Shown: piece by piece, positions 1 to 64,000 of the stretch
Numbering within the stretch: position 1 is the stretch's first letter
Layout: the number at the start of each line of letters is the position of its first letter
Assembly: GCA_019638675.1 (NCBI GenBank)
Contig: JAHBTE010000001.1
Span: 2,574,605 to 2,638,604, forward strand
Source of the DNA: Fimbriimonadaceae bacterium
GTDB taxonomy: Bacteria > Armatimonadota > Fimbriimonadia > Fimbriimonadales > Fimbriimonadaceae
Length of the DNA stretch: 64,000 bases
Reading direction: 5' to 3'
Translations under genes and position numbers: made by a program
The notes under the pieces: generated by a model
What the model was told of the DNA's origin: nothing
The model's database searches: none
Seen by the model: only the letters and a program-made list of their open reading frames with translations

Positions 1-550
1 CTGAGCTACCGGAACCTTTCAAATCGTTGCCGCTTGAAGTAGTGATGGTGCTCGCGATATGCGCGTATTGCTTCCCTGAAATCGTCTTAAAACCTTTAAG
101 CGTGTGCTTAGCGGTGCCATCCATGGTGCCACCTGTCATGCCAGGCAACGAACCTTTTGTTGACCAACTTTCGCCAACTCCAATTGGGTTCACGGGATAT
201 TCAAGGAAGTTGCCCATGCTTTGAGAATCACCGCCGGAGACCCGACCGCGTTCATCTATGCTAACTGTGCTTGATGACGGCTTCTCGCCCATTCCGCTCA
301 TCGTGACTAAAACTGAACCAGTTGTTCCCTTCACGCTCTTGACGAGATAGGTGAGGCCCATTTTCATGGATTGGCTTTGACCAGGAGCTTGGATATCAAT
401 GTCGTAGCTCATTTTTAGGTTCTTCGTCCACTTCATTCGAAGTTGGTACTTGGTTCCTTTTTTGCTGACCTGAGCTTCCGCAATTGAAGGGGCGACCACT
501 ACTGCCGAACCCATCAGACCAACCAATAACGCCGTTGTGATGATTCTCAT
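1..550 (-). CDS. secreted protein, DUF6263-like, C-terminus cut by window edge
   Basis: An open frame runs from an ATG at 550 off the left edge with no stop; about 183 residues are visible. It begins with a Sec signal peptide (RIITTALLVGLMGSAVVV, likely cut after AEA), so the product is exported. A beta-rich soluble region follows, with the pattern SIDERGRVSG, then NPIGVGESW. A marker 'D..GRV' followed by a 'P...GESW' block is what I recall of the DUF6263 type of secreted bacterial proteins of unknown role; that family call is tentative. An AAAGGAT ribosome binding site lies 7 nt before the ATG. It starts 19 nt after the FKBP gene on the same strand, so the two are probably cotranscribed. Confidence 0.75.
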   Translation of the reverse strand, partial: MRIITTALLVGLMGSAVVVAPSIAEAQVSKKGTKYQLRMKWTKNLKMSYDIDIQAPGQSQSMKMGLTYLVKSVKGTTGSVLVTMSGMGEKPSSSTVSIDERGRVSGGDSQSMGNFLEYPVNPIGVGESWSTKGSLPGMTGGTMDGTAKHTLKGFKTISGKQYAHIASTITTSSGNDLKGSGSS

Positions 551-569
551 TGTTATCCTTTTAGACGAG

Positions 570-1358
570 CTAACCTTTGTTGCCGTTGACGCTGATTAGG
601 TCTACGACGACTTTGACCGGTTGATTTCCTTGAATGCTTTGGTTTCCATAAGGGCCAAATACAAGATCAGGAGGTAGCACGAGCGTTCGCTGTCCACCTG
701 CTTTCATACCCTTAACCCCGGCTACCATGCCCGGAACCGCATCGCTTTCTTTGCCTATTACATATTTAACGGTTTCACCGCGAACTCTCGAATCGTCCCA
801 AACTTTTCCGGTGAGATAAGTTCCTTTGTAGTGAATTTCGACAGTTGAACCATCCACTGCTTCTGGGCCCGTGCCGACCTTATTGTCGTTGTAATCGTAA
901 ACTCCCCGCTCATCTTTTTTGAGCACGAAAAGTAACTTGATTTCAAAGTTCAAATCTGCTTTTGCAGGGATTTTGTTTCCATCCCCATGTTCACCGTATG
1001 CTAGCTGCCAAGGAACTTCAATTTTCCGAGTTCCGCCCTCTTTCATTCCCTCAACACCGTCGGCAAATCCTTGAATCGCACCGCCGTTTTCTATCACCCC
1101 GAAGCCAAACGGCATTTGTGATGTAACGTCGTCCATATTTGTATCAAACTGCTTGCCGTCTTTAGCGAAAGTGCCTCGATATAGTACGAAAACATAATCA
1201 TCTCTCTTGGCTTCTCTACCAGTACCAACTTCAATGTCGGTAGTGGTTACTTTCGCGGGTGTATTGGTTGCTCCGGTACCAGAATCTGCACCTTTAGGTT
1301 GGCAACCCACCATCATTAAACACAGGGCAAGACCAACCGCCGTGTAACTCTTTTGCAT
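570..1358 (-). CDS. FKBP-type peptidyl-prolyl isomerase lipoprotein, two FKBP domains
   Basis: Peptidyl-prolyl cis-trans isomerase that should speed proline isomerisation of exported proteins outside the cytoplasmic membrane. From ATG 1358 the first residues form a lipoprotein signal with lipobox MVGC (Cys19), then a Gly/Thr-rich linker. Two FKBP folds follow: one with VFVLYRGTFAKDGKQFDT and GFADGVEGMKEGG (about residues 45-150), and one with VEIHYKGTYLTGKVWDDS and MVAGVKGMKAGGQR (about 165-258). An upstream in-frame GTG at 1385 would add nine residues before the signal peptide; the ATG is preferred because it puts the basic n-region at the very start. It is divergent from smpB with only about 44 nt between the starts, so both promoters must sit in or overlap that gap. 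Confidence 0.9.
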   Translation of the reverse strand: MQKSYTAVGLALCLMMVGCQPKGADSGTGATNTPAKVTTTDIEVGTGREAKRDDYVFVLYRGTFAKDGKQFDTNMDDVTSQMPFGFGVIENGGAIQGFADGVEGMKEGGTRKIEVPWQLAYGEHGDGNKIPAKADLNFEIKLLFVLKKDERGVYDYNDNKVGTGPEAVDGSTVEIHYKGTYLTGKVWDDSRVRGETVKYVIGKESDAVPGMVAGVKGMKAGGQRTLVLPPDLVFGPYGNQSIQGNQPVKVVVDLISVNGNKG

Positions 1359-1402
1359 CCCGAAATGGTACCTTTTTGAACTCACGGTAAACTCAACGAC
1401 CT

Positions 1403-1870
1403 ATGGGGGCGAAAAATTCCAAAGCGGGAGAAAAAAAAGGCCCTGCAACAATCCAAAATCGTAAAGCTAGTTTTGATTACCATTTTGAAGACACAGTCGA
1501 AGCAGGAATCGTCCTAATCGGTTCCGAAGTGAAATCGCTTTTTTTAGGGCGAGCCAATCTGACTGATGCTTACTGCATTGTCAAAGACGATGAGTTGTGG
1601 CTACATAACCTTGATATTGAGCCCTACGAATTCGCCCATAAATTCGGACACGAACGGCGAAGAACCAGAAAGCTCTTGATGCATCGCAAGGAAATTGATC
1701 AGCTCCGCCGTAAATCCGAAGAAAAAGGTCTTGCCTTGGTGCCGTACAAGATTTATTTCAAAGACGGCAAAGCAAAAGTTGGAATCGCTTTGGGCCGAGG
1801 TAAGAAAACTTACGATAAACGTGAGACAATCAAAGCTCGTGATGAGAAGCGCGAATTAGAACGCGGTTAA
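1403..1870 (+). CDS. smpB: SsrA-binding protein SmpB
   Basis: Binds tmRNA and takes it to stalled ribosomes for trans-translation. The 155-residue product carries the SmpB core: NRKASFDYHFEDTVEAGIVL, GSEVKSLFLGRANLTDAY, the ELWLHNLDIEPYEFA segment and HERRRTRKLLMHRKEI. It ends with the basic tail GRGKKTYDKRETIKARDEKR that becomes helical in the decoding centre. The N-terminus is a short Lys-rich extension (AKNSKAGEKKG), slightly longer than in many homologues. There is no strong Shine-Dalgarno sequence before the ATG. The stop overlaps the dapF stop by three nucleotides in convergent orientation. The tmRNA gene itself is not in the window. Confidence 0.97.
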   Translation: MGAKNSKAGEKKGPATIQNRKASFDYHFEDTVEAGIVLIGSEVKSLFLGRANLTDAYCIVKDDELWLHNLDIEPYEFAHKFGHERRRTRKLLMHRKEIDQLRRKSEEKGLALVPYKIYFKDGKAKVGIALGRGKKTYDKRETIKARDEKRELERG

Positions 1871-2691
1871 TCTTCGTCTGGCCAGCATCCTCGCAAGCCA
1901 AGCCACGAGCCAGTAAAAGAGCGTTCAGCCGGGCCAACCATAGTCACTCGGTCGTTTTCGATCTCAATGTGTAAGTCTCCGCCTGGCAAGTGAACCAACG
2001 TTCGCTCGCCTACCCAACCTTTTGCTTTTGCTGCGTAAGCCGATGCGCAGGCACCTGTTCCGCAAGCCATCGTCCGCCCGGCTCCGCGTTCCCACGTGAG
2101 TTGGCGAATCTCATCCGCACCCAACTGAGTCACAAAATGAACGTTCGTTCGGTTTGGAAATGCCGGATGATGTTCAAGAACTGGCCCCCAATCTTCCAAT
2201 GGGACATCTAACTCTGCTGGAGTGAAAATCACTAAGTGCGGATTTCCGACTGAAACCGAAAGGCACTCAAGCGTATGGCCTCCAACTTCAACAAAATCAG
2301 GATAGCCGTCGGTCAATAACCCGACGTCTCCCATATCAATGGCGACCAGTCCATCGGCTCGCACATCACAAGTCAGATCTCCGGCCCCGGTTTGAAAAAC
2401 ATATCTTGCGGGATGACGCTGCGCCCGATCATCAAACCACTTGCCAAAGCAACGGAGTCCGTTACCGCACATTTCGGCTTGAGTTCCATCTGGATTCAGC
2501 ATGATCATGCGCGCATCCGCGCGATCTGACTCGCTGAAAAGTAACAAGCCATCGGCCCCGACGCCAAACTTACGGTCACAAATGAAACGGGCTAGCTCAG
2601 CGAGATCACATTCGCCAAGCTGTATTGGTATGGATTCTAAAAGCACGAAATCGTTGCCAATTCCGTGCCACTTTTCAAAATTCAAGCTCAC
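1867..2691 (-). CDS. dapF: diaminopimelate epimerase
   Basis: Converts LL- to meso-diaminopimelate for lysine synthesis and peptidoglycan crosslinks, in the cytosol without a cofactor. Both catalytic cysteines of the family are present: Cys75 in [11 protein letters not shown] and Cys210 in [10 protein letters not shown]. The N-terminal [12 protein letters not shown] and the GNPHLVIF segment are also typical. The 274 residues match the usual length. The start is a GTG that overlaps the hfq stop (GTGA), which suggests translational coupling. It is the last gene of the miaA-hfq-dapF cluster, and its presence agrees with a DAP-type cell wall. Confidence 0.97.
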
Positions 2692-2948
2692 TCTTCGTCG
2701 CGAGGAGGACGCGGTTGCTCCTCATCTTCCTTTCCACCGATTTGTTTACTTGGTACTACGCTCGTTATTGCGTGTTTGTAAACCAATTGAGTCGGCTTTC
2801 CGGGAGAATCCAGAAGCACCGTGAAGGCGTCAAAACCCCGAACACTTCCACGCAGTTGAACCCCACCCATCAAATAAACCGTAACCGAGATTCCTTCTTT
2901 ACGAACCTGGTTTAAAAACATGTCCTGCAAGTTAATTGCTTTGCCCAT
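2688..2948 (-). CDS. hfq: RNA chaperone Hfq
   Basis: Sm-like hexameric RNA chaperone that pairs small RNAs with mRNAs. Sm1 is seen as [20 protein letters not shown] and [18 protein letters not shown], and Sm2 as the diagnostic [14 protein letters not shown] short acidic/basic tail ([16 protein letters not shown]) follows, giving 86 residues. The usual NG turn in the first Sm motif is GG here. It sits 6 nt after miaA, the classic bacterial order, and overlaps dapF by 4 nt. An Hfq gene means that Hfq-dependent small RNAs are plausible in this genome, which matters for the candidate RNA near 34.8 kb. Confidence 0.97.
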
Positions 2949-2954
2949 TTCTCA

Positions 2955-3863
2955 TCATCCATTTGCCGATGCCAGGAGAGCCCAAATTCTCTCTCCAACC
3001 AGCTGTTCAGTATCGGCGGTTACAGGGTCAAACGGTATTTCCGTGATCCCTGGTTCCTTACGCAACCAAGTCCTCTGACGTTTAGCATAAGCCAAGGTTG
3101 CTTGCAAAACCTCCGCCTTTCCTTCGTCAAGCGACAATTCGCCTTTCAAAAGTCTGACCCAAGTGTGATACCCGATTGCACGAAACCCTGGTGCATTTTC
3201 GGGTACTCCATTTGTTAATAATCTTTCAACTTCCTCAATCCAACCTGCCTTTACCATCTGCTCCAAGCGACTAGAAATGCGATGTTTAAGAGTTTCTTGG
3301 TTCAAAACTATTGAAAACTTCGCTTTTTGGTATGGCGGAACATTGAATTCAATGTTCTGAGGATTCGCTATCCTTTCTAATGCCCGGCGAACTCTTACTG
3401 GGTTCTTTAAGTCTGTTGCTTCGGCGATATGCTTTGCTTTCTGAGTTAACTCATCAACCAAAGATTGCAAGCCTTCGTTTTTTTCGCGAAGCATCAGTTG
3501 CTCTCGTAGTTCTTCGTCCGGCGGGCCGCTCATTTCGGAGTAACCCTCAAACAAAGCTCGAATGTAGAGCCCAGTTCCGCCAACAAAAACTACTGGCTGG
3601 CTTTTTTTCCAGCACTGGTCGAGCACTTGGCAAGATTCTTTAATCCACTCACCCAACCCAAATTGCTCGGTCGGATCAACGATGTCAATCAACTCGTATG
3701 GAGAGCAATCGGTAGGCTTGTTTGTGCCGATATCTAAGCCCCGATAAACCTGAAATGCGTCGGCATTGATGAGTTGCGCGCCTATTTTTTTTGCGACAAT
3801 CTCAGCAATTCCACTCTTCCCCGAGCCAGTCGGACCCATCACCGCAATCATTTTTAGGTTCAT
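2955..3863 (-). CDS. miaA: tRNA dimethylallyltransferase MiaA
   Basis: Transfers a dimethylallyl group to N6 of A37 in tRNAs that read UNN codons. The P-loop GPTGSGKS is at residues 10-17, followed by INADAFQVYRGLDIGTNKP (substrate site), the VGGTGLYIRALFEG motif, the swinging insertion, and FRAIGYHTWVRLL, then AKRQRTWLRKE near the C-terminus. All are standard for the family, and 302 residues is normal. A second in-frame ATG at 3851 (Met5) also fits; I keep the longer form. First gene of the miaA-hfq-dapF cluster. Confidence 0.97.
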   Translation of the reverse strand: MNLKMIAVMGPTGSGKSGIAEIVAKKIGAQLINADAFQVYRGLDIGTNKPTDCSPYELIDIVDPTEQFGLGEWIKESCQVLDQCWKKSQPVVFVGGTGLYIRALFEGYSEMSGPPDEELREQLMLREKNEGLQSLVDELTQKAKHIAEATDLKNPVRVRRALERIANPQNIEFNVPPYQKAKFSIVLNQETLKHRISSRLEQMVKAGWIEEVERLLTNGVPENAPGFRAIGYHTWVRLLKGELSLDEGKAEVLQATLAYAKRQRTWLRKEPGITEIPFDPVTADTEQLVGERIWALLASANG

Positions 3864-4021
3864 TTGTTCGGTTTTCGGCTTATACCCAATAAAGAGTTAT
3901 CCCCAATCTTTGTTCCAGTTTGGGATTAATAACCCAAGTATTTATTTGTGGGTGATTTGTTCAACTTACCGGGAACAACTCATATACCACCGGGCAGATT
4001 CTGCCTGCAATTGGGGCTGTT

Positions 4022-4744
4022 ATGTTGAAATCCACGAGTTTGATTACAGGGCTGGCACTGTTCACACTTTCCGCTGGGGTCGCTGACCCGAGCAAAAACT
4101 ACTACCGAGAAGCTGATCTCGTGCAACCAAAAGTGCGCGACCTTCTTAAGTCCGCCAACGATGCTCTCAATCAAGGCGATATCAACAAAACTCTTGCCTA
4201 CGCCGACCTGATTTTGGTTCATCAAGAAATTAAGTACTCGATTGATACCACTAAAGTGAAAGATGGTCGCGAAGCTGAGGCCCGACAAGCAGCGTTAGAT
4301 GCAATCAACGGTTGGCAATCGAGCCTGGAAGGACAAGTCAAGTTCAAAGAAGTCCCTCGTAACGAAGCCACCGTCCGCATTAACTTCGTGGATTCCGTTC
4401 GCGAAATGGGGCGTGAAGTTGCGGGCTACGCAGTCTGGCAACGCCAGGTTCTTGATTGGGGACAAGGCAGATACTCCGCCAAGCTTTCAGGAGATATCAA
4501 GATTCGATTCACAACTCCGACGGGTCAACCCATGCAACCAGCGGCAATGGTTCACACCACGGCACATGAAGTAGGTCACCTTCTCGGTCTTTGGGACAGC
4601 CCTAACTATGGAGACGTGATGGGCCCGCTTTATCTCAATCACCCGGTTACCAAGCCAAGTCTGCGAGAAGTAAACGCACTTAAAGCCGCACGTGCAGAAG
4701 CAGTCCAGATCGCTGGCGCAGCTCTGCAAGTTCAAAGCCACTAG
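4022..4744 (+). CDS. secreted matrixin-like zinc metalloprotease
   Basis: Likely an exported zinc-dependent protease. An N-terminal signal peptide (KSTSLITGLALFTLSAGVA) precedes an all-helical stretch and then a metzincin core. The zinc site is HEVGHLLGLWD, with His182, Glu183, His186 and an Asp192 third ligand, followed by a Met-turn candidate at Met200 (GDVMGPLY). That is the HExxHxxGxxD form of the matrixin/metzincin clan, in which Asp replaces the more common His. The 160-170 segment DIKIRFTT precedes the helix as in matrixins. It stands alone, ending just before a terminator hairpin. The substrate is unknown. A second, divergent protease of the same clan lies at 60580-61332. Confidence 0.8.
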   Translation: MLKSTSLITGLALFTLSAGVADPSKNYYREADLVQPKVRDLLKSANDALNQGDINKTLAYADLILVHQEIKYSIDTTKVKDGREAEARQAALDAINGWQSSLEGQVKFKEVPRNEATVRINFVDSVREMGREVAGYAVWQRQVLDWGQGRYSAKLSGDIKIRFTTPTGQPMQPAAMVHTTAHEVGHLLGLWDSPNYGDVMGPLYLNHPVTKPSLREVNALKAARAEAVQIAGAALQVQSH

Positions 4745-4767
4745 TAACTTGAAATTAGATTATCTTT

Positions 4768-4801
4768 GCCCTGAGCCAATTTGGTTCGGGGCTTTGTTAT
4801 T
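4768..4801 (+). terminator. rho-independent terminator of the matrixin-like gene
   Basis: Arms GCCCTGAGCCA (4768-4778) and TGGTTCGGGGC (4782-4792) pair over 11 bp with two G-T wobbles and a 3-nt loop, followed by TTTGTTATTT. It ends the protease transcript and occupies the space where the longest reading frame of the next gene would start. Confidence 0.75.
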
Positions 4802-4822
4802 TCAACTGGTACAACAATAGTC

Positions 4823-5623
4823 TTGAAGAAACTCTGGCCTTGGATTCTCGCGGGAGCGGGTGCTTATGCTTATGGATCGCTCGTCGAGGCAAAACGCATT
4901 CAGCCAGAGCGGCGTATTCTCCGGCTGAAACGCTGGCCAAAGTCATTGGATGGATATCGCATTGGCTTAATCGGTGATATGCACATTCGCGACAGGAGCA
5001 CTGTCACCCTTACACGGGCGGCTCTGAGTTGGCTCGTTGACGAAAACCCAAACATTCTTGTTTTTGTCGGCGATCTCATTGAAGATTCAAAAACTGATCC
5101 GATCCCGCTTCTGGAGTTTGCTCTCGAAGAAGCTGAGTTCTTTAGTGGTCGAGTGGTCGCTATTCCCGGCAACCAAGATTACAAGAACCACGCTCCTAGC
5201 GAATTTGAGTGGGTTCTCGCCAAATATGGAATTCGTCTTCTGCAAAACCAAGTCTGGTCGCACGATGGAATTGAATGGCTCGGGATTGATTCCGCGAATG
5301 CTGAGATGGCTGATCCGTTCGGCACTATCCTCAAGGCTGACCCAACAAAGCCGATGGTTGCGCTTTGGCACGAGCCGGATATGGTCGATGTTTTGCCAAT
5401 CGGGCCAGAACTAATGCTCAGCGGGCATTCGCATGGCGGACAGTTCGGATTGCCTGGCTGGACACCGATGAAAACCCGCAATGGCCGGAAGTACGTGCGA
5501 GGGTTCTATCCTCATGCTCCCACGCCGCTGTACGTGACTCGAGGGCTGGCGACGACATTCTTGCCCGCGCGGTTGTTCTGCCCGCCAGAAGTGACAGTGC
5601 TGACGATTCGTAGTGGGACGTGA
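4823..5623 (+). CDS. membrane-anchored metallophosphoesterase (YkuE-like)
   Basis: Calcineurin-like phosphoesterase, probably anchored by an N-terminal hydrophobic segment (WPWILAGAGAYAYGSLV). The metal-binding blocks appear in order: GDMH, VFVGDLIED, IPGNQD, LWHEPD and LSGHSHGG. They match the family that includes YkuE-type lipid or UDP-sugar pyrophosphatases; the exact substrate cannot be read from sequence. The block normally GNHD/GNHE is GNQD, so the usual catalytic histidine is a glutamine. The frame opens upstream at TTG 4781, but that codon lies in the loop of a terminator hairpin, so the TTG at 4823 (reading MKKLWPW) is the more likely start. No clear ribosome binding site is visible. 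Confidence 0.82.
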   Translation: MKKLWPWILAGAGAYAYGSLVEAKRIQPERRILRLKRWPKSLDGYRIGLIGDMHIRDRSTVTLTRAALSWLVDENPNILVFVGDLIEDSKTDPIPLLEFALEEAEFFSGRVVAIPGNQDYKNHAPSEFEWVLAKYGIRLLQNQVWSHDGIEWLGIDSANAEMADPFGTILKADPTKPMVALWHEPDMVDVLPIGPELMLSGHSHGGQFGLPGWTPMKTRNGRKYVRGFYPHAPTPLYVTRGLATTFLPARLFCPPEVTVLTIRSGT

Positions 5624-5692
5624 TTTAAAACCCCTCTCAGCGCTCCTCACACATTGGGGCGAAAGAGATTAATTAATTAATTTATTTTCTCA

Positions 5693-5917
5693 TTAGAAAA
5701 GGAACTGCTCGACCTTTTCTTCCGCCTGAATCACCTGAGATAAATAAATATTTGGCTTATCGGTGACGTGCCAAACGACTTCCACATCTTCCAGCAACTT
5801 AACCAATTTTTCGCAATACTTCCAGTCTCCAAGACTCTCGACAGATCCGTTTTGAACTCGGAAGATTTCCACGAGCTTTGTGGTCGTATTTGCCGAGAAG
5901 TAATGACCGGTAACCAT
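5693..5917 (-). CDS. small hypothetical protein
   Basis: A 74-residue frame opening with ATG 5917, with AAGGAG about 12 nt upstream. It is mildly acidic with mixed alpha/beta character (LVEIFRVQNGSVESLGDWKYC, then VVWHVTDKPNIYLSQV) and no signal peptide or membrane segment. I recognise no family. It lies between the metallophosphoesterase and pruA, on the same strand as pruA and 49 nt downstream of it, so it could be read through from pruA. Being short and unmatched, it may not be a real gene. Confidence 0.5.
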   Translation of the reverse strand: MVTGHYFSANTTTKLVEIFRVQNGSVESLGDWKYCEKLVKLLEDVEVVWHVTDKPNIYLSQVIQAEEKVEQFLF

Positions 5918-5966
5918 TACTTCTCGCTTACTCCTTGAATCTCGCGACGGTTCATTTGCTTTTAGT

Positions 5967-7598
5967 TTATTCTTCGCCTAAGAACGGATAGCGGTAATCC
6001 ACTGGAGAAACCAAAGTTTCCTTGATCGTTCGTGCGCTGAGCCATCGGTAGAGGTTCAATGCTGAACCTGCCTTATCGTTGGTTCCGCTTGCCCGCGCAC
6101 CACCAAACGGCTGCTGACCAACGACTGCTCCGGTTGGTTTATCGTTGATGTAGAAGTTCCCCGCCGCGCCACGAAGTTTATCAACGGCAAGCTCGACTGC
6201 CATTCGATCTGAGCTGATAACCGCCCCGGTGAGAGCATAAGGCGATGTTGTATCGACCAAATGCAAAGCGTCTTCAAACTTTTCAGCATCGTAAACGTGG
6301 ATCGTCAGAACTGGCCCGAAAATCTCCTCGCACATGGTTCGGTACTTCGGATCTTTTGCTTCGATTACGGTAGGTTCAATGTACCAACCTTTGCTCTTGT
6401 CGTAGCCGCCGCCAACTAGAATCTCGACTCCAGAATCTTTTTTGGCTTGATCCAAATATCCAGCAATGGAATTGAAAGACTTTTCATCAATCACAGCGTT
6501 TACAAAGTTGCGGAAGTCATCAACTGGCCCCATCTTAAAGGTCTTGATTCCAGCGACCAGCTTCTTTTTAACTTCATCCGCAATATTTGATGGAATATAA
6601 GCTCGGCTGGCAGCTGAACACTTCTGACCTTGATATTCAAAAGCGCCGCGGAGCAAAGCCGTAACAACCGCATCCACGTCGGCACTCTTGTGAGCGATCA
6701 CGAAGTCTTTTCCGCCTGTTTCGCCAACGATTCTTGGATAAGTTTTGTACGTGCCCATGTTCTCGCCGATGGTCTTCCACATTTGGTTGAACACGCCAGT
6801 AGAACCCGTAAAGTGCACACCCGCAAAATCAGGATGGTTGAAGCAGACGTCACCAACGGTTGGCCCGCCAACAAAAACTAAATTGATCACGCCATCTGGA
6901 AGCCCGGCTTCGCGCAGAACCTTCATGATCATATTCGCAGAATAGGCCTGCGTATTGGCGGGTTTCCAAACCACTACGTTTCCACACATCGCCGCGCTGG
7001 TCGGAAGGTTTCCGGCAATCGCGGTGAAGTTAAACGGGGTTACGGCAAGCACAAATCCTTCCAGCGCACGGAACTCAAGTCGGTTGTGAACTCCGGGACT
7101 GCTAATCGGTTGCTGGCGATAGATTTCATCCAAGAAATGGACGTTGAACCGCAGGAAGTCGATGATTTCACAGGCCGAATCAATCTCGGCTTGGAAAGCA
7201 TTTTTGCTTTGACCAAGCATGGTTGTGCCGTTCATGTACGGTCGGTACTTGGTCGCCATGAGTTCGGCGGCTTTCAGGAAGATATTCGCTCGGTTTTCCC
7301 AACTCATGTTCGACCACTCTTCCCGAGCGGCAAGCGCGGCGTCGATCGCCTGCTCAACGTGCTTTGCCTCACCCATGTGGAAGTGACCTAGCAAATGCGC
7401 GGTTTCGTGAGGAGGTCGGATTTCGACTTTTTTATCGGTGCGGACTTCTTTCCCGCCGATGATCATCGGAATGTCGGCGGTTTCGCCTTTCAGCTCGGCA
7501 AGAACTTCTTTGAGCCGCTTTTTCTCCGGGCTGCCCGGAGCGTAGTTCAACACTGGTTCGTTGGCGGGGATAGGATAACTGAAGTTGCCGACTTTCAT
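5967..7598 (-). CDS. pruA: L-glutamate gamma-semialdehyde (1-pyrroline-5-carboxylate) dehydrogenase
   Basis: NAD-dependent oxidation of glutamate semialdehyde to glutamate, the second step of proline breakdown. Aldehyde dehydrogenase landmarks are all present: TPFNFTAI (187-194), WKPA (211-214), FTGS (263-266), general-base Glu293 in VGETGGKDF and catalytic Cys327 in GQKCSAASRAY. The N-terminal EPVLNYAPGSPEKKRL and the GGQRASG-equivalent FGGARASGTNDKAG near the C-terminus fit the stand-alone 540-residue form found in eukaryotes, Bacteroidetes and Deinococcus-like bacteria, rather than the PutA fusion. No proline dehydrogenase gene is adjacent, so the partner must be elsewhere. Confidence 0.95.
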   Translation of the reverse strand: MKVGNFSYPIPANEPVLNYAPGSPEKKRLKEVLAELKGETADIPMIIGGKEVRTDKKVEIRPPHETAHLLGHFHMGEAKHVEQAIDAALAAREEWSNMSWENRANIFLKAAELMATKYRPYMNGTTMLGQSKNAFQAEIDSACEIIDFLRFNVHFLDEIYRQQPISSPGVHNRLEFRALEGFVLAVTPFNFTAIAGNLPTSAAMCGNVVVWKPANTQAYSANMIMKVLREAGLPDGVINLVFVGGPTVGDVCFNHPDFAGVHFTGSTGVFNQMWKTIGENMGTYKTYPRIVGETGGKDFVIAHKSADVDAVVTALLRGAFEYQGQKCSAASRAYIPSNIADEVKKKLVAGIKTFKMGPVDDFRNFVNAVIDEKSFNSIAGYLDQAKKDSGVEILVGGGYDKSKGWYIEPTVIEAKDPKYRTMCEEIFGPVLTIHVYDAEKFEDALHLVDTTSPYALTGAVISSDRMAVELAVDKLRGAAGNFYINDKPTGAVVGQQPFGGARASGTNDKAGSALNLYRWLSARTIKETLVSPVDYRYPFLGEE

Positions 7599-7659
7599 GG
7601 GAACAGTCTACCGACCAGCCTACAAAGCGGTTGAAAATAGGCCCGTCTCGAAAACTACA

Positions 7660-7702
7660 CCCTAAAATAAGAAAGTGCTCCAAGTTGCGTACCTGGAGCA
7701 CT
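7660..7702 (-). terminator. rho-independent terminator of the PEP-CTERM gene
   Basis: Perfect 9-bp arms AGTGCTCCA (7674-7682) and TGGAGCACT (7694-7702). Read on the minus strand the hairpin is followed by TTCTTATTTT, placing termination just after the PEP-CTERM gene and before pruA. Confidence 0.8.
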
Positions 7703-7723
7703 GAGGATTCTTGTAAAGAGTCC

Positions 7724-8461
7724 TTATTTTCGCTTTCGTCGAGCCAAGAATCCGGCAAGGCCAAGGCCAAGTACGGTCATGGTTGCTGGTTCAGGAACTG
7801 ATTGAACCGCATCAGCGATAATTGTTGAGGAAAGGTTGCCGTTTGTCCAACCCGTACCATTGTAGAACTCGTTTTGCCGAATAACGCCATCATTATTAGG
7901 TGAAAAATCAGCAAAGAAGCCGTTGCTCCAGGAACTTCCAGCAGCAATAGAACCACCGTTCTTGAAACCGTTCAGCATTTTAGCTCCGGTATCAGAGGTA
8001 GAGTTCCAGATATATTCAATTGAATATCCTGAAGTATTTGCAGGGTTATCTGCCAAATCAATATTCAAACCTGTAACTGTCCAGGTTTGACCGCTACCCG
8101 CAGCAGTTGCTGTGAAACTTGGAGCAAATGTAACTGTCGCTGTTCCTGCCAATGATGTGAATGCAGGGTCACTAGCAACACCGCTTACCGAAGTGCCGTT
8201 CCATACATTGATGGTTAGGACGCGAGAATTTGCAGCATAAACACCAGCAGCACTGGAAAACATTACGCCGCGCATTTCCGTGATTCGCCAGTGCATACCT
8301 GCTCCAGCTGAGGCAACGAGGAAATTATCTCCAGCACGTTCCGCACCTGGGGTATTAAAGAACGAAAATCCAGCAGTACCACCCTGGACATCGTAGATCG
8401 TAACAGCTTGGCTAGCCGCAGCAACTGCAGCTAGAGCTAGAATGGGAATTATTTTTTTCAA
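7724..8461 (-). CDS. PEP-CTERM sorting-domain protein
   Basis: Exported surface or matrix protein of unknown role. It has a signal peptide (KKIIPILALAAVAAASQA), a Ser/Thr/Asn/Gly-rich beta domain of about 195 residues, and a C-terminal PEP-CTERM tripartite signal: VPEPATM, a hydrophobic stretch, then ARRKRK. By family knowledge such tails are processed by an exosortase; no exosortase gene is in this window. The start is a TTG (reading MKKII), supported by GGAG 10 nt upstream and by the signal peptide beginning there. It is followed by its own terminator, so it is probably monocistronic. Confidence 0.92.
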   Translation of the reverse strand: MKKIIPILALAAVAAASQAVTIYDVQGGTAGFSFFNTPGAERAGDNFLVASAGAGMHWRITEMRGVMFSSAAGVYAANSRVLTINVWNGTSVSGVASDPAFTSLAGTATVTFAPSFTATAAGSGQTWTVTGLNIDLADNPANTSGYSIEYIWNSTSDTGAKMLNGFKNGGSIAAGSSWSNGFFADFSPNNDGVIRQNEFYNGTGWTNGNLSSTIIADAVQSVPEPATMTVLGLGLAGFLARRKRK

Positions 8462-8671
8462 TTTAGGTCATCTCCAGGCAAAAAGCAAAATTGCCAGAAC
8501 GTAATTTTATCGGCCGGAAAAAATAATAGATATGGGCAACAAATTATCCAGTATTTTCGCGGGGGATTTTGAGCATTTGGCGACTAAACTGCGCCATAAG
8601 TCTCATGTTTTCTGACTGGTTAGCAATGCGCAAGTGTATCAGCAGCAAGGGTGGGGGAAGAATTTAGGAAA

Positions 8672-9667
8672 ATGACTCCTTTCGCTGAACTCACTCCCCG
8701 CGCCCAAGTTGCATTACTCCGACCCTACGCCGAGGAGTTTGCGGCGGAATATGGCTTGAATCCCACCAAGGTTTCGCTGGCTAACCACGGCTTTAACACT
8801 ACGTTTCGAATAGATACGGCAAACAAGAGCTATGCGCTCCGCATGAACATCAACTCCGTTCGCTCTATTGAGAATCTACGGGCGGAAATCTTTTGGACTT
8901 CGCGACTAGCGAACTCTCCCGTTCACGCGGCTAAGCCAGTCAAGGCAAAGAACGGCGACTGGATTCTGATCCGCACGATTCCCAGCCTTCCAAGAGAAAC
9001 GGCGGTTGCGGTTTACGAATGGCTACCCGGTCGCAAGTTTCCTGGCATACCAAGCAGGAACACGATGAAAGAGCTGGGCCGAGTCACAAGATTGCTCCAC
9101 GAAAATACCGAAGGGCTAACCCTCCCCGACGACGCAACGTTACCTTTATTTGAAGATGTTTTACTCGGCAAGCCGCTAGAGCTTCGTGAGCATGGTTTTA
9201 CAGGCGATCTTGGTGTTATGCAGGCGGTTGTGGATGAAGCTAACGACGTAGTAAAAGTGCTCGGTAAGAAACCTGCACAAATCATCCACTACGACCTGCA
9301 TCGGTACAACATCATGAAGGAAGGTTCTACTCTTCATGTGTTAGATTTCGACGACTGCTTGCTCGGATGGCCGATGGTTGATGCTAGTGTTTCGATGTAT
9401 TACGCCCGCACCTTTAAGCCTTCTGCAAGTTTTAGAATCACCAAAGAGCCAGCCTACTGGCAAGGGTTTGGAAGCCACCCTACCGATCATGGAATCAGCG
9501 AAAGAGATTTCGAGGCCTTGGTCGCCAGCCGCCGCGTTATGCTTTGTAATGAGCTGTTCCAGATGATGAACGCGGACTACCGAAAAAAGGTCGTGGTCTA
9601 TGCGAACAAAGGCGCGGAGTTGATGGCGAGTTTTCTAAGAACCGGAGTTTACGACCCAACTGCTTAA
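8672..9667 (+). CDS. APH-family phosphotransferase (SrkA/homoserine kinase II-like)
   Basis: Cytosolic small-molecule or protein kinase of the aminoglycoside-phosphotransferase fold. Visible motifs are the nucleotide-binding NHGFNTTFRID turn and YALRMN lysine-equivalent strand, the Brenner motif IIHYDLHRYNIM, and the metal-binding LDFDDCLLGWPMVDAS. The general shape, with a C-terminal helical lobe (YWQGFGS...), is like SrkA/YihE stress kinases or ThrB2. The substrate cannot be told from sequence, and 'aminoglycoside resistance' should not be inferred. A GTG at 8651 would give a form 7 residues longer; the ATG at 8672, with GGGGGAAG 11 nt upstream, is preferred. Monocistronic by spacing. Confidence 0.85.
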   Translation: MTPFAELTPRAQVALLRPYAEEFAAEYGLNPTKVSLANHGFNTTFRIDTANKSYALRMNINSVRSIENLRAEIFWTSRLANSPVHAAKPVKAKNGDWILIRTIPSLPRETAVAVYEWLPGRKFPGIPSRNTMKELGRVTRLLHENTEGLTLPDDATLPLFEDVLLGKPLELREHGFTGDLGVMQAVVDEANDVVKVLGKKPAQIIHYDLHRYNIMKEGSTLHVLDFDDCLLGWPMVDASVSMYYARTFKPSASFRITKEPAYWQGFGSHPTDHGISERDFEALVASRRVMLCNELFQMMNADYRKKVVVYANKGAELMASFLRTGVYDPTA

Positions 9668-9710
9668 TTTTTTTTGAACGATCAGTGAGTTCCATAACAC
9701 TCAGCAAGTT

Positions 9711-10091
9711 ATGACCAGAAAGAGACTGGCATTATTTGGCGGATTGAGCATACTTACCCTAGCTGGGATGTGGGTTCTTACGTATATCGGCGGAAACACG
9801 ACCTGTGAAGGACGCAGTTTTTTGGTCGGAGCAACCGAGCTAAAACTCAAATTGGATAGTAGCGATGAGTTCGGATGCCATTACACCGTTCCAAAAGGAG
9901 TTGACATCGAGTCTTGGCTTAAAAAGCACGGGTACGAAATGAAAGGGATTGGTTGTGGCCCTATCTCTTCCACTGGTGATTTTTCCAACAAGACGAATTT
10001 TGTTTCTGTCACGTATAGCGAAATTGGGAAGGATACTAAGATGACAGTTCCAAACCAAGTTCAGTCTCTTAAAGAGGCTTTCCAAAGATAG
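9711..10091 (+). CDS. hypothetical protein with N-terminal membrane anchor
   Basis: A 126-residue product with a basic n-region and a hydrophobic helix (LALFGGLSILTLAGMWVLTYI, about residues 6-26), then a soluble extracytoplasmic domain holding three cysteines (TTCEGRSF, EFGCHYTV, GIGCGPIS). I recognise no family. The segment GVDIESWLKKHGYEMKGIGC has an alpha/beta look. It starts 43 nt after the phosphotransferase gene on the same strand, so it may be cotranscribed with it. The following 190 nt up to the RNHCP gene show nothing recognisable. Confidence 0.7.
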   Translation: MTRKRLALFGGLSILTLAGMWVLTYIGGNTTCEGRSFLVGATELKLKLDSSDEFGCHYTVPKGVDIESWLKKHGYEMKGIGCGPISSTGDFSNKTNFVSVTYSEIGKDTKMTVPNQVQSLKEAFQR

Positions 10092-10281
10092 ATGGAAAGG
10101 CAGTTCGTACCGTGAGGACAGCTTTCTTCTCAAACACAAGGTATTCTTGAAAACTGAGTTCTATGAAATCAGCCCGATCCTAAGAAGGTTCTGAGTAGTT
10201 TTCCCAAAACGCTAAGAGCCACATAGATTTCCCGTCGCCCGAAGCTCATGCTTCGCTGTAACCCATTTCAATTAGGATCAC

Positions 10282-10647
10282 TTGAAACGCACAAAAACAA
10301 AAATATCATCACGCCAGCTTAACCAGCCGTTCCGATGCCGGAATTGCTCGGTCATGGTTCATCCCGAAGGCGCAGGATCGCACCACCGTAACCACTGCCC
10401 CAACTGCCTGCATTCACTTCACCTGGATGACGTTCCCGGTGACCGAAGTGCCGATTGCGGTTCTGTTATGGAACCAGTCGCGCTTTGGGTGCGAAAAGGA
10501 AGCGAATGGGCGGTCATTCACCGCTGCAAATCGTGCGGAACACTCAGTTCTAATCGGGTAGCGGCCGATGACAATCCCTATGTTTTGCTTCAGTTAGCGG
10601 CAAAACCCCTTGCCAATGCACCGTTCCCTATCGAGCGGCTCCCATGA
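10282..10647 (+). CDS. RNHCP domain protein (zinc-binding, unknown function)
   Basis: A small soluble protein with the RNHCP signature itself, HHRNHCPNCLHS, preceded by FRCRNCSVMV and followed by DCGSVMEPVALWV and IHRCKSCGTLSSNRVAADDNP. Four paired-cysteine positions suggest two zinc sites. The family is widespread in Gram-positives and some Gram-negatives; its function is unknown. The start is a TTG with AGGA four to five nt upstream. It faces the STAS-like gene across a terminator hairpin. Confidence 0.9.
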   Translation: MKRTKTKISSRQLNQPFRCRNCSVMVHPEGAGSHHRNHCPNCLHSLHLDDVPGDRSADCGSVMEPVALWVRKGSEWAVIHRCKSCGTLSSNRVAADDNPYVLLQLAAKPLANAPFPIERLP

Positions 10648-10657
10648 ACTCATACCA

Positions 10658-10688
10658 AATAAGAAACCCCCGACCTAACGGCCGGGGG
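10658..10688 (-). terminator. rho-independent terminator of the STAS-like gene
   Basis: Arms CCCCCGACC (10667-10675) and GGCCGGGGG (10680-10688) pair with one mismatch around a TAAC loop. The minus-strand tail is TTTCTTATT, so it serves the gene at 10720-11061; the plus-strand side has no T-run. Confidence 0.75.
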
Positions 10689-10719
10689 AGGGTTGAGAAC
10701 GGACTCCAAACGGCTTGCT

Positions 10720-11061
10720 TTAGGCCGGATACGCCATGTATCGTTCGCGGCCTTGGAGAACATCATGCAAACGTGAGTTTGTCAATGTTGCCGCTTCATC
10801 TTCGCTGCGAGTGATAAACGTCACCCTTTGAGCGCCGGAAAGCAGGCATGTCTCCCGGATTTCTCCGAACATGTCAGAGACTCCTTTATCAAGTGTGCTT
10901 GCGGTGGAATAGTCCACCATTACCTCGTACTCGTGTCCTTGTTTAGATAGCAGCATATCGTGAATATCCTCACTAAAAGCCGAGGTTTCACTTTTGGTTA
11001 TGTGTCCGCCGAAGCTGACTTCAATTTGGCTGTTTTCAGGGTTCCAGGTCATCAGGTACAT
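10720..11061 (-). CDS. small STAS/SpoIIAA-like protein
   Basis: A 113-residue soluble product. The arrangement WNPENSQIEVSFGGHITKSE, AFSEDIHDMLL, EVMVDYSTASTLDKG and GAQRVTFITRSEDEA gives alternating strands and helices like a STAS or SpoIIAA-like fold, where a helix-capping Ser/Thr follows a VDYS/T strand. No neighbouring kinase, phosphatase or transporter supports a partner-switching role, so the fold call is a pattern judgement only. It has its own terminator and is followed upstream by about 150 nt with nothing recognisable. Confidence 0.6.
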   Translation of the reverse strand: MYLMTWNPENSQIEVSFGGHITKSETSAFSEDIHDMLLSKQGHEYEVMVDYSTASTLDKGVSDMFGEIRETCLLSGAQRVTFITRSEDEAATLTNSRLHDVLQGRERYMAYPA

Positions 11062-11209
11062 GGGTAAGGGTCAATCCTCCAATGTGCACCGCGCGGAAAA
11101 CTCTTTCCAACTTGGTACATCAAGGTTATTCACCATTGGGCGGATGGATTCCCCGTAACAGTTAACAGGCATGAAATATTCCCGCTTTGTTGCTGGGATT
11201 TACCGCGAT

Positions 11210-11578
11210 TCATTCCTCTATCTTAATATCACGGCGGAATAGTAAGCGGCTTGTAAGCGCCCGAGGATCAGGATGCACTAAGGCTATCAATCCTGCAGCC
11301 TTTGAGCCTAAGTTGAGCGCATCCTCAAAGGCAGCCCATTGTGTAAAGGTCATAAAATTCGCAGGATTTGTAAATGCGCCAAGCAAATTAGTTACGATGA
11401 TAAGAAAAAGTATTGCTCCAAAAGTTGCATAAGGTATTAGTACAAAAAATAACACCCAGCGCCTGCCAGCAGCTGGCGAGAACAATGATTTTGCTATCGG
11501 TGCAAGAGTTGGAAACACATAAAAAATATACAGCCCTTTGAAAAAATTCAAAGGGCTGTATTCATTTGTTAAGTCCAA
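11210..11578 (-). CDS. possible small membrane protein downstream of clpX
   Basis: An open frame of 122 codons starting three nt after the clpX stop. It encodes one strong hydrophobic stretch (WVLFFVLIPYATFGAILFLI, then IVTNLLGAF), probably a long membrane helix or a hairpin, plus an amphipathic C-terminus rich in Arg. The first 17 codons run through the clpX terminator hairpin, so if the gene is real its start is probably further in (for example the GTG that reads VFPTLAP) and it needs its own promoter. I recognise no family. Could be spurious. Confidence 0.4.
   Translation of the reverse strand: MDLTNEYSPLNFFKGLYIFYVFPTLAPIAKSLFSPAAGRRWVLFFVLIPYATFGAILFLIIVTNLLGAFTNPANFMTFTQWAAFEDALNLGSKAAGLIALVHPDPRALTSRLLFRRDIKIEE
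11515..11560 (-). terminator. clpX operon terminator
   Basis: A perfect 14-bp hairpin: arms TACAGCCCTTTGAA (11529-11542) and TTCAAAGGGCTGTA (11547-11560) with an AAAA loop. On the minus strand it is followed by TATTTTTTATG, a good U-tract, and lies 22 nt after the clpX stop. Confidence 0.9.
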
Positions 11579-11581
11579 TGA

Positions 11582-12883
11582 CTAGCTGGCTTCTTTGATC
11601 ATCTCAGCGGTCATCAGAATCGGCTGAGTCTTCTCGGTTATTACTCCCGGAGGAATAACGACCCGCTTCACGTCCGTCTTACTTGGAACTTCGTACATCA
11701 CTTCCAGCATCATTTGTTCAATGATGGCCCGAAGAGCGCGAGCACCAGTTTTGCGCTTGAGTGCTTCCTGGGCGATCTCGCGTAATGCTTCTGCGGCGAC
11801 CTGGAGTTCCACACCGTCGAGTTCAAAAAACCGCGCATATTGCTTCATAATTGCGTTCTTCGGGCCAGTGAGGATTTGGATGAGTGCTTCCTCATCCAAT
11901 TGATCCAACGCTGTGATTACCGGCAGACGACCGATGAATTCTGGAATCAGACCAAATTTCATCAAGTCTTCTGGGTTGACGTTTTGCAATACGTCGTTTT
12001 TGCGTTCCTGTTTGCTTTGAGGTTCGCTGCGGAATCCCATCACGTTCTCTTTCTGGCGCCGCATGATGATCTCCTCGAGACCATCGAACGCGCCACCGCA
12101 AATGAAGAGGATATTGCTAGTATCAACTTGAAGATAATCCTGCTGAGGATGCTTGCGTCCACCTTGGGGCGGAACATTGGCAACCGTTCCTTCTAGAATC
12201 TTAAGCAATGCTTGCTGAACGCCTTCCCCACTTACATCACGGGTGATGGATGGGTTGTCGCTCTTGCGGCTGACTTTGTCAATTTCATCGACATAGATGA
12301 TTCCGCGTTCGCAAAGATCTTTCGGATTCCGAGGATCCATGGTTTCGGCGGCTTGCCAAAGCTTTAGCAAGATGTTCTCAACATCTTCGCCCACATAACC
12401 TGCTTCTGTGAGAGCGGTTGCATCAGCGATAGCAAACGGCACTTCGAGCATACGAGCCAGCGTTTGGGCGAGCAGTGTCTTACCGCTACCCGTTGGCCCA
12501 ACCATGAGGATGTTGCTCTTTTGAAGTTCAACTTCCGCATCGTCGCCGCGAGTGTTGATTCGCTTGTAGTGGTTGTAAACCGCAACTGCGAGTGCCCGCT
12601 TTGCCGATTCTTGACCGATTACGTACGAATCAAGGAACTCAACGATTTCCTTTGGCTTTGGCACAGATTCCATGCTTCCGCTGAATCCGCCAGCTGTGGC
12701 CTGAAGAGCGGCTGCCGGAGCAGCATCAATCCGCTTGGTGCCTTCGTTGCTCAGAATCTCTTTGCAAAGCTCCACGCAGTCCGAACAGACTGCCCCGTGG
12801 AGGCCCACGATCAGCTTAGGAACTTGCTCTTTTTTCTTACCGCATAGACAACAGCGGTCTCGACGCTCTTCTGTTTTTGCCAT
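11582..12883 (-). CDS. clpX: ATP-dependent protease ATP-binding subunit ClpX
   Basis: Hexameric AAA+ unfoldase that feeds substrates, including ssrA-tagged ones made through SmpB, to ClpP. The N-terminal zinc domain has Cys11/Cys14 and Cys33/Cys36. The Walker A GPTGSGKT is at residues 129-136, then [11 protein letters not shown], Walker [10 protein letters not shown], sensor region [16 protein letters not shown] and the RTGARALR-type [13 protein letters not shown] near the C-terminus. Length 433 is normal. It follows clpP by 13 nt in the tig-clpP-clpX operon and is closed by a strong terminator. Confidence 0.98.
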
Positions 12884-12896
12884 AAACCTTCTTTTA

Positions 12897-13496
12897 TTAT
12901 CGTTCGCCCGGCTTCAGAACTTTATCTACAATTCCGTAATCTGCCGCTTCTTGCGCCGACATGAAGTAATCACGGTCGCAGTCTTTTGAAACTTGCTCAA
13001 CGGTTTTGCCTGTCGCATCGGCCAAGATTCCCATCAGAACCTGCATGTATTTCTCAGCTTCTTGGATGGCGATCTTCATATCGGTCAGCTGACCGCGGGC
13101 TCCACCAGAAACTTGGTGGATCATGACACGGGCGTTATTCAAGCAATATCGCTTGCCTTTGGTACCACCAGCGAGGAGTACTGCCCCCATGCTGGCCGCT
13201 TGACCCACACAGATGGTTGCGACATCAGGCTTGATCATCTTCATTGTATCGTAGATAGCCAGTCCTGCACTAACGCTTCCTCCGGGGCTGTGGATATAGA
13301 AATCAATGTCCTTATCGGGATCTTCTTTTTCCAGGAATAGAAACTGTGCAATCAACAGGTTTGCAACATAGTCATCTACTGGGGTGCCCAGAAATACGAT
13401 GCGATCCTTTAACAGCCTTGACCAAATGTCGTAGCTGCGTTCTCCACGGGCGGTTTGCTCAATAACAAACGGCACTCCAACATTCATTTCATTCAT
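12897..13496 (-). CDS. clpP: ATP-dependent Clp protease proteolytic subunit ClpP
   Basis: Serine protease that forms a double heptamer with ClpX. The catalytic Ser102 is in [10 protein letters not shown], His127 in VMIHQVSGG, and the Asp is in the [18 protein letters not shown] region. [18 protein letters not shown] and the Asp/Phe-rich C-terminal motif [16 protein letters not shown] are canonical. A short N-terminal segment ([19 protein letters not shown]) matches the axial loop and propeptide region. It sits between tig and clpX, the conserved order; the tig-clpP gap is 64 nt. Confidence 0.98.
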
Positions 13497-13560
13497 GCAT
13501 CAATCCTTTGTTCTTTATTGTTATCGGGCCTGGCGGGTCATCCATGCAGGCCCAGTTTAA

Positions 13561-15006
13561 TTACTTCTTCGCTGGCTTCTTCGTTCCCTTAGCCGGAGCC
13601 TTCTCCGCCTTTGGTTCCGCTTTAGCCGATTTCGACGAGGCTTTTGCCGGAGCTTTGCCTCCAGTGCTGCCCTTGACTTCTTCAACTTTCGCGTTTTCAA
13701 TCAGAAGGTCCGTGACCTTGCTCGCCATTGCACGGAAGATGATTTCTTCTCGGACTTGACCACCATATTGCTTGGTAAACGCATCTACTTGATCCTGAGG
13801 AACATTGTTTTCAGCAAGAACCTGGCGGAAATGGAAGTCAACATCGGAATTCTCAATTTTCATGCCATGGTCTTGGAACAAGCGCTGAATAATGAGCGCG
13901 CGTCGCACATTGACCTTTGCTTCGTCACGAAGAGAATCCATGAATTGCTCTTCCGTGAGGTTGTTGGCTTCAAAGTATTGAGCGAAAGTTGCGTTATTGC
14001 GTTCGAGTTCAGCTCCGAGTTCTCGAATGCGGCGATCTACCACTCCTTCCCAAGTGTTATCGGCTACGTGAACCGTGCTCTTTTCGAGAAGTGAATCAAG
14101 CAGTTGGTCGCGAACCATATCCTTGACCATGTTTTGCTTGACGGTGGTGATTCCTTCACGAACTCGCTCTTTGAGTGCATCAACATTGTCGAAATTGAAC
14201 GCGGCGGCGAATTCGTCGGTCAGATCAGGTAACTGGAAGGCACTGACTGACTTGACCAAAATCTTGGTTTTGAGCTTTTGGCCCTTCCAAGCTTCGTGTT
14301 GGAAGCTATCGGGGAAGCTGAGTTCTTCAACTTTCACGTCATCCGTGCTCATGCCCATGATGGCTTTATCGAGGCCAGGGAACGTTTGACCAGCGATCAC
14401 CATGAAGCTGCGAGTGTCGTTGGCATCCCAATCTACGCTGAGAGAAAGGACAACTGCGTCGCCTTCTTGAATTCCACGAGTGGTGACTTCGCTCTTCTTA
14501 CCTGCGCCTCGGCGAAGCTCGTCAATCTGGTGATTGATTTCGTCTTCGGTGACTTCAACTGCGGGCTTTTGAGCCTGGAGACCTTTGAAGTCTGCCAATT
14601 CAACAACCGGAGCCAGAGGCACTTTCAATTTAAAATCAAAGGTTGGGGTTGCGATTTTTCCATCATCCAGGGTTTCCCCGCCGCGGTGGAACATCGAAAT
14701 GTCAACGCTTGGCATTCCATCTGGCTTAATGGATTCCTTTTCTAAAACTTCATCATAAGCGGCGCGGATGATCACGTCGGCGGCCTTTTCGTAAAGTGCC
14801 TGAGGGTTCAGCCCTTCTTCGATCATGTGTTTGGGGGCTTTGCCTGGTCGGAATCCAGGGACTCGCACCTTTTTGCCCAATTCACGTACTGCCTTCTCAA
14901 ATCCAGACTTAATCTGATCTTCAGAACAACTGATTTCTAATTGAACCGTCGCTGGGTTCAAATCTTCGCGCTTAATTTTCATGTCTGCCATAACGGAATT
15001 GGCCAT
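13561..15006 (-). CDS. tig: trigger factor (ribosome-associated chaperone/PPIase)
   Basis: Chaperone that meets nascent chains at the ribosome exit tunnel. The ribosome-binding signature is VRVPGFRPGKAPKHM in the N-terminal domain. A FKBP-type middle domain (QEGDAVVLSLSVDWD...KVEELSFPD) and a long helical C-terminal domain follow. After the normal end it carries an extra low-complexity tail of about 40 residues rich in Lys, Ala and Pro (GKAPAKASSKSAKAEPKAEK). The frame extends to 15054, but ATG 15006 has GAGGGG at the right spacing and gives the standard N-terminus; 481 residues. First gene of tig-clpP-clpX. Confidence 0.96.
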   Translation of the reverse strand: MANSVMADMKIKREDLNPATVQLEISCSEDQIKSGFEKAVRELGKKVRVPGFRPGKAPKHMIEEGLNPQALYEKAADVIIRAAYDEVLEKESIKPDGMPSVDISMFHRGGETLDDGKIATPTFDFKLKVPLAPVVELADFKGLQAQKPAVEVTEDEINHQIDELRRGAGKKSEVTTRGIQEGDAVVLSLSVDWDANDTRSFMVIAGQTFPGLDKAIMGMSTDDVKVEELSFPDSFQHEAWKGQKLKTKILVKSVSAFQLPDLTDEFAAAFNFDNVDALKERVREGITTVKQNMVKDMVRDQLLDSLLEKSTVHVADNTWEGVVDRRIRELGAELERNNATFAQYFEANNLTEEQFMDSLRDEAKVNVRRALIIQRLFQDHGMKIENSDVDFHFRQVLAENNVPQDQVDAFTKQYGGQVREEIIFRAMASKVTDLLIENAKVEEVKGSTGGKAPAKASSKSAKAEPKAEKAPAKGTKKPAKK

Positions 15007-15114
15007 CTTGTATCCCCTCAGGTTACCCGGCAGGGTTCGGCGAAAACTGGGCACCCGCTTAGCCCTGGTTTGAGCTTAGGAATCTGGGTAACTTTGAATC
15101 TGAAACCAGCTTGA

Positions 15115-15283
15115 CCTGTCGTGGGTCAAGACGTTCCGATCCTGATCGGAGCGTTCAGGGGAAGTCCGGTGAGAATCCGGCACTGTGCCGCAACGGTGAT
15201 CCTTAGCAATTAAGGTCAGTCCGAATGCCTGCCGTGTTTCTTGAAAATCAGAAGGCTAACCTACGAGCATGGGGCAGGCGTCA
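15115..15283 (+). promoter_or_regulatory. cobalamin (B12) riboswitch
   Basis: The conserved core is plain on the plus strand: GGGGAAGTCCGGTGAGAATC, then CCGGCACTGTGCCGCAACGG, then the B12 box AGTCCGAATGCCTGCC at 15218-15233. An upstream hairpin (ACGTTCCG / CGGAGCGT near 15131-15154) fits a peripheral stem. The sequence GGCAGGC at 15273-15279 is a perfect 7-nt complement of GCCTGCC in the B12 box (15227-15233) and lies immediately after an ATG, so it could act as an alternative pairing partner in the expression platform. Limits of the element are approximate. The next annotated gene in the same direction is a pseudopilin, not a B12 gene. Confidence 0.9.
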
Positions 15284-15346
15284 ACAATGGCGTTTGTCTG
15301 GCCCTTCGTAAATCAATCCTTCTGGCCCAACTGGTCAGAACAATGA
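15269..15346 (+). CDS. putative 25-residue leader peptide between riboswitch and pseudopilin
   Basis: From ATG 15269, inside the riboswitch expression platform, a 25-codon frame ends in a TGA whose first two bases are the last two of the pseudopilin ATG (ATGA overlap). The peptide holds three Trp and three Phe in its second half ([13 protein letters not shown]). The start codon abuts the GGGGCAGG sequence that can pair with the B12 box. This arrangement fits a translated leader coupled to the downstream gene, but there is no obvious ribosome binding site, and a chance frame of this length is quite possible. Confidence 0.35.
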
Positions 15347-16119
15347 AAAAAGCATTCACGCTTATCGAACTCCTCGTCGTCATCGCGATCATTGCGATTC
15401 TTGCTGCGATTCTCTTCCCCGTTTTTGCCCAGGCAAAAACCGCCGCCAAAGCCACCCAGTCGCTGAGCAATCTCAAACAGATTGGCCTTGCTTGGAACAT
15501 GTATCTCGCCGATTACGACGACACCTGTATGCGCGACCGAACCGATTCGCCAGGGAAAACCTACTACTGGTGGGGCAGTTTTGATGGCACAACGCTCCGC
15601 AAAAACGAAGCCCTTCTCTTCCCCTATATGCGAAATGGACAGATTCAAAGCGACCCGCTGTTTGATCTCAAAAACCGTTCCGCTCTGGGAGACACAGGCT
15701 ACGGATACAACTACGCTTACCTTTCGCCGAGCGATTATCCCGCCCCGACTTACAAAGAGGTTCCCAGGCCCGTAAATGCTTCGCAAATCGAGCGCACTGC
15801 GGAAACCATTGCATTTGCCACTTCGGCCCGGATTAACAACTGGTCTTCATCGGCGGCTGTTTTGGAATCTAATTCGTACCTGGAACCACCCAGTTCCGAA
15901 TTCCCTACCATCCATGGACGGGCGGCAAAAATGGCTGTAGTCGTGTGGACAGATTTCCATGCCAATCGCATGCGCCCGGTTCTGCGGAGTGGATCGTTTG
16001 GTTATGGTTACAACGAATCTATGTTCAAGCCGTACGATTTGGGCGATTTGCTGAAAGCTGGGTGTTCGTTTGGTTCAACTTGCGAGGATTACTACTTCGC
16101 GACTGCAAAGGTGGAGTAG
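15343..16119 (+). CDS. type II secretion pseudopilin-like protein (prepilin N-terminal methylation signal)
   Basis: A 258-residue protein with a class III signal: short basic leader (MKKA) then [19 protein letters not shown], the prepilin peptidase/N-methylation motif with Glu5 of the mature form, continuing into [17 protein letters not shown] and [18 protein letters not shown]. This is the Armatimonadota/Planctomycetes style of DUF1559-like pseudopilin. The C-terminal part has the TDFHANRM block, a divergent version of the usual FADGH motif. An in-frame TTG at 15241 would add 34 residues before the signal and lies inside the riboswitch, so ATG 15343 is chosen. A B12 riboswitch precedes it. 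No other secretion gene is adjacent. A paralogue is at 58813-59619. Confidence 0.9.
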
Positions 16120-16177
16120 CTCGGGTTTTTCTTACCAAGCCTGGGAGGAGATTAAGAGGTCGGTTCTTCATTTTATC

Positions 16178-16254
16178 GTGCCCCTACCTTTGATTGCAAA
16201 GGTAGGGATTTTATTAGCCCAACCCCACCCTAACCCTCCCCAGGCTGGGGGAGA
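16178..16254 (+). repeat. composite intergenic repeat, copy A
   Basis: Begins CGTGCC and contains a perfect 11-bp hairpin, CCCTACCTTTG (16182-16192) and CAAAGGTAGGG (16197-16207), then ATTTTATTAG, then a C-rich block with a second imperfect hairpin (CTCCCCAG / CTGGGGGAG). It matches copy B at 16915 over about 75 bp with only a handful of differences, in the same orientation. The first hairpin plus T-rich tail could terminate the pseudopilin transcript. The C-rich part translates as the familiar spurious PHPNPPQAGG string seen in dispersed repeats of many bacteria. Confidence 0.85.
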
Positions 16255-16304
16255 GAAACTTAGAACTTTCCCTACATTAAGCTTTTCTGGTACATAATCG
16301 TATT

Positions 16305-16865
16305 GTGAAAGTTGCGGGCTGTCTCGTTCTGTTCCTATTTCTATTCGGGTGCTCTTCAACTAAAAAAATTGCGGAATTATCGCCGACCGTTGCACAACCT
16401 GACATGTCAAATACTGTAACGGTCTCAGTTCCGGCCGATAGTCATAGAAAGTCATTTACCTTTCAGATGCCAACGAACCTGGCTACGCTTAGACGTGTTA
16501 GCAATGGAATTGCCGCGGTCAAAACGCGTTCGGGAGCCAATATTTTTTTGTGGGTGCCAATACCAGGAGAGCGCGAAATTGAAGATGAATATGGACGAAA
16601 GCATATTGAAACAAAATACTACAGTGAAATGAAGCGAGAATTACTTGAGGAAGTTAATCGCAGACCAACGGCGGATCATATTATCGCAAATAGTTTTGCC
16701 GGATACTGGCGGTACCATAGTTCTGGTGCAAGTATCCACTTGTTCTCTGAAAGTGAAGTCGTGTTTGTAGGTTGCGGATTTGAGAAAGATAATTCCCCGA
16801 CAGAATATGAATGCTTACAGTTTATCCATTATCTTATTTGGAGCATCAAAGTAGGCACCTCTTAG
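16305..16865 (+). CDS. hypothetical lipoprotein between two repeat copies
   Basis: A 186-residue lipoprotein: signal VAGCLVLFLFLFGC with lipobox LFGC (Cys16), then SSTKK. The start is a GTG. The mature part has a beta-strand rich region (NTVTVSVPADSHRKSFTFQM), the string SGANIFLWVPIPG and a charged helix (YYSEMKRELLEEVNRRPT). I recognise no family. It is flanked by directly repeated 75-bp elements (16178-16254 and 16915-16991), an arrangement that could reflect repeat-mediated insertion or duplication. AT content seems higher than in neighbouring genes by eye, which would fit a foreign origin, but I have not measured it. Confidence 0.65.
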   Translation: MKVAGCLVLFLFLFGCSSTKKIAELSPTVAQPDMSNTVTVSVPADSHRKSFTFQMPTNLATLRRVSNGIAAVKTRSGANIFLWVPIPGEREIEDEYGRKHIETKYYSEMKRELLEEVNRRPTADHIIANSFAGYWRYHSSGASIHLFSESEVVFVGCGFEKDNSPTEYECLQFIHYLIWSIKVGTS

Positions 16866-16914
16866 CAAAGTCAACGATAAAAGCACTCATTGTTTTCCTT
16901 TTCGGAAAACTGAT

Positions 16915-16991
16915 CGTGCCCCTATCTTTGATTGCAAAGGTAGGAATTCTATTAGCCCAACCCCGCCCTAACCCTCCCCAGGCTCGGGGAG
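16915..16991 (+). repeat. composite intergenic repeat, copy B
   Basis: Same orientation and layout as copy A: CGTGCC, arms CCTATCTTTG (16921-16930) and CAAAGGTAGG (16935-16944) with one A-C mismatch, a T-rich spacer ending ATTAG, then the C-rich block with a CTCCCCAGGCTCGGGGAG pseudo-palindrome. The mismatch is in the first arm only, so copy A looks closer to the intact form. Confidence 0.85.
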
Positions 16992-17038
16992 GCAGACGTT
17001 AAGTCTGGGTGCCACTGGTGAAACCAGTGCAAAGAATT

Positions 17039-18106
17039 TCAATAAGCTGGCTTAAATTCAACTGGGTCGATTTCATCAAACCCGATCTCGGCTTCGTACT
17101 TACCCGTTCTATCGAACATCCGCTTAACCGCATCTTCAATATGCTTGAAATCTAGCCCCGGGAAAATGGCAGTTTCACGCAGATTTCCATCTTCATCTGG
17201 AACAAGCCGGGTTTTGCGGATGCCTTCTTCGAGCAGTCGTTTGCTAGCCATGCCAAGGTTATCCAGAGCCTTCTGAATCACGTCGCGGCTGTGTTCACGC
17301 GGGCCGTAGATGCCCGCCTTATGAACGATGGTCGAGAACTCGTTGTAATCCGGAATCAAAGCCCCCGCCGGCATGGAAAAGTACTTGATCACGTCGTGCA
17401 TCGCCTCTAAAGCTTGGGCCGGATAGTAGTAAAGGAACAGCCGGGCGCCTTCAAGGAAGAAGTTGTAGTGCGCCGCTTCATCAATCGCGATGAGTTTACA
17501 AGCCTGAACCAAAACCGGGTCAGCAGAATCTTTGAACTGCTCAACCTTGCTCTGTCCTTTAGCGATGACCCCCATACCGAGGTAATTGATCTGGGTGGCC
17601 CGTTCTTGGAACACCGTATAGAAAATCATCCGAATCGGGTCGCCTTCCCACGGCAACTTCCAGGTGTTCGACCGCAATTCGCCCATGTAGTTGCGGAGCC
17701 ATTCTGGAGATCGGAACCGACTGAATAGAACTGCGTTATGCCAAAGATCAGCATGTTTGCTTTCTTCGCTTCCCCATCGGATTTGGAAGTGGGAACGTCC
17801 GTGGCTTTTGCGGATGAGGTCGACAATGCTTTCCACGTAGTCAGGAACGTACTGCTCAACGGCGAAAAACCCTTCGAGAATCTTGTTGACTTCGTAGTTG
17901 TGGTCTTGCCGAATCTTCTTCCACAGCACGTCGCGGTCGGGATTCCAATTCCGCAAAGCTTGACTCCGATCAACGTACCATCGGTACAGGGCAAGGAATC
18001 CACGCTCAATCAGGCGGTCTTTTTCATCCCGGCTGAGCAATCCGACGGGAATCTTGGGGCGGTCGGCCTCCAAAGTTTCGACTATAGATCGGTCGTAGCT
18101 CAGCAT
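17039..18106 (-). CDS. acyl-[acyl-carrier-protein] desaturase (diiron, soluble)
   Basis: Introduces a double bond into acyl-ACP using O2 and a ferritin-like diiron centre, in the cytosol. The helix-bundle ligands can be traced: Glu in GFFAVEQYVPDY, the GSEESKHADLW (ExxH) motif near residue 113, Glu in VFQERATQINY near 171, and DEAAHYNFF (ExxH) near 210. This is the plant/actinobacterial stearoyl-ACP desaturase family (FA_desaturase_2), 355 residues. It implies aerobic membrane-fluidity control. It stands alone; a short palindrome GTTAC-GA-GTAAC lies between it and the divergent CHAP-like gene and could be an operator. Confidence 0.9.
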   Translation of the reverse strand: MLSYDRSIVETLEADRPKIPVGLLSRDEKDRLIERGFLALYRWYVDRSQALRNWNPDRDVLWKKIRQDHNYEVNKILEGFFAVEQYVPDYVESIVDLIRKSHGRSHFQIRWGSEESKHADLWHNAVLFSRFRSPEWLRNYMGELRSNTWKLPWEGDPIRMIFYTVFQERATQINYLGMGVIAKGQSKVEQFKDSADPVLVQACKLIAIDEAAHYNFFLEGARLFLYYYPAQALEAMHDVIKYFSMPAGALIPDYNEFSTIVHKAGIYGPREHSRDVIQKALDNLGMASKRLLEEGIRKTRLVPDEDGNLRETAIFPGLDFKHIEDAVKRMFDRTGKYEAEIGFDEIDPVEFKPAY

Positions 18107-18234
18107 GATTTTCTTTCCAGACGTTCGTACGCCAAGTTTATCGCTTGCGTTGTCGATGATTTAACGATTTCGCCAAACGTCTGCACAAATTTTCCGCAAG
18201 AAACTCAGTGTTGTTTTGGGCCCCCAACCTAGTA

Positions 18235-18251
18235 TTGTTACGAGTAACGAA
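18235..18251. promoter_or_regulatory. possible operator palindrome in the desaturase/CHAP divergent region
   Basis: Inverted repeat TTGTTAC (18235-18241), GA, GTAACGAA (18244-18251): five perfect pairs plus one wobble and one more pair. It is 12 nt before TTG 18263 and about 130 nt before the desaturase start. Short palindromes of this size can be TetR-type operators or chance; there is no regulator gene alongside. Confidence 0.3.
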
Positions 18252-18292
18252 ACGTCATTGACTTGGCACAATTCCTACTGGGCACATTCCAC

Positions 18293-18802
18293 ATGACAGC
18301 TTTGGCGCTTTGCACTTTCCTGATTTCCAATGTATCAGCAGAAGATCATCTGCGTACGCAGGTGTTGAGCTATGCATCTCAGCACGTTGGTCAAACTGTG
18401 GGAAGCGGCGAATGTGCGGAACTAGCTGACGAGGCTCTAAAAGCGGCTAAAGCTAAAGCGTATGGCACTTGGGCGGATTCCCCGCAATCTGGTGACTACG
18501 TTTGGGGCAAAAAACTTGCCACTATCACTCCCACTAATTTTTCAGTTGAGCCTAATCTGTTTCAGCCAGGTGACATTATTCAAATTCGCAACGCCAAATT
18601 TGTTGAAAAAGCTGGCCCAATGACCACAACTTACACGGCGACTCAGCACACGGCAATTATTGAGCAAGTGAAAGCTGACGGCTCTGAAATCACTCTGCTT
18701 GAGCAGAATTCAAACGGAAAACGATTTGTTACCCGCAAAACGATCCGGCTGAACACGCTCAAAGCCGGAACGATTTGGGTTTATCGCGCTCAGCCCCTTT
18801 AA
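18293..18802 (+). CDS. secreted CHAP/NlpC-P60-like protein
   Basis: Exported protein with a papain-like amidase look. A signal-like hydrophobic N-terminus (TALALCTFLISNVSA) is followed by a catalytic-type Cys in VGSGECAELADEAL (Cys at the start of a helix), a PNLFQPGDIIQI strand pair, and a His in TATQHTAIIEQV. That Cys...GDII...H order is the CHAP/NlpC-P60 pattern. Many such enzymes cut peptidoglycan peptides, but the substrate here is not known, and the fold call is moderate. A TTG at 18263 would add ten residues; the ATG is chosen for codon preference. Its stop overlaps that of the sigma54 activator on the other strand. Confidence 0.65.
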   Translation: MTALALCTFLISNVSAEDHLRTQVLSYASQHVGQTVGSGECAELADEALKAAKAKAYGTWADSPQSGDYVWGKKLATITPTNFSVEPNLFQPGDIIQIRNAKFVEKAGPMTTTYTATQHTAIIEQVKADGSEITLLEQNSNGKRFVTRKTIRLNTLKAGTIWVYRAQPL

Positions 18803-19986
18803 GCTGCGGTCTGCATTTTTGATGGCAGGTGCTTCACCAGCATCTCGGTTTCATCCGCTTTTGCCATAACGGTTGCGCGCTCCATGGTGTTTTCGAGTTC
18901 TCGCACGTTACCAGGCCATGTGTAATTGACCAAGGCGGCTAATGCGTCATCGCTGACGGTAGCGAGGCTGCGCCCGTTTTCTTCGGAGTACTTCGCTAAG
19001 AAATGTTCACAGAGAGGTTTGATATCTTCAACTCGCTCGCGTAACGGTGGCAGATGGATTTCCACGACTTGGAGCCGATAAAGCAGGTCGAGACGGAAAA
19101 GCCCATCGTCTACTGCTTCCTGTAAATCTCGGTTAGTAGCAGTAACAAGCCGAACATCTACTCTGGTTGGTTTGGTGGCGCCAAGGCGCTCAAATTCTCG
19201 TTCTTGCAATACACGCAGAAGTTTGATCTGGATCGGCATCGGAATGTCGCCCACTTCATCCAAGAAGAATGTTCCGGTATCCGCGAGTTCAAATCGGCCA
19301 GCTTTTGCGGAGTCGGCACCAGTAAACGCACCCTTTTCGTGACCGAACAATTCGCTTTCTAGAAGAGTTTCCGGTAACGCCGCGCAACTGATTGCGACAA
19401 ACGGATTTTCGTTTCTGTTTGAGTATGTGTGGATCAGCCGGGCAATGACTTCCTTCCCTGTCCCACTTTCGCCAGTTACAAGAACAGTCGCCCGCGAATC
19501 AGCCACTTGCTGAACCATCTCAAGAATCTCTTTCATGGCTGGAGACTCAGCAATAAAGGCTTTGGATGCAGAACCTCCAACTGGCTTTTTGCGAGCCGAT
19601 TTCTTCGCTTTTGCGGAATCGCCTTCAAGCGCAGACTGAACAACTTTTTTCACCGAATCCAGATCAAATGGCTTCGTCACGAATTCAAATGCGCCAGATC
19701 GGATTGCTTCAATCGCTTGGGGAATCGTGCCGAAAGCAGTCATGATCACAACCGGCAGGCTGGGATACTTTTCAGCGATTTGCTTTTGCAGGTCGTAGCC
19801 GCTCAGCCCTGGCATTGTAACGTCGGTGAGCACGCAATCCACTTCTTCTCGGCCAAGTACTGCCAAGGCTTCTTCACCCGATTCGGCAGTCAATGCAACC
19901 CATCCGTTTTTATCGAACGATGCCTGCAATATGCGACGGATATTCAATTCGTCGTCAACAACCAAGACTCTCTTTTTGCTACTCAT
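18799..19986 (-). CDS. NtrC-family sigma54 response regulator lacking the DNA-binding domain
   Basis: Two-component activator of sigma54 RNA polymerase. A receiver domain (phospho-acceptor Asp55 in LTDVTMPG, Lys in TKPFD) is joined by a Lys/Ala-rich linker (about 125-140) to a AAA+ domain with Walker A GESGTGKE (172-179), GAFTGA (219-224, the sigma54 contact loop), Walker B FFLDE (240-244) and WPGNVRELEN. The protein stops about 24 residues after that motif (395 in all), so the Fis-type helix-turn-helix normally at the C-terminus is absent. The start at ATG 19986 overlaps the kinase stop (ATGA). The kinase upstream is the evident partner. Confidence 0.93.
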   Translation of the reverse strand: MSSKKRVLVVDDELNIRRILQASFDKNGWVALTAESGEEALAVLGREEVDCVLTDVTMPGLSGYDLQKQIAEKYPSLPVVIMTAFGTIPQAIEAIRSGAFEFVTKPFDLDSVKKVVQSALEGDSAKAKKSARKKPVGGSASKAFIAESPAMKEILEMVQQVADSRATVLVTGESGTGKEVIARLIHTYSNRNENPFVAISCAALPETLLESELFGHEKGAFTGADSAKAGRFELADTGTFFLDEVGDIPMPIQIKLLRVLQEREFERLGATKPTRVDVRLVTATNRDLQEAVDDGLFRLDLLYRLQVVEIHLPPLRERVEDIKPLCEHFLAKYSEENGRSLATVSDDALAALVNYTWPGNVRELENTMERATVMAKADETEMLVKHLPSKMQTAA

Positions 19987-21491
19987 TTTTGATTCCGATC
20001 CAAACAAACTTCAAATGTGGTGCCTTTCCCCACTTCCGACTGCACACGAATCTCGCCTCCGTGGGCATCAACAATCTTCCGGCAAACGCTCAATCCGAGT
20101 CCAGTTCCTGCGGACTTCGTGGTGAAGAATGCAGAGAACAACTTGGCGACTTGCTCTTCACTCATGCCGATTCCTTGATCCGTTACCTTGAATGTTCCAC
20201 CTTCAGCGGTGACAGTAATGGACTGGCCCGGCCGGCTAGCGTCAAAGGCATTTCGAACGAGGTTGTGAACAATCTGCCCCACTCGCCGGATATCAAGCTG
20301 TACTTGTTCTCCAACTGACGAAAATTCGAATTTGATGTCGATTCCTTTTTCTTCCGCAAGTGGTTTGAGAACTTTGAGCACGTCACCGACAACGTCGCTA
20401 AGAACCACTGGCTGGAGATTCAACTGCATTGGCCTTGCAAACTCTAGAAACTCGTCGCACAGGTCATTGAGCTTTAATGCTTCTTCCTCGATGGCACCGA
20501 TAAAGTCCGGCATAGTTTCTGGATGCTGGGAAATCATTTGCGCCGCACTCCGAATTCCCGTCAACGGATTTCGGATTTCATGGGCGATTGCGGCGGTCAT
20601 CTGCCCAATTTCGGCTAATCGCCGAACTCTGCCCAGTTCTCTTTGTTGACGTTCGTGGTCAGTGATTTCCTGGCAAGTAATAACTGCTCCACCAGAGTTC
20701 AGAGGTCGGGCTTCCACCATCCAAGTACGATCGAAATCAGAGTCGTAGAACGGTTTTTTAACCGTTTCATGTAGAGTTAGCGTGTCCCAAATCACATGAG
20801 AAATGGATTCACCTAATCGGCCCGCGCTGGGAGCAAGGATGTCTTCCTCAGCCGTGGAATTCTTGTTGACGATTTCGCCATCACCATCTACAACGATTAC
20901 TGCGCCTCCAACGGAATCAAGTACGGCGGTTAGCTTTTCATTGGCAAGCTTCGTTTCCTTAACCGTTGATTTGAGCCGGGTCACCATCTGGGCGTTTGTC
21001 ACGGCCAAAGTAACGTGTGCGGCGAGCGCGACTGCTTGATCTAAATCTCGTTCTTCAAAAGGATGTTCGCCAGTTTTGCGGCTGATGTTGAGAACCCCGA
21101 TCACTCTGCGCCGAACATCAACCAGCGGGATGACCATTGAGCTTGAAATGGATTGTTTGGTTTCAACTTCCGACATATCCGCATAAAAAGTCGGATCGTC
21201 AATCAATCGGGCAACTCCGCTTGCGGCAACAATCCCGGCAATCCCAACTCCGCTAATCACGGCCGCATCTTCGGGGAGTTTGCTTTGGGCACCGACTTTG
21301 GCCTGCAATCCAAAACGGTCTCCGCCATCGGTGAGGAAAATTGAACCGCCAGACGCACGAAACCAACTCACGCACTTGGCAAGGGTGATGTCCAAGTACT
21401 TTGCAATATCCGAATCTGAGACCGGGCTCAGGTCAAACAGATCCCAGAGGTCAGCTTGTGACCACCGTGGTTGTGCCGCCAATTCTCTCAA
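19983..21491 (-). CDS. soluble sensor histidine kinase (GAF-PAS-HisKA-HATPase)
   Basis: NtrB-like cytosolic kinase that should phosphorylate the adjacent sigma54 activator. A GAF domain spans about 30-170 (IFLTDGG, GVGIAGIVAASG, SMVIPLVDVRRRVIGVLNI), a PAS domain about 185-290 (VLDSVGGAVIVVDGDGEIV), the H-box AIAHEIRNPLTGI carries His304, and the ATPase has N-box NLVRNAFDA and G boxes VTDQGIGMSEE and TGLGLSVC. There are no membrane helices, so the signal is internal. The start is a TTG just after an in-frame stop region. It lies 32 nt after the small secreted protein gene in the murA-mreB chain. Confidence 0.93.
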   Translation of the reverse strand: MRELAAQPRWSQADLWDLFDLSPVSDSDIAKYLDITLAKCVSWFRASGGSIFLTDGGDRFGLQAKVGAQSKLPEDAAVISGVGIAGIVAASGVARLIDDPTFYADMSEVETKQSISSSMVIPLVDVRRRVIGVLNISRKTGEHPFEERDLDQAVALAAHVTLAVTNAQMVTRLKSTVKETKLANEKLTAVLDSVGGAVIVVDGDGEIVNKNSTAEEDILAPSAGRLGESISHVIWDTLTLHETVKKPFYDSDFDRTWMVEARPLNSGGAVITCQEITDHERQQRELGRVRRLAEIGQMTAAIAHEIRNPLTGIRSAAQMISQHPETMPDFIGAIEEEALKLNDLCDEFLEFARPMQLNLQPVVLSDVVGDVLKVLKPLAEEKGIDIKFEFSSVGEQVQLDIRRVGQIVHNLVRNAFDASRPGQSITVTAEGGTFKVTDQGIGMSEEQVAKLFSAFFTTKSAGTGLGLSVCRKIVDAHGGEIRVQSEVGKGTTFEVCLDRNQK

Positions 21492-21523
21492 ATTATCGGC
21501 AGATATTTAGCTTGAATTCAGGG

Positions 21524-22030
21524 TTATTCGCCGTCGCTGAGAGCGGGCGTCCAGCGAGGATCTGGCTGGTGGGTGAGATAAGCGATGTGAGAGTAGAAAT
21601 AGCCCAGGCTGTCGCCAACCTGTTCTTCACTAATATTTTCGCTCGGATTTGAAACAAGCGGGCCAACCGGGCCGATCAGTCCCCAGCGCGAAAGAGTTCG
21701 CAAATCCGCTCTCAGGGCCGCATCCTTATTGTATTGATCAATGACTTCTGGATAAACATCAAACGGTCTAGGCGTGACTCGGAAGCTGGGTTGGTAGTGC
21801 TTCATCAACGCGATCAAGCGAGCGGCAACTTCTTTTCGAGTGACATTGCCTTGTTCTGGCTTAGTGGTTGCAATCGGTTTGATCTTCAAACGTTTGCTCA
21901 TAGCGGCGTCAAGTTGAACAACCGCAGATTCAAAATCAGCTTTTTTTGTCGTTTCGTAAGGCACGATGGTGGTGCCCGACGCGGCAAAACAGAGAGCTAC
22001 AAACACCCCGATCAAAATCGCTCTTTTCAT
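21524..22030 (-). CDS. small secreted protein, possibly SLH-like
   Basis: A 168-residue exported protein: signal peptide KRAILIGVFVALCFAASG, then a soluble domain. The segments VTRKEVAARLIALMKHY and LRTLSRWGLIGPVGPL are reminiscent of an S-layer-homology helix pair (ITR.E.A..L...ALGLV.P) but no full SLH signature is present, so this is a weak call. The start ATG overlaps the mreB stop by 4 nt (ATGA), tying it to the murA-mreB transcript and hence to envelope growth. Confidence 0.65.
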   Translation of the reverse strand: MKRAILIGVFVALCFAASGTTIVPYETTKKADFESAVVQLDAAMSKRLKIKPIATTKPEQGNVTRKEVAARLIALMKHYQPSFRVTPRPFDVYPEVIDQYNKDAALRADLRTLSRWGLIGPVGPLVSNPSENISEEQVGDSLGYFYSHIAYLTHQPDPRWTPALSDGE

Positions 22031-23040
22031 ATTCTTGTCACTGCCCCAGATTTTTCAATCGCATCCATTTCTTCTAACGCGCGACCAGTGCCGATTGCAA
22101 CACAATCAAGAGCATTATCGGCGACCCGAACCGGAATTTGTGTGATGTTTTCCAACAAGGTGGATAGCCCACGGAGCAATGCACCGCCACCCGTGAGGAC
22201 AATGCCTCGCTCAATTACGTCACTACTGAGTTCGGGCGGAGTTTCTTCCAACACTTGGCAAAGTTTTTCCGCAATTTGGCGAACCGGATCGCTCAAAGCC
22301 TCGCGGATTTCTATACTGCTGACCTCGACCGTTTTTGGAAGCCCCGCTACCATATCACGACCACGGACGTTCATCGTGAGTTCTGGATCAAGCGGAAACG
22401 CGCTACCAATCCGAATCTTGAGTTCTTCCGCAGTGGGTTCACCAATGCCCAGATTGTAAACGTTTTTGATGTGACGGATAATCGCATCGTCCATCTTGTT
22501 GCCGCCAACCCGAAGGCTGGCAGATTTGACGATTCCACCTAAGCTGATCACGGCGATATCGGTGGTTCCGCCGCCGATATCAACGACCATGTTTCCGCCC
22601 GGGGCTGAAATCGGCAATCCAGCTCCGATGGCCGCAGCCATCGGCTCTTCAATCGTGCTTGCCCGTTGGAATCCTGCCGCGTGCGCCGCCTTGATGACCG
22701 CACGGCGCTCGACGTTAGTAACTCCGCTGGGAACACAAATGAGAACAATCGGTTTGATCATTCCTGCGCCTGGAACGACCTTTTTCCGGATGTATTCGAG
22801 CATCTTTTCGGTAACGGTATATTCGGCGATTACTCCGTCGCGCATCGGTCGGATCGCTGTGATGTTGCCAGGAGTTCGGCCTAACATTTCGCGGGCGGAA
22901 TTCCCCACTGCCAACACACGCTTATTTTTGGTGTTGATCGCTACAACAGTTGGCTCGTTGAGAACAATGCCCTTGCCACGGCGAAACACAATGATGTTCG
23001 CGGTGCCTAAATCAATACCGATTTGAGGGACAAATCTCAA
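22027..23040 (-). CDS. mreB: rod shape-determining protein MreB
   Basis: Bacterial actin that guides lateral wall synthesis. Actin-fold motifs: phosphate-1 IGIDLGTANIIVF at the N-terminus, RPMRDGVIAEYTVTEKML, connect/phosphate-2 MVVDIGGGTTDIAVISLGG, EEPMAAAIGAG (adenosine side) and GIVLTGGGALLRGL. Two starts are possible: TTG 23040, which overlaps the murA stop as TTGA and gives 337 residues, or GTG 23076, which adds 12 residues inside murA. The first gives the usual N-terminus. The gene suggests rod or elongated cells. No mreC or mreD follows. Confidence 0.95.
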   Translation of the reverse strand: MRFVPQIGIDLGTANIIVFRRGKGIVLNEPTVVAINTKNKRVLAVGNSAREMLGRTPGNITAIRPMRDGVIAEYTVTEKMLEYIRKKVVPGAGMIKPIVLICVPSGVTNVERRAVIKAAHAAGFQRASTIEEPMAAAIGAGLPISAPGGNMVVDIGGGTTDIAVISLGGIVKSASLRVGGNKMDDAIIRHIKNVYNLGIGEPTAEELKIRIGSAFPLDPELTMNVRGRDMVAGLPKTVEVSSIEIREALSDPVRQIAEKLCQVLEETPPELSSDVIERGIVLTGGGALLRGLSTLLENITQIPVRVADNALDCVAIGTGRALEEMDAIEKSGAVTRI

Positions 23041-24332
23041 TGACTTGATTGCTCGGGAACGTTCACCCCAAGCCACTCCTCTTCGCTCAAACGTTCGATG
23101 TTCCCGCCGAGTTGGGTAAAGGTTTTGACAAGGTTTTCGTATCCCCGGTCAATAAAGTGCACATTGCGAACAATGGTTTCGCCTTCCGCCGCAAATCCAG
23201 CAATGCAGAGAGCGGCTCCGGCACGAAGATCGCTTGCTTCCACAACCGCGCCTTGAAGTCGTTCTACGCCTTCGATCAGAGTTGATCGGCCTTCCACTGA
23301 AAGCTTTGCCCCCATGCGATTGAGTTCGGAGATATGACCGATTCGGCTTTCGTAAATGGTTTCCTCGATAGAACTTGGGCCGTCCGCAAGCGCGAGCAAA
23401 GCCGCAGTTGGTTGCTGAATATCCGTCGGGAATCCTGGATAAGGCATGGTTTTAATGCGAATGCCTCGTCCACGCCCAGTTGACCAAACGCGGACCCAAT
23501 CTGGCCCTTCTTCGGAATGGAAACCTGCTTCTTTGATCTTGTTGACAAGTGCGGTTTGATCTTCTGGGAGAATTCCGCGAGTGGTGACGTCTCCGCCTGT
23601 GATCGCGCCAGCTAAGAGATAAGTGCCAGCTTGAATTCGATCTGCCGGAACCGAGAACGTACAGCTTTCGAGTTGATCAACTCCGGTAATCGTGATCGTG
23701 CTGGTTCCCGCCCCTTCGATACGTGCTCCTGCGGCGTGAAGAAACGCAACTAAGCTGATGACTTCTGGCTCAATAGACGCGTTTTGAATCACTGTGCATC
23801 CAGGCACAAGAGTAGCGGTCGCAACGAGATGCTGGGTTGCACCCGCGCTAGGTGAATCAAGATAAATCTCAGCGCCTCGGAGGTTCTCACCCGTAGCGAC
23901 GTAGTGACCAGAAACGGTTTGAATATCTGCACCAAGCGCGTGCAGTCCTTTGAGGTGGAAATCGACTGGTCGTGCGCCGATTTTGCATCCGCCGGGCATT
24001 GGGAGTTGGACTTTGCCGAGGCGAGCCAATACTGGCCCAAGCATATAAAATCCCGTACGGATTTTGCGGACTTGCTCTTCCGGAAGTTCGCCCACCTGCA
24101 AGTTGGTGGTGTCCATAAACAAGGAACCTTCGCGGTATTCAGCTTCAATACCAAATAATCGAAGGAGCCCAACTTTAATATGGATATCGCTGATGTCAGG
24201 GACGTTGTGAAGCGTGACCTGGCCCTTGATCAGCGGAACCGAGGCAAGGATAGCCAAGGCAGCATTTTTGCTTCCAGCAACTGAAACTTCACCGCGCAGC
24301 GGTGTTCCCCCAACAATTCTTAATACGCTCAT
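23037..24332 (-). CDS. murA: UDP-N-acetylglucosamine 1-carboxyvinyltransferase
   Basis: First committed step of peptidoglycan synthesis: transfers enolpyruvate from PEP to UDP-GlcNAc. Catalytic Cys116 lies in PMPGGCKIGARPVDFH, so the fosfomycin target cysteine is present. GSKNAALAILA near the N-terminus, GYPTDIQ-type PGFPTDIQQPTAALL, and the final DRGYENLVKTFTQLGGNIE are also typical. 431 residues. GGAAGGG sits about 11 nt before the ATG. It heads the chain murA-mreB-secreted protein-kinase-activator, where each of the first junctions overlaps by 4 nt. Confidence 0.97.
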   Translation of the reverse strand: MSVLRIVGGTPLRGEVSVAGSKNAALAILASVPLIKGQVTLHNVPDISDIHIKVGLLRLFGIEAEYREGSLFMDTTNLQVGELPEEQVRKIRTGFYMLGPVLARLGKVQLPMPGGCKIGARPVDFHLKGLHALGADIQTVSGHYVATGENLRGAEIYLDSPSAGATQHLVATATLVPGCTVIQNASIEPEVISLVAFLHAAGARIEGAGTSTITITGVDQLESCTFSVPADRIQAGTYLLAGAITGGDVTTRGILPEDQTALVNKIKEAGFHSEEGPDWVRVWSTGRGRGIRIKTMPYPGFPTDIQQPTAALLALADGPSSIEETIYESRIGHISELNRMGAKLSVEGRSTLIEGVERLQGAVVEASDLRAGAALCIAGFAAEGETIVRNVHFIDRGYENLVKTFTQLGGNIERLSEEEWLGVNVPEQSSH

Positions 24333-24703
24333 TCTGACAAGTCCCTTCCTTGGGTTTTTGCACAGAGCCGACTAATCAACCTGTACCTGCATTCTACCGG
24401 ACGTACCCGCTAGATAAACGGTTGCGAAAAAATTCTGCGACCAATTCCATTCAGCATGTCTTTCCGCATGCGAATTGTTAACGGAAAATCAATTTGCGCC
24501 AATTTTGGTGATTCAATCGTATATTAATATCAACAATGCCGTACGGTAAGCATCTGCCGCCAACATGGAACGCGTGCCCATCCATACTCATGGACACGTT
24601 GATACACCGTTGTGCCCTGGTGCCTGCAAAACCCGCGACTCAGAACAAGATTCGCGGGTTTTTTAGTGCTCGAACGGCTCTGCAATTATTCCGGTGATTT
24701 CCC
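24333..24703 (+). other. 371-nt intergenic region with a likely attenuated leader before the HNH gene
   Basis: Between murA and the divergent HNH gene. On the plus strand an AT-rich stretch with TATATT (24520-24525) precedes a segment with internal complementarity (CGTGCCCAT near 24572 against ATGGACACG near 24590) and a good intrinsic terminator at 24630-24664. That layout suggests a short transcript or attenuated leader of about 130 nt. A 53-codon frame from ATG 24536 to TGA 24697 spans the terminator; it has no ribosome binding site and matches nothing I know. The region also holds the murA promoter on the minus side, which I cannot pick out. Confidence 0.45.
24630..24664 (+). terminator. 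rho-independent terminator 40 nt before the HNH gene
   Basis: Arms AACCCGCGA (24630-24638) and TCGCGGGTT (24652-24660), 9 bp perfect, loop of 13 nt, followed by TTTT. No annotated plus-strand gene lies upstream, so it either ends a small RNA or acts as an attenuator for the HNH gene at 24704. Confidence 0.75.
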
Positions 24704-25240
24704 ATGGCCAAACATGAAGTGCTTCTGCTGAATGCAAATTACGAACCGTTGAACGTTTGTAATCTCCGACGAGCGGTGACATTGGTGTTGCTGGGAAAGG
24801 CGGAGGTTATCCAGGATACGGGCATTGATTTCCGAACCCCGAGCGGAGAGTTCCAGACTCCCTCCATTGTGCGGATGATTTATCAAGTTCGGCGACCGAT
24901 TCCCCGATTGCGCCTTTCGCGCCATTCGATTCTTGCGCGGGATAACTACACTTGTCAATACTGCGGCTCAGGTCGAGATTTGACTTTGGATCACGTTATC
25001 CCTCGCTGGGTTGGTGGCCCTCACACTTGGGAGAATCTGGTCACTTGCTGCCGTAAATGCAATCTGAAAAAGGCCGACAAAACCCCTCAGCAAGCAAACA
25101 TGAAGCTCAAAAAGCAGCCTCGGCAACCCCACTACGTGCCGTATCTCTCGCTTCAGAAGTATATGGCGGCGATAGACCGAGATGATTGGGCGTTCTACCT
25201 GCCGATCTTCAAAGAGTTCGGTCAGAAAGCAGTGAGCTAA
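24704..25240 (+). CDS. HNH endonuclease family protein
   Basis: A 178-residue protein with an N-terminal segment typical of this branch (LLLNANYEPLNVCNLRRAVTL, VLLGKAEVI) and a C-terminal HNH nuclease core. The core comprises YTCQYCGSGRDLTLDHVIPR (zinc CxxC then the DH catalytic pair), WVGGPHTWENLVTCCRKCN (Asn and second CxxC) and KKADKTPQQANMKL. The family is common as a lone chromosomal gene in many phyla and its cell role is not settled; it is not necessarily mobile. Preceded by a terminator-containing leader. It ends 11 nt from the TspO gene in convergent orientation. Confidence 0.93.
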   Translation: MAKHEVLLLNANYEPLNVCNLRRAVTLVLLGKAEVIQDTGIDFRTPSGEFQTPSIVRMIYQVRRPIPRLRLSRHSILARDNYTCQYCGSGRDLTLDHVIPRWVGGPHTWENLVTCCRKCNLKKADKTPQQANMKLKKQPRQPHYVPYLSLQKYMAAIDRDDWAFYLPIFKEFGQKAVS

Positions 25241-25251
25241 TTCGGATCAGT

Positions 25252-25776
25252 TTATCCGTTCAGGCGCCAAATCGCAAAGTTCAGGTAGGAGGCGAATCCA
25301 ACCCATGCGATCAACGGAGCTATGAGCCAAGCCGCTTTGTTTGAATACTTCGCAAAGTTCGCGGCAGTAAAGACACACACGAAGAAGTAAGCAACGATTA
25401 CGGCAAGTCCGCCCACAATGCTTTGCGATCCAAAGAAAACCAGCGTCCAGGCTAGGTTCACCAGTAAGTTGACTCCCATTATCGCTTTGTAATCTTCTTT
25501 GCCTGGCTGGCTCTGTTTCTTAACCAAAACGTAAGCGAGGAACAACAGCACGTAAAGGGTTGTCCAGACTGGCCCGAAGACTGCGTTGGGAGGGTTCAAA
25601 GTTGATTTTTGCAGTTCGGCATACCACCCGGTTTGGATCGATTGTGCCGTCACCCAGCCGCCAATTCCTGAGACTGCGAGCAATCCGAGTCCCACAGCAA
25701 AAACATCCCACTTGCTTCGGTTTGCGAATGAAGTCCGCAATTGCGAATCGTTTCCCAGTTGGTGCGCCATAAACAT
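25252..25776 (-). CDS. TspO/MBR family tryptophan-rich sensory protein
   Basis: Membrane protein of the translocator/benzodiazepine-receptor family, which binds porphyrins and related ligands. Five hydrophobic segments can be traced: VFAVGLGLLAVSGIGGW, FGPVWTTLYVLLFLAYVLV, AIMGVNLLVNLAWTLVFF, IVGGLAVIVAYFFVCVF and LIAPLIAWVGFASYLNF. The family landmarks GWYAELQKSTLNPPNAVFGP (usually KP.W.PP...F.P.W) and NLAWTLVFFG are present. ATG 25770 is an equally good start. Monocistronic, convergent with the HNH gene. Confidence 0.9.
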   Translation of the reverse strand: MFMAHQLGNDSQLRTSFANRSKWDVFAVGLGLLAVSGIGGWVTAQSIQTGWYAELQKSTLNPPNAVFGPVWTTLYVLLFLAYVLVKKQSQPGKEDYKAIMGVNLLVNLAWTLVFFGSQSIVGGLAVIVAYFFVCVFTAANFAKYSNKAAWLIAPLIAWVGFASYLNFAIWRLNG

Positions 25777-25870
25777 AATTTACGCGAGAATGGGAAAACT
25801 TTAAATGAACGAACAATCGGATTAGATAAAGAAGGTGTGGAGATTTTCTCCATCTAGCAGGAGGAGAGGT

Positions 25871-25908
25871 TATAAAACCCCTACCTTTGAGATCAAAGGT
25901 AGGGGCAC
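25871..25908 (-). repeat. stereotyped hairpin repeat, copy C (ppdK terminator)
   Basis: A perfect 13-bp hairpin, arms CCCCTACCTTTGA (25878-25890) and TCAAAGGTAGGGG (25893-25905). On the minus strand it reads CGTGCCCCTACC first and ends with GGGGTTTTATAA, which is the same layout as copies A and B (GTG before, T-run after). It lies 18 nt past the ppdK stop, so it probably terminates that gene. Confidence 0.85.
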
Positions 25909-25925
25909 GATTATCGGGTTACGCC

Positions 25926-28619
25926 TTACTTATCGAGAGCAACTTTTGATCGCTCTTTTACCGCCGCTTGAGCCGCAGCGAGGCGAGCAATCGGCACTCG
26001 GAATGGTGAACAGCTCACGTAATCCAAGCCGATTTCGTGGCAGAAGTGGACTGATTCCGGATCACCACCATGTTCACCGCAAATGCCGCATTTAAGGTCA
26101 CTGCGAACTGCTTTTCCTTCGGAAACCGAAAGTTTCATAAGGCGGCCAACTCCGGTTTGATCAATAGACTCAAACGGGTTGGTTGGCAGAATCTTCTGCT
26201 CAACGTATCGCTGAAGGAACTTGCCTTCCGCGTCATCTCGGCTAAATCCAAACGTCATCTGCGTGAGGTCGTTGGTGCCAAAGCTGAAGAACTGAGCGTA
26301 TTCCGCAATCTCTCCGCTGGTCAGTGCAGCGCGTGGAATTTCGATCATCGTTCCAAACTGGTAAGGAATGTCGACGCCTTGCTCGGCGATGATCGCTTTG
26401 GCTTCTCGCTCAAGCTGACCTTGGACAACTTTGAGCTCATTGACAGTGCTCACCAACGGAATCATGATTTCTGGATAAACGCGCTTTCCAGCTTTAATCA
26501 GTTTTGCCGCCGCTTGCAGAATTGCCCGAGTTTGCATCACAACCAATCCCGGAAGGATGATCGAGAGGCGAACGCCCCTCAAGCCCATCATTGGGTTCGC
26601 TTCTTTCATGGTTTCAACTTCATGAAGAAGCTTCGATTTATCCTCTAATCGTGGCTTGAGGTCAGGATTTGCTCCGGCTCGGAACGTGAGTTCAGCGACT
26701 TCACGAACCAGTTCGTCGTGGCTCGGCAAGAACTCGTGGAGAGGGGGGTCGATTAACCGAATCGTGACCGGCAGACCTTCCATAGCTTCAAAGATGCCTT
26801 CAAAATCGCCTTGTTGGACAACTTGAAGCTTGTTGAGCATGTCTTGTCGAACAGATTCATCTTTAGTAAGGATCAATTCTTGAACGAGCGGAAGTCGGTC
26901 GGGCTCGAAGAACATGTGCTCAGTGCGGCAGAGTCCAATTCCTTCTGCGCCAAATTCGATTGCCTGTCTTGCATCACGAGGGTTATCGGCGTTGGTGCGA
27001 ACTTTGAGTCGGCGGAATTCATCGGCCCAACTCATCAATTCGCCAAGCGAACCGCTGACTTCAGGAGCAATGAGCTTTAGTTCACCCAAGTAAACGGTTC
27101 CCGTGGAACCGTCCATGGTGATCACATCGCCTTCTTTAACTGTGTGTCCGTTTGCTTTGAAGCAGTGAGACTTCACATCAACGTCCACGCTTTCTGCACC
27201 GGCAACGCAAGGAATTCCAAATCCGCGAGCAACAACTGCCGCGTGAGAGGTCTTTCCACCGCGAGCGGTGAGAACACCCTGCGCCGCGAGCATTCCGTGA
27301 ACGTCATCTGGATTGGTTTCTTCCCGAACCAAGATGACTTTTTCGCCCGCGCCACCGTGTCCACCGCGATCAGCGGCAACGTCGGCAGTGAAAACTGCTT
27401 TTCCAACCGCCGCACCTGGTGAAGCTGGCAAACCAACTGCAAGAACAGTTGCTCCATCGAGGGCATCAGGATCAATTCGTGGGTGAAGGAGTTGGTCAAG
27501 GTGCGATCCGGTCACTCGCTGAATCGCTTCCTCTCTGGAAATCAATCCTTCTTTCACCATTTCAACTGCAAGTCGAACGGCGGCCGGGCCGGTGCGCTTT
27601 CCGCTTCGGCACTGGAGCATGAACAGTTTTCCGTGTTCAATCGTGAACTCCAGATCCTGCATGTCTTTGTAGTGGCTTTCCAAGATGTCGCAGGTTTCGA
27701 TGAACTTCGCGTAGACCTCTGGGTTTTGCTTTTCGAGTTCAGAAATGGGAACAGGAGTCCGCACACCAGCGACAACATCTTCGCCTTGAGCATTCATCAA
27801 ATACTCACCGAAGAGCAATTTCTCACCGGTACTTGGGTCGCGGGTAAAGGCAACGCCAGTTCCGCAATCATCGCCTGCGTTTCCGTAAACCATGGATTGA
27901 ATGTTGACGGCGGTGCCGATTTCATCCGGAATTTTCTCGGTTCGTCGGTAAACAATTGCCCGGTCGTTGTTCCAACTGCGGAATACGGCCTCAGTGGAGA
28001 GCATCAGTTGCTCCCATGGATCGCTCGGGAATTCTCGTCCGGCTTCTTGCTTTACGTAGGCAAGGAACTCATCGCAGACTGCGCGTAGGTTATCTGCGGT
28101 GAGATCAAGGTCATTCTTCGCGCCTACTTTTTCTTTGTATGCCTTAAAGATTTCGTTATCAAAGTGGTGCTTACTGATACCGAAAGCGACATCGCTGAGC
28201 ATCATGATGAGGCGGCGATAGCTATCATAAACGAACCGTGCGTTGCCAGTTTCTTTGATCATCGCGGCAACGGTGGTTTCATTCAAACCAAGGTTGAGAA
28301 CGGTGTCCATCATGCCTGGCATGGAGAACTTGGAACCTGATCGGACAGATACAAGAAGAGGTTTTTCGGAACCGCCAAATGTGCGGCCCATGGATTTTTC
28401 AACGTCTGCGATTGCCGCTTCAAGTTCGGCTTTCAAAGCTTCGGGGAGCTTTTTGCCGTTAGCGTAATACTCAGTACAGACGTCAGTGGTGATAGTGAAT
28501 CCCGGAGGAACCGGGAGTCCGATGTTGGACATTTCGGCAAGGTTTGCACCTTTGCCACCGAGGAGATCGCGCATTGTGGCGTTGCCCTCGCGGAAGAGAT
28601 AAACTCGTTTTTGGCTCAT
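25926..28619 (-). CDS. ppdK: pyruvate, phosphate dikinase
   Basis: Interconverts pyruvate + ATP + Pi and PEP + AMP + PPi; supplies PEP for gluconeogenesis or works in a PPi-linked glycolysis. The nucleotide domain opens with LFREGNATMRDLLGGKGANL, the phospho-histidine domain has GGKTSHAAVVARGFGIPC (catalytic His), and the TIM-barrel PEP/pyruvate domain has RTEHMFF, SFGTNDLTQMTFG and CGICGEHGGDP. 897 residues is standard. The frame runs to 28652, but ATG 28619 with AGGA 9 nt upstream gives the family N-terminus (MSQKRVYLF). Ends in the copy C hairpin. Same metabolic node as the pyruvate dehydrogenase at 52-54 kb. Confidence 0.97.
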   Translation of the reverse strand: MSQKRVYLFREGNATMRDLLGGKGANLAEMSNIGLPVPPGFTITTDVCTEYYANGKKLPEALKAELEAAIADVEKSMGRTFGGSEKPLLVSVRSGSKFSMPGMMDTVLNLGLNETTVAAMIKETGNARFVYDSYRRLIMMLSDVAFGISKHHFDNEIFKAYKEKVGAKNDLDLTADNLRAVCDEFLAYVKQEAGREFPSDPWEQLMLSTEAVFRSWNNDRAIVYRRTEKIPDEIGTAVNIQSMVYGNAGDDCGTGVAFTRDPSTGEKLLFGEYLMNAQGEDVVAGVRTPVPISELEKQNPEVYAKFIETCDILESHYKDMQDLEFTIEHGKLFMLQCRSGKRTGPAAVRLAVEMVKEGLISREEAIQRVTGSHLDQLLHPRIDPDALDGATVLAVGLPASPGAAVGKAVFTADVAADRGGHGGAGEKVILVREETNPDDVHGMLAAQGVLTARGGKTSHAAVVARGFGIPCVAGAESVDVDVKSHCFKANGHTVKEGDVITMDGSTGTVYLGELKLIAPEVSGSLGELMSWADEFRRLKVRTNADNPRDARQAIEFGAEGIGLCRTEHMFFEPDRLPLVQELILTKDESVRQDMLNKLQVVQQGDFEGIFEAMEGLPVTIRLIDPPLHEFLPSHDELVREVAELTFRAGANPDLKPRLEDKSKLLHEVETMKEANPMMGLRGVRLSIILPGLVVMQTRAILQAAAKLIKAGKRVYPEIMIPLVSTVNELKVVQGQLEREAKAIIAEQGVDIPYQFGTMIEIPRAALTSGEIAEYAQFFSFGTNDLTQMTFGFSRDDAEGKFLQRYVEQKILPTNPFESIDQTGVGRLMKLSVSEGKAVRSDLKCGICGEHGGDPESVHFCHEIGLDYVSCSPFRVPIARLAAAQAAVKERSKVALDK

Positions 28620-28746
28620 GGGTCGTTCCTGAAATAGCTCAGAATCCCCCATCCGCTTCTGGCACCATTGACAAACACGGTGGGATCGCGTACGTCAGTA
28701 TATCCGTCTCTTTTGCTGGCTCACCGGGCCGTTATCAGACGCAAAA

Positions 28747-29790
28747 TTAGGCGGCTTCTTTGGTGGAATTCCAGATCGCCGAAACCGATGGAACCCGCTC
28801 GTCAAAGTACTGAAGAAGCTGAATAAACATATCCACCACTTGTGGATCAAAGTGAGTTCCCCGCTCTGCGTGCAAATGTTCGCGTACCACGTTTTGAGGC
28901 AAACCCTTTCGATAAGGACGGTCAAAACTGAGTGCATCCCACACATCAATCACCGCGAATAAACGGGCCACAAATGGGATTTCTTCTCCCTTTAAGCCAT
29001 ACGGATAGCCAGTGCCATCGAATTTCTCATGATGGTATTCCGGAATAGTCAAAGCTGGCAATAGATATTCGATCGGCTCAAGCATTTCTTTTGCGTGAAC
29101 CGGGTGCATTTCCATTATCTTTCGTTCTCTCACTGTGAGCGGCCCGGCTTTTTTTAGGATCGTATCGGAAACCGCCAATTTGCCAATATCATGCAAAAGT
29201 GCCCCCCGCCAGATATGCGGCAGTTCTTTTTCCGGGACTTCAAATGCTTTAGCCAGGTGCACCGTCATTTGTGCGACCCGTACGGAGTGACCTTCTGTTT
29301 CTTGATCTCGCAGGTCGAGTGCCTTCACCCAACCTTGAATCGTTTTGTCATAGGCTTGCTGAGTTAACACGAGCGCTTCATGAATTTCCGCACGCTGCTC
29401 GGCAAGTTTCCGGAATCGGTTGAGCCGCATCACGTTTCGGATCATCGCGGACATTTCGATTCGGTTGTACGGTTTTTGAACAACGGCATCTGCACCTAAT
29501 TCAAACGAGCGGATTCTCAAATCAACATCTGCAAAACCAGTGACCATTACAATCGGCAGATCGCTAAAGCCTTTTGTATTCCGGATCTGATAAAGAATGT
29601 CCCAGCCATCCAGCCCAGCATAAGCAACATCAATAATGAGCAGGTCAGGTCGTGAACTCTTTACTACCTCAACCGCTTTTTGAGGATCGTTTTCACGAAT
29701 GAAAACTGTATCGTCAGCGGCAAAATGTTGTTCGACTTCTGAAAACCCAACGGAAGAGTCATCAACAATAACAATTCGGCTTCTATGCAT
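28747..29790 (-). CDS. response regulator with HD-GYP output domain
   Basis: Receiver plus a c-di-GMP-type phosphodiesterase domain. The receiver has VIVDDSS, phospho-acceptor Asp54 in LIIDVAYAG and VQKPYN. A helical linker (127-160) leads to the HD-GYP domain: HD pair at 200-201 (ALLHDIGKLAVSD), EMHPVHAKEML, YHHEKFDGTGYPYG (253-266, the GYP variant intact) and FAVIDVWDALSFDRPYRKG. All metal ligands expected for the family are visible, so catalytic activity is likely. No cognate kinase adjoins it. It lies upstream of ppdK on the same strand, about 130 nt away. Confidence 0.94.
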   Translation of the reverse strand: MHRSRIVIVDDSSVGFSEVEQHFAADDTVFIRENDPQKAVEVVKSSRPDLLIIDVAYAGLDGWDILYQIRNTKGFSDLPIVMVTGFADVDLRIRSFELGADAVVQKPYNRIEMSAMIRNVMRLNRFRKLAEQRAEIHEALVLTQQAYDKTIQGWVKALDLRDQETEGHSVRVAQMTVHLAKAFEVPEKELPHIWRGALLHDIGKLAVSDTILKKAGPLTVRERKIMEMHPVHAKEMLEPIEYLLPALTIPEYHHEKFDGTGYPYGLKGEEIPFVARLFAVIDVWDALSFDRPYRKGLPQNVVREHLHAERGTHFDPQVVDMFIQLLQYFDERVPSVSAIWNSTKEAA

Positions 29791-29895
29791 CTTGATTGTA
29801 GGCTCTACCGAATAACATTGTTGGCATACGGTGCCTGATTGCTTAGTTCAAAATAGTCCAGATTGCGGATATCTTGTTCGCAGGTCCCGAGTGAC

Positions 29896-29926
29896 GTTGA
29901 ATGAACTCGGTGATTCGCGCCATAAT
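29896..29926 (+). promoter_or_regulatory. sigma70-type promoter for rpmE
   Basis: TTGAAT, an 18-nt spacer and CATAAT about 40 nt before the L31 start. The match to consensus is good at both boxes and it sits in the only gap upstream of the gene. Confidence 0.55.
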
Positions 29927-29964
29927 GTAAGGCCTTGACTGGCAATTCAGGAGTGATTTGAACT

Positions 29965-30210
29965 ATGAAAACTGAAACTCATCCCGTAAACCACCCCGTT
30001 CTGTTCGTAGACGGCGACCATGAGTGGACTGGGATTTCCACAATGACAAGCAACGAAGTCCGATCAATCGACGGCATTGACCACTACGTTGTGAAAGTCG
30101 AAATCAGCGCATTCACCCACCCGTTCTACACTGGACAAAAGCGAATTGTTGACACAGCTGGTCGCGTTGAGAAGTTTATGCGACGCTACGGCAACCAAGG
30201 CAAAAAGTAA
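29965..30210 (+). CDS. rpmE: 50S ribosomal protein L31, cysteine-free form
   Basis: Small ribosomal protein that bridges the 50S and 30S subunits. The 81 residues end in the family block HPFYTGQKRIVDTAGRVEKFMRRY. There is no cysteine anywhere, so this is the zinc-independent (C-minus, type B-like) form. The N-terminus starts KTETHPVNHPVLFVDGDHEW. AGGAG lies about 11 nt before the ATG and a promoter about 40 nt upstream. Single-gene unit closed by a terminator. Confidence 0.93.
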   Translation: MKTETHPVNHPVLFVDGDHEWTGISTMTSNEVRSIDGIDHYVVKVEISAFTHPFYTGQKRIVDTAGRVEKFMRRYGNQGKK

Positions 30211-30240
30211 GAAAAACTCAATTACTGCCAGTCATTTCAA

Positions 30241-30282
30241 AAGTCGTTCCGAAATTCGGGACGACTTTTCTTATTATTTCTC
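30241..30282 (+). terminator. rho-independent terminator of rpmE
   Basis: Arms AAGTCGTTCC (30241-30250) and GGGACGACTT (30258-30267) with one G-T pair, then TTCTTATTATTTC. Confidence 0.8.
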
Positions 30283-30388
30283 TGTGCGCCTCACTTATTT
30301 TCCCTTTATTAGTTATTTTTTAATCAAGTCAACATTAAATAAGTTAACTTGAATTGCATTCCAAACAGAAATCGGTCAAGAATAGAAT

Positions 30389-31681
30389 ATGTCACGCGAA
30401 GATTCGTATCGAGATCGTTCCGTATTGATCCACGGGAAATTCCGTTCAGAGAAATGGGATTTCCAAGATCACATCATCCCGCCGATCACAACCGCCGTGA
30501 CATTCCGACTCCGCTCAGCTGAGCGCGGAGCTGAGGGATTCCAACAATTTGCTAATCCTGATATTGACCGTTCTACAGCAACTCCGATATACATCTATGA
30601 TCGCCTAGATGAGCCATGCCAGGGCTTACTTGAAGAGACTCTCGCGTTTAGTGAAAAAGGTGAATGTGCGGTTTCTTTTGCAACTGGGATGGCGGCAATT
30701 GCGGCGGCAATCGGAATCCATGTCCAGCAAGGCGATCAAATCATTTACCATCCTGCGATTTACGGATGCACCCACGGGCACATCACCAACTGGCTCAGCC
30801 GCTACGGAATCACTAACGAATCAATCAATTTCAACGATCTTGAAGGATTAGAAAAAATCATAACTCCTTCTACAAGGGTTTTGTATTTTGAAACTCCATC
30901 TAACCCCACGATGGAATTGGTCGACATTGAGGCGGTGACTTCTCTGGTAAAGCGGTTGAACGTAGACCGCAAAGAAGATCGGAAGATTGTTACGGTAATT
31001 GACAATACTTTTGCTTCGCCTTATGCTCAGCGCCCGATTGAAATGGGAGTTGACTTTGTCGTGCACAGTCTCACCAAGCACATCGGTGGATTTGGAGCAA
31101 CAATGGGCGGCGTGGTGATCGGTCCAAGCAGTTCAGAAACTAACCTGCTCCTTTACCGAAAAGATTTCGGCGGTTCCCTTTCTCCCGATGCGGCCTGGCA
31201 CATTCTCACTTACGGGGTTCCTACTCTCGCAGTACGAATGGAGTCGCAAGAAAAGTCCGCGCAACGGGTAGCGGAATTCCTCGACTTGCACAACAAAGTT
31301 TCTCGGGTTGCTTATCCTGGCCTTGATTCTTTCCCTCAAAAAGAACTTGCCCGTAAGCAGATGCGCGACATCGATGGCGATTTTGCTCCCGGCGCGATGA
31401 TCTACTTTGAGATGAAAGGTAACCCCCAGCAGGCATACGACCGTGCGGTTCAGGTGATCAACCACTTGGCGCAGAATTCGCTCAGTATCACCCTTGCTGT
31501 TTCCCTCGGGCAGATTCGCACTTTGGTTGAGCATCCGGCATCCATGACTCACTCGGTGGTGCCGCCAGAAGATCAAATCAAAGCGGGAATTTCGCCTGGT
31601 GGAATTCGGTTGTCTCTCGGAATTGAGGACGTGCGTGACATCCTTCGCGACCTGGAAAGTGCCCTTGCTGCGGCGAAGTAA
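30389..31681 (+). CDS. Cys/Met metabolism PLP-dependent enzyme (transsulfuration family)
   Basis: PLP enzyme of the cystathionine gamma-synthase / methionine gamma-lyase / O-acetylhomoserine sulfhydrylase group. PLP lysine Lys230 is in VVHSLTKHIGGFG; Asp205 (VIDNTFASPY) holds the pyridine nitrogen; FATGMAAI (98-105) binds phosphate; the C-terminal SLGIEDVRDILRDLE matches the family. The N-terminal HIIPPITTAVTFRLRSAERG, with YDRLDEPCQ, is like methionine gamma-lyase-type members, but the reaction cannot be fixed from sequence. No sulfur-metabolism neighbour supports a choice. 430 residues. Confidence 0.9.
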   Translation: MSREDSYRDRSVLIHGKFRSEKWDFQDHIIPPITTAVTFRLRSAERGAEGFQQFANPDIDRSTATPIYIYDRLDEPCQGLLEETLAFSEKGECAVSFATGMAAIAAAIGIHVQQGDQIIYHPAIYGCTHGHITNWLSRYGITNESINFNDLEGLEKIITPSTRVLYFETPSNPTMELVDIEAVTSLVKRLNVDRKEDRKIVTVIDNTFASPYAQRPIEMGVDFVVHSLTKHIGGFGATMGGVVIGPSSSETNLLLYRKDFGGSLSPDAAWHILTYGVPTLAVRMESQEKSAQRVAEFLDLHNKVSRVAYPGLDSFPQKELARKQMRDIDGDFAPGAMIYFEMKGNPQQAYDRAVQVINHLAQNSLSITLAVSLGQIRTLVEHPASMTHSVVPPEDQIKAGISPGGIRLSLGIEDVRDILRDLESALAAAK

Positions 31682-31762
31682 ACAAAATTCGAATCAGTCG
31701 CCGAGATTTTACGTCCCAAATGAAGAAAGAAATTTCTAAATTTCTTAGGATTGGCTGGGAAC

Positions 31763-32380
31763 ATGCTCAGTCATCCGCAAGTCCCACTTTCAACGCGGGA
31801 CATTACTTACAAGATCATGCCGCTCTCATTACATGCCGTTAAGGAAGAGGAAGTTGCAACTCTCAGCAACTTGCTCCAATTTTTCCTGCATGAAACATCT
31901 CGCTACACTCCAAGAACAATCTCCGATAACGGACACTACGATACGACCTTGTGGACGGAAGGTGTTGCCTCTGGAACGATACAGGCTTATCTTATTAAAG
32001 TAAAGGGAAAGCTCGCTGGATTTGCGATTATTCAGCCACGTCTGCAAAATGATCGTATCGTCGCCCGAAGCCTATCCGAGCTCTTCATTCTAGAAGGTTA
32101 TCGAGGGTTTGGCATTGGGGAAGAAATCGCCCGAATGGCCTTTGACGAACATCATGGTCTCTGGCAGATCCAAGTAGACCCAGAAAATACGCAAGCGCAA
32201 AAGTTTTGGTCTACGGTTCTCTATCGTTACACAGCAGACGACTTCCGAAAGATTTCGTGGCATGGCGATCACGACCATGTTTTTGAGTTCAAATCACCCG
32301 GCCCCCGTCCTCAAGCTGACCTGAAAGCAAAGAAAGCCAAGACTATCATGGATATTCAGGCAGAAGGCCAAAAAACGTAA
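31763..32380 (+). CDS. GNAT-family N-acetyltransferase
   Basis: Acetyl-CoA-dependent acyltransferase of unknown substrate. The fold is visible as LHAVKEEEVATLSNLLQFFL, LIKVKGKLAGFAII, then strand beta4 and the acetyl-CoA loop LSELFILEGYRGFGIGEEIA (R.G.G signature), and VDPENTQAQKFWSTVLYRY. Start choice is open: ATG 31763 with GGGA upstream, TTG 31751, or ATG 31817, which would begin right at the first strand. The tail after residue about 180 is Lys-rich and likely disordered. The gene ends 28 nt before a strong terminator that abuts the next gene. Confidence 0.82.
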   Translation: MLSHPQVPLSTRDITYKIMPLSLHAVKEEEVATLSNLLQFFLHETSRYTPRTISDNGHYDTTLWTEGVASGTIQAYLIKVKGKLAGFAIIQPRLQNDRIVARSLSELFILEGYRGFGIGEEIARMAFDEHHGLWQIQVDPENTQAQKFWSTVLYRYTADDFRKISWHGDHDHVFEFKSPGPRPQADLKAKKAKTIMDIQAEGQKT

Positions 32381-32408
32381 TCATTTTCACTCCAGGGTAA
32401 AAGCGATT

Positions 32409-32442
32409 GGGCTCCTTCCACCCAGTGGAGGGGGCCCTTTTT
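32409..32442 (+). terminator. strong hairpin and T-tract abutting the next start codon
   Basis: Arms GGGCTCCTTCCAC (32409-32421) and GTGGAGGGGGCCC (32425-32437) pair over 13 positions with two G-T wobbles around a CCA loop, followed directly by TTTTT (32438-32442) and then the ATG at 32443. It should end transcription from the acetyltransferase gene, leaving almost no leader for the following gene. Confidence 0.85.
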
Positions 32443-34359
32443 ATGCCATTCGTCTTGAATCACTATTCAGACCCAAATCACGATGGTTCAACCGTGCCAA
32501 AATACTTTGCCGCAAATGTACTTCCATGCGGTGGAGTCCGTATTTTGGCCAAGAAGACGAACGCTATTGAAACTGTTGCCCGCGATTACGCAGACCGATT
32601 GGTTCTGGAAAAACTTACCGAGCTTTACGAAGTCGTCAAGCCCAGCGAAATTGCTGAGCAATTGACTTCCCATGGGTTAAGTCTCGGCGTCATCCGCGCC
32701 CTCCTTGCTTCTAACCCCGACCGATTTGCTTACAGCGAACGCCGATGGGTTCCTGCTGCTCGACTCGCATCAGAAGGTCGCCCAGTTGCTGAACTCGTTT
32801 ACAGCATGGCCTTTCGGTTCGGCGCGCCAATTCCAGTTACGCTTGTTTCTATCGAACTTTCTCGTACCACCGATCTTGACGAAGAAGTCGCTGAATACAC
32901 AGTCCGATCCCACGCTCAAAGCGATCCTCGGTTGATCCTAACCCTGGATGACCACATCATTGCCGCTGATTCTGTGTTCACAGGCACCGACGAATCCATC
33001 GAACGTGCTTACTTGATCAACAACGTTGATGAAGAAGCAGTCGCCGAAGTTCAAAAAGCACTTGGAGATTTTGATTGGCGACAAGAAGATGCCATCGTCA
33101 AAGCTGTTGAAAAAGCCGCTCCTGTGAACATCAAGGCACTAGGTGCCGCCGCTTGGCTTGCCCTCAATCCGCAGGTGCCAACATCCCATCACCTTTACGA
33201 TTGGAAGAAGTTCAACGCAGAGTTGCTCAGCATCCCTGGATTTATTCCTTCGGTAGACGGCAACCTTTATCCAGAATCTGAAACCAAGAGTTGGATCACA
33301 ACTGCTGGCAAAATCGCAGACAAGCTGGATGCTGTCATTGAAATCGAAGATGCGACTCCGCTTGAACTCAAGAAAGACGACATTGAAGAGTGCGTAAAGC
33401 TCATCCTTAAATCGGATGAAGCAATCACCGCAACTTGGCTTCTTGAAAACAAGTTTGAAGTTACGCCTAACGTCAAGACGTATCCTGATGACTTGACCAA
33501 CATGATGAACGCGCTCAAGGAAGATAAGCGCGTTGAATGGGTTGGTGGCGACCGATTCATGAAGCCGGATTCGGCTCCAGAAATCGCAAAGGAAGTGCCG
33601 CTTCCGTTCCAATTTGAACAAACTCCGCATACACAAGAAGATGGCGAACCAGTGGATGCTGAACTCACCGATGAAGGCTTGAGCAGTTCACTCCGGAAGC
33701 TTATCGCCCACCCGCTGGCGACCGACGTTCTCGACGAAGAAATTGCTCCGGCACCAAAAACAATGCCAGAGTCTCTGCGACTGGTTCTCAAACCAATCCA
33801 CCGAGAACTTGGTACTTTCCCACTCAGCCAGTTTCCTACTGGATGGTTTGATCCAGAACCAGCTTTGCAAGAAGTCATCTTGCAAGATGCTGATGGCAAG
33901 GAACTGCAAGTTTGGGTCAACCACGAAGCACGGCTGATCTTCAACTTGTTCGATTGGTGGCTCGACCAGCCAGTTGAATCCGGTTCCGTATTCCAGCTGA
34001 CCAAGACCAACAAGCCGAACGTATTGGAATTCCAATGGCTTGAACAGTCTGACCCAGTTGTTTACATCAGCAACCAACGAATCGAAGAATTGCGAGAAAT
34101 CGCGAGTGCATCCGAAGGTAAGTCAACGTTTGAACTTCTGTGCGAAGTCATGGCGCACTGGCCAAAAGGTGCTGACTTCCTTACCGTGCTCTGGGAACTG
34201 AACGTAGTTCGCCGCACAAGCCGACGGATGCTGGCTTCTATCCTCAGTAGTTACGTCTGCTTCTACCAACGATCTGGTTCACCTGTGTGGCACTACGATC
34301 ACAAGAAAGTGGAACAAGGATTCGACAAGAGTAAGAAGAAGTTCATCAAGAAGGACTAA
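32443..34359 (+). CDS. 638-residue protein of unknown function, possible winged-helix repeats
   Basis: A large soluble protein with no signal peptide or membrane helix and a Lys-rich end (HKKVEQGFDKSKKKFIKKD). Near the N-terminus the pattern LEKLTELYEVVKPSEIAEQL, followed by GVIRALLASNPDRFAYSERRWVP, then DPRLILTLDDHIIA, looks like helix-turn-helix units ending in a wing, as in HARE-HTH or RNA polymerase delta-type domains. A later ELKKDDIEECVKLILKSDEA and KTYPDDLTNMMNALKEDKRVEWVGGDRFM could be another such unit. The C-terminal 200 residues (FDWWLDQPVESGSVFQLTK, FELLCEVMAHWPKGADFLTV) match nothing I know. The ATG directly follows a terminator; a TTG upstream is inside that hairpin and is rejected. 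Confidence 0.75.
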   Translation: MPFVLNHYSDPNHDGSTVPKYFAANVLPCGGVRILAKKTNAIETVARDYADRLVLEKLTELYEVVKPSEIAEQLTSHGLSLGVIRALLASNPDRFAYSERRWVPAARLASEGRPVAELVYSMAFRFGAPIPVTLVSIELSRTTDLDEEVAEYTVRSHAQSDPRLILTLDDHIIAADSVFTGTDESIERAYLINNVDEEAVAEVQKALGDFDWRQEDAIVKAVEKAAPVNIKALGAAAWLALNPQVPTSHHLYDWKKFNAELLSIPGFIPSVDGNLYPESETKSWITTAGKIADKLDAVIEIEDATPLELKKDDIEECVKLILKSDEAITATWLLENKFEVTPNVKTYPDDLTNMMNALKEDKRVEWVGGDRFMKPDSAPEIAKEVPLPFQFEQTPHTQEDGEPVDAELTDEGLSSSLRKLIAHPLATDVLDEEIAPAPKTMPESLRLVLKPIHRELGTFPLSQFPTGWFDPEPALQEVILQDADGKELQVWVNHEARLIFNLFDWWLDQPVESGSVFQLTKTNKPNVLEFQWLEQSDPVVYISNQRIEELREIASASEGKSTFELLCEVMAHWPKGADFLTVLWELNVVRRTSRRMLASILSSYVCFYQRSGSPVWHYDHKKVEQGFDKSKKKFIKKD

Positions 34360-34391
34360 TCAACCGACAATAACCTGGTTCAGATGGCCCA

Positions 34392-34418
34392 AGAGGGTTG
34401 CTATTTTGCCAACCCTCT
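34392..34418 (+). promoter_or_regulatory. hairpin between the 638-residue gene and rpsT
   Basis: Perfect 9-bp arms AGAGGGTTG (34392-34400) and CAACCCTCT (34410-34418). There is no T-run after it, so it is not a classic terminator. It sits 33 nt before the rpsT ATG and could be a stabiliser, a weak terminator or part of an rpsT leader control structure. Confidence 0.45.
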
Positions 34419-34451
34419 GCCATCATCTCTAGGCCAACCGAGCAAACAAAC

Positions 34452-34718
34452 ATGGCTAACTTAAAATCATCCAAAAAAGATATCCGACGATCATCCAAGA
34501 AGACTGAAGTCAACAAGGGCGTTCGTACTTCCTTGAAAACCTATGTGAAGAAGGTTCGAGTCGCAGTTGAAGCTGGCGACAAAGATCAGGTTCAAGCAAA
34601 CTTGAAGCAAGCAGTCAAAAACATTGACAAAGCAGCTCAACGAGGCATCATTCACAAGAACCAAGCCGCTCGACGAAAGAGCCGAGCCGCGAAGTTAGCC
34701 AACTCAGTCGGTAAGTAA
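34452..34718 (+). CDS. rpsT: 30S ribosomal protein S20
   Basis: Binds the 5' and 3' minor domains of 16S rRNA. The 88-residue product is a basic helical protein: ANLKSSKKDIRRSSKKTEVN, TSLKTYVKKVRVAVEAGD, then the conserved IDKAAQRGIIHKNQAARRKS and RAAKLA. The frame opens upstream at 34398, but ATG 34452 gives the family N-terminus MANLKSS. Single-gene unit followed by a perfect terminator. Confidence 0.96.
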   Translation: MANLKSSKKDIRRSSKKTEVNKGVRTSLKTYVKKVRVAVEAGDKDQVQANLKQAVKNIDKAAQRGIIHKNQAARRKSRAAKLANSVGK

Positions 34719-34740
34719 ATCAACCACAGCTCGGTTGTAA

Positions 34741-34780
34741 ATCTGGATTGAACAATTGTTCAATCCAGATTTTTTATTTA
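34741..34780 (+). terminator. rho-independent terminator of rpsT
   Basis: Perfect 13-bp arms ATCTGGATTGAAC (34741-34753) and GTTCAATCCAGAT (34758-34770), loop AATT, followed by TTTTTATTTATTT. Confidence 0.92.
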
Positions 34781-34785
34781 TTTAG

Positions 34786-34815
34786 TTGCTACTCACACTA
34801 TCTTGACTGTATGAT
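34786..34815 (+). promoter_or_regulatory. promoter of a candidate small RNA
   Basis: TTGCTA (34786-34791), an 18-nt spacer and TATGAT (34810-34815, five of six consensus bases). It lies directly after the rpsT terminator and there is no protein frame downstream that it could serve. Confidence 0.55.
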
Positions 34816-34819
34816 GAAA

Positions 34820-34976
34820 CTATCGCCAGGTTCAGCCTGGAACACTAGCTGCCCGATTGAGGTAGCACTCTGGCCTCAGAGAGTGAATGTTATTGACTGC
34901 GAGAGGCTGGAACTAGATAAGGAAAGAGCTAAGTTGCCGGCCACTAACCGCACTCTCCGGATGGTCGGCATTTTTT
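34820..34976 (+). ncRNA. candidate structured small RNA, family not recognised
   Basis: About 157 nt between a sigma70-like promoter and an intrinsic terminator (arms TGCCGGCC 34935-34942 and GGTCGGCA 34963-34970 with one G-T pair, then TTTTTT). Inside are several hairpins: CCAGG/CCTGG, GCTGCC/GGTAGC and CACTCT/AGAGTG, plus a possible long-range TAGCT/AGCTA closing pair. The motif CTGGAAC followed by an ACTAG element occurs twice (near 34837 and 34907). No protein frame fits. It does not show the signatures I know for SRP RNA, RNase P, tmRNA, T-box, c-di-GMP, glycine or SAM riboswitches. Its length is like 6S RNA but a long central-bubble hairpin is not evident. Terminator T-run overlaps the stop codon of the convergent HD gene. 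Confidence 0.55.
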
Positions 34977-35565
34977 ATGCCTCAAATTTGAATCTTTCCG
35001 CGGCTTGAACTTCTTCCGCGGTCATTCCGATGACCGCCGCGATGGCATCCCAGAGTTTTGGCTGAATTTCACGCGGGATAGTTTGCAAAATCCAAACGGT
35101 TTGACGGCGATACCGCTCCAACTTGTAGCCAGACCGAGTTTTTTCCGACTCCTTGATGTTGCTGAGGCGGTCGCTGAGTTTGATGAGGAGTGCTTCTCTT
35201 GGCATTTCAGCAATTTCATCCAGAAGCATTTTTGTGCGGAGCATCCAAACTTCATCCTTGTTCAAGCCTTTGATTTCCGAATCCTCTGGTTCAACTCGGG
35301 TGACATAAGCAACAATTTCTGCAACTTCGGCTCCGAAAATATTACTAATTTCTTCGATAGTCGAAGGTGTGTCCTCAACCGTATCGTGTAACAGGGCGGC
35401 CGCTAGAGTGTTTTCGTCGGTGACCCCCGCTTCAAACCGAAGGGTCAGCATGACTTCCACTGGATGGCAGGCGTAAGGAACCGCCGCTTCACCGTCCCGA
35501 TAAGTGCCTGCATGCTGAGTGACGGCGTAAACCAGTGCTTTTTGCAGCTTCTTGAATTCAGGCAT
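34975..35565 (-). CDS. HD-domain hydrolase of the RelA/SpoT (MESH1-like) type
   Basis: A 196-residue single-domain enzyme with the (p)ppGpp-hydrolase HD pattern: YRDGEAAVPYACHPVEVML, AAALLHDTVEDTPSTIEEI (HD with the ED pair of SpoT/MESH1), VTRVEPED and LIKLSDRLSNIKES. No synthetase or regulatory domain follows, so it is a small alarmone hydrolase-like protein; other nucleotide substrates are possible. The frame extends upstream to 35721 within the aldo/keto reductase gene; ATG 35565 is the start that fits the family and overlaps that gene by 8 nt. Cotranscribed with the reductase. Confidence 0.87.
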   Translation of the reverse strand: MPEFKKLQKALVYAVTQHAGTYRDGEAAVPYACHPVEVMLTLRFEAGVTDENTLAAALLHDTVEDTPSTIEEISNIFGAEVAEIVAYVTRVEPEDSEIKGLNKDEVWMLRTKMLLDEIAEMPREALLIKLSDRLSNIKESEKTRSGYKLERYRRQTVWILQTIPREIQPKLWDAIAAVIGMTAEEVQAAERFKFEA

Positions 35566-36568
35566 TGGGTCTCGCGTTTGGCCCGAAGTTGGCATTGTAA
35601 TAGTTGGAGATGTTTGAGCCTGGTTCGATAATCCGATCAACCGCCGCCAAGCACTTTTCGCTAAGCTTGATTTGGCAAGCCTCAACACTTTGCTTGAGTT
35701 GCTCGGGGTTCTTGGCGCCAATGATCGGAACTGTAATCCCTGGCTGATTGGAAACCCACGCCAAGCTGAGTTGCGTTAGAGTCAGTCCAAATCTTTCTGC
35801 AACTCGGTTGAGTTGTCCGACTTTCTTGGTGCTGTAAGCGCTGACCCGGTTCATGGGATCTGAGCTGGAATAACGCGCACCCTTGGTACCCTTATTCAAA
35901 TACTTGCCGCTGAGTTGTCCGCCTGCAAGCGGTGACCAAGGCAGAACCGCGTAATCGTAGGTTCGGCAGAATGGAAGTAATTCTCGCTCAATCCGTCGAT
36001 CTAGCAAATTGTAAGGGGGCTGTTCGCTCACAAAACCCGCAGTTCCCAAAGCCTTCGCAACATAGTGAGCTTCTGTCACCTGCCAGGCCGCGAACGTTGA
36101 ACATCCGGCGTACCGAATCTTCCCCGCTCTCATTAAATCTTCTAGCCCTCGCAGAGTTTCATCAATTGGCACAGCGGGCTGGGGGCGATGGATTTGGTAG
36201 AGGTCTATCCAATCAGTGCCTAGACGCTTCAGGCTGGCATCGCACGCTTCGACAATGTGTTTTCGCGTGTTCCCCCAAGCATTCGGATCGGTATCGCTCA
36301 TCTTGCCATGGCATTTCGTCGCGATTACAAGTTCGCCGCGGTTCTTTTTGCCTTTCATCCACTTGCCGAGGATTTCTTCGCTCACGCCGCGGGCATAAAC
36401 GTCAGCGGTATCAAAGAAGTTAATTCCAAGCTCTTGCGCGGCATCGGCAACTGCGAAAGATTCATTTTCAGTCGAACCCCAGTCATCGGGGTTCCACCCA
36501 AAAGTCATTGTTCCAAGGCAAGGATTGCTGACCTGAACACCAGTTCGACCGAGACCGCGAAATTCCAT
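35558..36568 (-). CDS. aldo/keto reductase
   Basis: NADP-dependent oxidoreductase on a TIM barrel. Typical segments are CLGTMTFGWNPDDWG at the N-terminus, GINFFDTADVYARGVSEEIL (active-site Asp and Tyr), VIATKCHGKM (Lys), WIDLYQIHRPQPAVPIDETL (His and substrate side) and VPIIGAKNPEQL (cofactor phosphate). It belongs to the broad YajO/oxidoreductase-like group; the substrate is unknown. 336 residues. First gene of a two-gene unit with the HD hydrolase. Confidence 0.94.
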   Translation of the reverse strand: MEFRGLGRTGVQVSNPCLGTMTFGWNPDDWGSTENESFAVADAAQELGINFFDTADVYARGVSEEILGKWMKGKKNRGELVIATKCHGKMSDTDPNAWGNTRKHIVEACDASLKRLGTDWIDLYQIHRPQPAVPIDETLRGLEDLMRAGKIRYAGCSTFAAWQVTEAHYVAKALGTAGFVSEQPPYNLLDRRIERELLPFCRTYDYAVLPWSPLAGGQLSGKYLNKGTKGARYSSSDPMNRVSAYSTKKVGQLNRVAERFGLTLTQLSLAWVSNQPGITVPIIGAKNPEQLKQSVEACQIKLSEKCLAAVDRIIEPGSNISNYYNANFGPNARPNA

Positions 36569-36651
36569 TCCAACGGTTTACCCGAGAACCATCAGACTTA
36601 CCGAGTCCCGCCAGCAGGAACTAATCGAAAATATTTTGTTTTGATGCTGAT

Positions 36652-36975
36652 ATGGAAGTGGTTCCAAGAGGGCGAAGAGTTCATCTAAGCACGGTGCTTT
36701 TGATCACGATTGGGTTAATAGATTTGGTCAGCACAATCGCATGGCTCGGGTTGGGCGGCCACGAAGGCAACCCAATCTTCCGTAACTTGCTCAATCACGG
36801 CGTTCCCGCGTTTGCGCTCGGAAAACTTGCTTTTTTGGCTGGCCCCGTTGCCATTTTAGAGTTTGCCCGCCGAAAAGCACCTCACAGCGCCGAAGCCGGA
36901 ACCTGGATCGCATTCGGGTTTTATGCGTTCCTTTGGGGACTACAAGTGCTCAGATTAGGTCACATGCTCCGGTAG
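36652..36975 (+). CDS. small membrane protein, DUF5658-like
   Basis: A 107-residue protein with three hydrophobic helices: STVLLITIGLIDLVSTIAWL, then ALGKLAFLAGPVAILEF, then WIAFGFYAFLWGLQVLRL. The pattern of a first helix with DL/ST, followed by GGHEGNPIFRNLLNHG and a Lys at the start of helix 2, is what I recall of DUF5658 membrane proteins (E.NP...L). Function unknown. It is 22 nt upstream of the next membrane protein gene, so they may form an operon. Confidence 0.75.
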   Translation: MEVVPRGRRVHLSTVLLITIGLIDLVSTIAWLGLGGHEGNPIFRNLLNHGVPAFALGKLAFLAGPVAILEFARRKAPHSAEAGTWIAFGFYAFLWGLQVLRLGHMLR

Positions 36976-36996
36976 CTGTTCTGATACACTCATCTT

Positions 36997-37974
36997 GTGA
37001 GGCTCACCGAAGGATTAGGTTTATCATCCGACGAAAACGCGCTCAAACCGACAAGCTACTGGCGGTTGAGTTCTCGGGTTGAAGAACACCTTCTTTCTAA
37101 TCGGCAAGAAACCGCCTGGGTTCGTATTGTTTTTTGGGCCATCCTTGGCATCAGTGCCAGTTACGTTGTTTTGTTTCTGCGGCGATCCGATCTCACCGAC
37201 GATGTTGTATGGATTCTCCACTTGAAGGGTTATGTTCTTATCACCTTGATGCACGCTGGGCTTTTTTACATCTATCGCCGGCTAAACGACCACCTTCACA
37301 TCGGGCCAGGGCTCAAAAAGCTCAGAACCAAAATCCCGAATGAGGATGCTGTTCCCGTCAGATTGCAAATTCTCCAACACAACGCCATCACCGGAATGGA
37401 TGAGGGTTACCTGTGGATTGAAAACGGAACCATTTTCTACAAAGGGATTCAAACAGCGTTCCGGTTGAATTGGGAAGATGTCCCGCCGATGAGCTTGTGG
37501 GATCGCAAAGATCGCCCAAATATCGCGGCAAACCGGATGCCGACCACTCTGCCAATTCCTTTTGAAAACCGCAACCTGAAAATTAAGTACGAAATCATGG
37601 ATTCGCACGAAGACTTCGGCACCCGTAAGCGAGCCGCCATGTTTTACAATTCGTTGCTCGATTGGCTCAGAGAACGACCGAATAGCTCGCTAGAAACTTT
37701 GTTACCGCCGACCGAAATCCATCCGGGTTTCCGTATGGAGGGCCGAGCCAAACTTGAGCCAGTCTATGCAACCGGAATCCTAGCCGGGCTTGATCTCATG
37801 TTATTACTCAGCATGAACTTCGGTGTGAGCTTCCGTGGTTCTGCGGTGGGGTTCGCCATTATGGCTACCGCCTTGCTCAGTGTTTTATTCGTTATTTCAT
37901 TTCGTTTGTTCCTACACTGCTTCAATGCAAGTAAAGTTCGTTCTAGATTTCAGAATTCTTTGTTAGGACTTTGA
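36997..37974 (+). CDS. hypothetical membrane protein
   Basis: A 325-residue product starting at GTG. Four hydrophobic segments arranged as two pairs (VRIVFWAILGISASYVVLF and YVLITLMHAGLFYIY; then ATGILAGLDLMLLLSM and GFAIMATALLSVLFVISF) frame a cytosolic or periplasmic domain of about 150 residues with beta character (GYLWIENGTIFYKGIQTAFRL, IPFENRNLKIKYEIM). I recognise no family. It is followed by the ECF sigma gene 44 nt on; a shared transcript is possible but not needed. Confidence 0.75.
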   Translation: MRLTEGLGLSSDENALKPTSYWRLSSRVEEHLLSNRQETAWVRIVFWAILGISASYVVLFLRRSDLTDDVVWILHLKGYVLITLMHAGLFYIYRRLNDHLHIGPGLKKLRTKIPNEDAVPVRLQILQHNAITGMDEGYLWIENGTIFYKGIQTAFRLNWEDVPPMSLWDRKDRPNIAANRMPTTLPIPFENRNLKIKYEIMDSHEDFGTRKRAAMFYNSLLDWLRERPNSSLETLLPPTEIHPGFRMEGRAKLEPVYATGILAGLDLMLLLSMNFGVSFRGSAVGFAIMATALLSVLFVISFRLFLHCFNASKVRSRFQNSLLGL

Positions 37975-38017
37975 ACGGTATTGGCCGTTCCTTACACTTA
38001 ACACATGGATCGGCCAA

Positions 38018-38527
38018 ATGAATTCATTAACGGATAAAGCGCAATCCGGCGACCCAGAAGCTTTAAGAAAACTTGTCTGTGAGCATTACAGTCAGGTGTT
38101 CAAGTTCTGTGCCCGCCGGGTTGGCTCCCAAGCCGCTGCCGACGTCACCCAAGAGGTGTTCCTCACCATGCAGCAATCAATTAAACGCTACGAGAACCGC
38201 TCGTCATTTTCAACTTGGCTGCTCGGCATTGCGCAAAACCACTGCCGAAATCACAGTCGTAAACAAAAAAAATCTTGGCTCCAATTGCAAAACTGGTTTG
38301 CTCCTAGCCAGCCGTTTGAACACAAAGCGATCGCCTCAGTAGTGCTGCAAGAAGCACTGGGCAAACTGAGCGACGATCACCGCGAAGTCGTGGTTCTCCA
38401 CGAGCTAGATGGCATGACTTACACCGAAATCGCCAGCTTGCTTAGCATCCCCGAGGGCACAGTGAAATCACGGCTCCACCACGCTTTCCAATCACTCCGC
38501 ACGCACGTTAACGGAGGTATCGCATGA
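38018..38527 (+). CDS. ECF-type RNA polymerase sigma factor
   Basis: Group 4 sigma factor of 169 residues. Region 2 is YSQVFKFCARRVGSQAAADV with TQEVFLTM, and the -10-recognising FSTWLLGIAQNHCRNH; region 4 is DHREVVVLHELDGMTYTEIA followed by IPEGTVKSRLHHAFQSLR. No C-terminal extension. Its stop overlaps the start of the next gene (ATGA), a membrane protein with an anti-sigma-like N-terminus, which is the expected regulator. The target promoters are unknown; such pairs usually autoregulate. Confidence 0.95.
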   Translation: MNSLTDKAQSGDPEALRKLVCEHYSQVFKFCARRVGSQAAADVTQEVFLTMQQSIKRYENRSSFSTWLLGIAQNHCRNHSRKQKKSWLQLQNWFAPSQPFEHKAIASVVLQEALGKLSDDHREVVVLHELDGMTYTEIASLLSIPEGTVKSRLHHAFQSLRTHVNGGIA

Positions 38528-39732
38528 ACGAAATGCTGAAAGCATATTTAGATAACGAGCTGAACGCAGAAGATCGAGCGGCGGTAGAAAAGGCTCTGGC
38601 AGAAAATCCTGAGCTTCAAACCGAACTGGATCAACTTCAGGCGTTGTCGGAAGCGATTGAAAAAGGATCAACGCAAATCCAGATTACTGGGCTTGAGGCA
38701 ACTCTGAGCGCGTTGGGCAAAAAGCGCAATCGGTTCGCCTGGGTCAGGTCGCCTTATGCTTTGGTTGCGGCGATGACATGCGTGATCGCGTTCTTCATGA
38801 CTTCTCCATTTGGTTCGGGCGGCATGGTCGCCGAAGAGGCGGCGGATATGGCCAATACCGCGAGCGTTGCGGAAAGCGCAAAAATGGAATACGCGCCTAG
38901 CGAGTCCCCGGCAGATGCAGAAGCGAAAAGTAGGGTGAGCCGTGAAGCGGAAATACCTCAGGCGAGTGCTGGTGTGGATATAGGAAGTGACTCTAAGGAT
39001 AAGTCTCTGTTTGGTCAAGAAGAAGCTTACGGTATCAAACCTCCACCGGACTCAGCATCGCTTGTACCAGGAAACCCACGACTCATCATCAAAAACGGGA
39101 ACATCCAACTTCTCGTCAAGAACCTGGAATCCAGCTACAAAGCGGTGGAAGACCTCGCCAAAGCAAACGGCGGATTTGTGGAATCGGGAGACCGTTCCAA
39201 AACGACGCAGTCCAAATACGGTTCGCTCAGCATTCGTGTCGATAGCAAGAAGTTCGACCAGACTATGCAGTCTCTAAGGCTACTCGGCGATGTGCAGTCG
39301 GAAAGTAATTCTGGCGAAGACGTGACAGCAGTAGTTGCCAACGCCGAAGCCCGCCTCAAGCAGATGCGGTTGGAAGAAAAGCAGTACCAAGAAGTGCTCA
39401 AGCAAGCGAAAAAGGTTTCGGACATCCTTGAGGTCAAGAGGTATATCAGCGAAATCCGCCAGCAGATCGAAGGCACGGAAGCCCAGATCAAAGCAATGCG
39501 CGGTATGGCGACTCTTTCCACGATCTACGTAGGCTTGGAAGAGCGGCTGAAAATCACTTCAGCTCCCCGCCGCGATTGGCTTTCGAATTCTTGGATTCGA
39601 GCGATCAATCGGTTCACTGGCATTACCCGAACACTGGTTTCGTTTGCCCTGAACATCGTAATCCTCGCTCCTTTTTGGTTGCCAGTCGTGATTGGCTTGT
39701 GGATTTGGCGCAGACGAGCAACTAAAAAATAG
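38524..39732 (+). CDS. anti-sigma-like membrane protein with DUF4349 domain
   Basis: Predicted regulator of the ECF sigma factor encoded just before it. Residues 1-50 (LKAYLDNELNAEDRAAVEKA, LAENPELQTELDQLQAL) are the putative-zinc-finger anti-sigma type helix bundle, but lack the usual HxxxCxxC ligands. One membrane helix (about 75-93) leads to an outside region: a Ser/Glu-rich linker and a DUF4349 domain (LIIKNGNIQLLVKNLESSYK, LSIRVDSKKFDQTMQSL, a coiled coil with EARLKQMRLEEKQYQEVL). A C-terminal helix (about 375-395, NIVILAPFWLPVVIGLWIW) is typical of DUF4349 proteins. How the outside domain signals to the sigma factor is not known. Confidence 0.88.
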   Translation: MNEMLKAYLDNELNAEDRAAVEKALAENPELQTELDQLQALSEAIEKGSTQIQITGLEATLSALGKKRNRFAWVRSPYALVAAMTCVIAFFMTSPFGSGGMVAEEAADMANTASVAESAKMEYAPSESPADAEAKSRVSREAEIPQASAGVDIGSDSKDKSLFGQEEAYGIKPPPDSASLVPGNPRLIIKNGNIQLLVKNLESSYKAVEDLAKANGGFVESGDRSKTTQSKYGSLSIRVDSKKFDQTMQSLRLLGDVQSESNSGEDVTAVVANAEARLKQMRLEEKQYQEVLKQAKKVSDILEVKRYISEIRQQIEGTEAQIKAMRGMATLSTIYVGLEERLKITSAPRRDWLSNSWIRAINRFTGITRTLVSFALNIVILAPFWLPVVIGLWIWRRRATKK

Positions 39733-39801
39733 TCGAACTTCATCGTTGAAGTTCGACCCCTCCCTTAATCCCTCCCCGATCTTCGGGGAGGGAGTTTTTT
39801 A
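39733..39801 (+). terminator. two hairpins ending the sigma/DUF4349 operon
   Basis: First a perfect palindromic hairpin with arms TCGAACTTCA (39733-39742) and TGAAGTTCGA (39747-39756). Then a classic terminator: arms CCCTCCCCGA (39770-39779) and TCGGGGAGGG (39783-39792) followed by AGTTTTTTAA. The second is the functional stop; the first starts one base after the stop codon. Confidence 0.88.
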
Positions 39802-39806
39802 ATAAT

Positions 39807-39840
39807 GTGCCCCTACCTTTGCAAAGCAAGGTAGGGGATT
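39807..39840 (+). repeat. stereotyped hairpin repeat, copy D
   Basis: GTGCCCCTACCTTTG-type element with perfect 10-bp arms CCCCTACCTT (39810-39819) and AAGGTAGGGG (39828-39837), then ATTTCC. It shares the GTG lead-in with copies A, B and C, but has a longer loop (TGCAAAGC). It lies between the sigma/DUF4349 terminator and the end of the DUF4097 gene on the other strand. Confidence 0.8.
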
Positions 39841-39850
39841 TCCGGAAAAC

Positions 39851-41098
39851 TTATTCCGCTGTTTCTTCTTTAAGTTCCGCCCCGGCGAGAGCAACGAACA
39901 GGTCACCGTTCACCGCGCTAACATCAATCAATCCACCGCCGCCGCCCAAGGTTCCGGTGACTTTCATGGACTCCTTGTTTTCGTCGGTCAAAGGAAGTTT
40001 GCAAGTAACTTCACCCCGCAAGGTGCTGAGACTAACCCGAGCATCGGAGCCATCTGGCATGTGCATCGTGATGTCACCACTCACCGTTCGGATATTTGCG
40101 GTTCCTGTGACTGGTTCAATCAAATCGGCAACGATATTTCCACTTGCCGCCTCGATCGCCAGAGTTCGACCGGCATAGTTGTACAGAGTGACATCGCCAC
40201 TTGATGTACGGATATTTGCCGCGCCTTTAGCGTGATCCAAGATTACATCTCCACTTTTAGTTTCTACGGAGATTGACCGCAAATCGGAATGGCTCACTCG
40301 AACATCACCGCTCGACGTTGAGAGTTCAGCAACTCCGCTAGCTGCCGAAACCCGAATATCGCCACTGCTTGACTTCACCGTAACCCCGGCAAACGTGTCG
40401 CTCACGCTGACGTCGCCGCTGGCTAACCGAACAACGACTTGCGTGCCTTTAGCAAGCTTCACGGTGATATCAGCAGTCACTCCGTTGGGTTCAAGTTGCT
40501 TGAGAGTGACTGAGTCTTCACTTTCTTCTAACGCGGGTGTAAAGCGATCGGCTAAAGCTTCGGCTTCTTCGTTGTTATAGCTTCGGAATCCGGCTTCGAT
40601 ATTGACCGAACCAATATCGTGCCCGCCTTCAATTCTCACATCGCCTGAACTGGATTCAACCACGAAAATCTTGCCTTCTGGAACTTGCAGAGGAAGGTCT
40701 ACAGTGCGGGTGACCTGCGCTGAGAACATATTCCCGAACGGGCCTTTGCCGACTTTAGCCTCCTTGGCCGCTTCTTTGATCGCATCTACGCCCTTGCCAA
40801 CACCCATACGGACTTGGTTGGAAATATCCTTCCAGTCAATGTTATGGGCTACATCTTTGGTAGCTTTTTCGATTGAACCGATTAGTCGAGCAAATGGATC
40901 ATCGTTCCTTGCCTTGGAACCTGGTGGAGGGTCTTGCACTTCCCCAGTAACCGACTCAGCCCGAGGTTCTTCTTGCTGATTGGTTTCGGCTGGTTCTTCT
41001 GGCGCATCCTGAAACGCCTCGATGAGTTCGGCGGCGTCTTCCGGCGAGAGTTTGCCGTCCTTCACCAACTGCATAATCCTTCGTACTTCGTCTTTCAT
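39851..41098 (-). CDS. DUF4097 beta-repeat protein with SHOCT-like N-terminal helices
   Basis: A 415-residue protein without signal peptide. Residues 1-35 (RRIMQLVKDGKLSPEDAAEL) are a helical pair like the N-terminus of YvlB/LiaX-type proteins; an acidic Pro-rich linker follows. The rest is a ladder of short strands with the recurring pattern SGDVRV / SSGDIRVS / SGDVILDH / SGDVTLYN / SGDITMHM at about 20-residue spacing, the DUF4097 right-handed beta-helix type. In Firmicutes LiaX/YvlB respond to envelope stress; the same role here is inference. Its ATG overlaps the DUF2089 stop by 4 nt, so the two are translated together. Confidence 0.88.
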   Translation of the reverse strand: MKDEVRRIMQLVKDGKLSPEDAAELIEAFQDAPEEPAETNQQEEPRAESVTGEVQDPPPGSKARNDDPFARLIGSIEKATKDVAHNIDWKDISNQVRMGVGKGVDAIKEAAKEAKVGKGPFGNMFSAQVTRTVDLPLQVPEGKIFVVESSSGDVRIEGGHDIGSVNIEAGFRSYNNEEAEALADRFTPALEESEDSVTLKQLEPNGVTADITVKLAKGTQVVVRLASGDVSVSDTFAGVTVKSSSGDIRVSAASGVAELSTSSGDVRVSHSDLRSISVETKSGDVILDHAKGAANIRTSSGDVTLYNYAGRTLAIEAASGNIVADLIEPVTGTANIRTVSGDITMHMPDGSDARVSLSTLRGEVTCKLPLTDENKESMKVTGTLGGGGGLIDVSAVNGDLFVALAGAELKEETAE

Positions 41099-41499
41099 TT
41101 CGCCCCTACCTTTTTGAGTTGTTCTTTGGCATCTGTTGCCGAAATCTCGCCCTCTTCTAACATCTTCAAAATCTTCGCTCGCTCTTCGGCCCGAACCTCG
41201 GCTTTGCGGTCGAGTTTGAACGGCTCCAAATCCATCGCTTCCAACAGAGAATCAACCCTGGCCTTAACGGTTGGATAACTGATCCCGAGTTCTTTTTCCA
41301 TCGTACTGATCACGCCCCGCGCCCGAAGAAATACTTCTAAAAATTCCTTTTGATCCGTTTCTAGTTCCGCAGTATGCGGCAGAGCAAACTTGCCACGTAT
41401 CACCACGCCACTTTTCAAAGAAGTCAGCTCACTCACATAAAGTGGCTCCCCCGTGATGGGGCACTCCTTGGGAATATCGTGGAACTGATCTTTAGCCAT
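41095..41499 (-). CDS. DUF2089-type regulator with degenerate zinc ribbon
   Basis: A 134-residue cytosolic protein. The C-terminal half is the DUF2089 helix-turn-helix: DQKEFLEVFLRARGVISTME, KELGISYPTVKARVDSLLEA, then a SHOCT-like tail AKILKMLEEGEISATDAKEQ. The N-terminal zinc ribbon, normally two CPxCG pairs, is here ECPITGEPLYVSELTSLKSG with only one Cys, so zinc binding is likely lost. It precedes a DUF4097 gene and probably controls it. ATG 41499, with AAGGTGAG upstream, is preferred over the GTG at 41511. Confidence 0.85.
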   Translation of the reverse strand: MAKDQFHDIPKECPITGEPLYVSELTSLKSGVVIRGKFALPHTAELETDQKEFLEVFLRARGVISTMEKELGISYPTVKARVDSLLEAMDLEPFKLDRKAEVRAEERAKILKMLEEGEISATDAKEQLKKVGAK

Positions 41500-41574
41500 A
41501 AATGTTCTCACCTTGCATGCTTCTACTCAAAATTCTTGCACCACGATGCATGCCATCTTTAAGATTTTTGAGAA

Positions 41575-42600
41575 TTAGGCCAATTGTATCTGAAAATTAT
41601 TAATTGCAGACCAGACCCTTTGCACGGGCAGATCCGCAACAATTCCGCCGACACCTGGCTCAATGACTTTAAGATTCGGAACAGGGGGCGCCCACAGGCG
41701 GTGGATGCCGTTTCTAAACAATCCGACCACCGGAGTTTGGGTGGAACAGGCAAAGTGTAGGATTCCGTTATCAAGCGTCACCACCAAGCTTGCCCGGTCG
41801 AGCGCGCCAACTACTTGTGGAAGCGTGAGTTCCCCGCGGAGGTCATCCACGGGAGCTTCTTGAACCAATCTGGTTTCATCATCCGCTCCTTTCCAAAACT
41901 TGCCCTGATCTTTCGGTTTGGCGCCGAGTAATCCCATGGTTCTTCCAGAATCGGCGATGAGATGCGCGAGTTCTAGCCAGTTTTCAATCGGCCAAAGTTT
42001 TTCTGGCAAGCTGGCAGTGGTCGCCATCAGCACGTCTGGAATATCTCGATTGGGGTCGTGCTTTGGCAGATGGTAAGCGGGAATCGGGCCATCCCAGTAG
42101 CAACAGCGGGCAATGATCTCCGCAATATGTCCGCTTGATAGGAACGGATAATCGATCCTCAAATCTTCCCGCGTCCACTTGGGATCGGCCCACAAGCGGC
42201 CCTCTGGATTATTCTCAAATGGAAAGTCTCCGCGCCCATCAGCATTGGCGCAAGGGCCGATGACCATTCCATTCTCACCCGCAAGTATGGAAGTCAAGCT
42301 TTTTGCCCAAGCCGCGTTTTCTACATTGATGACTAGGTCGTATTCTGGGCGGTCAAGAAGCTTGCGAGAAACCGCTCTCGGTGAGTCGCCATAAACTGCG
42401 ATCACCTCGTCAAACCACGGACATTCTTCGGCGATTTCCATAACCCGACTACCCGTGAATCCATCAAGCCGAGCCGGGCGATGCATCTCTCTCAGAATCT
42501 GCGCGATGGGGCTAGAAATCGCAAAATTACCCAGCGCATCATTAGCGATCAGGGCAATGCGGGAACTAGAACCAAGGCGGCCGCTGGAGTATCGGTGCAT
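41575..42600 (-). CDS. glycosyltransferase family 9 (heptosyltransferase-like)
   Basis: ADP-heptose:LPS-type transferase of the GT-B fold, 341 residues. Seen: SRIALIANDALGNFAISSPI (nucleotide-sugar glycine loop, here ALGNF), YDLVINVENAAWAKSLTS, PEKLWPIENWLELAHLI, GLLGAKPKD and LTLPQVVGALDRASLVVTLDNGILHFACSTQTPVVGLF (the conserved D.G..H.A......V.LF). The acceptor is not known, but it implies an outer-membrane or surface glycan. The frame runs on to 42798 through the start of the divergent kinase gene; ATG 42600 is the natural start. Divergent from the kinase-murQ pair with 55 nt between. Confidence 0.87.
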   Translation of the reverse strand: MHRYSSGRLGSSSRIALIANDALGNFAISSPIAQILREMHRPARLDGFTGSRVMEIAEECPWFDEVIAVYGDSPRAVSRKLLDRPEYDLVINVENAAWAKSLTSILAGENGMVIGPCANADGRGDFPFENNPEGRLWADPKWTREDLRIDYPFLSSGHIAEIIARCCYWDGPIPAYHLPKHDPNRDIPDVLMATTASLPEKLWPIENWLELAHLIADSGRTMGLLGAKPKDQGKFWKGADDETRLVQEAPVDDLRGELTLPQVVGALDRASLVVTLDNGILHFACSTQTPVVGLFRNGIHRLWAPPVPNLKVIEPGVGGIVADLPVQRVWSAINNFQIQLA

Positions 42601-42655
42601 CAGCCCCAGTCTAGCCCAAAATAACCCCTTTCCTGTGGTAACTTTCCCGCGCCTA

Positions 42656-43576
42656 ATGCCCACTTTTCTTGGGATAGATTGCGGCGGTTCTTCAACTAGA
42701 ACTTGCCTTATAGATTCCGATGGAGCCGTTCTCCACCGGGGGCAAAGTGGCCCCGCAAACTTGGCCTCAACTCCCCAACTCGAAATTGAGCGCCACATTC
42801 GCGAGGCGCTAGCCGAATGCCCTTCGGCAACTTACGCAACCGGATGCTTTGCGGGTCTACTCACCGATGCCGACCGTTATCGGGCGCTAAACCTTCTTGA
42901 AACCGTTTTGGGAGATAGTTGCTCGGTCGCGGCTTACCCCGACTACCACGCGAGCCTGGCGGCGGAATCGGAAACAGATGTTATCGTCATCGCGGGAACC
43001 GGAGCACTGATTGCAAGCCGTGATGAACAAGGAACCGTAACTAAGTCGGCGGGCGGCGGCCCGCTTTTGGGAGACTTCGGATCAGCATTTGATGTTGGAC
43101 GCAAAGCTTTAGGGGAAACAGTTCTCGCCCCCAAACCATCCGAGGCAAGCCCCATGTTTTGGGAATCGGTGGTTGAACTGTTCGGAACAAAAGAACCGAA
43201 CCAAGTTTTGGCAAGCGTCTACCGTTCGGTTTCCCCGGCGGCGCGAGTGGCCAAGCTCGCGCCCGTGGTAGTTTTTGATGCTCTCCGAGGTTTGCCGTAC
43301 GCAAAGCGCAGTGTAGACAGCGCACTCGACAGCCTAGCCGCAAATACGACTGCCCATATTTCTGCTCATTGCTCGAACGCCGAAGAGCTCAAAATCCGAC
43401 TTGCCGGTGGACTCTGGGATATTGATGAAATGCTCAGTCATATGTTTAGAGAACGGATGCTCCGGCTACAATCCGAAAGCTCGATATGCGTCTTAAATAT
43501 AGAGCCCCTCAAAATTGAACCAGTGATTGGCGCAGTGCACCTCGCCAAAGAACTTGCCGAATCCCGACCGAAATGA
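42656..43576 (+). CDS. BadF/BadG-type sugar kinase (GlcNAc or MurNAc kinase)
   Basis: ATP-dependent amino-sugar kinase of the ASKHA fold, 306 residues. Phosphate-1 LGIDCGGSSTRTCLIDSDG, then QSGPANLAS, a VIVIAGTGALIASRDEQG phosphate-2 loop and GGGPLLGDFGSAFDVGRKAL are all characteristic of the N-acetylglucosamine kinase / MurK-like family. It overlaps murQ by 4 nt, so the likely role is phosphorylating recovered MurNAc or GlcNAc for re-entry into cell-wall precursor or glycolysis. Which sugar is preferred cannot be read from sequence. ATG 42656 is the start; the frame upstream lies in the GT9 gene. Confidence 0.87.
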   Translation: MPTFLGIDCGGSSTRTCLIDSDGAVLHRGQSGPANLASTPQLEIERHIREALAECPSATYATGCFAGLLTDADRYRALNLLETVLGDSCSVAAYPDYHASLAAESETDVIVIAGTGALIASRDEQGTVTKSAGGGPLLGDFGSAFDVGRKALGETVLAPKPSEASPMFWESVVELFGTKEPNQVLASVYRSVSPAARVAKLAPVVVFDALRGLPYAKRSVDSALDSLAANTTAHISAHCSNAEELKIRLAGGLWDIDEMLSHMFRERMLRLQSESSICVLNIEPLKIEPVIGAVHLAKELAESRPK

Positions 43577-44388
43577 ACACAGAAGCCCGTAACCCACGAT
43601 CAATTGGCCTCGACAAAATGTCTGCCAGCGAGATTGTTCGCCTGATGAACGAGGAAGAGCAAACGGTGATGCGCGCACTGAAGAATGCCGAACCAGAAAT
43701 CGCCGTAGCGATTGAAAGAGCGGCGCAGGCTTTTCAAGCGGACGGTCGCATTATTTACGTAGGTGCTGGCACCAGCGGGCGGATCGCCACAATGGACGCG
43801 GCAGAGATGCCTCCTACTTTTGGAATCGAGTCGGAGCGGTTTATCGCAATCGTCGCTGGCGGAAACGAAGCGGGGAGCAAAGCCATTGAAGACGCAGAAG
43901 ATGAAGAGCATGCGGCGATTCAGCGGCTAAACGAACTCAACCTTTCCATTAACGACATCGTGATCGGCCTTGCTGCGAGTGGTGGCACACCATTCGTTGT
44001 TGCGGCTTGCCGCCACGCTCGGCAAAAAGGCGTCTGGACCTGCGGGATTGCCAACAACCCAAAAGCACCGCTGTTTGATCAAGTTGACCTCTCGATCTTG
44101 ATTGAAACTGGCCCAGAGGTTCTAACTGGCTCAACCCGCTTAAAAGCAGGAACCGCTCAAAAACTTGTGCTCAACCGCATTTCAACTGGCGCAATGGTGC
44201 TCAGTGGAAAAGTTATCGAGAATTTGATGGTGGACGTAAAAGCCAATAACTCCAAACTCAAAGATAGGTGCGCCCGCATTGTCTGCGAACTTTCTCCTAT
44301 CACTCAGGAAGAAGCTCGGTTCCTGCTTGAAAAGCACGATTGGAATGTTCGCTCGGTATTAGAAAGTTTGAAAGAGACCTCGCAGTAA
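43573..44388 (+). CDS. murQ: N-acetylmuramic acid 6-phosphate etherase
   Basis: Cleaves the lactyl ether of MurNAc-6-P to GlcNAc-6-P and D-lactate in cell-wall recycling. SIS-domain features: GRIIYVGAGTSGRIATMDAA, EMPPTFGI, EDAEDEEHAAIQ, VIGLAASGGTPFVVAACRHA, and the family block TGSTRLKAGTAQKLVLNRIS. The N-terminus NPRSIGLDKMSASEIVRLMN also fits. 271 residues, somewhat shorter than the usual 300 because the C-terminal UBA-like tail is brief. Coupled to the upstream kinase by an ATGA overlap. The stop codon sits in the loop of the terminator hairpin. Confidence 0.96.
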   Translation: MNTEARNPRSIGLDKMSASEIVRLMNEEEQTVMRALKNAEPEIAVAIERAAQAFQADGRIIYVGAGTSGRIATMDAAEMPPTFGIESERFIAIVAGGNEAGSKAIEDAEDEEHAAIQRLNELNLSINDIVIGLAASGGTPFVVAACRHARQKGVWTCGIANNPKAPLFDQVDLSILIETGPEVLTGSTRLKAGTAQKLVLNRISTGAMVLSGKVIENLMVDVKANNSKLKDRCARIVCELSPITQEEARFLLEKHDWNVRSVLESLKETSQ

Positions 44389-44410
44389 GCGAGGTCTCTC
44401 ATTTTTATTT
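44374..44410. terminator. bidirectional terminator between murQ and the endonuclease-like gene
   Basis: Perfect 10-bp arms GAGACCTCGC (44374-44383) and GCGAGGTCTC (44389-44398). Plus-strand tail TCATTTTTATTTC; minus-strand tail TTTCAAACTTTC. The first arm is the last codons of murQ and the murQ stop lies in the loop. Confidence 0.88.
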
Positions 44411-45448
44411 CAGCCAGATATCTGCGTAGACCGGAAGATGATCACTTGCGCGAGTGCCTTCTTCTAAATACTCAACTGTTCTTGCACCGGTATTCGGATC
44501 TTCGCTCACTTTGACCCGCCCTCCCAAACCTCGCAGAGCGTCTTCACCATCGTAAACAAACGCGTTTGCACCGCGAGCGTAAATATTGGGCGAACAGAAA
44601 ATCTGATCGAAGAATGCCTGTGGCACCTTTACGTCTTGGGGAAATCGGTAGTCGCGGTCACGCAGGCGGTCGTTATCGGCCTTTGCTCCGGGGACAATCG
44701 CCTTAACACCTGGCTCACCAAAGTACAAACTGTGCAGGTCAAACGTGATGTAATCCTTCTCTGCTAGCTCTTGGGTGATGTTGGCGAGAAGTCGGAAATC
44801 CTTCTCATCTCCAGCTTTCGCGTTCACATCGCCGGATTCCAGAATGTTCGCGGTGCGGTCATTTGGAGCATCATTCATATCGCCCATCACGATGACGTTT
44901 TGGTCGCCACGCCACTTGATGTAGCTCGCAAGCATTCCCGCCGCCATTTGACGTTGAGGATCGGTTTGCATTCGACCGCCGCTTCGGCTTTTCATGTGGT
45001 GAACGTAAACAATGAGTTCTTTCTCGCTCGGCATTTTGATCACCGCTCGCAAAACATCACGGTGCCCTGGAAAGGCGTAATCTAACGGTTTGCCAGTGAA
45101 AACCAGTTCATAGCTCACCAGTTGATATGGTCGCTTGACGGCAATCCCAACTTCTTGGAATTCATCGGGAAGGTCGGCGATGCCGATTTGCCAGTCATTG
45201 TCAAAAACCCGCTTGAGAGCGGCCCGGCCCTCAACTTCTTCCACCCCAACGACATCGGGGTTGACATTCTTCAAAACGGATTTGAGATTATTGATCCGGC
45301 CTTCAGAAGCCCCTTTATGAAACCACTGGATGTTATAGGTCATCAAGCGGGTGTGGTCAGATGGCTTGTTTGGAACTGGCGTCTGCGCGAGAGCAAGCGA
45401 GGCAACGGCAAATGCCGCAAAAGCAAAGGAAAATCTTCCCCATTTCAT
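44405..45448 (-). CDS. secreted endonuclease/exonuclease/phosphatase family protein
   Basis: Exported EEP-fold hydrolase: signal peptide KWGRFSFAFAAFAVASLALA, then the family motifs LMTYNIQWFHKG, VGVEEVEG (Glu), VYVHHMKSRSGGRM (Asn/His region), VIVMGDMNDAPND (GDxN) and RASDHLPVYADIWL (SDH). All catalytic positions appear intact, so nuclease or phosphodiesterase activity is likely; the actual substrate is unknown. An ATG at 45460 would lengthen the n-region by four residues. Monocistronic, sharing a bidirectional terminator with murQ. Confidence 0.88.
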   Translation of the reverse strand: MKWGRFSFAFAAFAVASLALAQTPVPNKPSDHTRLMTYNIQWFHKGASEGRINNLKSVLKNVNPDVVGVEEVEGRAALKRVFDNDWQIGIADLPDEFQEVGIAVKRPYQLVSYELVFTGKPLDYAFPGHRDVLRAVIKMPSEKELIVYVHHMKSRSGGRMQTDPQRQMAAGMLASYIKWRGDQNVIVMGDMNDAPNDRTANILESGDVNAKAGDEKDFRLLANITQELAEKDYITFDLHSLYFGEPGVKAIVPGAKADNDRLRDRDYRFPQDVKVPQAFFDQIFCSPNIYARGANAFVYDGEDALRGLGGRVKVSEDPNTGARTVEYLEEGTRASDHLPVYADIWLK

Positions 45449-45512
45449 AGCCGAGAGCATACTGGGTTAGACGGGCTAGGAGCGAGTCCGATCCTAGCTT
45501 TGGACAATAGCC

Positions 45513-45833
45513 TTATGCCCGGATATTAATGTGCCGCCTTGTCAGCCGCATCCAATATGATTTTGCGACATTTTGGAGCCATTGCCAACGAGTGAGGGGT
45601 TTTGGTTCATCCCAAAGAGCAATGATTTCTGGGCACTGGGTCGCCAGCTCAGCAAGCCGCATCCGAACCATGGTTTGATTGTGCTCAAAACAACCGTGCC
45701 ACCGGCACGCAAAACACTCTTCGTTATCGTTCACATTGAGGGTGCTGCAAAGAGGACAGACCTTGAGTTGTCCTTCTACGGGCCAGTTCTTAAGATGTCG
45801 CAATGTTGTTTGAACGGTATGTGTCTGCGGCAT
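45513..45833 (-). CDS. small zinc-ribbon protein, function unknown
   Basis: A 106-residue protein with one zinc knuckle, CPLCSTLNVNDNEECFACRW, flanked by helices rich in Trp and Arg (MVRMRLAELATQCPEIIALW, WQWLQNVAKSYWMRLTRRHI). No signal peptide. It is probably cytosolic and could bind nucleic acid or protein. I recognise no family. It is 53 nt from the endonuclease-like start on the same strand and upstream of it. Confidence 0.65.
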   Translation of the reverse strand: MPQTHTVQTTLRHLKNWPVEGQLKVCPLCSTLNVNDNEECFACRWHGCFEHNQTMVRMRLAELATQCPEIIALWDEPKPLTRWQWLQNVAKSYWMRLTRRHINIRA

Positions 45834-45992
45834 GAGTACCTCTGAATAGTTGGACTCCCGTTTCTATTTCTTCAGCATAAATACTGTATGAATTTTTTAG
45901 AAAATAAATTTCCATCAAAAAAGGGCTATTTCTATGGCAAAACCTAGTTACATCTCTTCTGTCCGCCGACAATGCGGAATAGGTAAAAGACT

Positions 45993-46457
45993 ATGAGCGC
46001 ACTCGGAATGATCGCGTATATGATTGGTGCCGTGATTGTTGGCGCCGTCATGACTCTATTGCTTTCTATATTCCGGAGCATCAAAGAGCATGATAATTTC
46101 CGCTCATGGCGCTACGCGATTGCGTTTAGCATTATCGCCGCTGTTGCCCCTTACGTTTATGGCGAAGTGAAAACCAAGATGGATGGCGAAGGCATGATGA
46201 AAGGCGTAGAATCCGTCATCAAGTCAGGCAAAGTAGACGGCAAAATTCAATACTATCGTGTGATGAAATGCGACGGCAAAACTGCCCGCGTCATTATCGT
46301 AGCAAAGGAAAAAACCACCCTCAACGAAAACGAAAGTTGCGTGATCGATGCGACTCTGGTTTACGATGCAAAAAAGGGCTGGAAAGCCAAAGAGTATGAA
46401 TTCATTGATAGCTTTAAGCGGAACAAAGACGGAGTCACATTCCCACCCTACTGGTAA
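45993..46457 (+). CDS. hypothetical protein with two N-terminal membrane helices
   Basis: A 154-residue product. Helix 1 is MIAYMIGAVIVGAVMTLLLSI, helix 2 is YAIAFSIIAAVAPYVYG, and the remaining 95 residues are a soluble domain with strands (KIQYYRVMKCDGKTARVIIV, ESCVIDATLVYDAKKGWKAK). The ends of the helices put this domain outside or inside with equal plausibility. No family recognised. It is 18 nt ahead of the CBS gene, suggesting an operon. Confidence 0.75.
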   Translation: MSALGMIAYMIGAVIVGAVMTLLLSIFRSIKEHDNFRSWRYAIAFSIIAAVAPYVYGEVKTKMDGEGMMKGVESVIKSGKVDGKIQYYRVMKCDGKTARVIIVAKEKTTLNENESCVIDATLVYDAKKGWKAKEYEFIDSFKRNKDGVTFPPYW

Positions 46458-46475
46458 AAAGCTAAACTGTTCGGC

Positions 46476-46877
46476 ATGACCTTGCGCGAGGTGCTACATG
46501 CCCACATCCCTACCCTCACTCACGAAAGCACGATTCGTGATGCGGTGGACAAGATGGACATCTATCAGTTCCCCGCGCTTGTGATCGTTGATCAAGATCA
46601 AAAGCCGACCCATGTTGTCACCGAGGGCGACATTGCTCGAGCCACTATCCTTAGAGGCAAACTTGTGGCTTTGGGAAGCGAAAAGGCGAGCTTCTGCGCC
46701 AGTAAAGATCCGATCACTTTACCGCCCGATACGGAGATCAGCGACGCCTTGCACACTATGCTTGATCGTGGCATCACGATTCTTCCGATCGTTGAAGAAG
46801 ACCGGCTGATTGGCATCACCTTGCGAGTTGATTTAATGCAGGCGTTGTTAATGGATAGCGCAGTCAGCCAAGGCTAA
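46476..46877 (+). CDS. CBS-domain pair protein
   Basis: A stand-alone Bateman module of 133 residues: CBS1 from TLTHESTIRDAVDKMDIYQF to VVTEGDIARATI, and CBS2 from DPITLPPDTEISDALHTMLD to LIGITLRVDLMQAL. Such proteins bind adenine nucleotides and modulate partners; the partner is not evident. The gene stop overlaps the livG stop in convergent orientation by 4 nt. Confidence 0.92.
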   Translation: MTLREVLHAHIPTLTHESTIRDAVDKMDIYQFPALVIVDQDQKPTHVVTEGDIARATILRGKLVALGSEKASFCASKDPITLPPDTEISDALHTMLDRGITILPIVEEDRLIGITLRVDLMQALLMDSAVSQG

Positions 46878-47638
46878 ACCGGTTCGCCAAGATAGGCTTC
46901 GATAACCTTGGGGTTATTACGGATCTCGGAAGGGTCGCCGTATGCGATTTCTTCACCGTGATCGAGAACCACGATTTTTTCGCACAAGCCCATCACGAAT
47001 TTCATATCGTGTTCAATGAGCAAAACCGTTTTTTCGTAATCGTCTCGGATTTTGAATACAACACTTCGGAGCTCATCTTTTTCGTAGGGGTTCATTCCCG
47101 CCGCAGGTTCATCCAGCAGAATCAATTTCGGATCAGTGGCCATCGCCCGGGCGATCTCTAACCGGCGTTGTTTCCCGTAACTCAGGTCGCAAGCGCGACT
47201 GTTGGCTACGTCTGTGAGATTCACAACGCTCAGCAATTCCATCGCTTTTTTTCGAAGTTCCGCGGTTTCTTTAATCACCGCCGGGGTCAGCATGAACCCA
47301 CCGAGCAAACTCGTTTTATGGCGCAGGTATGCGCCGACCATTACGTTTTCTAATGCGCTGAGAGTGCCGAACAAGCGGATATTTTGGAAGGTGCGGCAGA
47401 TGCCGATTTCCGCGATTTTGTTCGGAGCCATCCCGCAAATCCGAGTGCCAAGGAAATCAATGTCTCCGCTCGTTGGTTCGTATACGCCGGTGATCAAGTT
47501 AAAGCAGGTTGTTTTCCCCGCTCCGTTTGGACCAATCAAGCCGAACAAGTCGCCCTTTTCAATATCAAAGCAGACTTTATTAACGGCAGTTAATCCACCA
47601 AACTTGATCGTTGCGTCTTTTAAGCAAAGCAAAGGCAT
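46874..47638 (-). CDS. livG: branched-chain amino acid ABC transporter ATP-binding protein LivG
   Basis: Cytosolic ATPase of a LIV-type (HAAT) importer. Walker A GPNGAGKTT, the Q-loop CRTFQNIRLF, signature LSYGKQRRLEIARA, Walker B LILLDEPAAGMNP and the switch His in LLIEHDMKFVM are present. The LivG-type C-terminus VVLDHGEEIAYGDPSEIRNN follows with EAYLG. 254 residues. Its ATG overlaps the livM stop by one base. The usual next gene, livF, does not follow; the strand switches here. Confidence 0.95.
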   Translation of the reverse strand: MPLLCLKDATIKFGGLTAVNKVCFDIEKGDLFGLIGPNGAGKTTCFNLITGVYEPTSGDIDFLGTRICGMAPNKIAEIGICRTFQNIRLFGTLSALENVMVGAYLRHKTSLLGGFMLTPAVIKETAELRKKAMELLSVVNLTDVANSRACDLSYGKQRRLEIARAMATDPKLILLDEPAAGMNPYEKDELRSVVFKIRDDYEKTVLLIEHDMKFVMGLCEKIVVLDHGEEIAYGDPSEIRNNPKVIEAYLGEPV

Positions 47639-48843
47639 TACGCTGATGCCTCCCCTGTTTTGTTACGGTTCAGCACTCGTTTCACCCAATCCCAACTGAA
47701 TTCGTGGTGACCGAGCAATCCGGTGGGCTTCAGCAACATGATGACCAGCAGAACAACGGCGAGAATCATGTACCGGATTTTGTTTGCATCGTAGTTGGTT
47801 GTTCCAAAGACTGGAACGTTATTGAGCAACTTGCCCACGACAATCGCAAGCACAACGAGGCCGATATTCGCCCCCGCAACGACAAGGGTTCTTTTCACCT
47901 TGTCTGGCTCGTGGTACTTCTCCAAGAACTTGCGGTTCATCCACACCAAGACGCCGATTCCTAGAAGAACTGAAAGAAGTAAACCTAGGCTCATCTTGAA
48001 GGAAACAATCCGTGGGAGTTCGGGGAGAATGAACAGCGTTGCGCCCGCCAAAACCGAACCGGTGATCGAACCGGAACCGCCCAAGACAACCATGGTCAGA
48101 ACCAAGAACGAAACTTCCATCTTGAACAGGTCGGGGTTGACGAACGATTCCATGTGCCCGAACAAAGCTCCGGCGGCTCCGGCAAAGGCCGCTCCGACAA
48201 TAAAGGCAACAACCTTGGTTTTGGTAACGTTGACCCCCATCGCCTGAGCCGCGATTTCATCTTCGCGAACCGCGAGAAACGCTAGCCCATGCGCCGATTT
48301 GAGCAGGTTGCGGCAGGTTGCAATACAGATAATCGCCAGTAACCAAATTAGCCATCCCGCTTGGTATTTGGGGGCGATGGCGTAACCGTAGCTCCCTCCC
48401 CACTGATTTTGATTGAGCACGATAATCCGGATGATCTCGCCAAACCCAAGAGTGACAATCGCCAGGTAATCGCCTTTCAATCGTAAACTCGGCATACCTA
48501 CGATCAGTCCTGCAATCGCGGCAAACACTGCCCCGATGAGCATAGAAATAATCATGTAAGCGGGAGCAGCTAGGGGCTGAGTTTTGTAAATGGCGTTGGA
48601 AACAATTCCGGCGGAATAAGCCCCCACCATATAGAAAGCGGCATGACCAATTGAAAACTGGCCAGTGATCCCGTTGATTAAGTTAAGGCTCACCGAAAGT
48701 GTCACGTAAAGTCCGGCGAGCATCACCAGGCGAACAACGTATTCGTTGAGTTGGCCGGTCACGAAAGCATCTAGCCCAAAGCAAAACGCAATCGCCAAGA
48801 CAACAGAAAGTGCCCTGGTTCCAAGAATTTTGCTGAGGCTCAT
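47638..48843 (-). CDS. livM: branched-chain amino acid ABC transporter permease LivM
   Basis: Inner-membrane permease, 401 residues, with about ten hydrophobic segments and the LivM motif block: LINGITGQFSIGHAAFYMVGAY, the MPSLRLKGDYLAIVTLGFGEI coupling region, and LAVREDEIAAQAMGVNVTKTKV (EAA-like loop). GHMESFVNPDLF and VLGGSGSITGSVLAGA are also standard. The C-terminal extension of about 60 residues with two extra hydrophobic segments before LLKPTGLLGHHEF makes it longer than average. Overlaps livH by 4 nt. Confidence 0.95.
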   Translation of the reverse strand: MSLSKILGTRALSVVLAIAFCFGLDAFVTGQLNEYVVRLVMLAGLYVTLSVSLNLINGITGQFSIGHAAFYMVGAYSAGIVSNAIYKTQPLAAPAYMIISMLIGAVFAAIAGLIVGMPSLRLKGDYLAIVTLGFGEIIRIIVLNQNQWGGSYGYAIAPKYQAGWLIWLLAIICIATCRNLLKSAHGLAFLAVREDEIAAQAMGVNVTKTKVVAFIVGAAFAGAAGALFGHMESFVNPDLFKMEVSFLVLTMVVLGGSGSITGSVLAGATLFILPELPRIVSFKMSLGLLLSVLLGIGVLVWMNRKFLEKYHEPDKVKRTLVVAGANIGLVVLAIVVGKLLNNVPVFGTTNYDANKIRYMILAVVLLVIMLLKPTGLLGHHEFSWDWVKRVLNRNKTGEASA

Positions 48844-49883
48844 ACTTTCTCCACCTTGTTAGAACCAAGCAAGCCGCCAGGCCGAACGAGCAAGATCAGA
48901 ATCAAAATTACGAACGCAACTGCATCCTTGTACTGGCTGAAACCTATCCAGGTCACCAGCGTTTCTGCTAAGCCCATCAAGAGGCCGCCCAACACCGCGC
49001 CGGGGATGTTTCCGATTCCACCCAATACTGCGGCGACAAATGCTTTGACACCCGGCTGAAGGCCAAAGAATGGGTGCATTGCCGTCCCTTCAAAGGTTGC
49101 CAGCATCATTGCACCAGCACCAGCGAGAGCCGACCCGAGCATAAAAGTGAAGGTAACGACTCGGTTGACGTTGATCCCCATTAGGCTTGCAGAATCGAAA
49201 TCATGGCTTGCGGCCCGCATCGCGCGACCCGCTTTGGTGTAGCGCACTAGGTAGGTTAAGGCAAGCATTAAGATGACAACCGTCACGAGCATGACGATTT
49301 TTCCAACCGTTACTGTGATATCCATTTGCGGCTTGATCACATCGCCAGCCGCGTTCATTTGGGCTGGTGAAAGCACAAAAGAGACGACCTTTTGGTAAGG
49401 GTTGACTTCTTGCGAAATGCTTGGCGGAGGGTTTGCCGGGAGAAAAAGTTGACCCGCATATTGCAGAAAAAGTGAAACACCGATTGCGGTAATTAGAGCG
49501 GCAATTCTGCTCTGGTTACGCATCGGGCGGTAGGCAAAGAATTCGATGATCGCGCCGATAATCGCACAGACCGCCATGGCGACTAACAACATAATAACGA
49601 GGTTCAAAGGGCTACTGGTCAGCGGCTGATCTGCCTTGAACGCCTTGCTAATCGCGTCGGGCGTAAAGCCCATCACCCAAGAACTGAGAAGGGCGGTGTA
49701 AGCACCCAGCATGAAAACTTCACCGTGGGCGAAGTTGATGAGTCTGAGAACCCCATAAACCATGGTGTAGCCTAAAGCGATGAGGGCGTAAATCGCCCCC
49801 ACCACCAGGCCGTTAACAAGTTGTTGGGGAAGGGTGGAAAAATCCAGGCTTAACCCACCCACCGAATGTAGAACCAAATCCAT
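48840..49883 (-). CDS. livH: branched-chain amino acid ABC transporter permease LivH
   Basis: Inner-membrane permease of the LIV importer, 347 residues. Motifs: LVNGLVVGAIYALIALGYTM, VYGVLRLINFAHGEVFMLGA, the RNQSRIAALITAIGVSLF loop, GRAMRAASHDFDSASLMGIN (EAA-like) and VLGGIGNIPGAVLGGLLMG. An insertion of about 40 residues around LPANPPPSISQEVNPYQK lengthens an outside loop. It follows livJ by 23 nt and overlaps livM by 4 nt. Confidence 0.95.
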   Translation of the reverse strand: MDLVLHSVGGLSLDFSTLPQQLVNGLVVGAIYALIALGYTMVYGVLRLINFAHGEVFMLGAYTALLSSWVMGFTPDAISKAFKADQPLTSSPLNLVIMLLVAMAVCAIIGAIIEFFAYRPMRNQSRIAALITAIGVSLFLQYAGQLFLPANPPPSISQEVNPYQKVVSFVLSPAQMNAAGDVIKPQMDITVTVGKIVMLVTVVILMLALTYLVRYTKAGRAMRAASHDFDSASLMGINVNRVVTFTFMLGSALAGAGAMMLATFEGTAMHPFFGLQPGVKAFVAAVLGGIGNIPGAVLGGLLMGLAETLVTWIGFSQYKDAVAFVILILILLVRPGGLLGSNKVEKV

Positions 49884-49906
49884 GCTGTGTGCTGAATGAT
49901 TCTAAC

Positions 49907-51148
49907 TTATCGCGCCATAACTTCTGTTGCTTCGTACGCTTTATTGAATACAAAAGCAGTCTTTTGGACTTCAACAACCAAGGCTCGTTTTGCTGGATCG
50001 CCGTGAGTTCCTTTCAGAGTGATCGAACCTGAAACGCCAGGATAGTTTTCGGTCGCCATGATTTCTTCGGCTAAGTTCTTGGAGTTGATATCCTTACTCG
50101 CCGCCGCAAGTCGCTTGAGCGAATCGAATACAACCATCGCCGCATCGTAACCGAGCGCACCCATCGTGGTTCCAGGAAGGTTGCCGTTGTTGTTTGCCTT
50201 GAATGCTTCGAGGAAGTCCTTGACTTCTTGTCGATCTTCAGCATCGTTGTAGTGGTTGCAGAAGTATCCGCCAACGATCGCATCGCCACCGGAAGAAACG
50301 AGGTCGGAGCTATCCCAGCCGTCGCCACCCATGAGAACCGCTTTATCCATTCCGAGCTGTCGGATTTGGCGAGCCATAGGGCCAACTTCGGTGAAGTAAC
50401 CAGACATGAAGATTCCGTCTGGATTCTTAGATTTCACCCGTGTGAGCTGACCGCTGAACTGGTTTTCACCGCTTTGATAGAATTCTTCAGCAACGATTTG
50501 ACCACCGAGTGCCTTGAATTTTTCAGCAAACGTCTTACTCAAACCAGTTGAATAAGGCTGCTTTTGGTCGGTCATAATTGCGACCTTGCGAAGACCTTTA
50601 TCATATGCAAATACCGCCATAACGGGGCCTTGAAGATCGTCGGTGTAGCACACACGAGAGATCAAGCCTTGGCCTTCTTGAGTGATTTCTGGGTTGGTTG
50701 CACCAACCGCTACGAGGGGAATTCCTTTTTCAAGCGCAATCGTTTTGATTTGCTTGGTGATTCCGCTGGAAACTTCACCGATCATGCCGATGACGTTTTC
50801 ACTCGCGAGTTTTGCCGCCGCTGACTTGCCTTCTTCGGGCTTGGAGTTACTGTCAGCGATGAGCAATTCGACTTTCTTGCCGCCGATTCCGCCGGCATCA
50901 TTGATTTGCTTTTCAGCTAACTTCGCGCCTGCTTCGCAGTCAACACCCCAGGGTCGCAATTCACCGTTTTGGCTGACAACGAGGCCAATCTTGATGGTGT
51001 CGCCTGATAGTTCTGAGCCGCCTCCGGCAGTTCCAGTAGAAGTTCCGGTCGTGTTCCCGCCTGCCGCGTCATCTTTGCAGCCAGCGAACATACTCATAGA
51101 TGCAACGGCTAATGCACAAGCCGCTAGTTGGAGCAATCCGTTTTTCAT
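49907..51148 (-). CDS. livJ: branched-chain amino acid ABC transporter substrate-binding lipoprotein
   Basis: Periplasmic-binding-protein fold (type I) lipoprotein. The lipobox MFAGC (Cys24) is followed by a Gly/Thr/Ser linker. Then come the LivJ blocks IKIGLVVSQNGELRPWGVDC, EAGAKLAEKQINDAGGIGGK, VIGMIGEVSSGITKQIK, GIPLVAVGATNPEI and VAIMTDQKQPYSTGLSKTF. Family members bind Leu/Ile/Val or other amides and amino acids; the ligand is not determinable. ATG 51148 is preferred to the upstream TTG 51163 since it begins the signal peptide. First gene of the liv operon. Confidence 0.93.
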   Translation of the reverse strand: MKNGLLQLAACALAVASMSMFAGCKDDAAGGNTTGTSTGTAGGGSELSGDTIKIGLVVSQNGELRPWGVDCEAGAKLAEKQINDAGGIGGKKVELLIADSNSKPEEGKSAAAKLASENVIGMIGEVSSGITKQIKTIALEKGIPLVAVGATNPEITQEGQGLISRVCYTDDLQGPVMAVFAYDKGLRKVAIMTDQKQPYSTGLSKTFAEKFKALGGQIVAEEFYQSGENQFSGQLTRVKSKNPDGIFMSGYFTEVGPMARQIRQLGMDKAVLMGGDGWDSSDLVSSGGDAIVGGYFCNHYNDAEDRQEVKDFLEAFKANNNGNLPGTTMGALGYDAAMVVFDSLKRLAAASKDINSKNLAEEIMATENYPGVSGSITLKGTHGDPAKRALVVEVQKTAFVFNKAYEATEVMAR

Positions 51149-51305
51149 AATCAATTCTAACAACCGCCGCGAGCCCCAAAACCCGAGCTAACCGGTTGCC
51201 TCAGTCAGGGCGAGTATACAGGAAAATTTGCGCCAGGTTGCCTCAAAAGTTCAAACAGTAACGCGGCCCAAGCAAGTTCCCTACACTCGAATACACTCTT
51301 GGAAT

Positions 51306-52352
51306 ATGCGCCGAACCGGGTTCAACTGCGCTATCCTTCTCTCGCTTTGCGCACTTGGTGCGTGCCGCTCTAAGCCTGTTTACAAGTTTCCTACTGATGA
51401 AAATGAGTTTTGGTCGCGCGAGGCCGCCCAAGATGATATCCAGATTTTTAACGATTCATATCTGCGATTCGCTAATGAAAACGCGGAAATCTTGGCGAAA
51501 TCAAATGATTCGTTCGACTTCCCGGTTGCAAGTTCTTACCAAACCGGATTAGCCTTGCTCAACGCAACTGAAGGTGAATCGTACGCAGCGGCGGCTCGGT
51601 TTTTGCGAACCGACCAGCCCGATGAATTTTCACTCAACCAGGGATTTGGAGAATTTCTGAAAGCGACTCGTAATTCAATCCAAGTGCGATCTTCTTTGTG
51701 GATGATCTGGCCAATTCAGGTGGACGTTTCGTACCAAAAAGAAATGGCGGGGCGGTTCCAAATTGACACGATTCGGCTTGGGAGCATCGGAATAACCGCT
51801 CAAAAGGCCGTGGAGCGGTGGATGGATCGTTTCCCGACTGAGATCGCCGAAAAGAAGGTCGAACTCACTAAATCAAATCAAATGATTGGACTTGGGGGGA
51901 CGGTTTTTGAACCGACTGATTCCAGTCGTAACTTAGTGAAAAGCGACAGCGGCTATTCCGCAAATAGTGATAGCTTTGAAATCTATTTTTGGGAGCCAGC
52001 AAAGGATAAATTCATGCCTGATTTGAGTTCGCTCAAAAACTCAAAAGCGGTTGGCGATAATGCATCAGCAAAGCCATCCACTTTTGTTGTTGCATCCGAG
52101 CTAGATTTAACTCCCCTGATCAGAGCGAGTCAATCAGAAAGTCTTCTGGACGGAAAGAATGATTTTCGGCACCTCTCCATTGAACTCATTGATGAAGCGA
52201 GTATCCCAGTTTTACGGCAGTTCACCTTTGCAAAAGTTAATTTCCAGAACTCACTTACGATTGGAGAAAAGCCGCTGGGATATGCAATCTTCATGAAAGG
52301 CAGTGACCTGCCCATTATCATCGGAAAAATTGCGCCCAATAAACAAAAATAG
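51306..52352 (+). CDS. hypothetical lipoprotein
   Basis: A 348-residue lipoprotein: signal RRTGFNCAILLSLCALGAC, lipobox LGAC (Cys20). The body has an all-alpha/beta mixture with segments RWMDRFPTEIAEKKVELTKS, VFEPTDSSRNLVKSDSG and DSFEIYFWEPAKD; it ends with strands (PLGYAIFMKGSDLPIIIG). I recognise no family. The frame extends upstream to 51228, but the signal peptide starts at ATG 51306. It shares a bidirectional terminator with the pyruvate dehydrogenase operon and is divergent from livJ. Confidence 0.75.
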   Translation: MRRTGFNCAILLSLCALGACRSKPVYKFPTDENEFWSREAAQDDIQIFNDSYLRFANENAEILAKSNDSFDFPVASSYQTGLALLNATEGESYAAAARFLRTDQPDEFSLNQGFGEFLKATRNSIQVRSSLWMIWPIQVDVSYQKEMAGRFQIDTIRLGSIGITAQKAVERWMDRFPTEIAEKKVELTKSNQMIGLGGTVFEPTDSSRNLVKSDSGYSANSDSFEIYFWEPAKDKFMPDLSSLKNSKAVGDNASAKPSTFVVASELDLTPLIRASQSESLLDGKNDFRHLSIELIDEASIPVLRQFTFAKVNFQNSLTIGEKPLGYAIFMKGSDLPIIIGKIAPNKQK

Positions 52353-52383
52353 TGGTTTGATCTTAGACAGATCAAACCACTAT
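52338..52383. terminator. terminator between the lipoprotein and pdhB
   Basis: Perfect 14-bp arms ATAGTGGTTTGATC (52349-52362) and GATCAAACCACTAT (52370-52383). The minus-strand tail is TTTTGTTTATT, so it mainly ends the pdhA-pdhB transcript; the plus-strand tail lacks a T-run. The lipoprotein stop codon lies in the first arm. Confidence 0.88.
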
Positions 52384-52397
52384 TGCTAGCTTACGCC

Positions 52398-53405
52398 CTA
52401 ATAACGGCAGACTTTGAGAGCCGCTTCGGTGATTTTCGCAACGCTCGGCAGAACATAAAGTTCAAGCGGTTTGACCCAAGGCACTGGGGTATCCATTCGC
52501 GTAATCCGCACTGGAGGAGCATCAAGGTATTCAAACGCTCGTTCCGTCATGCGGCTCAACAATTCACCCGCGAATCCGCAAGTGCGAGGAGCTTCGTTGA
52601 CCACCACAAGGCGATTCGTTTTCTTGAGCGATTCCACAATCGTATCTTCATCCAAAGGAACAATTGTGCGGATATCAATCACTTCCGCGCTGAAACCTTC
52701 TTCTTTCAGCTTTTCTGCCGCGCCAAGTGCGTGGTAAACGTTTTGCCCGTAAGTAACGATGGTTACGTCGTCGCCTTCTTGAACAACCTTTGCTTTGCCA
52801 AGAGGCACTACGTAATCTTCTTCTGGCAAAACTTCTTCGATTTCACGCTTGCGGTAAAGGTCTTTGATTTCGTAAACAATGACCGGGTTCGGATCGCGGA
52901 GAGCCGCCTTCATCAGTCCTTTCGCATCGTAAGGAGTGCTCGGGCAGATGATTTTAAGGCCAGGAGAGTTTGCGAACCAAGCTTCGTTCATTTGGCTGTG
53001 ATACAAAGCACCGCCGCCGTATGCACCAGCCGGGCCTCGGATCACCATTGGAATGTTGACTTCACCCGCGGTGCGGTAGTGGTAGGTAGCGGTCATGTTT
53101 ACGATTTGGTCAAATCCGCACGAGATGAAGTCAATAAATTGCATCTCTACCATGACGGTTTTGCCGTTCAGACAAAGTCCGCAAGCCGTACCCACAATTG
53201 CCGCTTCCGAAATCGGCATGTCGTAAACCCGTTCGCGACCGTATTGAGCGATCAAGCCATCGGTGACGCCAAACGCTCCGCCAAGGGCACCGATATCTTC
53301 ACCCATGCAGATCATGTCTGGGTTGCGAGCCATTTCTTCGGCGATAGCTTCTTTAAGCGCGGTTAGATAATTCTTTTTTGTATCAGGGGTAACTGCAACA
53401 GCCAT
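52398..53405 (-). CDS. pdhB: pyruvate dehydrogenase E1 component subunit beta
   Basis: Beta subunit of the alpha2beta2 E1 that decarboxylates pyruvate with ThDP. Seen: MICMGEDIGALGGAFGVTDG (ThDP glutamate region), RVYDMPISEAAIVGTACGLC, EMQFIDFISCGFDQIVN, RGPAGAYGGGALYHSQMNEA, VPLGKAKVVQEGDDVTIVTY and the C-terminal VTRMDTPVPW-like ITRMDTPVPWVKPLE. 335 residues. The ATG overlaps the pdhA stop as TAATG. The E2 and E3 genes are not in the window. Confidence 0.94.
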   Translation of the reverse strand: MAVAVTPDTKKNYLTALKEAIAEEMARNPDMICMGEDIGALGGAFGVTDGLIAQYGRERVYDMPISEAAIVGTACGLCLNGKTVMVEMQFIDFISCGFDQIVNMTATYHYRTAGEVNIPMVIRGPAGAYGGGALYHSQMNEAWFANSPGLKIICPSTPYDAKGLMKAALRDPNPVIVYEIKDLYRKREIEEVLPEEDYVVPLGKAKVVQEGDDVTIVTYGQNVYHALGAAEKLKEEGFSAEVIDIRTIVPLDEDTIVESLKKTNRLVVVNEAPRTCGFAGELLSRMTERAFEYLDAPPVRITRMDTPVPWVKPLELYVLPSVAKITEAALKVCRY

Positions 53406-54535
53406 TATTCGCCCTCCTTGAAGACCCACATTGCGCCTTCCGTTTCATCTGGCAATGGAGCCTTCACTGCAAAGTTCACGCCTCGGCTCAGATATTCAGA
53501 AACTTCGGGTGGGAAGTCTGCGTCGGTGACTTCGCTAGCCCCTTTACCTTCGGCTGGGTGCTTATCCGCTTCTTCTTGGGTGAGAATTCCCATTTCGATC
53601 ATGCGAGCCTTCATCACGTGGAGAGGATCGCGCTTGCGGCCTTTTTCAACTTCCTCGGCTGGGCGGTACTTTTCCGCTCGATCATCGTCGTGGTCGCCAT
53701 GACCATAAGCTCGGAAAGTTTTGCACTCAACTATGCTGGGGCCGTTGCCACTGCGCGCGTGCTCAACCGCCTGCATGACTTTGTTGTAAACGTCAATCAC
53801 GTCTTGACCGTCGGCAACCAGGCCAGGAATGCCATAGCCGTCGGCTCGGCGGGCGAAATCTTCAAGAGGATATTCGTAGTGGGTTGGAGTTCCATACGCC
53901 CACTGGTTGTTTTCGATAATCGTAACAACTGGCAGTTTTTCGACGGCCGCGAAGTTAATCGCTTCGTGGAAGACGCCTTGAGCAGTTGAGCCTTCCCCGT
54001 TATAAGTGACCGCAACTGTGTTTAAACCATTCAATCGGTCTGCAAGCACAACTCCGGCGGCGGCGGGAATTGTTCCAGCAAGCATGGAAGTTGAGTGGAT
54101 GATTCGCTTGCTTTTGCTACCGATATGACTCCAGTTATCGCGGGCGCGACCAGGAGAAGTAGCCTTGCCCCAAACCTGGCTACAGACTTCTTCAATCGTC
54201 ATTCCCATGCGATCTGGATTATCCCAACCGGAGCGGAAATCTTTCAAGAAAAATGCGGGCATATCGCGGTGAATTGGCGATATCCAGTCCATCGGCTCTA
54301 GGCCATAGAGAGATCCAACGAGAATAGCTTCTTGGTTGTGGGAAGAATAAAGCGTTCCGCGCAAGCGACCACGTTTTTTCTCCTTGATTAGCCGCACGTC
54401 AAAGTACCGAGCAAGATAAAGTTGCTTCAGTAGTTCGCGGTAATCATCAGGGGTCAGCCGATCACTTGGTCGGTTTCCCGGACTGCTCTGGCCATCGGGG
54501 GAAGTTTGGGCCGTGTCCGTCGTCGTTGTTGCCAC
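53405..54535 (-). CDS. pdhA: pyruvate dehydrogenase E1 component subunit alpha
   Basis: Alpha subunit of the E1 decarboxylase. ThDP/Mg motif: VTYNGEGSTAQGVFHEAINF (GDG...N form, here NGEG), with KRIIHSTSMLAGTIPAAAGV before it and VVTIIENNQWAYGTP after it. RAYGHGDHDDDRAEKYR is the phosphorylation-loop equivalent. The YRELLKQLYLARYFDVRLIK N-terminal helix fits. An AAGGAGA ribosome binding site stands 10 nt before GTG 54535 and 4 nt before TTG 54541; the GTG is preferred. Could act on branched 2-oxoacids instead of pyruvate, as E1 families are hard to separate by eye. Nothing is seen in the 190 nt upstream apart from a terminator. Confidence 0.9.
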   Translation of the reverse strand: MATTTTDTAQTSPDGQSSPGNRPSDRLTPDDYRELLKQLYLARYFDVRLIKEKKRGRLRGTLYSSHNQEAILVGSLYGLEPMDWISPIHRDMPAFFLKDFRSGWDNPDRMGMTIEEVCSQVWGKATSPGRARDNWSHIGSKSKRIIHSTSMLAGTIPAAAGVVLADRLNGLNTVAVTYNGEGSTAQGVFHEAINFAAVEKLPVVTIIENNQWAYGTPTHYEYPLEDFARRADGYGIPGLVADGQDVIDVYNKVMQAVEHARSGNGPSIVECKTFRAYGHGDHDDDRAEKYRPAEEVEKGRKRDPLHVMKARMIEMGILTQEEADKHPAEGKGASEVTDADFPPEVSEYLSRGVNFAVKAPLPDETEGAMWVFKEGE

Positions 54536-54659
54536 TCGCAAATATCTCCTTCACACATCGGATTCTTCGCTCAAATCCTTGTGGAAAAGTTCGCGAAGTG
54601 TACCGCGCAGGGTGCCCCGGCCTAGTACAAAACTATCCAAGGGCCTAACCTCTTTGTCG

Positions 54660-54712
54660 GACGAAAAAACCCTGGGAAGAGACTTCAACCCAGGGCTTTT
54701 TCTGTTATTTTT
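54660..54712. terminator. bidirectional terminator after the thioredoxin-fusion gene
   Basis: Arms CCCTGGG (54670-54676) and CCCAGGG (54689-54695). Minus-strand tail TTTTTTCG, serving the gene at 54733; the plus-strand side is also T-rich (CTTTTTCTGTTATTTTT). Confidence 0.82.
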
Positions 54713-54732
54713 GCGGATAGACCGCGATTAGC

Positions 54733-55725
54733 TTATTTACCGAACTTGTTTTGAGCGGTTTTGACTTCGCCCATAACGTGATCGAATCCACCGTAGCCCA
54801 CGAATTCGTGGATGACTTCACCAGCGCCGTTAACGAACTTAACGGTTGGCATTGCGGAGATTCCGTATCGTTGTGCGATTGCTTGTTGCTCATCAACATC
54901 AACCTTAACGAGAACCATGTTGCCAGTAGCTTTTTTGAACTCATCGGTGTTGAAAACTTGCGCTTCCATCATTTTGCAAGGGCCGCACCAAGAAGCCATG
55001 AAGTCGATCATGACCAATTTGTTGCTGGACTTCGCCAATGTGAGAGCTTCATCAAAATTGTGGAGCCACTTTCCAAGGCCCATCACTGACATATCAACTT
55101 TCTTTGAGTTAGCGGGTGCTGAGAAAGCAAATGCATCTGCTGTTTGAGCTGCCAGTTCAATGGAGTCGGAAGCAATAATCATCTTTTCTTCGCCAGTCAA
55201 TGTTTTGCTGGTGATAGCAAGTCGATTTGGCATCTTGCTTTCATCGCTCAGATAGAACTCCATCGTGGTGTCGCCTTTTTGGTCAGCAACGGTAACGATT
55301 GAGTGAGCTTCACCTTTGATCTTGCGATCGCCAGTTTTCTTCGAAGTCATTGAAGCAAATGCTTTTTCGTTGAAGAACGGAGCCCACATTTGGTATTCAA
55401 TGCCTCCCATTGCCTCTGCAAGAGATTGCGGAGTTTGTGGCGTGGTGTAGTAGTAATTCTTATCTTTGACGTAGGTGGTGATTTCATTACCATCGGCCAC
55501 GACCAATTGAGATGCGGTATCAATGCGTGCCTTGTTCGGCTTGGCCAAAGTAATAGTGTACTTATGGGTTCCGCTGGCATCGTTGATGGATACCTCTGCC
55601 TTTACGCCTTCAGCCTTGCCCAAGGTGGACTTGAAGTTATCAAAGGCGGGTGCACTCATCAAAGCGGTGGCTGTCATCGCCACGGCTAAGACCGGCACGG
55701 CGAGCAATAATCGAGTTGATTTCAT
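54733..55725 (-). CDS. exported protein: LolA-like domain fused to thioredoxin
   Basis: A 330-residue exported protein. After a signal peptide (KSTRLLLAVPVLAVAMTATA), residues 28-200 form a curved-sheet domain resembling LolA/outer-membrane lipoprotein-sorting proteins: KVDVSI-type strands VKAEVSINDASGTHKYTITL, KARIDTASQLVVADGNEITT, and DTTMEFYLSDESKMPNRLAI. Residues 215-330 are a thioredoxin fold with active site WCGPC (246-250), cis-Pro in SAMPTVKFV, and GYGGFDHVMGEV. The N-terminal call is by pattern; the thioredoxin call is firm. It may be a periplasmic disulfide reductase or a redox-linked carrier of hydrophobic ligands. Ends in its own terminator. Confidence 0.88.
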   Translation of the reverse strand: MKSTRLLLAVPVLAVAMTATALMSAPAFDNFKSTLGKAEGVKAEVSINDASGTHKYTITLAKPNKARIDTASQLVVADGNEITTYVKDKNYYYTTPQTPQSLAEAMGGIEYQMWAPFFNEKAFASMTSKKTGDRKIKGEAHSIVTVADQKGDTTMEFYLSDESKMPNRLAITSKTLTGEEKMIIASDSIELAAQTADAFAFSAPANSKKVDMSVMGLGKWLHNFDEALTLAKSSNKLVMIDFMASWCGPCKMMEAQVFNTDEFKKATGNMVLVKVDVDEQQAIAQRYGISAMPTVKFVNGAGEVIHEFVGYGGFDHVMGEVKTAQNKFGK

Positions 55726-55869
55726 GGTTTTTAGATTGCCTCACTGCCAGGTAAATGGATTTTCCTGCATTACAATTTTACCAACTATCAGCTCTGGATG
55801 TTGCATTTGCAAAATATTTCTTCAACATGTCCAGTTCACAAACGTGAATTGCCGCTAAAATAATGCGCG

Positions 55870-57237
55870 ATGCGATTGCCGATTCCGTTAGTGGTTTTGC
55901 TTCTGGTTTTTGTGACCCTCTGCGGTTTATTTAACAAGAGCACCCCTTACCGCGAACCAGGATTGATGGTTTTTCAAAACAAGTTCGACGAAAATGGACA
56001 ACGCATACCTAATGTTATCCCTGATATTGGCGCGCCCGATGAGCGACAACATGCCAACTATATTTCTCACTTAAAGAGTGGTAAAGGATTTCCTGTTTTG
56101 GTACCCGGCTCACCAGACTTATTTGAGACTTACCAAGCGCATCAGCCACCGCTTTATTACCTTCTCGCCACTGGATGGAGTGCAGTTACCGGGGCAGATC
56201 CGGAAGATGCAGATGCAGGATTTCGACTTAGATTTCTTAACTCGCTCATCGGAGTCGGAACAATTCTTGGAATCTACTTCGCGGCACTTTGGGGTCTTGG
56301 TCGCCAAGATGTCGCCCTTGCGGCGAGTGCATTTGCGGCGTTGCTCCCCATGAACATCGCCCTGCACAGTGCGATATCCAACGACCCTCTCCTTTACTGT
56401 ATCTGCACGTGGGTTCTGGCACTAGCAATTAAGGGTTTACAACAAGGCTGGCATTTTAAGATGGCCATTGGAATCGGCGTCCTCATTGGTTTAGGAATGC
56501 TTACGAAAACAACAGCTTTAGTATTATTCCCTACCGTTATCACCGCATTGTATTTATCGCACAAAAAACATCAGGCTCCAGCAAAACCAAATGCGATGGT
56601 GTGGGCGGCTTGCCTTGTCCTTCCACTCATTGTTGCCGCGCCCTGGTTGGTTCGCAACATGAATCTTTACGGCGACCCTTTGGCAATGTCGGTGTTTAAG
56701 GATGCGTTCCCTGGTTCACCTCAGGCGAGTTCGTTTATCGAGTTGTTTGGCAGTTCTGGTTATTGGATGGGCATGGTGCTTTGGTGGACAGCCAGGAGTC
56801 TGGTTGGAGTTTTTGGCTATATGGATATCTTTATGTTTGAAACTCTCGGCGGTGAAAAGTCGGGAACCCTATATGTAGCAATTCTCTTCTTGCTTGGTGC
56901 AGTTGCCCTTTTTGGACAGATTGGATTTAAGAAATTCAAAGATGAAGCAGAAGATCAGTCGCTTCCCCAGCCGGGCGGATTCCAGATCGTTTCGCTTGTA
57001 TTGCTGGTATTCACCATCCTCTTGTTTATCCGATTCAACATGCAATATTTCCAAGGTCAGGCCCGATACTTGTTCCCAGCCCTCGCTTCGTTTGCATTCT
57101 TAGTTGGCATGGGTGCCGTCCGACTTTTTGGGAATTCCAGCAAAAATGCTTGGATTGGCGTAGGAATATTTATGCTGTTACTTGATTTCGCCAGTTTTTC
57201 AGCGATCACAAACGGCTTTGAAATGCGTCAACCCTAG
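55870..57237 (+). CDS. GT-C fold membrane glycosyltransferase (PMT/ArnT-like)
   Basis: Integral membrane enzyme of 455 residues with about ten hydrophobic helices. The first outside loop carries the acidic catalytic-type motif IGAPDERQHANYI, and YQAHQPPLYYLLATGWSAVTG follows, a hallmark of ArnT/PMT-type enzymes that use polyprenyl-phosphate sugars. KLTSLL-like IGLGMLTKTTALVLFPTVIT and NLYGDPLAM are also common in this group. Donor and acceptor are unknown. It is 43 nt upstream of the second ECF sigma gene on the same strand. Confidence 0.83.
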   Translation: MRLPIPLVVLLLVFVTLCGLFNKSTPYREPGLMVFQNKFDENGQRIPNVIPDIGAPDERQHANYISHLKSGKGFPVLVPGSPDLFETYQAHQPPLYYLLATGWSAVTGADPEDADAGFRLRFLNSLIGVGTILGIYFAALWGLGRQDVALAASAFAALLPMNIALHSAISNDPLLYCICTWVLALAIKGLQQGWHFKMAIGIGVLIGLGMLTKTTALVLFPTVITALYLSHKKHQAPAKPNAMVWAACLVLPLIVAAPWLVRNMNLYGDPLAMSVFKDAFPGSPQASSFIELFGSSGYWMGMVLWWTARSLVGVFGYMDIFMFETLGGEKSGTLYVAILFLLGAVALFGQIGFKKFKDEAEDQSLPQPGGFQIVSLVLLVFTILLFIRFNMQYFQGQARYLFPALASFAFLVGMGAVRLFGNSSKNAWIGVGIFMLLLDFASFSAITNGFEMRQP

Positions 57238-57280
57238 TGCTCAGGTAACTTGGTTTGACCAGATTTCGTCTTATGGGTGA

Positions 57281-57859
57281 GTGTTGAGTTCAACGTACGA
57301 ACATGCAAAATCGGAACAATTCGACGAGGATCTTGTCCTCGTTGACCGTGTGCTGTCGTCCGACCACCACGCGTTTCAATCACTCTACGAAAAGTATTAC
57401 GACCGGGTCTATGCGATTGCCAAAGGGATTCTGTTAGAAGCGGACGAAGCATCGGATGCTGTGCAGGAAATATTCACCTTAGTCTATAAAAACCTACCGC
57501 GATTCGACCGTCGGAGCAAGTTCAGCACTTGGTTATTCCGTATTTCTGTCAATCGTTCTATTCAATCCGCTCGGCGGCTGAAATACAAAAAGCATCAGAC
57601 GCCATATTCAGAAGCCGTGGAGTCAATCCCCGATCATGAACGACCAGCCGAAGATGCTGATCCTCGTGTGGCGGAAGGTATGTCACGTCTTCACCCCAAC
57701 GACCGGGCAATTTTGACTCTGTTCTATTGGGATGAACTGACTCTACAAGAGATCGCCGACAGTTTAGAGTGCTCCGCTAACGCGGCAAAAACACGGCTGT
57801 TCCGAGCAAGAGAGCGGTTCAAACAGATTTACGAATCCTTGCCAGAGGTTGAATCGTGA
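57281..57859 (+). CDS. ECF-type RNA polymerase sigma factor
   Basis: A 192-residue group 4 sigma factor. Region 2: HHAFQSLYEKYYDRVYAIAK, ADEASDAVQEIFTLVYKNL, FSTWLFRISVNRSIQSAR. Region 4: LHPNDRAILTLFYWDELTLQ, EIADSLECSANAAKTRLFRA. The start is a GTG, with an adjacent TTG also possible. Its stop overlaps the start of a membrane protein with a cytosolic N-terminus by 4 nt, the usual layout for an anti-sigma partner. The genes after it include an STN-domain protein and a pseudopilin. Confidence 0.95.
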   Translation: MLSSTYEHAKSEQFDEDLVLVDRVLSSDHHAFQSLYEKYYDRVYAIAKGILLEADEASDAVQEIFTLVYKNLPRFDRRSKFSTWLFRISVNRSIQSARRLKYKKHQTPYSEAVESIPDHERPAEDADPRVAEGMSRLHPNDRAILTLFYWDELTLQEIADSLECSANAAKTRLFRARERFKQIYESLPEVES

Positions 57860-58713
57860 GCCACATCCCTCCCGAAATCAATGACCTGATGTGGCAAATC
57901 GCCGAAAGTCAGGATGACAAGGCGATTGAGCAGTTTCACGAACGATATCCGGCTTATCGGGCTGAACTCATGTCGCGGATGACCATGGTTCGTGGCATCA
58001 AAGGCTCTCGGCCAGTTGAAATTAAGTCCAAAACACGGTTTTTGCCAACTCCTCAACGCTTAAACAGTGATCCACCTCGATGGGTGGCATTTGTAGCGGC
58101 CACGTTCTTGCTTGCCGCAGGCGTTTTTGCTACTTTGGGAACCTTGAGATTTGTAGAATCCCAGAACGCCCCGCCAACAGTTGTGTCTGGCGGGCTTGAT
58201 AATATATCGGCAAGTAACGGCACAACTGGTTCGACTAATGTTCAGCCTGAAAACACGGATAAGCCTGACGTCACAGTTCCTGATGTAGGTGATGAGCAAC
58301 CAGTAAAACCTGCGTCGCCAATGGACAAGCGGGTCACGATAGTCGCCAAAAATATTTCACTTGACAACGCGCTTAATGACATCGCAGTTCAAGCAGGCAT
58401 CCGATTAGAATCTGCGCCAGGAATGCCCGATATTATTATCCAGCTTGATTTTCGGGATATCCCGGCATTGGAAGTCTTACAAGCCTTAGGACGATCGTTT
58501 GGTTTTACGCCGATGATTCAAACCCCGAATTCAGCATTGCTTATCCCCGCGCGAGACCCGAACTCTCCAAGCGGAGGACAACTCCCTGGAACAGCTGGCG
58601 AAGCCACGGCAAACGAAGGGAGTGGTACTGGGCTTCTGCCTATCCCCAATGGAGTAAATCCGAGCGACAATTCGAGAATTGGTCGTGAATCGTTGGGTGG
58701 GGCAACTAACTGA
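57856..58713 (+). CDS. anti-sigma-like membrane protein with outside STN (secretin-type) domain
   Basis: A 285-residue single-pass protein. Residues 1-76 are cytosolic and helical (LMWQIAESQDDKAIEQFHER, a position expected for sigma binding, though no zinc ligands are seen). A membrane helix runs 77-97. The outside part has a Thr/Asn/Gly linker and an STN domain (158-231: VTIVAKNISLDNALNDIAVQ, IIIQLDFRDIPALEVLQALG, TPNSALLIPA), the short fold found at the N-terminus of secretins and TonB-dependent receptors. It ends in a Gly/Pro/Asn-rich tail. The function is inferred: coupling an envelope partner to the sigma factor, perhaps in secretion or uptake. Confidence 0.83.
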   Translation: MSHIPPEINDLMWQIAESQDDKAIEQFHERYPAYRAELMSRMTMVRGIKGSRPVEIKSKTRFLPTPQRLNSDPPRWVAFVAATFLLAAGVFATLGTLRFVESQNAPPTVVSGGLDNISASNGTTGSTNVQPENTDKPDVTVPDVGDEQPVKPASPMDKRVTIVAKNISLDNALNDIAVQAGIRLESAPGMPDIIIQLDFRDIPALEVLQALGRSFGFTPMIQTPNSALLIPARDPNSPSGGQLPGTAGEATANEGSGTGLLPIPNGVNPSDNSRIGRESLGGATN

Positions 58714-58812
58714 ACTGGTTTTCTTACCGGGTTGCAAATTGCGACTCGAAATTTTTTATCTGTTAAGACACTCGAAAATTCTATAATCAAGCCCTCAGGT
58801 ATTCACAAAATC

Positions 58813-59619
58813 ATGAAAAAAGGATTCACACTGATTGAACTATTGGTTGTGATTGCGATCATCGCAATACTCGCAGCCATACTCTTCCCGGTGTTTGCGC
58901 AAGCAAAAACTGCCGCGAAGCAAGCTCAGAGTCTGACGCATATGCGCCAACTCTCTCTCTCCGTAATGATTTACGCCAGCGATTACGACGATAATTTCGT
59001 CCCCGCCAGTGCGAGAAGTCTCAACCCTGCCGAAGATCCAATTATCTGGACACAAGGATTAGATGCTTACGTAAAGAATAAGCAAATCTTCATTGCTCCT
59101 GATTCAAATGGTGGGTTTGCCGATAACTGGGCAGCTCGACGCCACCAATCTGTGGGTTATAGCGATGCGACCGGCGTTGATCCTGCAAGCACTGCGGTAG
59201 CAGGGGCGGCACCTCCAGGAACCGAAGGATTTACGGGATCGGCTAACTTTAGTCAGGCCGAATACGTTGCAGAGACTGGGTTATTTGCTCTCACCGCAAA
59301 CGCGCAAAAGAATGTTACAACCACAAAACACCGCGGTTATGTGTTTAATCCTTACAACGGAATGAACTCACCAGACGGAGACTACTACAAGGGTCTACCG
59401 CTCATTTCTGACCGCGATCTCGTAGTTGAAACTGGCGACGTGAACTACCCTAACTCGCCCAGCCTTTCCGCTGGAGCGCTCAAACCCATCTATGCCCGCA
59501 TAGGTGCTGATAAGAAAAACGGTGGACGCACACCAATCGTGTTTGCCGACGGTCACGCAAAAGTCTACACGGCTAAAGCTCTCAACGGCTTTGGCACAGT
59601 AATCTGGCGCTTCCGATAA
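58813..59619 (+). CDS. type II secretion pseudopilin-like protein, second copy
   Basis: A 268-residue protein with the leader MKKG then [19 protein letters not shown] and [17 protein letters not shown], almost identical in its first 50 residues to the pseudopilin at 15343. The C-terminal VFADGHAKVYTAKAL is the family's H-x-DG motif, intact here. The middle (residues 70-230) differs from the other copy. The frame opens at 58732, but ATG 58813 starts the leader. It lies 99 nt after the STN-protein gene and is followed by a strong terminator. There is no riboswitch upstream. Confidence 0.93.
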   Translation: MKKGFTLIELLVVIAIIAILAAILFPVFAQAKTAAKQAQSLTHMRQLSLSVMIYASDYDDNFVPASARSLNPAEDPIIWTQGLDAYVKNKQIFIAPDSNGGFADNWAARRHQSVGYSDATGVDPASTAVAGAAPPGTEGFTGSANFSQAEYVAETGLFALTANAQKNVTTTKHRGYVFNPYNGMNSPDGDYYKGLPLISDRDLVVETGDVNYPNSPSLSAGALKPIYARIGADKKNGGRTPIVFADGHAKVYTAKALNGFGTVIWRFR

Positions 59620-59631
59620 GCTCCACGATCA

Positions 59632-59680
59632 AAAGCTCCTTCCTCAATTTTGTGGAAGGAGCTTTTTCTTTCTTTTAACT
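59632..59680 (+). terminator. rho-independent terminator of the second pseudopilin
   Basis: Perfect 12-bp arms AAAGCTCCTTCC (59632-59643) and GGAAGGAGCTTT (59654-59665), loop of 10 nt, then TTCTTTCTTTT. Confidence 0.9.
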
Positions 59681-59759
59681 TACTATTTGCAATCTGAATC
59701 TGTTAAAGCTTCCTTTGCGTCACAATACTAATCTAAACTGATCGCTAAAGAGACACAGC

Positions 59760-60521
59760 ATGAGTGACCAAGATCAAGAACTGCAGACTCCGGAAGAACC
59801 GACTGTTACTCAGGCGGAATACGCAAAAGAGGCAATAGCCAGCGAAGGGATTCCTTACATTGTTGGTTCAGTGCTTCTGCTGATTGTCGCTGGCATCATG
59901 GCCTACTACACCAACCTGCAAAACGGCAGTGTTATCCCAGTTGCTTATGTTTTGATCGTTATCGCTCTCGGTTTAGGTGGCTATGGCGCCTACCGTATGA
60001 CTCGGATTACCAAAGTCAAGGAATTCGATTTTGAGTGCCCGTTCTGTCAAACCAAAAATGTTTTAACCGCGATGCCAATGGATGACTTCCGCTGCGTTCA
60101 TTGCAACCGAGAAGTTCCGGTCGTAGATGGCGAAGTTCTCGCGGTCTATCAGGTGCGATGCGGTTTTTGCAACGCTCTCAATTACTACAGCGACAAGTCA
60201 ACCGGTCTAATTTGCGAAGAGTGCGACCGGGCGATCCCGATTGCATCCGACGAAGGCACTCACGCCAAGAAAGTATTTGAGAACTTCACGATCCATGACG
60301 ATGACCAGCCGTACGACCTCATCTTGGTAAGTGCTCCGAAATCTGAAGAAATGATCGCCTGCCTTCAACAGATGCTGGCACTCAACCGAAACCAAGTCAA
60401 AGATTTGCTGGAAGACTTGCCGCAAACGTTGCTCACTGGAATTCCCAAGAAGAAAGCAACTTTGCTTACCACCCAAATTTCGGTTCATAAGGGAAAAGCA
60501 GAGGCTTCTGTCAGCCAATAA
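59760..60521 (+). CDS. membrane zinc-ribbon protein with L7/L12-like C-terminal domain
   Basis: A 253-residue protein in four parts. A charged N-terminus of 30 residues precedes two membrane helices (34-51 and 60-78). Then two zinc ribbons follow, with Cys pairs 93/96 and 112/115, and 134/137 and 152/155. Residues 184-250 (YDLILVSAPKSEEMIACLQQ, LALNRNQVKDLLEDLPQTLL) align by eye with the ribosomal L7/L12 C-terminal domain pattern (strand, helix, then G..LKEAKDLVE..P, then a helix and strand). That fold binds translation GTPases in the ribosomal protein; its use here is unknown. No annotated family matches the whole architecture that I recall. Confidence 0.8.
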   Translation: MSDQDQELQTPEEPTVTQAEYAKEAIASEGIPYIVGSVLLLIVAGIMAYYTNLQNGSVIPVAYVLIVIALGLGGYGAYRMTRITKVKEFDFECPFCQTKNVLTAMPMDDFRCVHCNREVPVVDGEVLAVYQVRCGFCNALNYYSDKSTGLICEECDRAIPIASDEGTHAKKVFENFTIHDDDQPYDLILVSAPKSEEMIACLQQMLALNRNQVKDLLEDLPQTLLTGIPKKKATLLTTQISVHKGKAEASVSQ

Positions 60522-60579
60522 AAAAATAACCGCAATAACACTGGGCTTCTGAAAAACGTCAACCAATTATAGAATTGGT

Positions 60580-61332
60580 ATGAAAACGAACCGACCTGCT
60601 TTTCTTGCGGCAACATTTGCAATCACAATCGGCATTTTAGGCTGTGGCGGAGGCGGTTCATCGAGTGGCAGCGGTAGTACTCCGCTGGTATGTGGCCCCA
60701 ACTACTTGACCCCTAACTATGTGTTGGCTACTGATCCCGGAGACAACGAACAAAATGTCATTCTCGTTTGGCCCTCATTTCCGATCACTGTGATGTTTGA
60801 AACGAACGAAACCGCCACCTACAGTTCGGTTGATTACGATACCAACGACATTTTTTGGGAAGGAGCCCAACGTTGGGTGACCGCCAGTAGCGGTGAAGCT
60901 CAACTGATTCAAACGACTACTGCTTCGGCGGCCAAAATTAAAGTCAATACAAATCGGCTGTCGGCTCAGCCAGGCGCGGGGGGAACTCTAGCCTTCACCA
61001 CGATAACTTACTTCCCAAGTAACGGGCAGATCGTTTCAGCTTCTATCGTGATGAACACTTGGCCAAGCATGACCCAAGCTCAATTCGTGGATGGACTGAA
61101 GCATACGTTTACGCACGAGATGGGCCACGCTTTGTTCCTGCAAGGCCATAGCGACAACACTGCCGACACAATGTACTATGCAGGTTCAGCAAGTGTAGAC
61201 GCTCCGCTCACAACCCGGGATAAAAACAGCTTCTTAACCGCTTACTGCGGTGATTTCAATGGTTCCGCCTTGGTTGCAACTGGTCGTGCGGGCGAGCAAC
61301 CTGTGACTGTTACGATTGAGTGCAAACGTTAA
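60580..61332 (+). CDS. matrixin-like metalloprotease lipoprotein
   Basis: A 250-residue lipoprotein: lipobox ILGC (Cys22) followed by a Gly/Ser spacer. The catalytic region is FTHEMGHALFLQGHSDNTAD with His179, Glu180, His183 and His190, then a Met-turn (TMYYAGS, Met198). The third-ligand spacing is one residue longer than the standard HExxHxxGxxH, so it may coordinate zinc slightly differently. The strand before the helix (VSASIVMNTWP) fits a metzincin. Substrate unknown. Its stop overlaps the serine hydrolase stop by 4 nt in convergent orientation. Confidence 0.8.
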   Translation: MKTNRPAFLAATFAITIGILGCGGGGSSSGSGSTPLVCGPNYLTPNYVLATDPGDNEQNVILVWPSFPITVMFETNETATYSSVDYDTNDIFWEGAQRWVTASSGEAQLIQTTTASAAKIKVNTNRLSAQPGAGGTLAFTTITYFPSNGQIVSASIVMNTWPSMTQAQFVDGLKHTFTHEMGHALFLQGHSDNTADTMYYAGSASVDAPLTTRDKNSFLTAYCGDFNGSALVATGRAGEQPVTVTIECKR

Positions 61333-62300
61333 CCTCCGCCCGGACGCTTTGGGCTATTCACTTTGATCTGAAGCCCGAGATCAGCCGATACGGCCTGCAG
61401 AAACTCTGCATCATCATATTGCCGAGTGCTGGTAACGGGAGCTTGGCGAACAACCACGAGGTTCGCACTACGGATGATATAGCAGCGTTGGTTCCCCAAG
61501 CCCGCGGCCATGAACATTGTTGGTTCTTTACTGTAATTTGGATCTGTGGCAAGATCGCCGCTTGTCCAAAAGGTTAGCCCGTACTCTTTGTTTGGGATAC
61601 TGGATTCCGACAGCTTCAGAATTTGGGATTTTGCGATGAGTTGTTTTCCTTCCCACTTGCCATAGTTGCGCACGAATTCGCCGAACTTAACCCATTCCCT
61701 AGCATTCATGTAGCAACCGCTTGGGATTGTGGGATCGCCCACTTTCTTCCGCCAGAATCCGATTTTGCAGCCAATCGGCTTGAGAACACGGCGTTCTAAA
61801 TAGCCGATGTAATCTTCGCCTTTGGGTTTGAGTTTGCGCTTCATGAGTTCGCCAAATACCTGAAACGGCGAAGGCCCGTACTGAAACCAGGTGTTGGGAT
61901 CGGCGAACGTTTCTTCCTTGATGGCATCAGCGTAAGTCGGAGGCTGGAGATTTGGCCCACCCTTTAGCCCACTGACAAGATGAAGCAACTGCCAAATCGT
62001 GATCTGAGATTTGCGCTTATCCGATTTCCACTCCGTGATCGTATCGCTGACTTTATCGGTGAGTTTGAGAAGACCATCTTCTTCGGCGGCAATCGCCACA
62101 ACACCCGCAAAGCTTTTGGTTCCGCTCGCTAATTCGCTTGCGCGTTGACCGCCCCTGGTTTCGGCGTATTTTTCAAAGATTATCTTGCCGTTCTGCATAA
62201 CCAGCAACGCGTTCCCTTGCATCTTCTCGTGGTAAGCAACGGTTTTGGCGAACGTCTTCGGTTGGGCAATTAATGTTGCGGCAATCAGGGAAGTCAACAT
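61329..62300 (-). CDS. serine hydrolase of the beta-lactamase class C/PBP4* family
   Basis: A 323-residue exported protein with a short signal peptide (LTSLIAATLIAQP). The nucleophile motif SxxK is ELASGTKSFAGV (Ser59, Lys62). The Tyr motif is FQYGPSPFQVFGEL, i.e. YGP rather than the usual YxN. Family strands VMQNGKIIFEKYAETRGG and the ITIWQLLHLVSGL helix fit. Such proteins are often esterases, D-amino-acid peptidases or of unknown activity rather than antibiotic-degrading enzymes. The gene ends inside the neighbouring protease stop region. Confidence 0.87.
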   Translation of the reverse strand: MLTSLIAATLIAQPKTFAKTVAYHEKMQGNALLVMQNGKIIFEKYAETRGGQRASELASGTKSFAGVVAIAAEEDGLLKLTDKVSDTITEWKSDKRKSQITIWQLLHLVSGLKGGPNLQPPTYADAIKEETFADPNTWFQYGPSPFQVFGELMKRKLKPKGEDYIGYLERRVLKPIGCKIGFWRKKVGDPTIPSGCYMNAREWVKFGEFVRNYGKWEGKQLIAKSQILKLSESSIPNKEYGLTFWTSGDLATDPNYSKEPTMFMAAGLGNQRCYIIRSANLVVVRQAPVTSTRQYDDAEFLQAVSADLGLQIKVNSPKRPGGG

Positions 62301-62353
62301 CTTGCCTGGTGAGACGTGAGGCTACCGATAGAGTTCACTGAGGACTAAGCAGG

Positions 62354-62947
62354 CTATTCAAATCGCAAGGATTCCATGATCTGCTCATCTGGTGTGAGTT
62401 GAATATCGCCCGACCCAACTTCGAAGAACATGACTTGATAGTAATGCCCGTCGTGCTCACCAGCATAGAGGATTGTTGCAACCGACTGGCCTCCTTCGCT
62501 TCCAGCAATGACCCCACGAAACGCTTTTCCTATCGGGAGCTCGACTTGACTCTTGCTCACTTCCCCGCCCGTCATGCCGAATCCGCTCATCATATCAACC
62601 ATTTCGTTCACGGAACCTTCTGGATTGCCGCCGGAGCCTCGCACCGTGAACGCAGTCATCATAATCATGCAGTCCTTGCCATTGATATCCGGCCCTTCGT
62701 AGAACCGGAAAAGCGAACCGGACTCATTAGCCATTAGTTGGGAATAAAGCTGACCCATAAAGTTATTTGAGCCACCCATTTCCTGCTTCAAGTAGTCCGG
62801 AAGAACAAAGGACATCTTGGTTCCAGGCACCTTTTGAACAGAGTGAAGTTCAGGCACCTCTGGGGCGGGGATTGCCGTTGCTATCGGGCTATTTGTGCAA
62901 CCACAAATCAAAACTGAAAGGAATATCAAACACGAAAGTCGCGCCAT
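62354..62947 (-). CDS. hypothetical lipoprotein
   Basis: A 197-residue lipoprotein: ARLSCLIFLSVLICGC with Cys17 as the lipid site. The body has the strands VPGTKMSFVLPDYLKQEMGG, LFRFYEGPDINGKDCMIMM and IGKAFRGVIAGSEGGQSVA, somewhat like small lipoproteins that hold a PsbP/LpqN-type fold (a DUF1795-like layout with GHYYQVMFFEVG near the end), but I am not sure of the family. The start codon sits in a hairpin loop formed with upstream sequence. It is 37 nt after the ABC ATPase gene on the same strand. Confidence 0.7.
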   Translation of the reverse strand: MARLSCLIFLSVLICGCTNSPIATAIPAPEVPELHSVQKVPGTKMSFVLPDYLKQEMGGSNNFMGQLYSQLMANESGSLFRFYEGPDINGKDCMIMMTAFTVRGSGGNPEGSVNEMVDMMSGFGMTGGEVSKSQVELPIGKAFRGVIAGSEGGQSVATILYAGEHDGHYYQVMFFEVGSGDIQLTPDEQIMESLRFE

Positions 62948-62968
62948 TCACGGAGAATAGCGCGACTT
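62936..62968 (-). promoter_or_regulatory. hairpin spanning the lipoprotein start codon
   Basis: Perfect 9-bp arms GCGCGACTT (62960-62968) and AAGTCGCGC (62936-62944), with the ATG (62945-62947) at the edge of the loop and codons 2-4 within the stem. On the minus strand it comes 17 nt after the ABC gene stop. It could be a poor terminator for that gene or a structure limiting translation of the lipoprotein. Confidence 0.5.
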
Positions 62969-62984
62969 GATTAGAAATATCAAT

Positions 62985-64000
62985 CTATCTGATTGCGTCG
63001 CCGGAATCTCCGTCAAAAATGTGCACTTTGTCCAAATCCATCACAAATTTGGCACTGCTTCCCATTTCTAAACGGTTGGCGGGATCAAGGGTGGCTGTCA
63101 TCGAAAGGTTGCCCATTTTTAGGTAGGCCGTATCTTCCGCACCAAGTTTTTCCAAAACGTCTACGGTTGCTTCAAATGTGTTGTTGTCGTTGCTTTTCAC
63201 CGTGCTGGTACTGCAATCGTAGATGTCTTCCGGGCGGATTCCAAAAGTAACCTTCTTGCCTTCCATTCCCGCCGCTGGGTGATTGGCGGGCAATCCAAAA
63301 TTCACGCCTTCAGAAACAAAGGCTCCACCGCTGATTGATCCTTCGACAAAGTTCATCGGCGGAGCTCCTACGAATCCAGCGACGAATTTATTGGCAGGCT
63401 GGTTGTAAACCGTTTCTGGCTCGTCACATTGCTGGAGAATTCCATCTGACATGACCGCAATCCGCTGACCCATGGTCATTGCTTCCACTTGGTCGTGGGT
63501 GACGTAAATCGTGGTGATTCCCAGATCACGGTGCAGACGAATAAGCTCGGCGCGGGTTTGAATACGTAATTTCGCGTCCAAGTTAGAAAGCGGTTCGTCC
63601 ATCAAAAAGACTTTTGGTTTGCGAACAATCGCACGTCCAAGGGCAACCCTTTGACGCTGGCCGCCGGAGAGTTCTTTCGGCTTGCGATGAAGCAGGTGAT
63701 CAATATCCAGCATTTTCGCTGCTTCTTTCACGCGGTTATCAATATCAGCTTTGATTCGTTTCGCTTCACCAGCATTAGCGAGTTGCCAGAAGAATCCTTT
63801 GAGTTCACGGAGACGCAGTCCAAATGCGATGTTATCGTAAACCGACATATGAGGGTACAGCGCGTAGTTTTGGAAAACCATAGCAATGTCGCGATCTTTG
63901 GGTGGCACATCATTGACCCGTTTATCGCCGATGTTCAAATCACCAGCGGTTGCTTCCTCTAGCCCAGCGATCATCCGTAACGCGGTAGTTTTCCCGCATC
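62985..64000 (-). CDS. sugar ABC transporter ATPase (MalK/UgpC/MsmX type), N-terminus beyond window
   Basis: Cytosolic ATPase of a CUT1-type carbohydrate importer. The window edge cuts it inside Walker A: the visible frame begins CGKTTALRMIAGLEEATAG. Then the Q-loop AMVFQNYALYPHMSVYDN, signature LSGGQRQRVALGRAI, Walker B VFLMDEPLSNLD and VTHDQVEAMTMGQ (switch His) follow. The C-terminal regulatory OB/TOBE part has FVAGFVGAPPMNFVEG and FGIRPEDIYD, as in MalK/UgpC. An insertion of about 25 residues (RELKGFFWQLANAGEAKRIK) between the Q-loop and signature is slightly unusual. No permease or binding-protein gene adjoins it downstream. Confidence 0.93.
   Translation of the reverse strand, partial: CGKTTALRMIAGLEEATAGDLNIGDKRVNDVPPKDRDIAMVFQNYALYPHMSVYDNIAFGLRLRELKGFFWQLANAGEAKRIKADIDNRVKEAAKMLDIDHLLHRKPKELSGGQRQRVALGRAIVRKPKVFLMDEPLSNLDAKLRIQTRAELIRLHRDLGITTIYVTHDQVEAMTMGQRIAVMSDGILQQCDEPETVYNQPANKFVAGFVGAPPMNFVEGSISGGAFVSEGVNFGLPANHPAAGMEGKKVTFGIRPEDIYDCSTSTVKSNDNNTFEATVDVLEKLGAEDTAYLKMGNLSMTATLDPANRLEMGSSAKFVMDLDKVHIFDGDSGDAIR

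Follow-up and report, generated by a model that had tools for sequence, protein, structure and literature searches.

Direct repeats around a lipoprotein gene of a Fimbriimonadaceae bacterium are probably clusters of REP/BIME-type palindromes

How does a single short gene come to lie between two nearly identical repeats in the same orientation? This arrangement is found in the window analysed here, a stretch of 64,000 nucleotides (G000:C1:2574605-2638604) from the 2.85-Mb genome (G000) of a member of the Fimbriimonadaceae, a family within Armatimonadota. The initial annotation of the locus proposed that it could have arisen by insertion or duplication through a short repeat or from a mobile cassette, or that it could equally consist of two independent terminator repeats. 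The question has been addressed by comparison with the other genomes of the genus, among them the sister genome G003. The nearest named relative is CP075366.1, Fimbriimonadaceae bacterium ACE_ARM8, which is identical to G003 over the 16,558 bases compared.

The arrangement itself was confirmed. The two copies, initially described as 75-bp elements, are direct repeats of 79 nt that are 94% identical, with a start-to-start distance of 738 nt. Copy A (16175..16253, + strand) is composed of a palindrome designated P (hairpin 16179-16207), a spacer and a second palindrome designated Q (hairpin 16234-16255), and lies 59 nt past the pilin gene. Copy B (16913..16991, + strand) has the same composition and orientation, with a P hairpin (stem 16921-16944), a spacer and a Q element (hairpin 16972-16993). 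Folding of copy A yields two hairpins (z -3.4), and folding of copy B together with the next 41 nt yields the same two hairpins plus two more (z -4.1). Both copies stand beside further palindromes: a degenerate R-type palindrome (16127..16168, + strand; R consensus TTCTCCTCCCAAGTTTGGGAGGAGATNAAGAGGTGGGTTG), upstream of copy A, which matches G000:C1:2446820-2446861 at 83% and also matches two further R sites, and an S hairpin, GGTGCCACTGGTGAAACCAGTG (17008..17029, + strand), after copy B, which belongs to the family of repeats that flank the second RAYT gene described below. The left neighbour of the whole arrangement is a prepilin-like gene with an N_methyl motif (15343..16119, + strand), and the right neighbour is a convergent gene of the FA_desaturase_2 family (17039..18106, - strand); the prepilin-like gene is found beside the desaturase gene in G003, G005, G006 and G007. 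Other features of the window are a cobalamin riboswitch (RF00174, 34.6 bits) at 15112-15250, upstream of a prepilin-like gene; a small CHAP-matching protein at 18290-18799, whose best score is to AIM3/BBC1_C, a Pfam domain named from fungal proteins; and two more P hairpins, at 25879-25907 (18 nt past a gene's end) and at 39808-39836.

As initially described, only one open reading frame lies between the copies. It starts with GTG at 16305, ends at 16865 (+ strand) and encodes 186 amino acids, with an N-terminal hydrophobic stretch ending in LFGC, judged by eye to be a lipobox. The claim that this gene is richer in AT was also upheld when GC content was measured, with values of 0.432 for GC and 0.387 for GC3, against 0.517/0.578 and 0.517/0.611 for its neighbours and a GC of 0.497 for the window. 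It was not called by a codon-usage score trained on the long ORFs of the fetched loci. The gene is AT-rich, codon-atypical and foreign-looking. Comparison with the G003 orthologue gives a dN of 0.134 and a dS of 0.666, and the gene is under purifying selection. This divergence is uneven (dN 0.203 and dS 0.941 for codons 1-112; dN 0.044 and dS 0.345 for codons 113-186), which suggests either past recombination or a constrained region.

Homologues of the lipoprotein were found in two of the 61 genomes at E<=0.001, namely G000 and G003, and a pattern scan of genome contigs returned one locus, in the sister species CP075366.1. A match in G022 (E 0.007, 27% over part of the protein) was taken as chance, as were the two matches of a PDB sequence search, with E values of 0.0074 (over the signal-peptide end) and 0.8. 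Pfam, NCBIfam and PADLOC gave no match at the thresholds applied, and AlphaFold2 models of two lipoprotein sequences reached a mean pLDDT of 45.6, too poor for a fold search. The product is expected to be a passenger, probably an envelope protein with no relation to the repeats.

The repeats are far from private to this locus. A search of the G000 genome with the locus gave 26 matches, and the 25 that are not the locus itself all fall within its repeat-bearing parts, none in the gene. Nine matching regions, and one more in the window, are mosaics of four palindromes: P (GTGCCCCTACCTTTG..CAAAGGTAGGG), Q (AACCCCRCCCTRACCCTCCCCAGGCTTGGGGAGGGAA), R, which is a Q-like element mostly found in the opposite orientation, and S (GGTGSCACKGG..CCMGTG). 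Counted with search patterns, which score some palindromic sites on both strands, there are 29 Q, 11 strict P, 14 S and 11 R in G000 and 43 Q, 13 strict P, 23 S and 7 R in G003, with none for the reversed-pattern controls of any family in either genome. A looser pattern detected 19 P hairpins (one of them a miscalled Q) and 17 S hairpins in 0.33 Mb of mostly repeat-bearing stretches; the P hairpin of copy B escapes this pattern because of altered stem bases. Among the eight genomes of the genus, S occurs in six, the single S match of G004 being equal to its control count.

With respect to genes, the 91 repeats in the fetched G000 loci occupy 44 convergent, 41 unidirectional and 5 divergent positions, and one is intragenic; the 153 spacers of at least 30 bp in the same loci comprise 32 convergent, 82 unidirectional and 39 divergent ones. 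Genes were called for this count by a simple script that missed the lipoprotein gene, so that copies A and B were both counted as convergent. P and S are thus short palindromes dispersed outside genes, as REPs are, although the high copy number of REPs, often over 100, is not seen for either of them. The stems of P vary in a paired fashion (for instance TACCTTTG/CAAAGGTA and TGCCATTG/CAATGGCA), and the base before the TG of P is G in 34 of 42 copies, the TG itself, like the GTGG/GTGC of S, having been required by the search patterns.

The origin of P and S is indicated by their position around two genes. G000 encodes two proteins of family PF01797, L031 and L032, which score above the NCBIfam cut-off for the REP-associated tyrosine transposase (RAYT) model NF047646 (86.8 and 92.8 bits; cut-off 80) and below the cut-off of the IS200 model. 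L032, the RAYT at G000:C1:2242124, is bracketed by two P hairpins in inverted orientation; L031, the second RAYT, is bracketed in the same inverted manner by S hairpins. The same P and S flanks are present at the orthologues in G003 (L054 and L056); the NCBIfam scan covered the G000 proteins and L057 of G006. Strict P is confined, within the eight genomes of the genus, to G000 and G003, the two that carry the P-flanked RAYT. P is the flanking REP of the RAYT at G000:C1:2242124. The paired variation of the stems and the flanking of transposase genes correspond to published marks of RAYT/REP systems. Against a REP stand the scarcity of P and its foot, GTGC rather than GTAG.

PF01797 is found in four of the eight genomes, and three S-bearing genomes (G001, G004 and G005) have no match to it, which means that S tracks its RAYT imperfectly. 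In G006, one RAYT has its own S-like hairpins around it, and inspection by eye showed neither P nor S beside the second PF01797 gene. The former, L057 (G006:C1:959031-959282), is a third RAYT (87.5 bits) and is surrounded by several hairpins such as GGTGGCATTGGTCTCTGACCAATG. The PF01797 match of G007 is cut by a contig end, and no P or S was seen by eye in the following 500 bp. As for Q, inspection by eye found it bounding neither RAYT gene of G000, and half of each repeat is therefore left unexplained by a RAYT.

The history of the site can be followed in the congeners. In G003, the lipoprotein gene occupies the corresponding position and is likewise flanked by two P-Q composites, of which the one at B is diverged. 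The layout is therefore older than the split between G000 and G003, and comparison of these two gene-bearing species reveals no empty site. The gene is absent at the site from the five other congeners in which it was located (G002, G004, G005, G006 and G007). In G007, the protein match to the prepilin and that to the desaturase end within about 85 bp of each other, and the interval holds one Q-type palindrome and no gene. The gap between the ends of these matches is about 0.4 kb in G006, where the pilin match is 21 residues short and the true spacer is consequently smaller, and about 0.85 kb in G005, where it includes a reversed Q-type element. In these two spacers (L034, about 7544-7969, in G006; L035, about 6490-7335, in G005), the lipoprotein gene is replaced by other sequence, partly alike by eye. 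No prepilin match was found beside the desaturase gene in G004 and G002, and the gene is absent from the assembly of G001, in which the site itself was not placed.

The empty site looked for in the initial annotation is thus missing from G003. The presence of gene and repeats in all relatives, which was regarded there as evidence against mobility, is observed in G003 alone, the gene being restricted to two of the 61 genomes. Since the gene is absent elsewhere, the simplest history is a gain on the G000/G003 branch, on which P and its RAYT are also found. As to an insertion through a short repeat, the absence of the gene from the five congeners, together with the lone Q-type palindrome in the short spacer of G007, fits gain or loss beside a repeat; it does not demonstrate a repeat-driven insertion, and the congeners that lack the gene are too diverged to display an insertion junction.

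According to these data, we consider, with a probability of about 0.8, that copies A and B are REP/BIME-type clusters located at the 3' ends of genes, and that the gene which they flank was acquired on this branch. P would be the non-autonomous REP of the RAYT at G000:C1:2242124, and Q is a second palindrome family, more frequent and lacking a RAYT in this genome. All four palindromes would have spread into the spacers at the 3' ends of genes, P and S presumably by single-strand hairpin transposition, by analogy with the RAYT/REP literature. In this way, palindromes may have built up around a spacer, to its left and right, into which an AT-rich, foreign-looking gene moved on the G000/G003 branch, the absence of this gene elsewhere pointing to a gain. 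Once in place, two near-identical direct repeats could also recombine, which would delete the gene and leave one repeat.

The rival account that fares best, although it is unlikely, is a local duplication, in which one repeat would descend from the other through recombination or transposition, the gene having been brought in or trapped on the same occasion. It agrees with the closeness of A and B, which share 90% identity over 83 columns and match four other P-Q composites of G000 at 77-83%, and with the 71% identity between B and its positional counterpart in G003. Nevertheless, B is equally close to the A copy of G003 (90%), informative sites among A, B and that copy are distributed 4/4/4, as in a trichotomy, and a P-Q composite is already present at both sites in G003. 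Given these site counts, homogenisation of B by A after the species split was dropped and no recent copying from A to B is claimed.

That the copies are simply two independent transcription terminators of similar sequence is improbable. Both P hairpins look like terminators in a simple scan, which called three terminator-like sites in the region against an expectation of 1.4, and the repeats lie at gene 3' ends, with copy A shortly past the pilin gene. However, among the 19 P hairpins (one a miscalled Q) recorded for the fetched loci of G000, the tail contains a run of four T in only three and a run of five T in none, and P and S flank RAYT genes, a trait that termination does not need. P and S palindromes may terminate transcription as a by-product. 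Of the origins initially proposed, two independent repeats came closest to the present reading, even though their nature is that of REP/BIME-type palindromes and not of plain terminators. The mobile cassette raised in the initial annotation, specified here as one in which a RAYT acting in trans would excise and insert the gene between same-strand P hairpins, like the left-end and right-end hairpins of IS200/IS605 elements, is the least probable account and is not supported: same-strand P hairpins do lie on either side of a foreign-looking gene, and both gene-bearing genomes have a P-flanked RAYT while strict P occurs in none of the six other congeners, but there is one copy of the gene per genome, at the same place and with both repeats in both species, the P repeats of the RAYT genes are inverted across the gene and not direct, and each cluster has extra Q, R or S elements.

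Reading A and B as REP/BIME-type clusters leads to the question of whether such repeats move genes. It was examined in colinear sequence of G000 and G003 totalling 0.27 Mb, most of the regions having been picked for holding repeats. Among 48 notable length differences, a repeat was detected in either genome at 19 and in neither at 29. Three of the 31 clean differences have direct repeats of the P, Q, R or S families near both ends, and two have other repeats of 11-12 nt. There is one good case of one repeat versus two: a G003 segment with a DUF559 gene, disrupted by a stop, is enclosed by Q repeats of 44 bp with 95% identity, whereas G000 has at that site a single, different Q-type hairpin. 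The third bounded difference sits at G000 2357138. With 28 of the 31 clean differences free of bounding direct repeats of these families, and in regions biased towards repeats, a general role of the repeats as drivers of gene gain and loss is not claimed; exchange between them is at most a minority route. Single hairpins come or go, as do genes that lie beside P, Q, R and S repeats. At the lipoprotein locus, the G000/G003 comparison revealed no recombination product.

Two further sites of this comparison are worth recording. At the second of the three bounded differences, a YjbR-family gene lies between two S repeats in G003 (L081, G003:C1:792452-792820), and its G000 counterpart (L065, G000:C1:1907092-1907274) lacks the gene and keeps both S repeats, 137 bp apart. 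Repeat-to-repeat exchange therefore fails to explain this locus, and its interpretation as a gene between two S repeats versus one S was rejected. No S-like match adjoins the left side of the gene, even with five substitutions allowed; its homologues are weak and limited to G004, G001 and G002, and a G000 copy elsewhere has an internal stop. In addition, a solo S hairpin within G000:C1:759378-759400 is cleanly absent at G003:C1:1895191-1895194 (52 versus 2 bp), and this site is a candidate for a recent REP insertion or loss.

The half of each repeat that lacks a RAYT, Q, was found in a different company. The genus contains 13 DUF559 loci (L098-L110), in seven of its eight genomes, and nine of them have a repeat common to both flanks (E<=1e-6, either orientation); when 12 of the loci, all but L104, were scanned for C-rich hairpins, the same nine had them on each side of the gene. 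Five of the nine hold an inverted pair of hairpins whose GGGGT..ACCCC tails face the gene (inward GGGGTT tails). Two pairs, L107/L108 and L109/L110, look like orthologues of G003 and G000, so that the genus loci are not all independent. A similar proportion was observed at plasmid DUF559 loci from Deinococcota, Cyanobacteriota and Alphaproteobacteria (L111-L122), nine of the 12 sharing flanking repeats at the same threshold. The loci with no shared flanking repeat are L099, L100, L103 and L104 in the genus and L111, L112 and L113 on plasmids. The C-rich double palindromes beside the S. meliloti DUF559 gene may resemble those of the rhizobial RIME mosaic elements.

Controls gave far lower figures. 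Flanking repeats were detected in 3 of 525 sliding intervals of six stretches of about 24 kb from the same plasmids, in 7 of the 109 annotated genes of these stretches (four of the seven adjoin a DUF559 gene and share its repeats) and in none of four YjbR loci. Within the window, 59 non-overlapping ORFs of 120 amino acids or more were subjected to the flank-repeat test, and the lipoprotein gene was the only one with a repeat common to both flanks (E<=1e-6). On this comparative evidence, DUF559 genes are associated with Q-type palindromes on their flanks. It can tentatively be proposed, at less than even odds, that Q marks another kind of element able to spread palindromes, served by a DUF559 (Vsr-like) endonuclease in place of an HUH transposase. 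We infer that Q elements may be mobile and that DUF559 proteins may cut palindromes; a nick or cut made by the endonuclease at the hairpin would let repair copy the element, and the solo Q and R copies would be scattered in spacers in a REP-like manner. A literature search, from whose coverage most subscription journals were absent, did not turn up a link between DUF559 and palindromes.

A puzzling repeat-flanked gene can thus be explained by the REPs that are spread across its host genome, in a phylum that has received little study, and two RAYT/REP pairs, with their orthologues in a sister species, are now available for study. The locus itself is likely to be ordinary to specialists, and it is the DUF559-palindrome association that merits a proper survey: if the link is causal, it would provide a candidate enzyme for RAYT-less palindrome families such as Q.

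Among known systems, P and S most resemble the REP/RAYT systems or REPtrons, as far as the consulted parts of the published accounts describe them (Nunvar et al. 2010, PMC2817692; Di Nocera et al. 2013, PMC3733652): short extragenic palindromes, RAYT genes each bounded by an inverted pair of REPs, RAYTs of the same genome that are specific to different repeats, sites downstream of genes and mixed clusters. They differ from the REPs in those parts in their GTGC or GTGG foot, versus GTAG, and in their low copy number, although a GTGG foot is reported there for one REP family (PMC3733652). The P-Q composite departs further from these systems in its Q half, which lacks a RAYT, and in its host phylum, Armatimonadota; our literature search found no paper with both 'Armatimonadetes' and 'repetitive extragenic palindromic'. 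The same survey, in the sections consulted, reports one large RAYT-less REP superfamily, CGTC (PMC3733652). With regard to the enzyme, the Caulobacter protein VsrA belongs to the same DUF559/Vsr-like family as the genes flanked by Q-type palindromes here; the consulted parts of its description concern mismatch repair and DNA damage, and the string 'palindrom' does not occur in that text (PMC12907096). Finally, the composite shares with REPINs the character of a higher-order unit of two palindromes, and the excision of REPIN doublets has been reported (Bertels and Rainey 2011, PMC3116915). In the part of that work consulted, REPINs are mostly inverted pairs of one REP, whereas P-Q joins two different palindromes in the same orientation.
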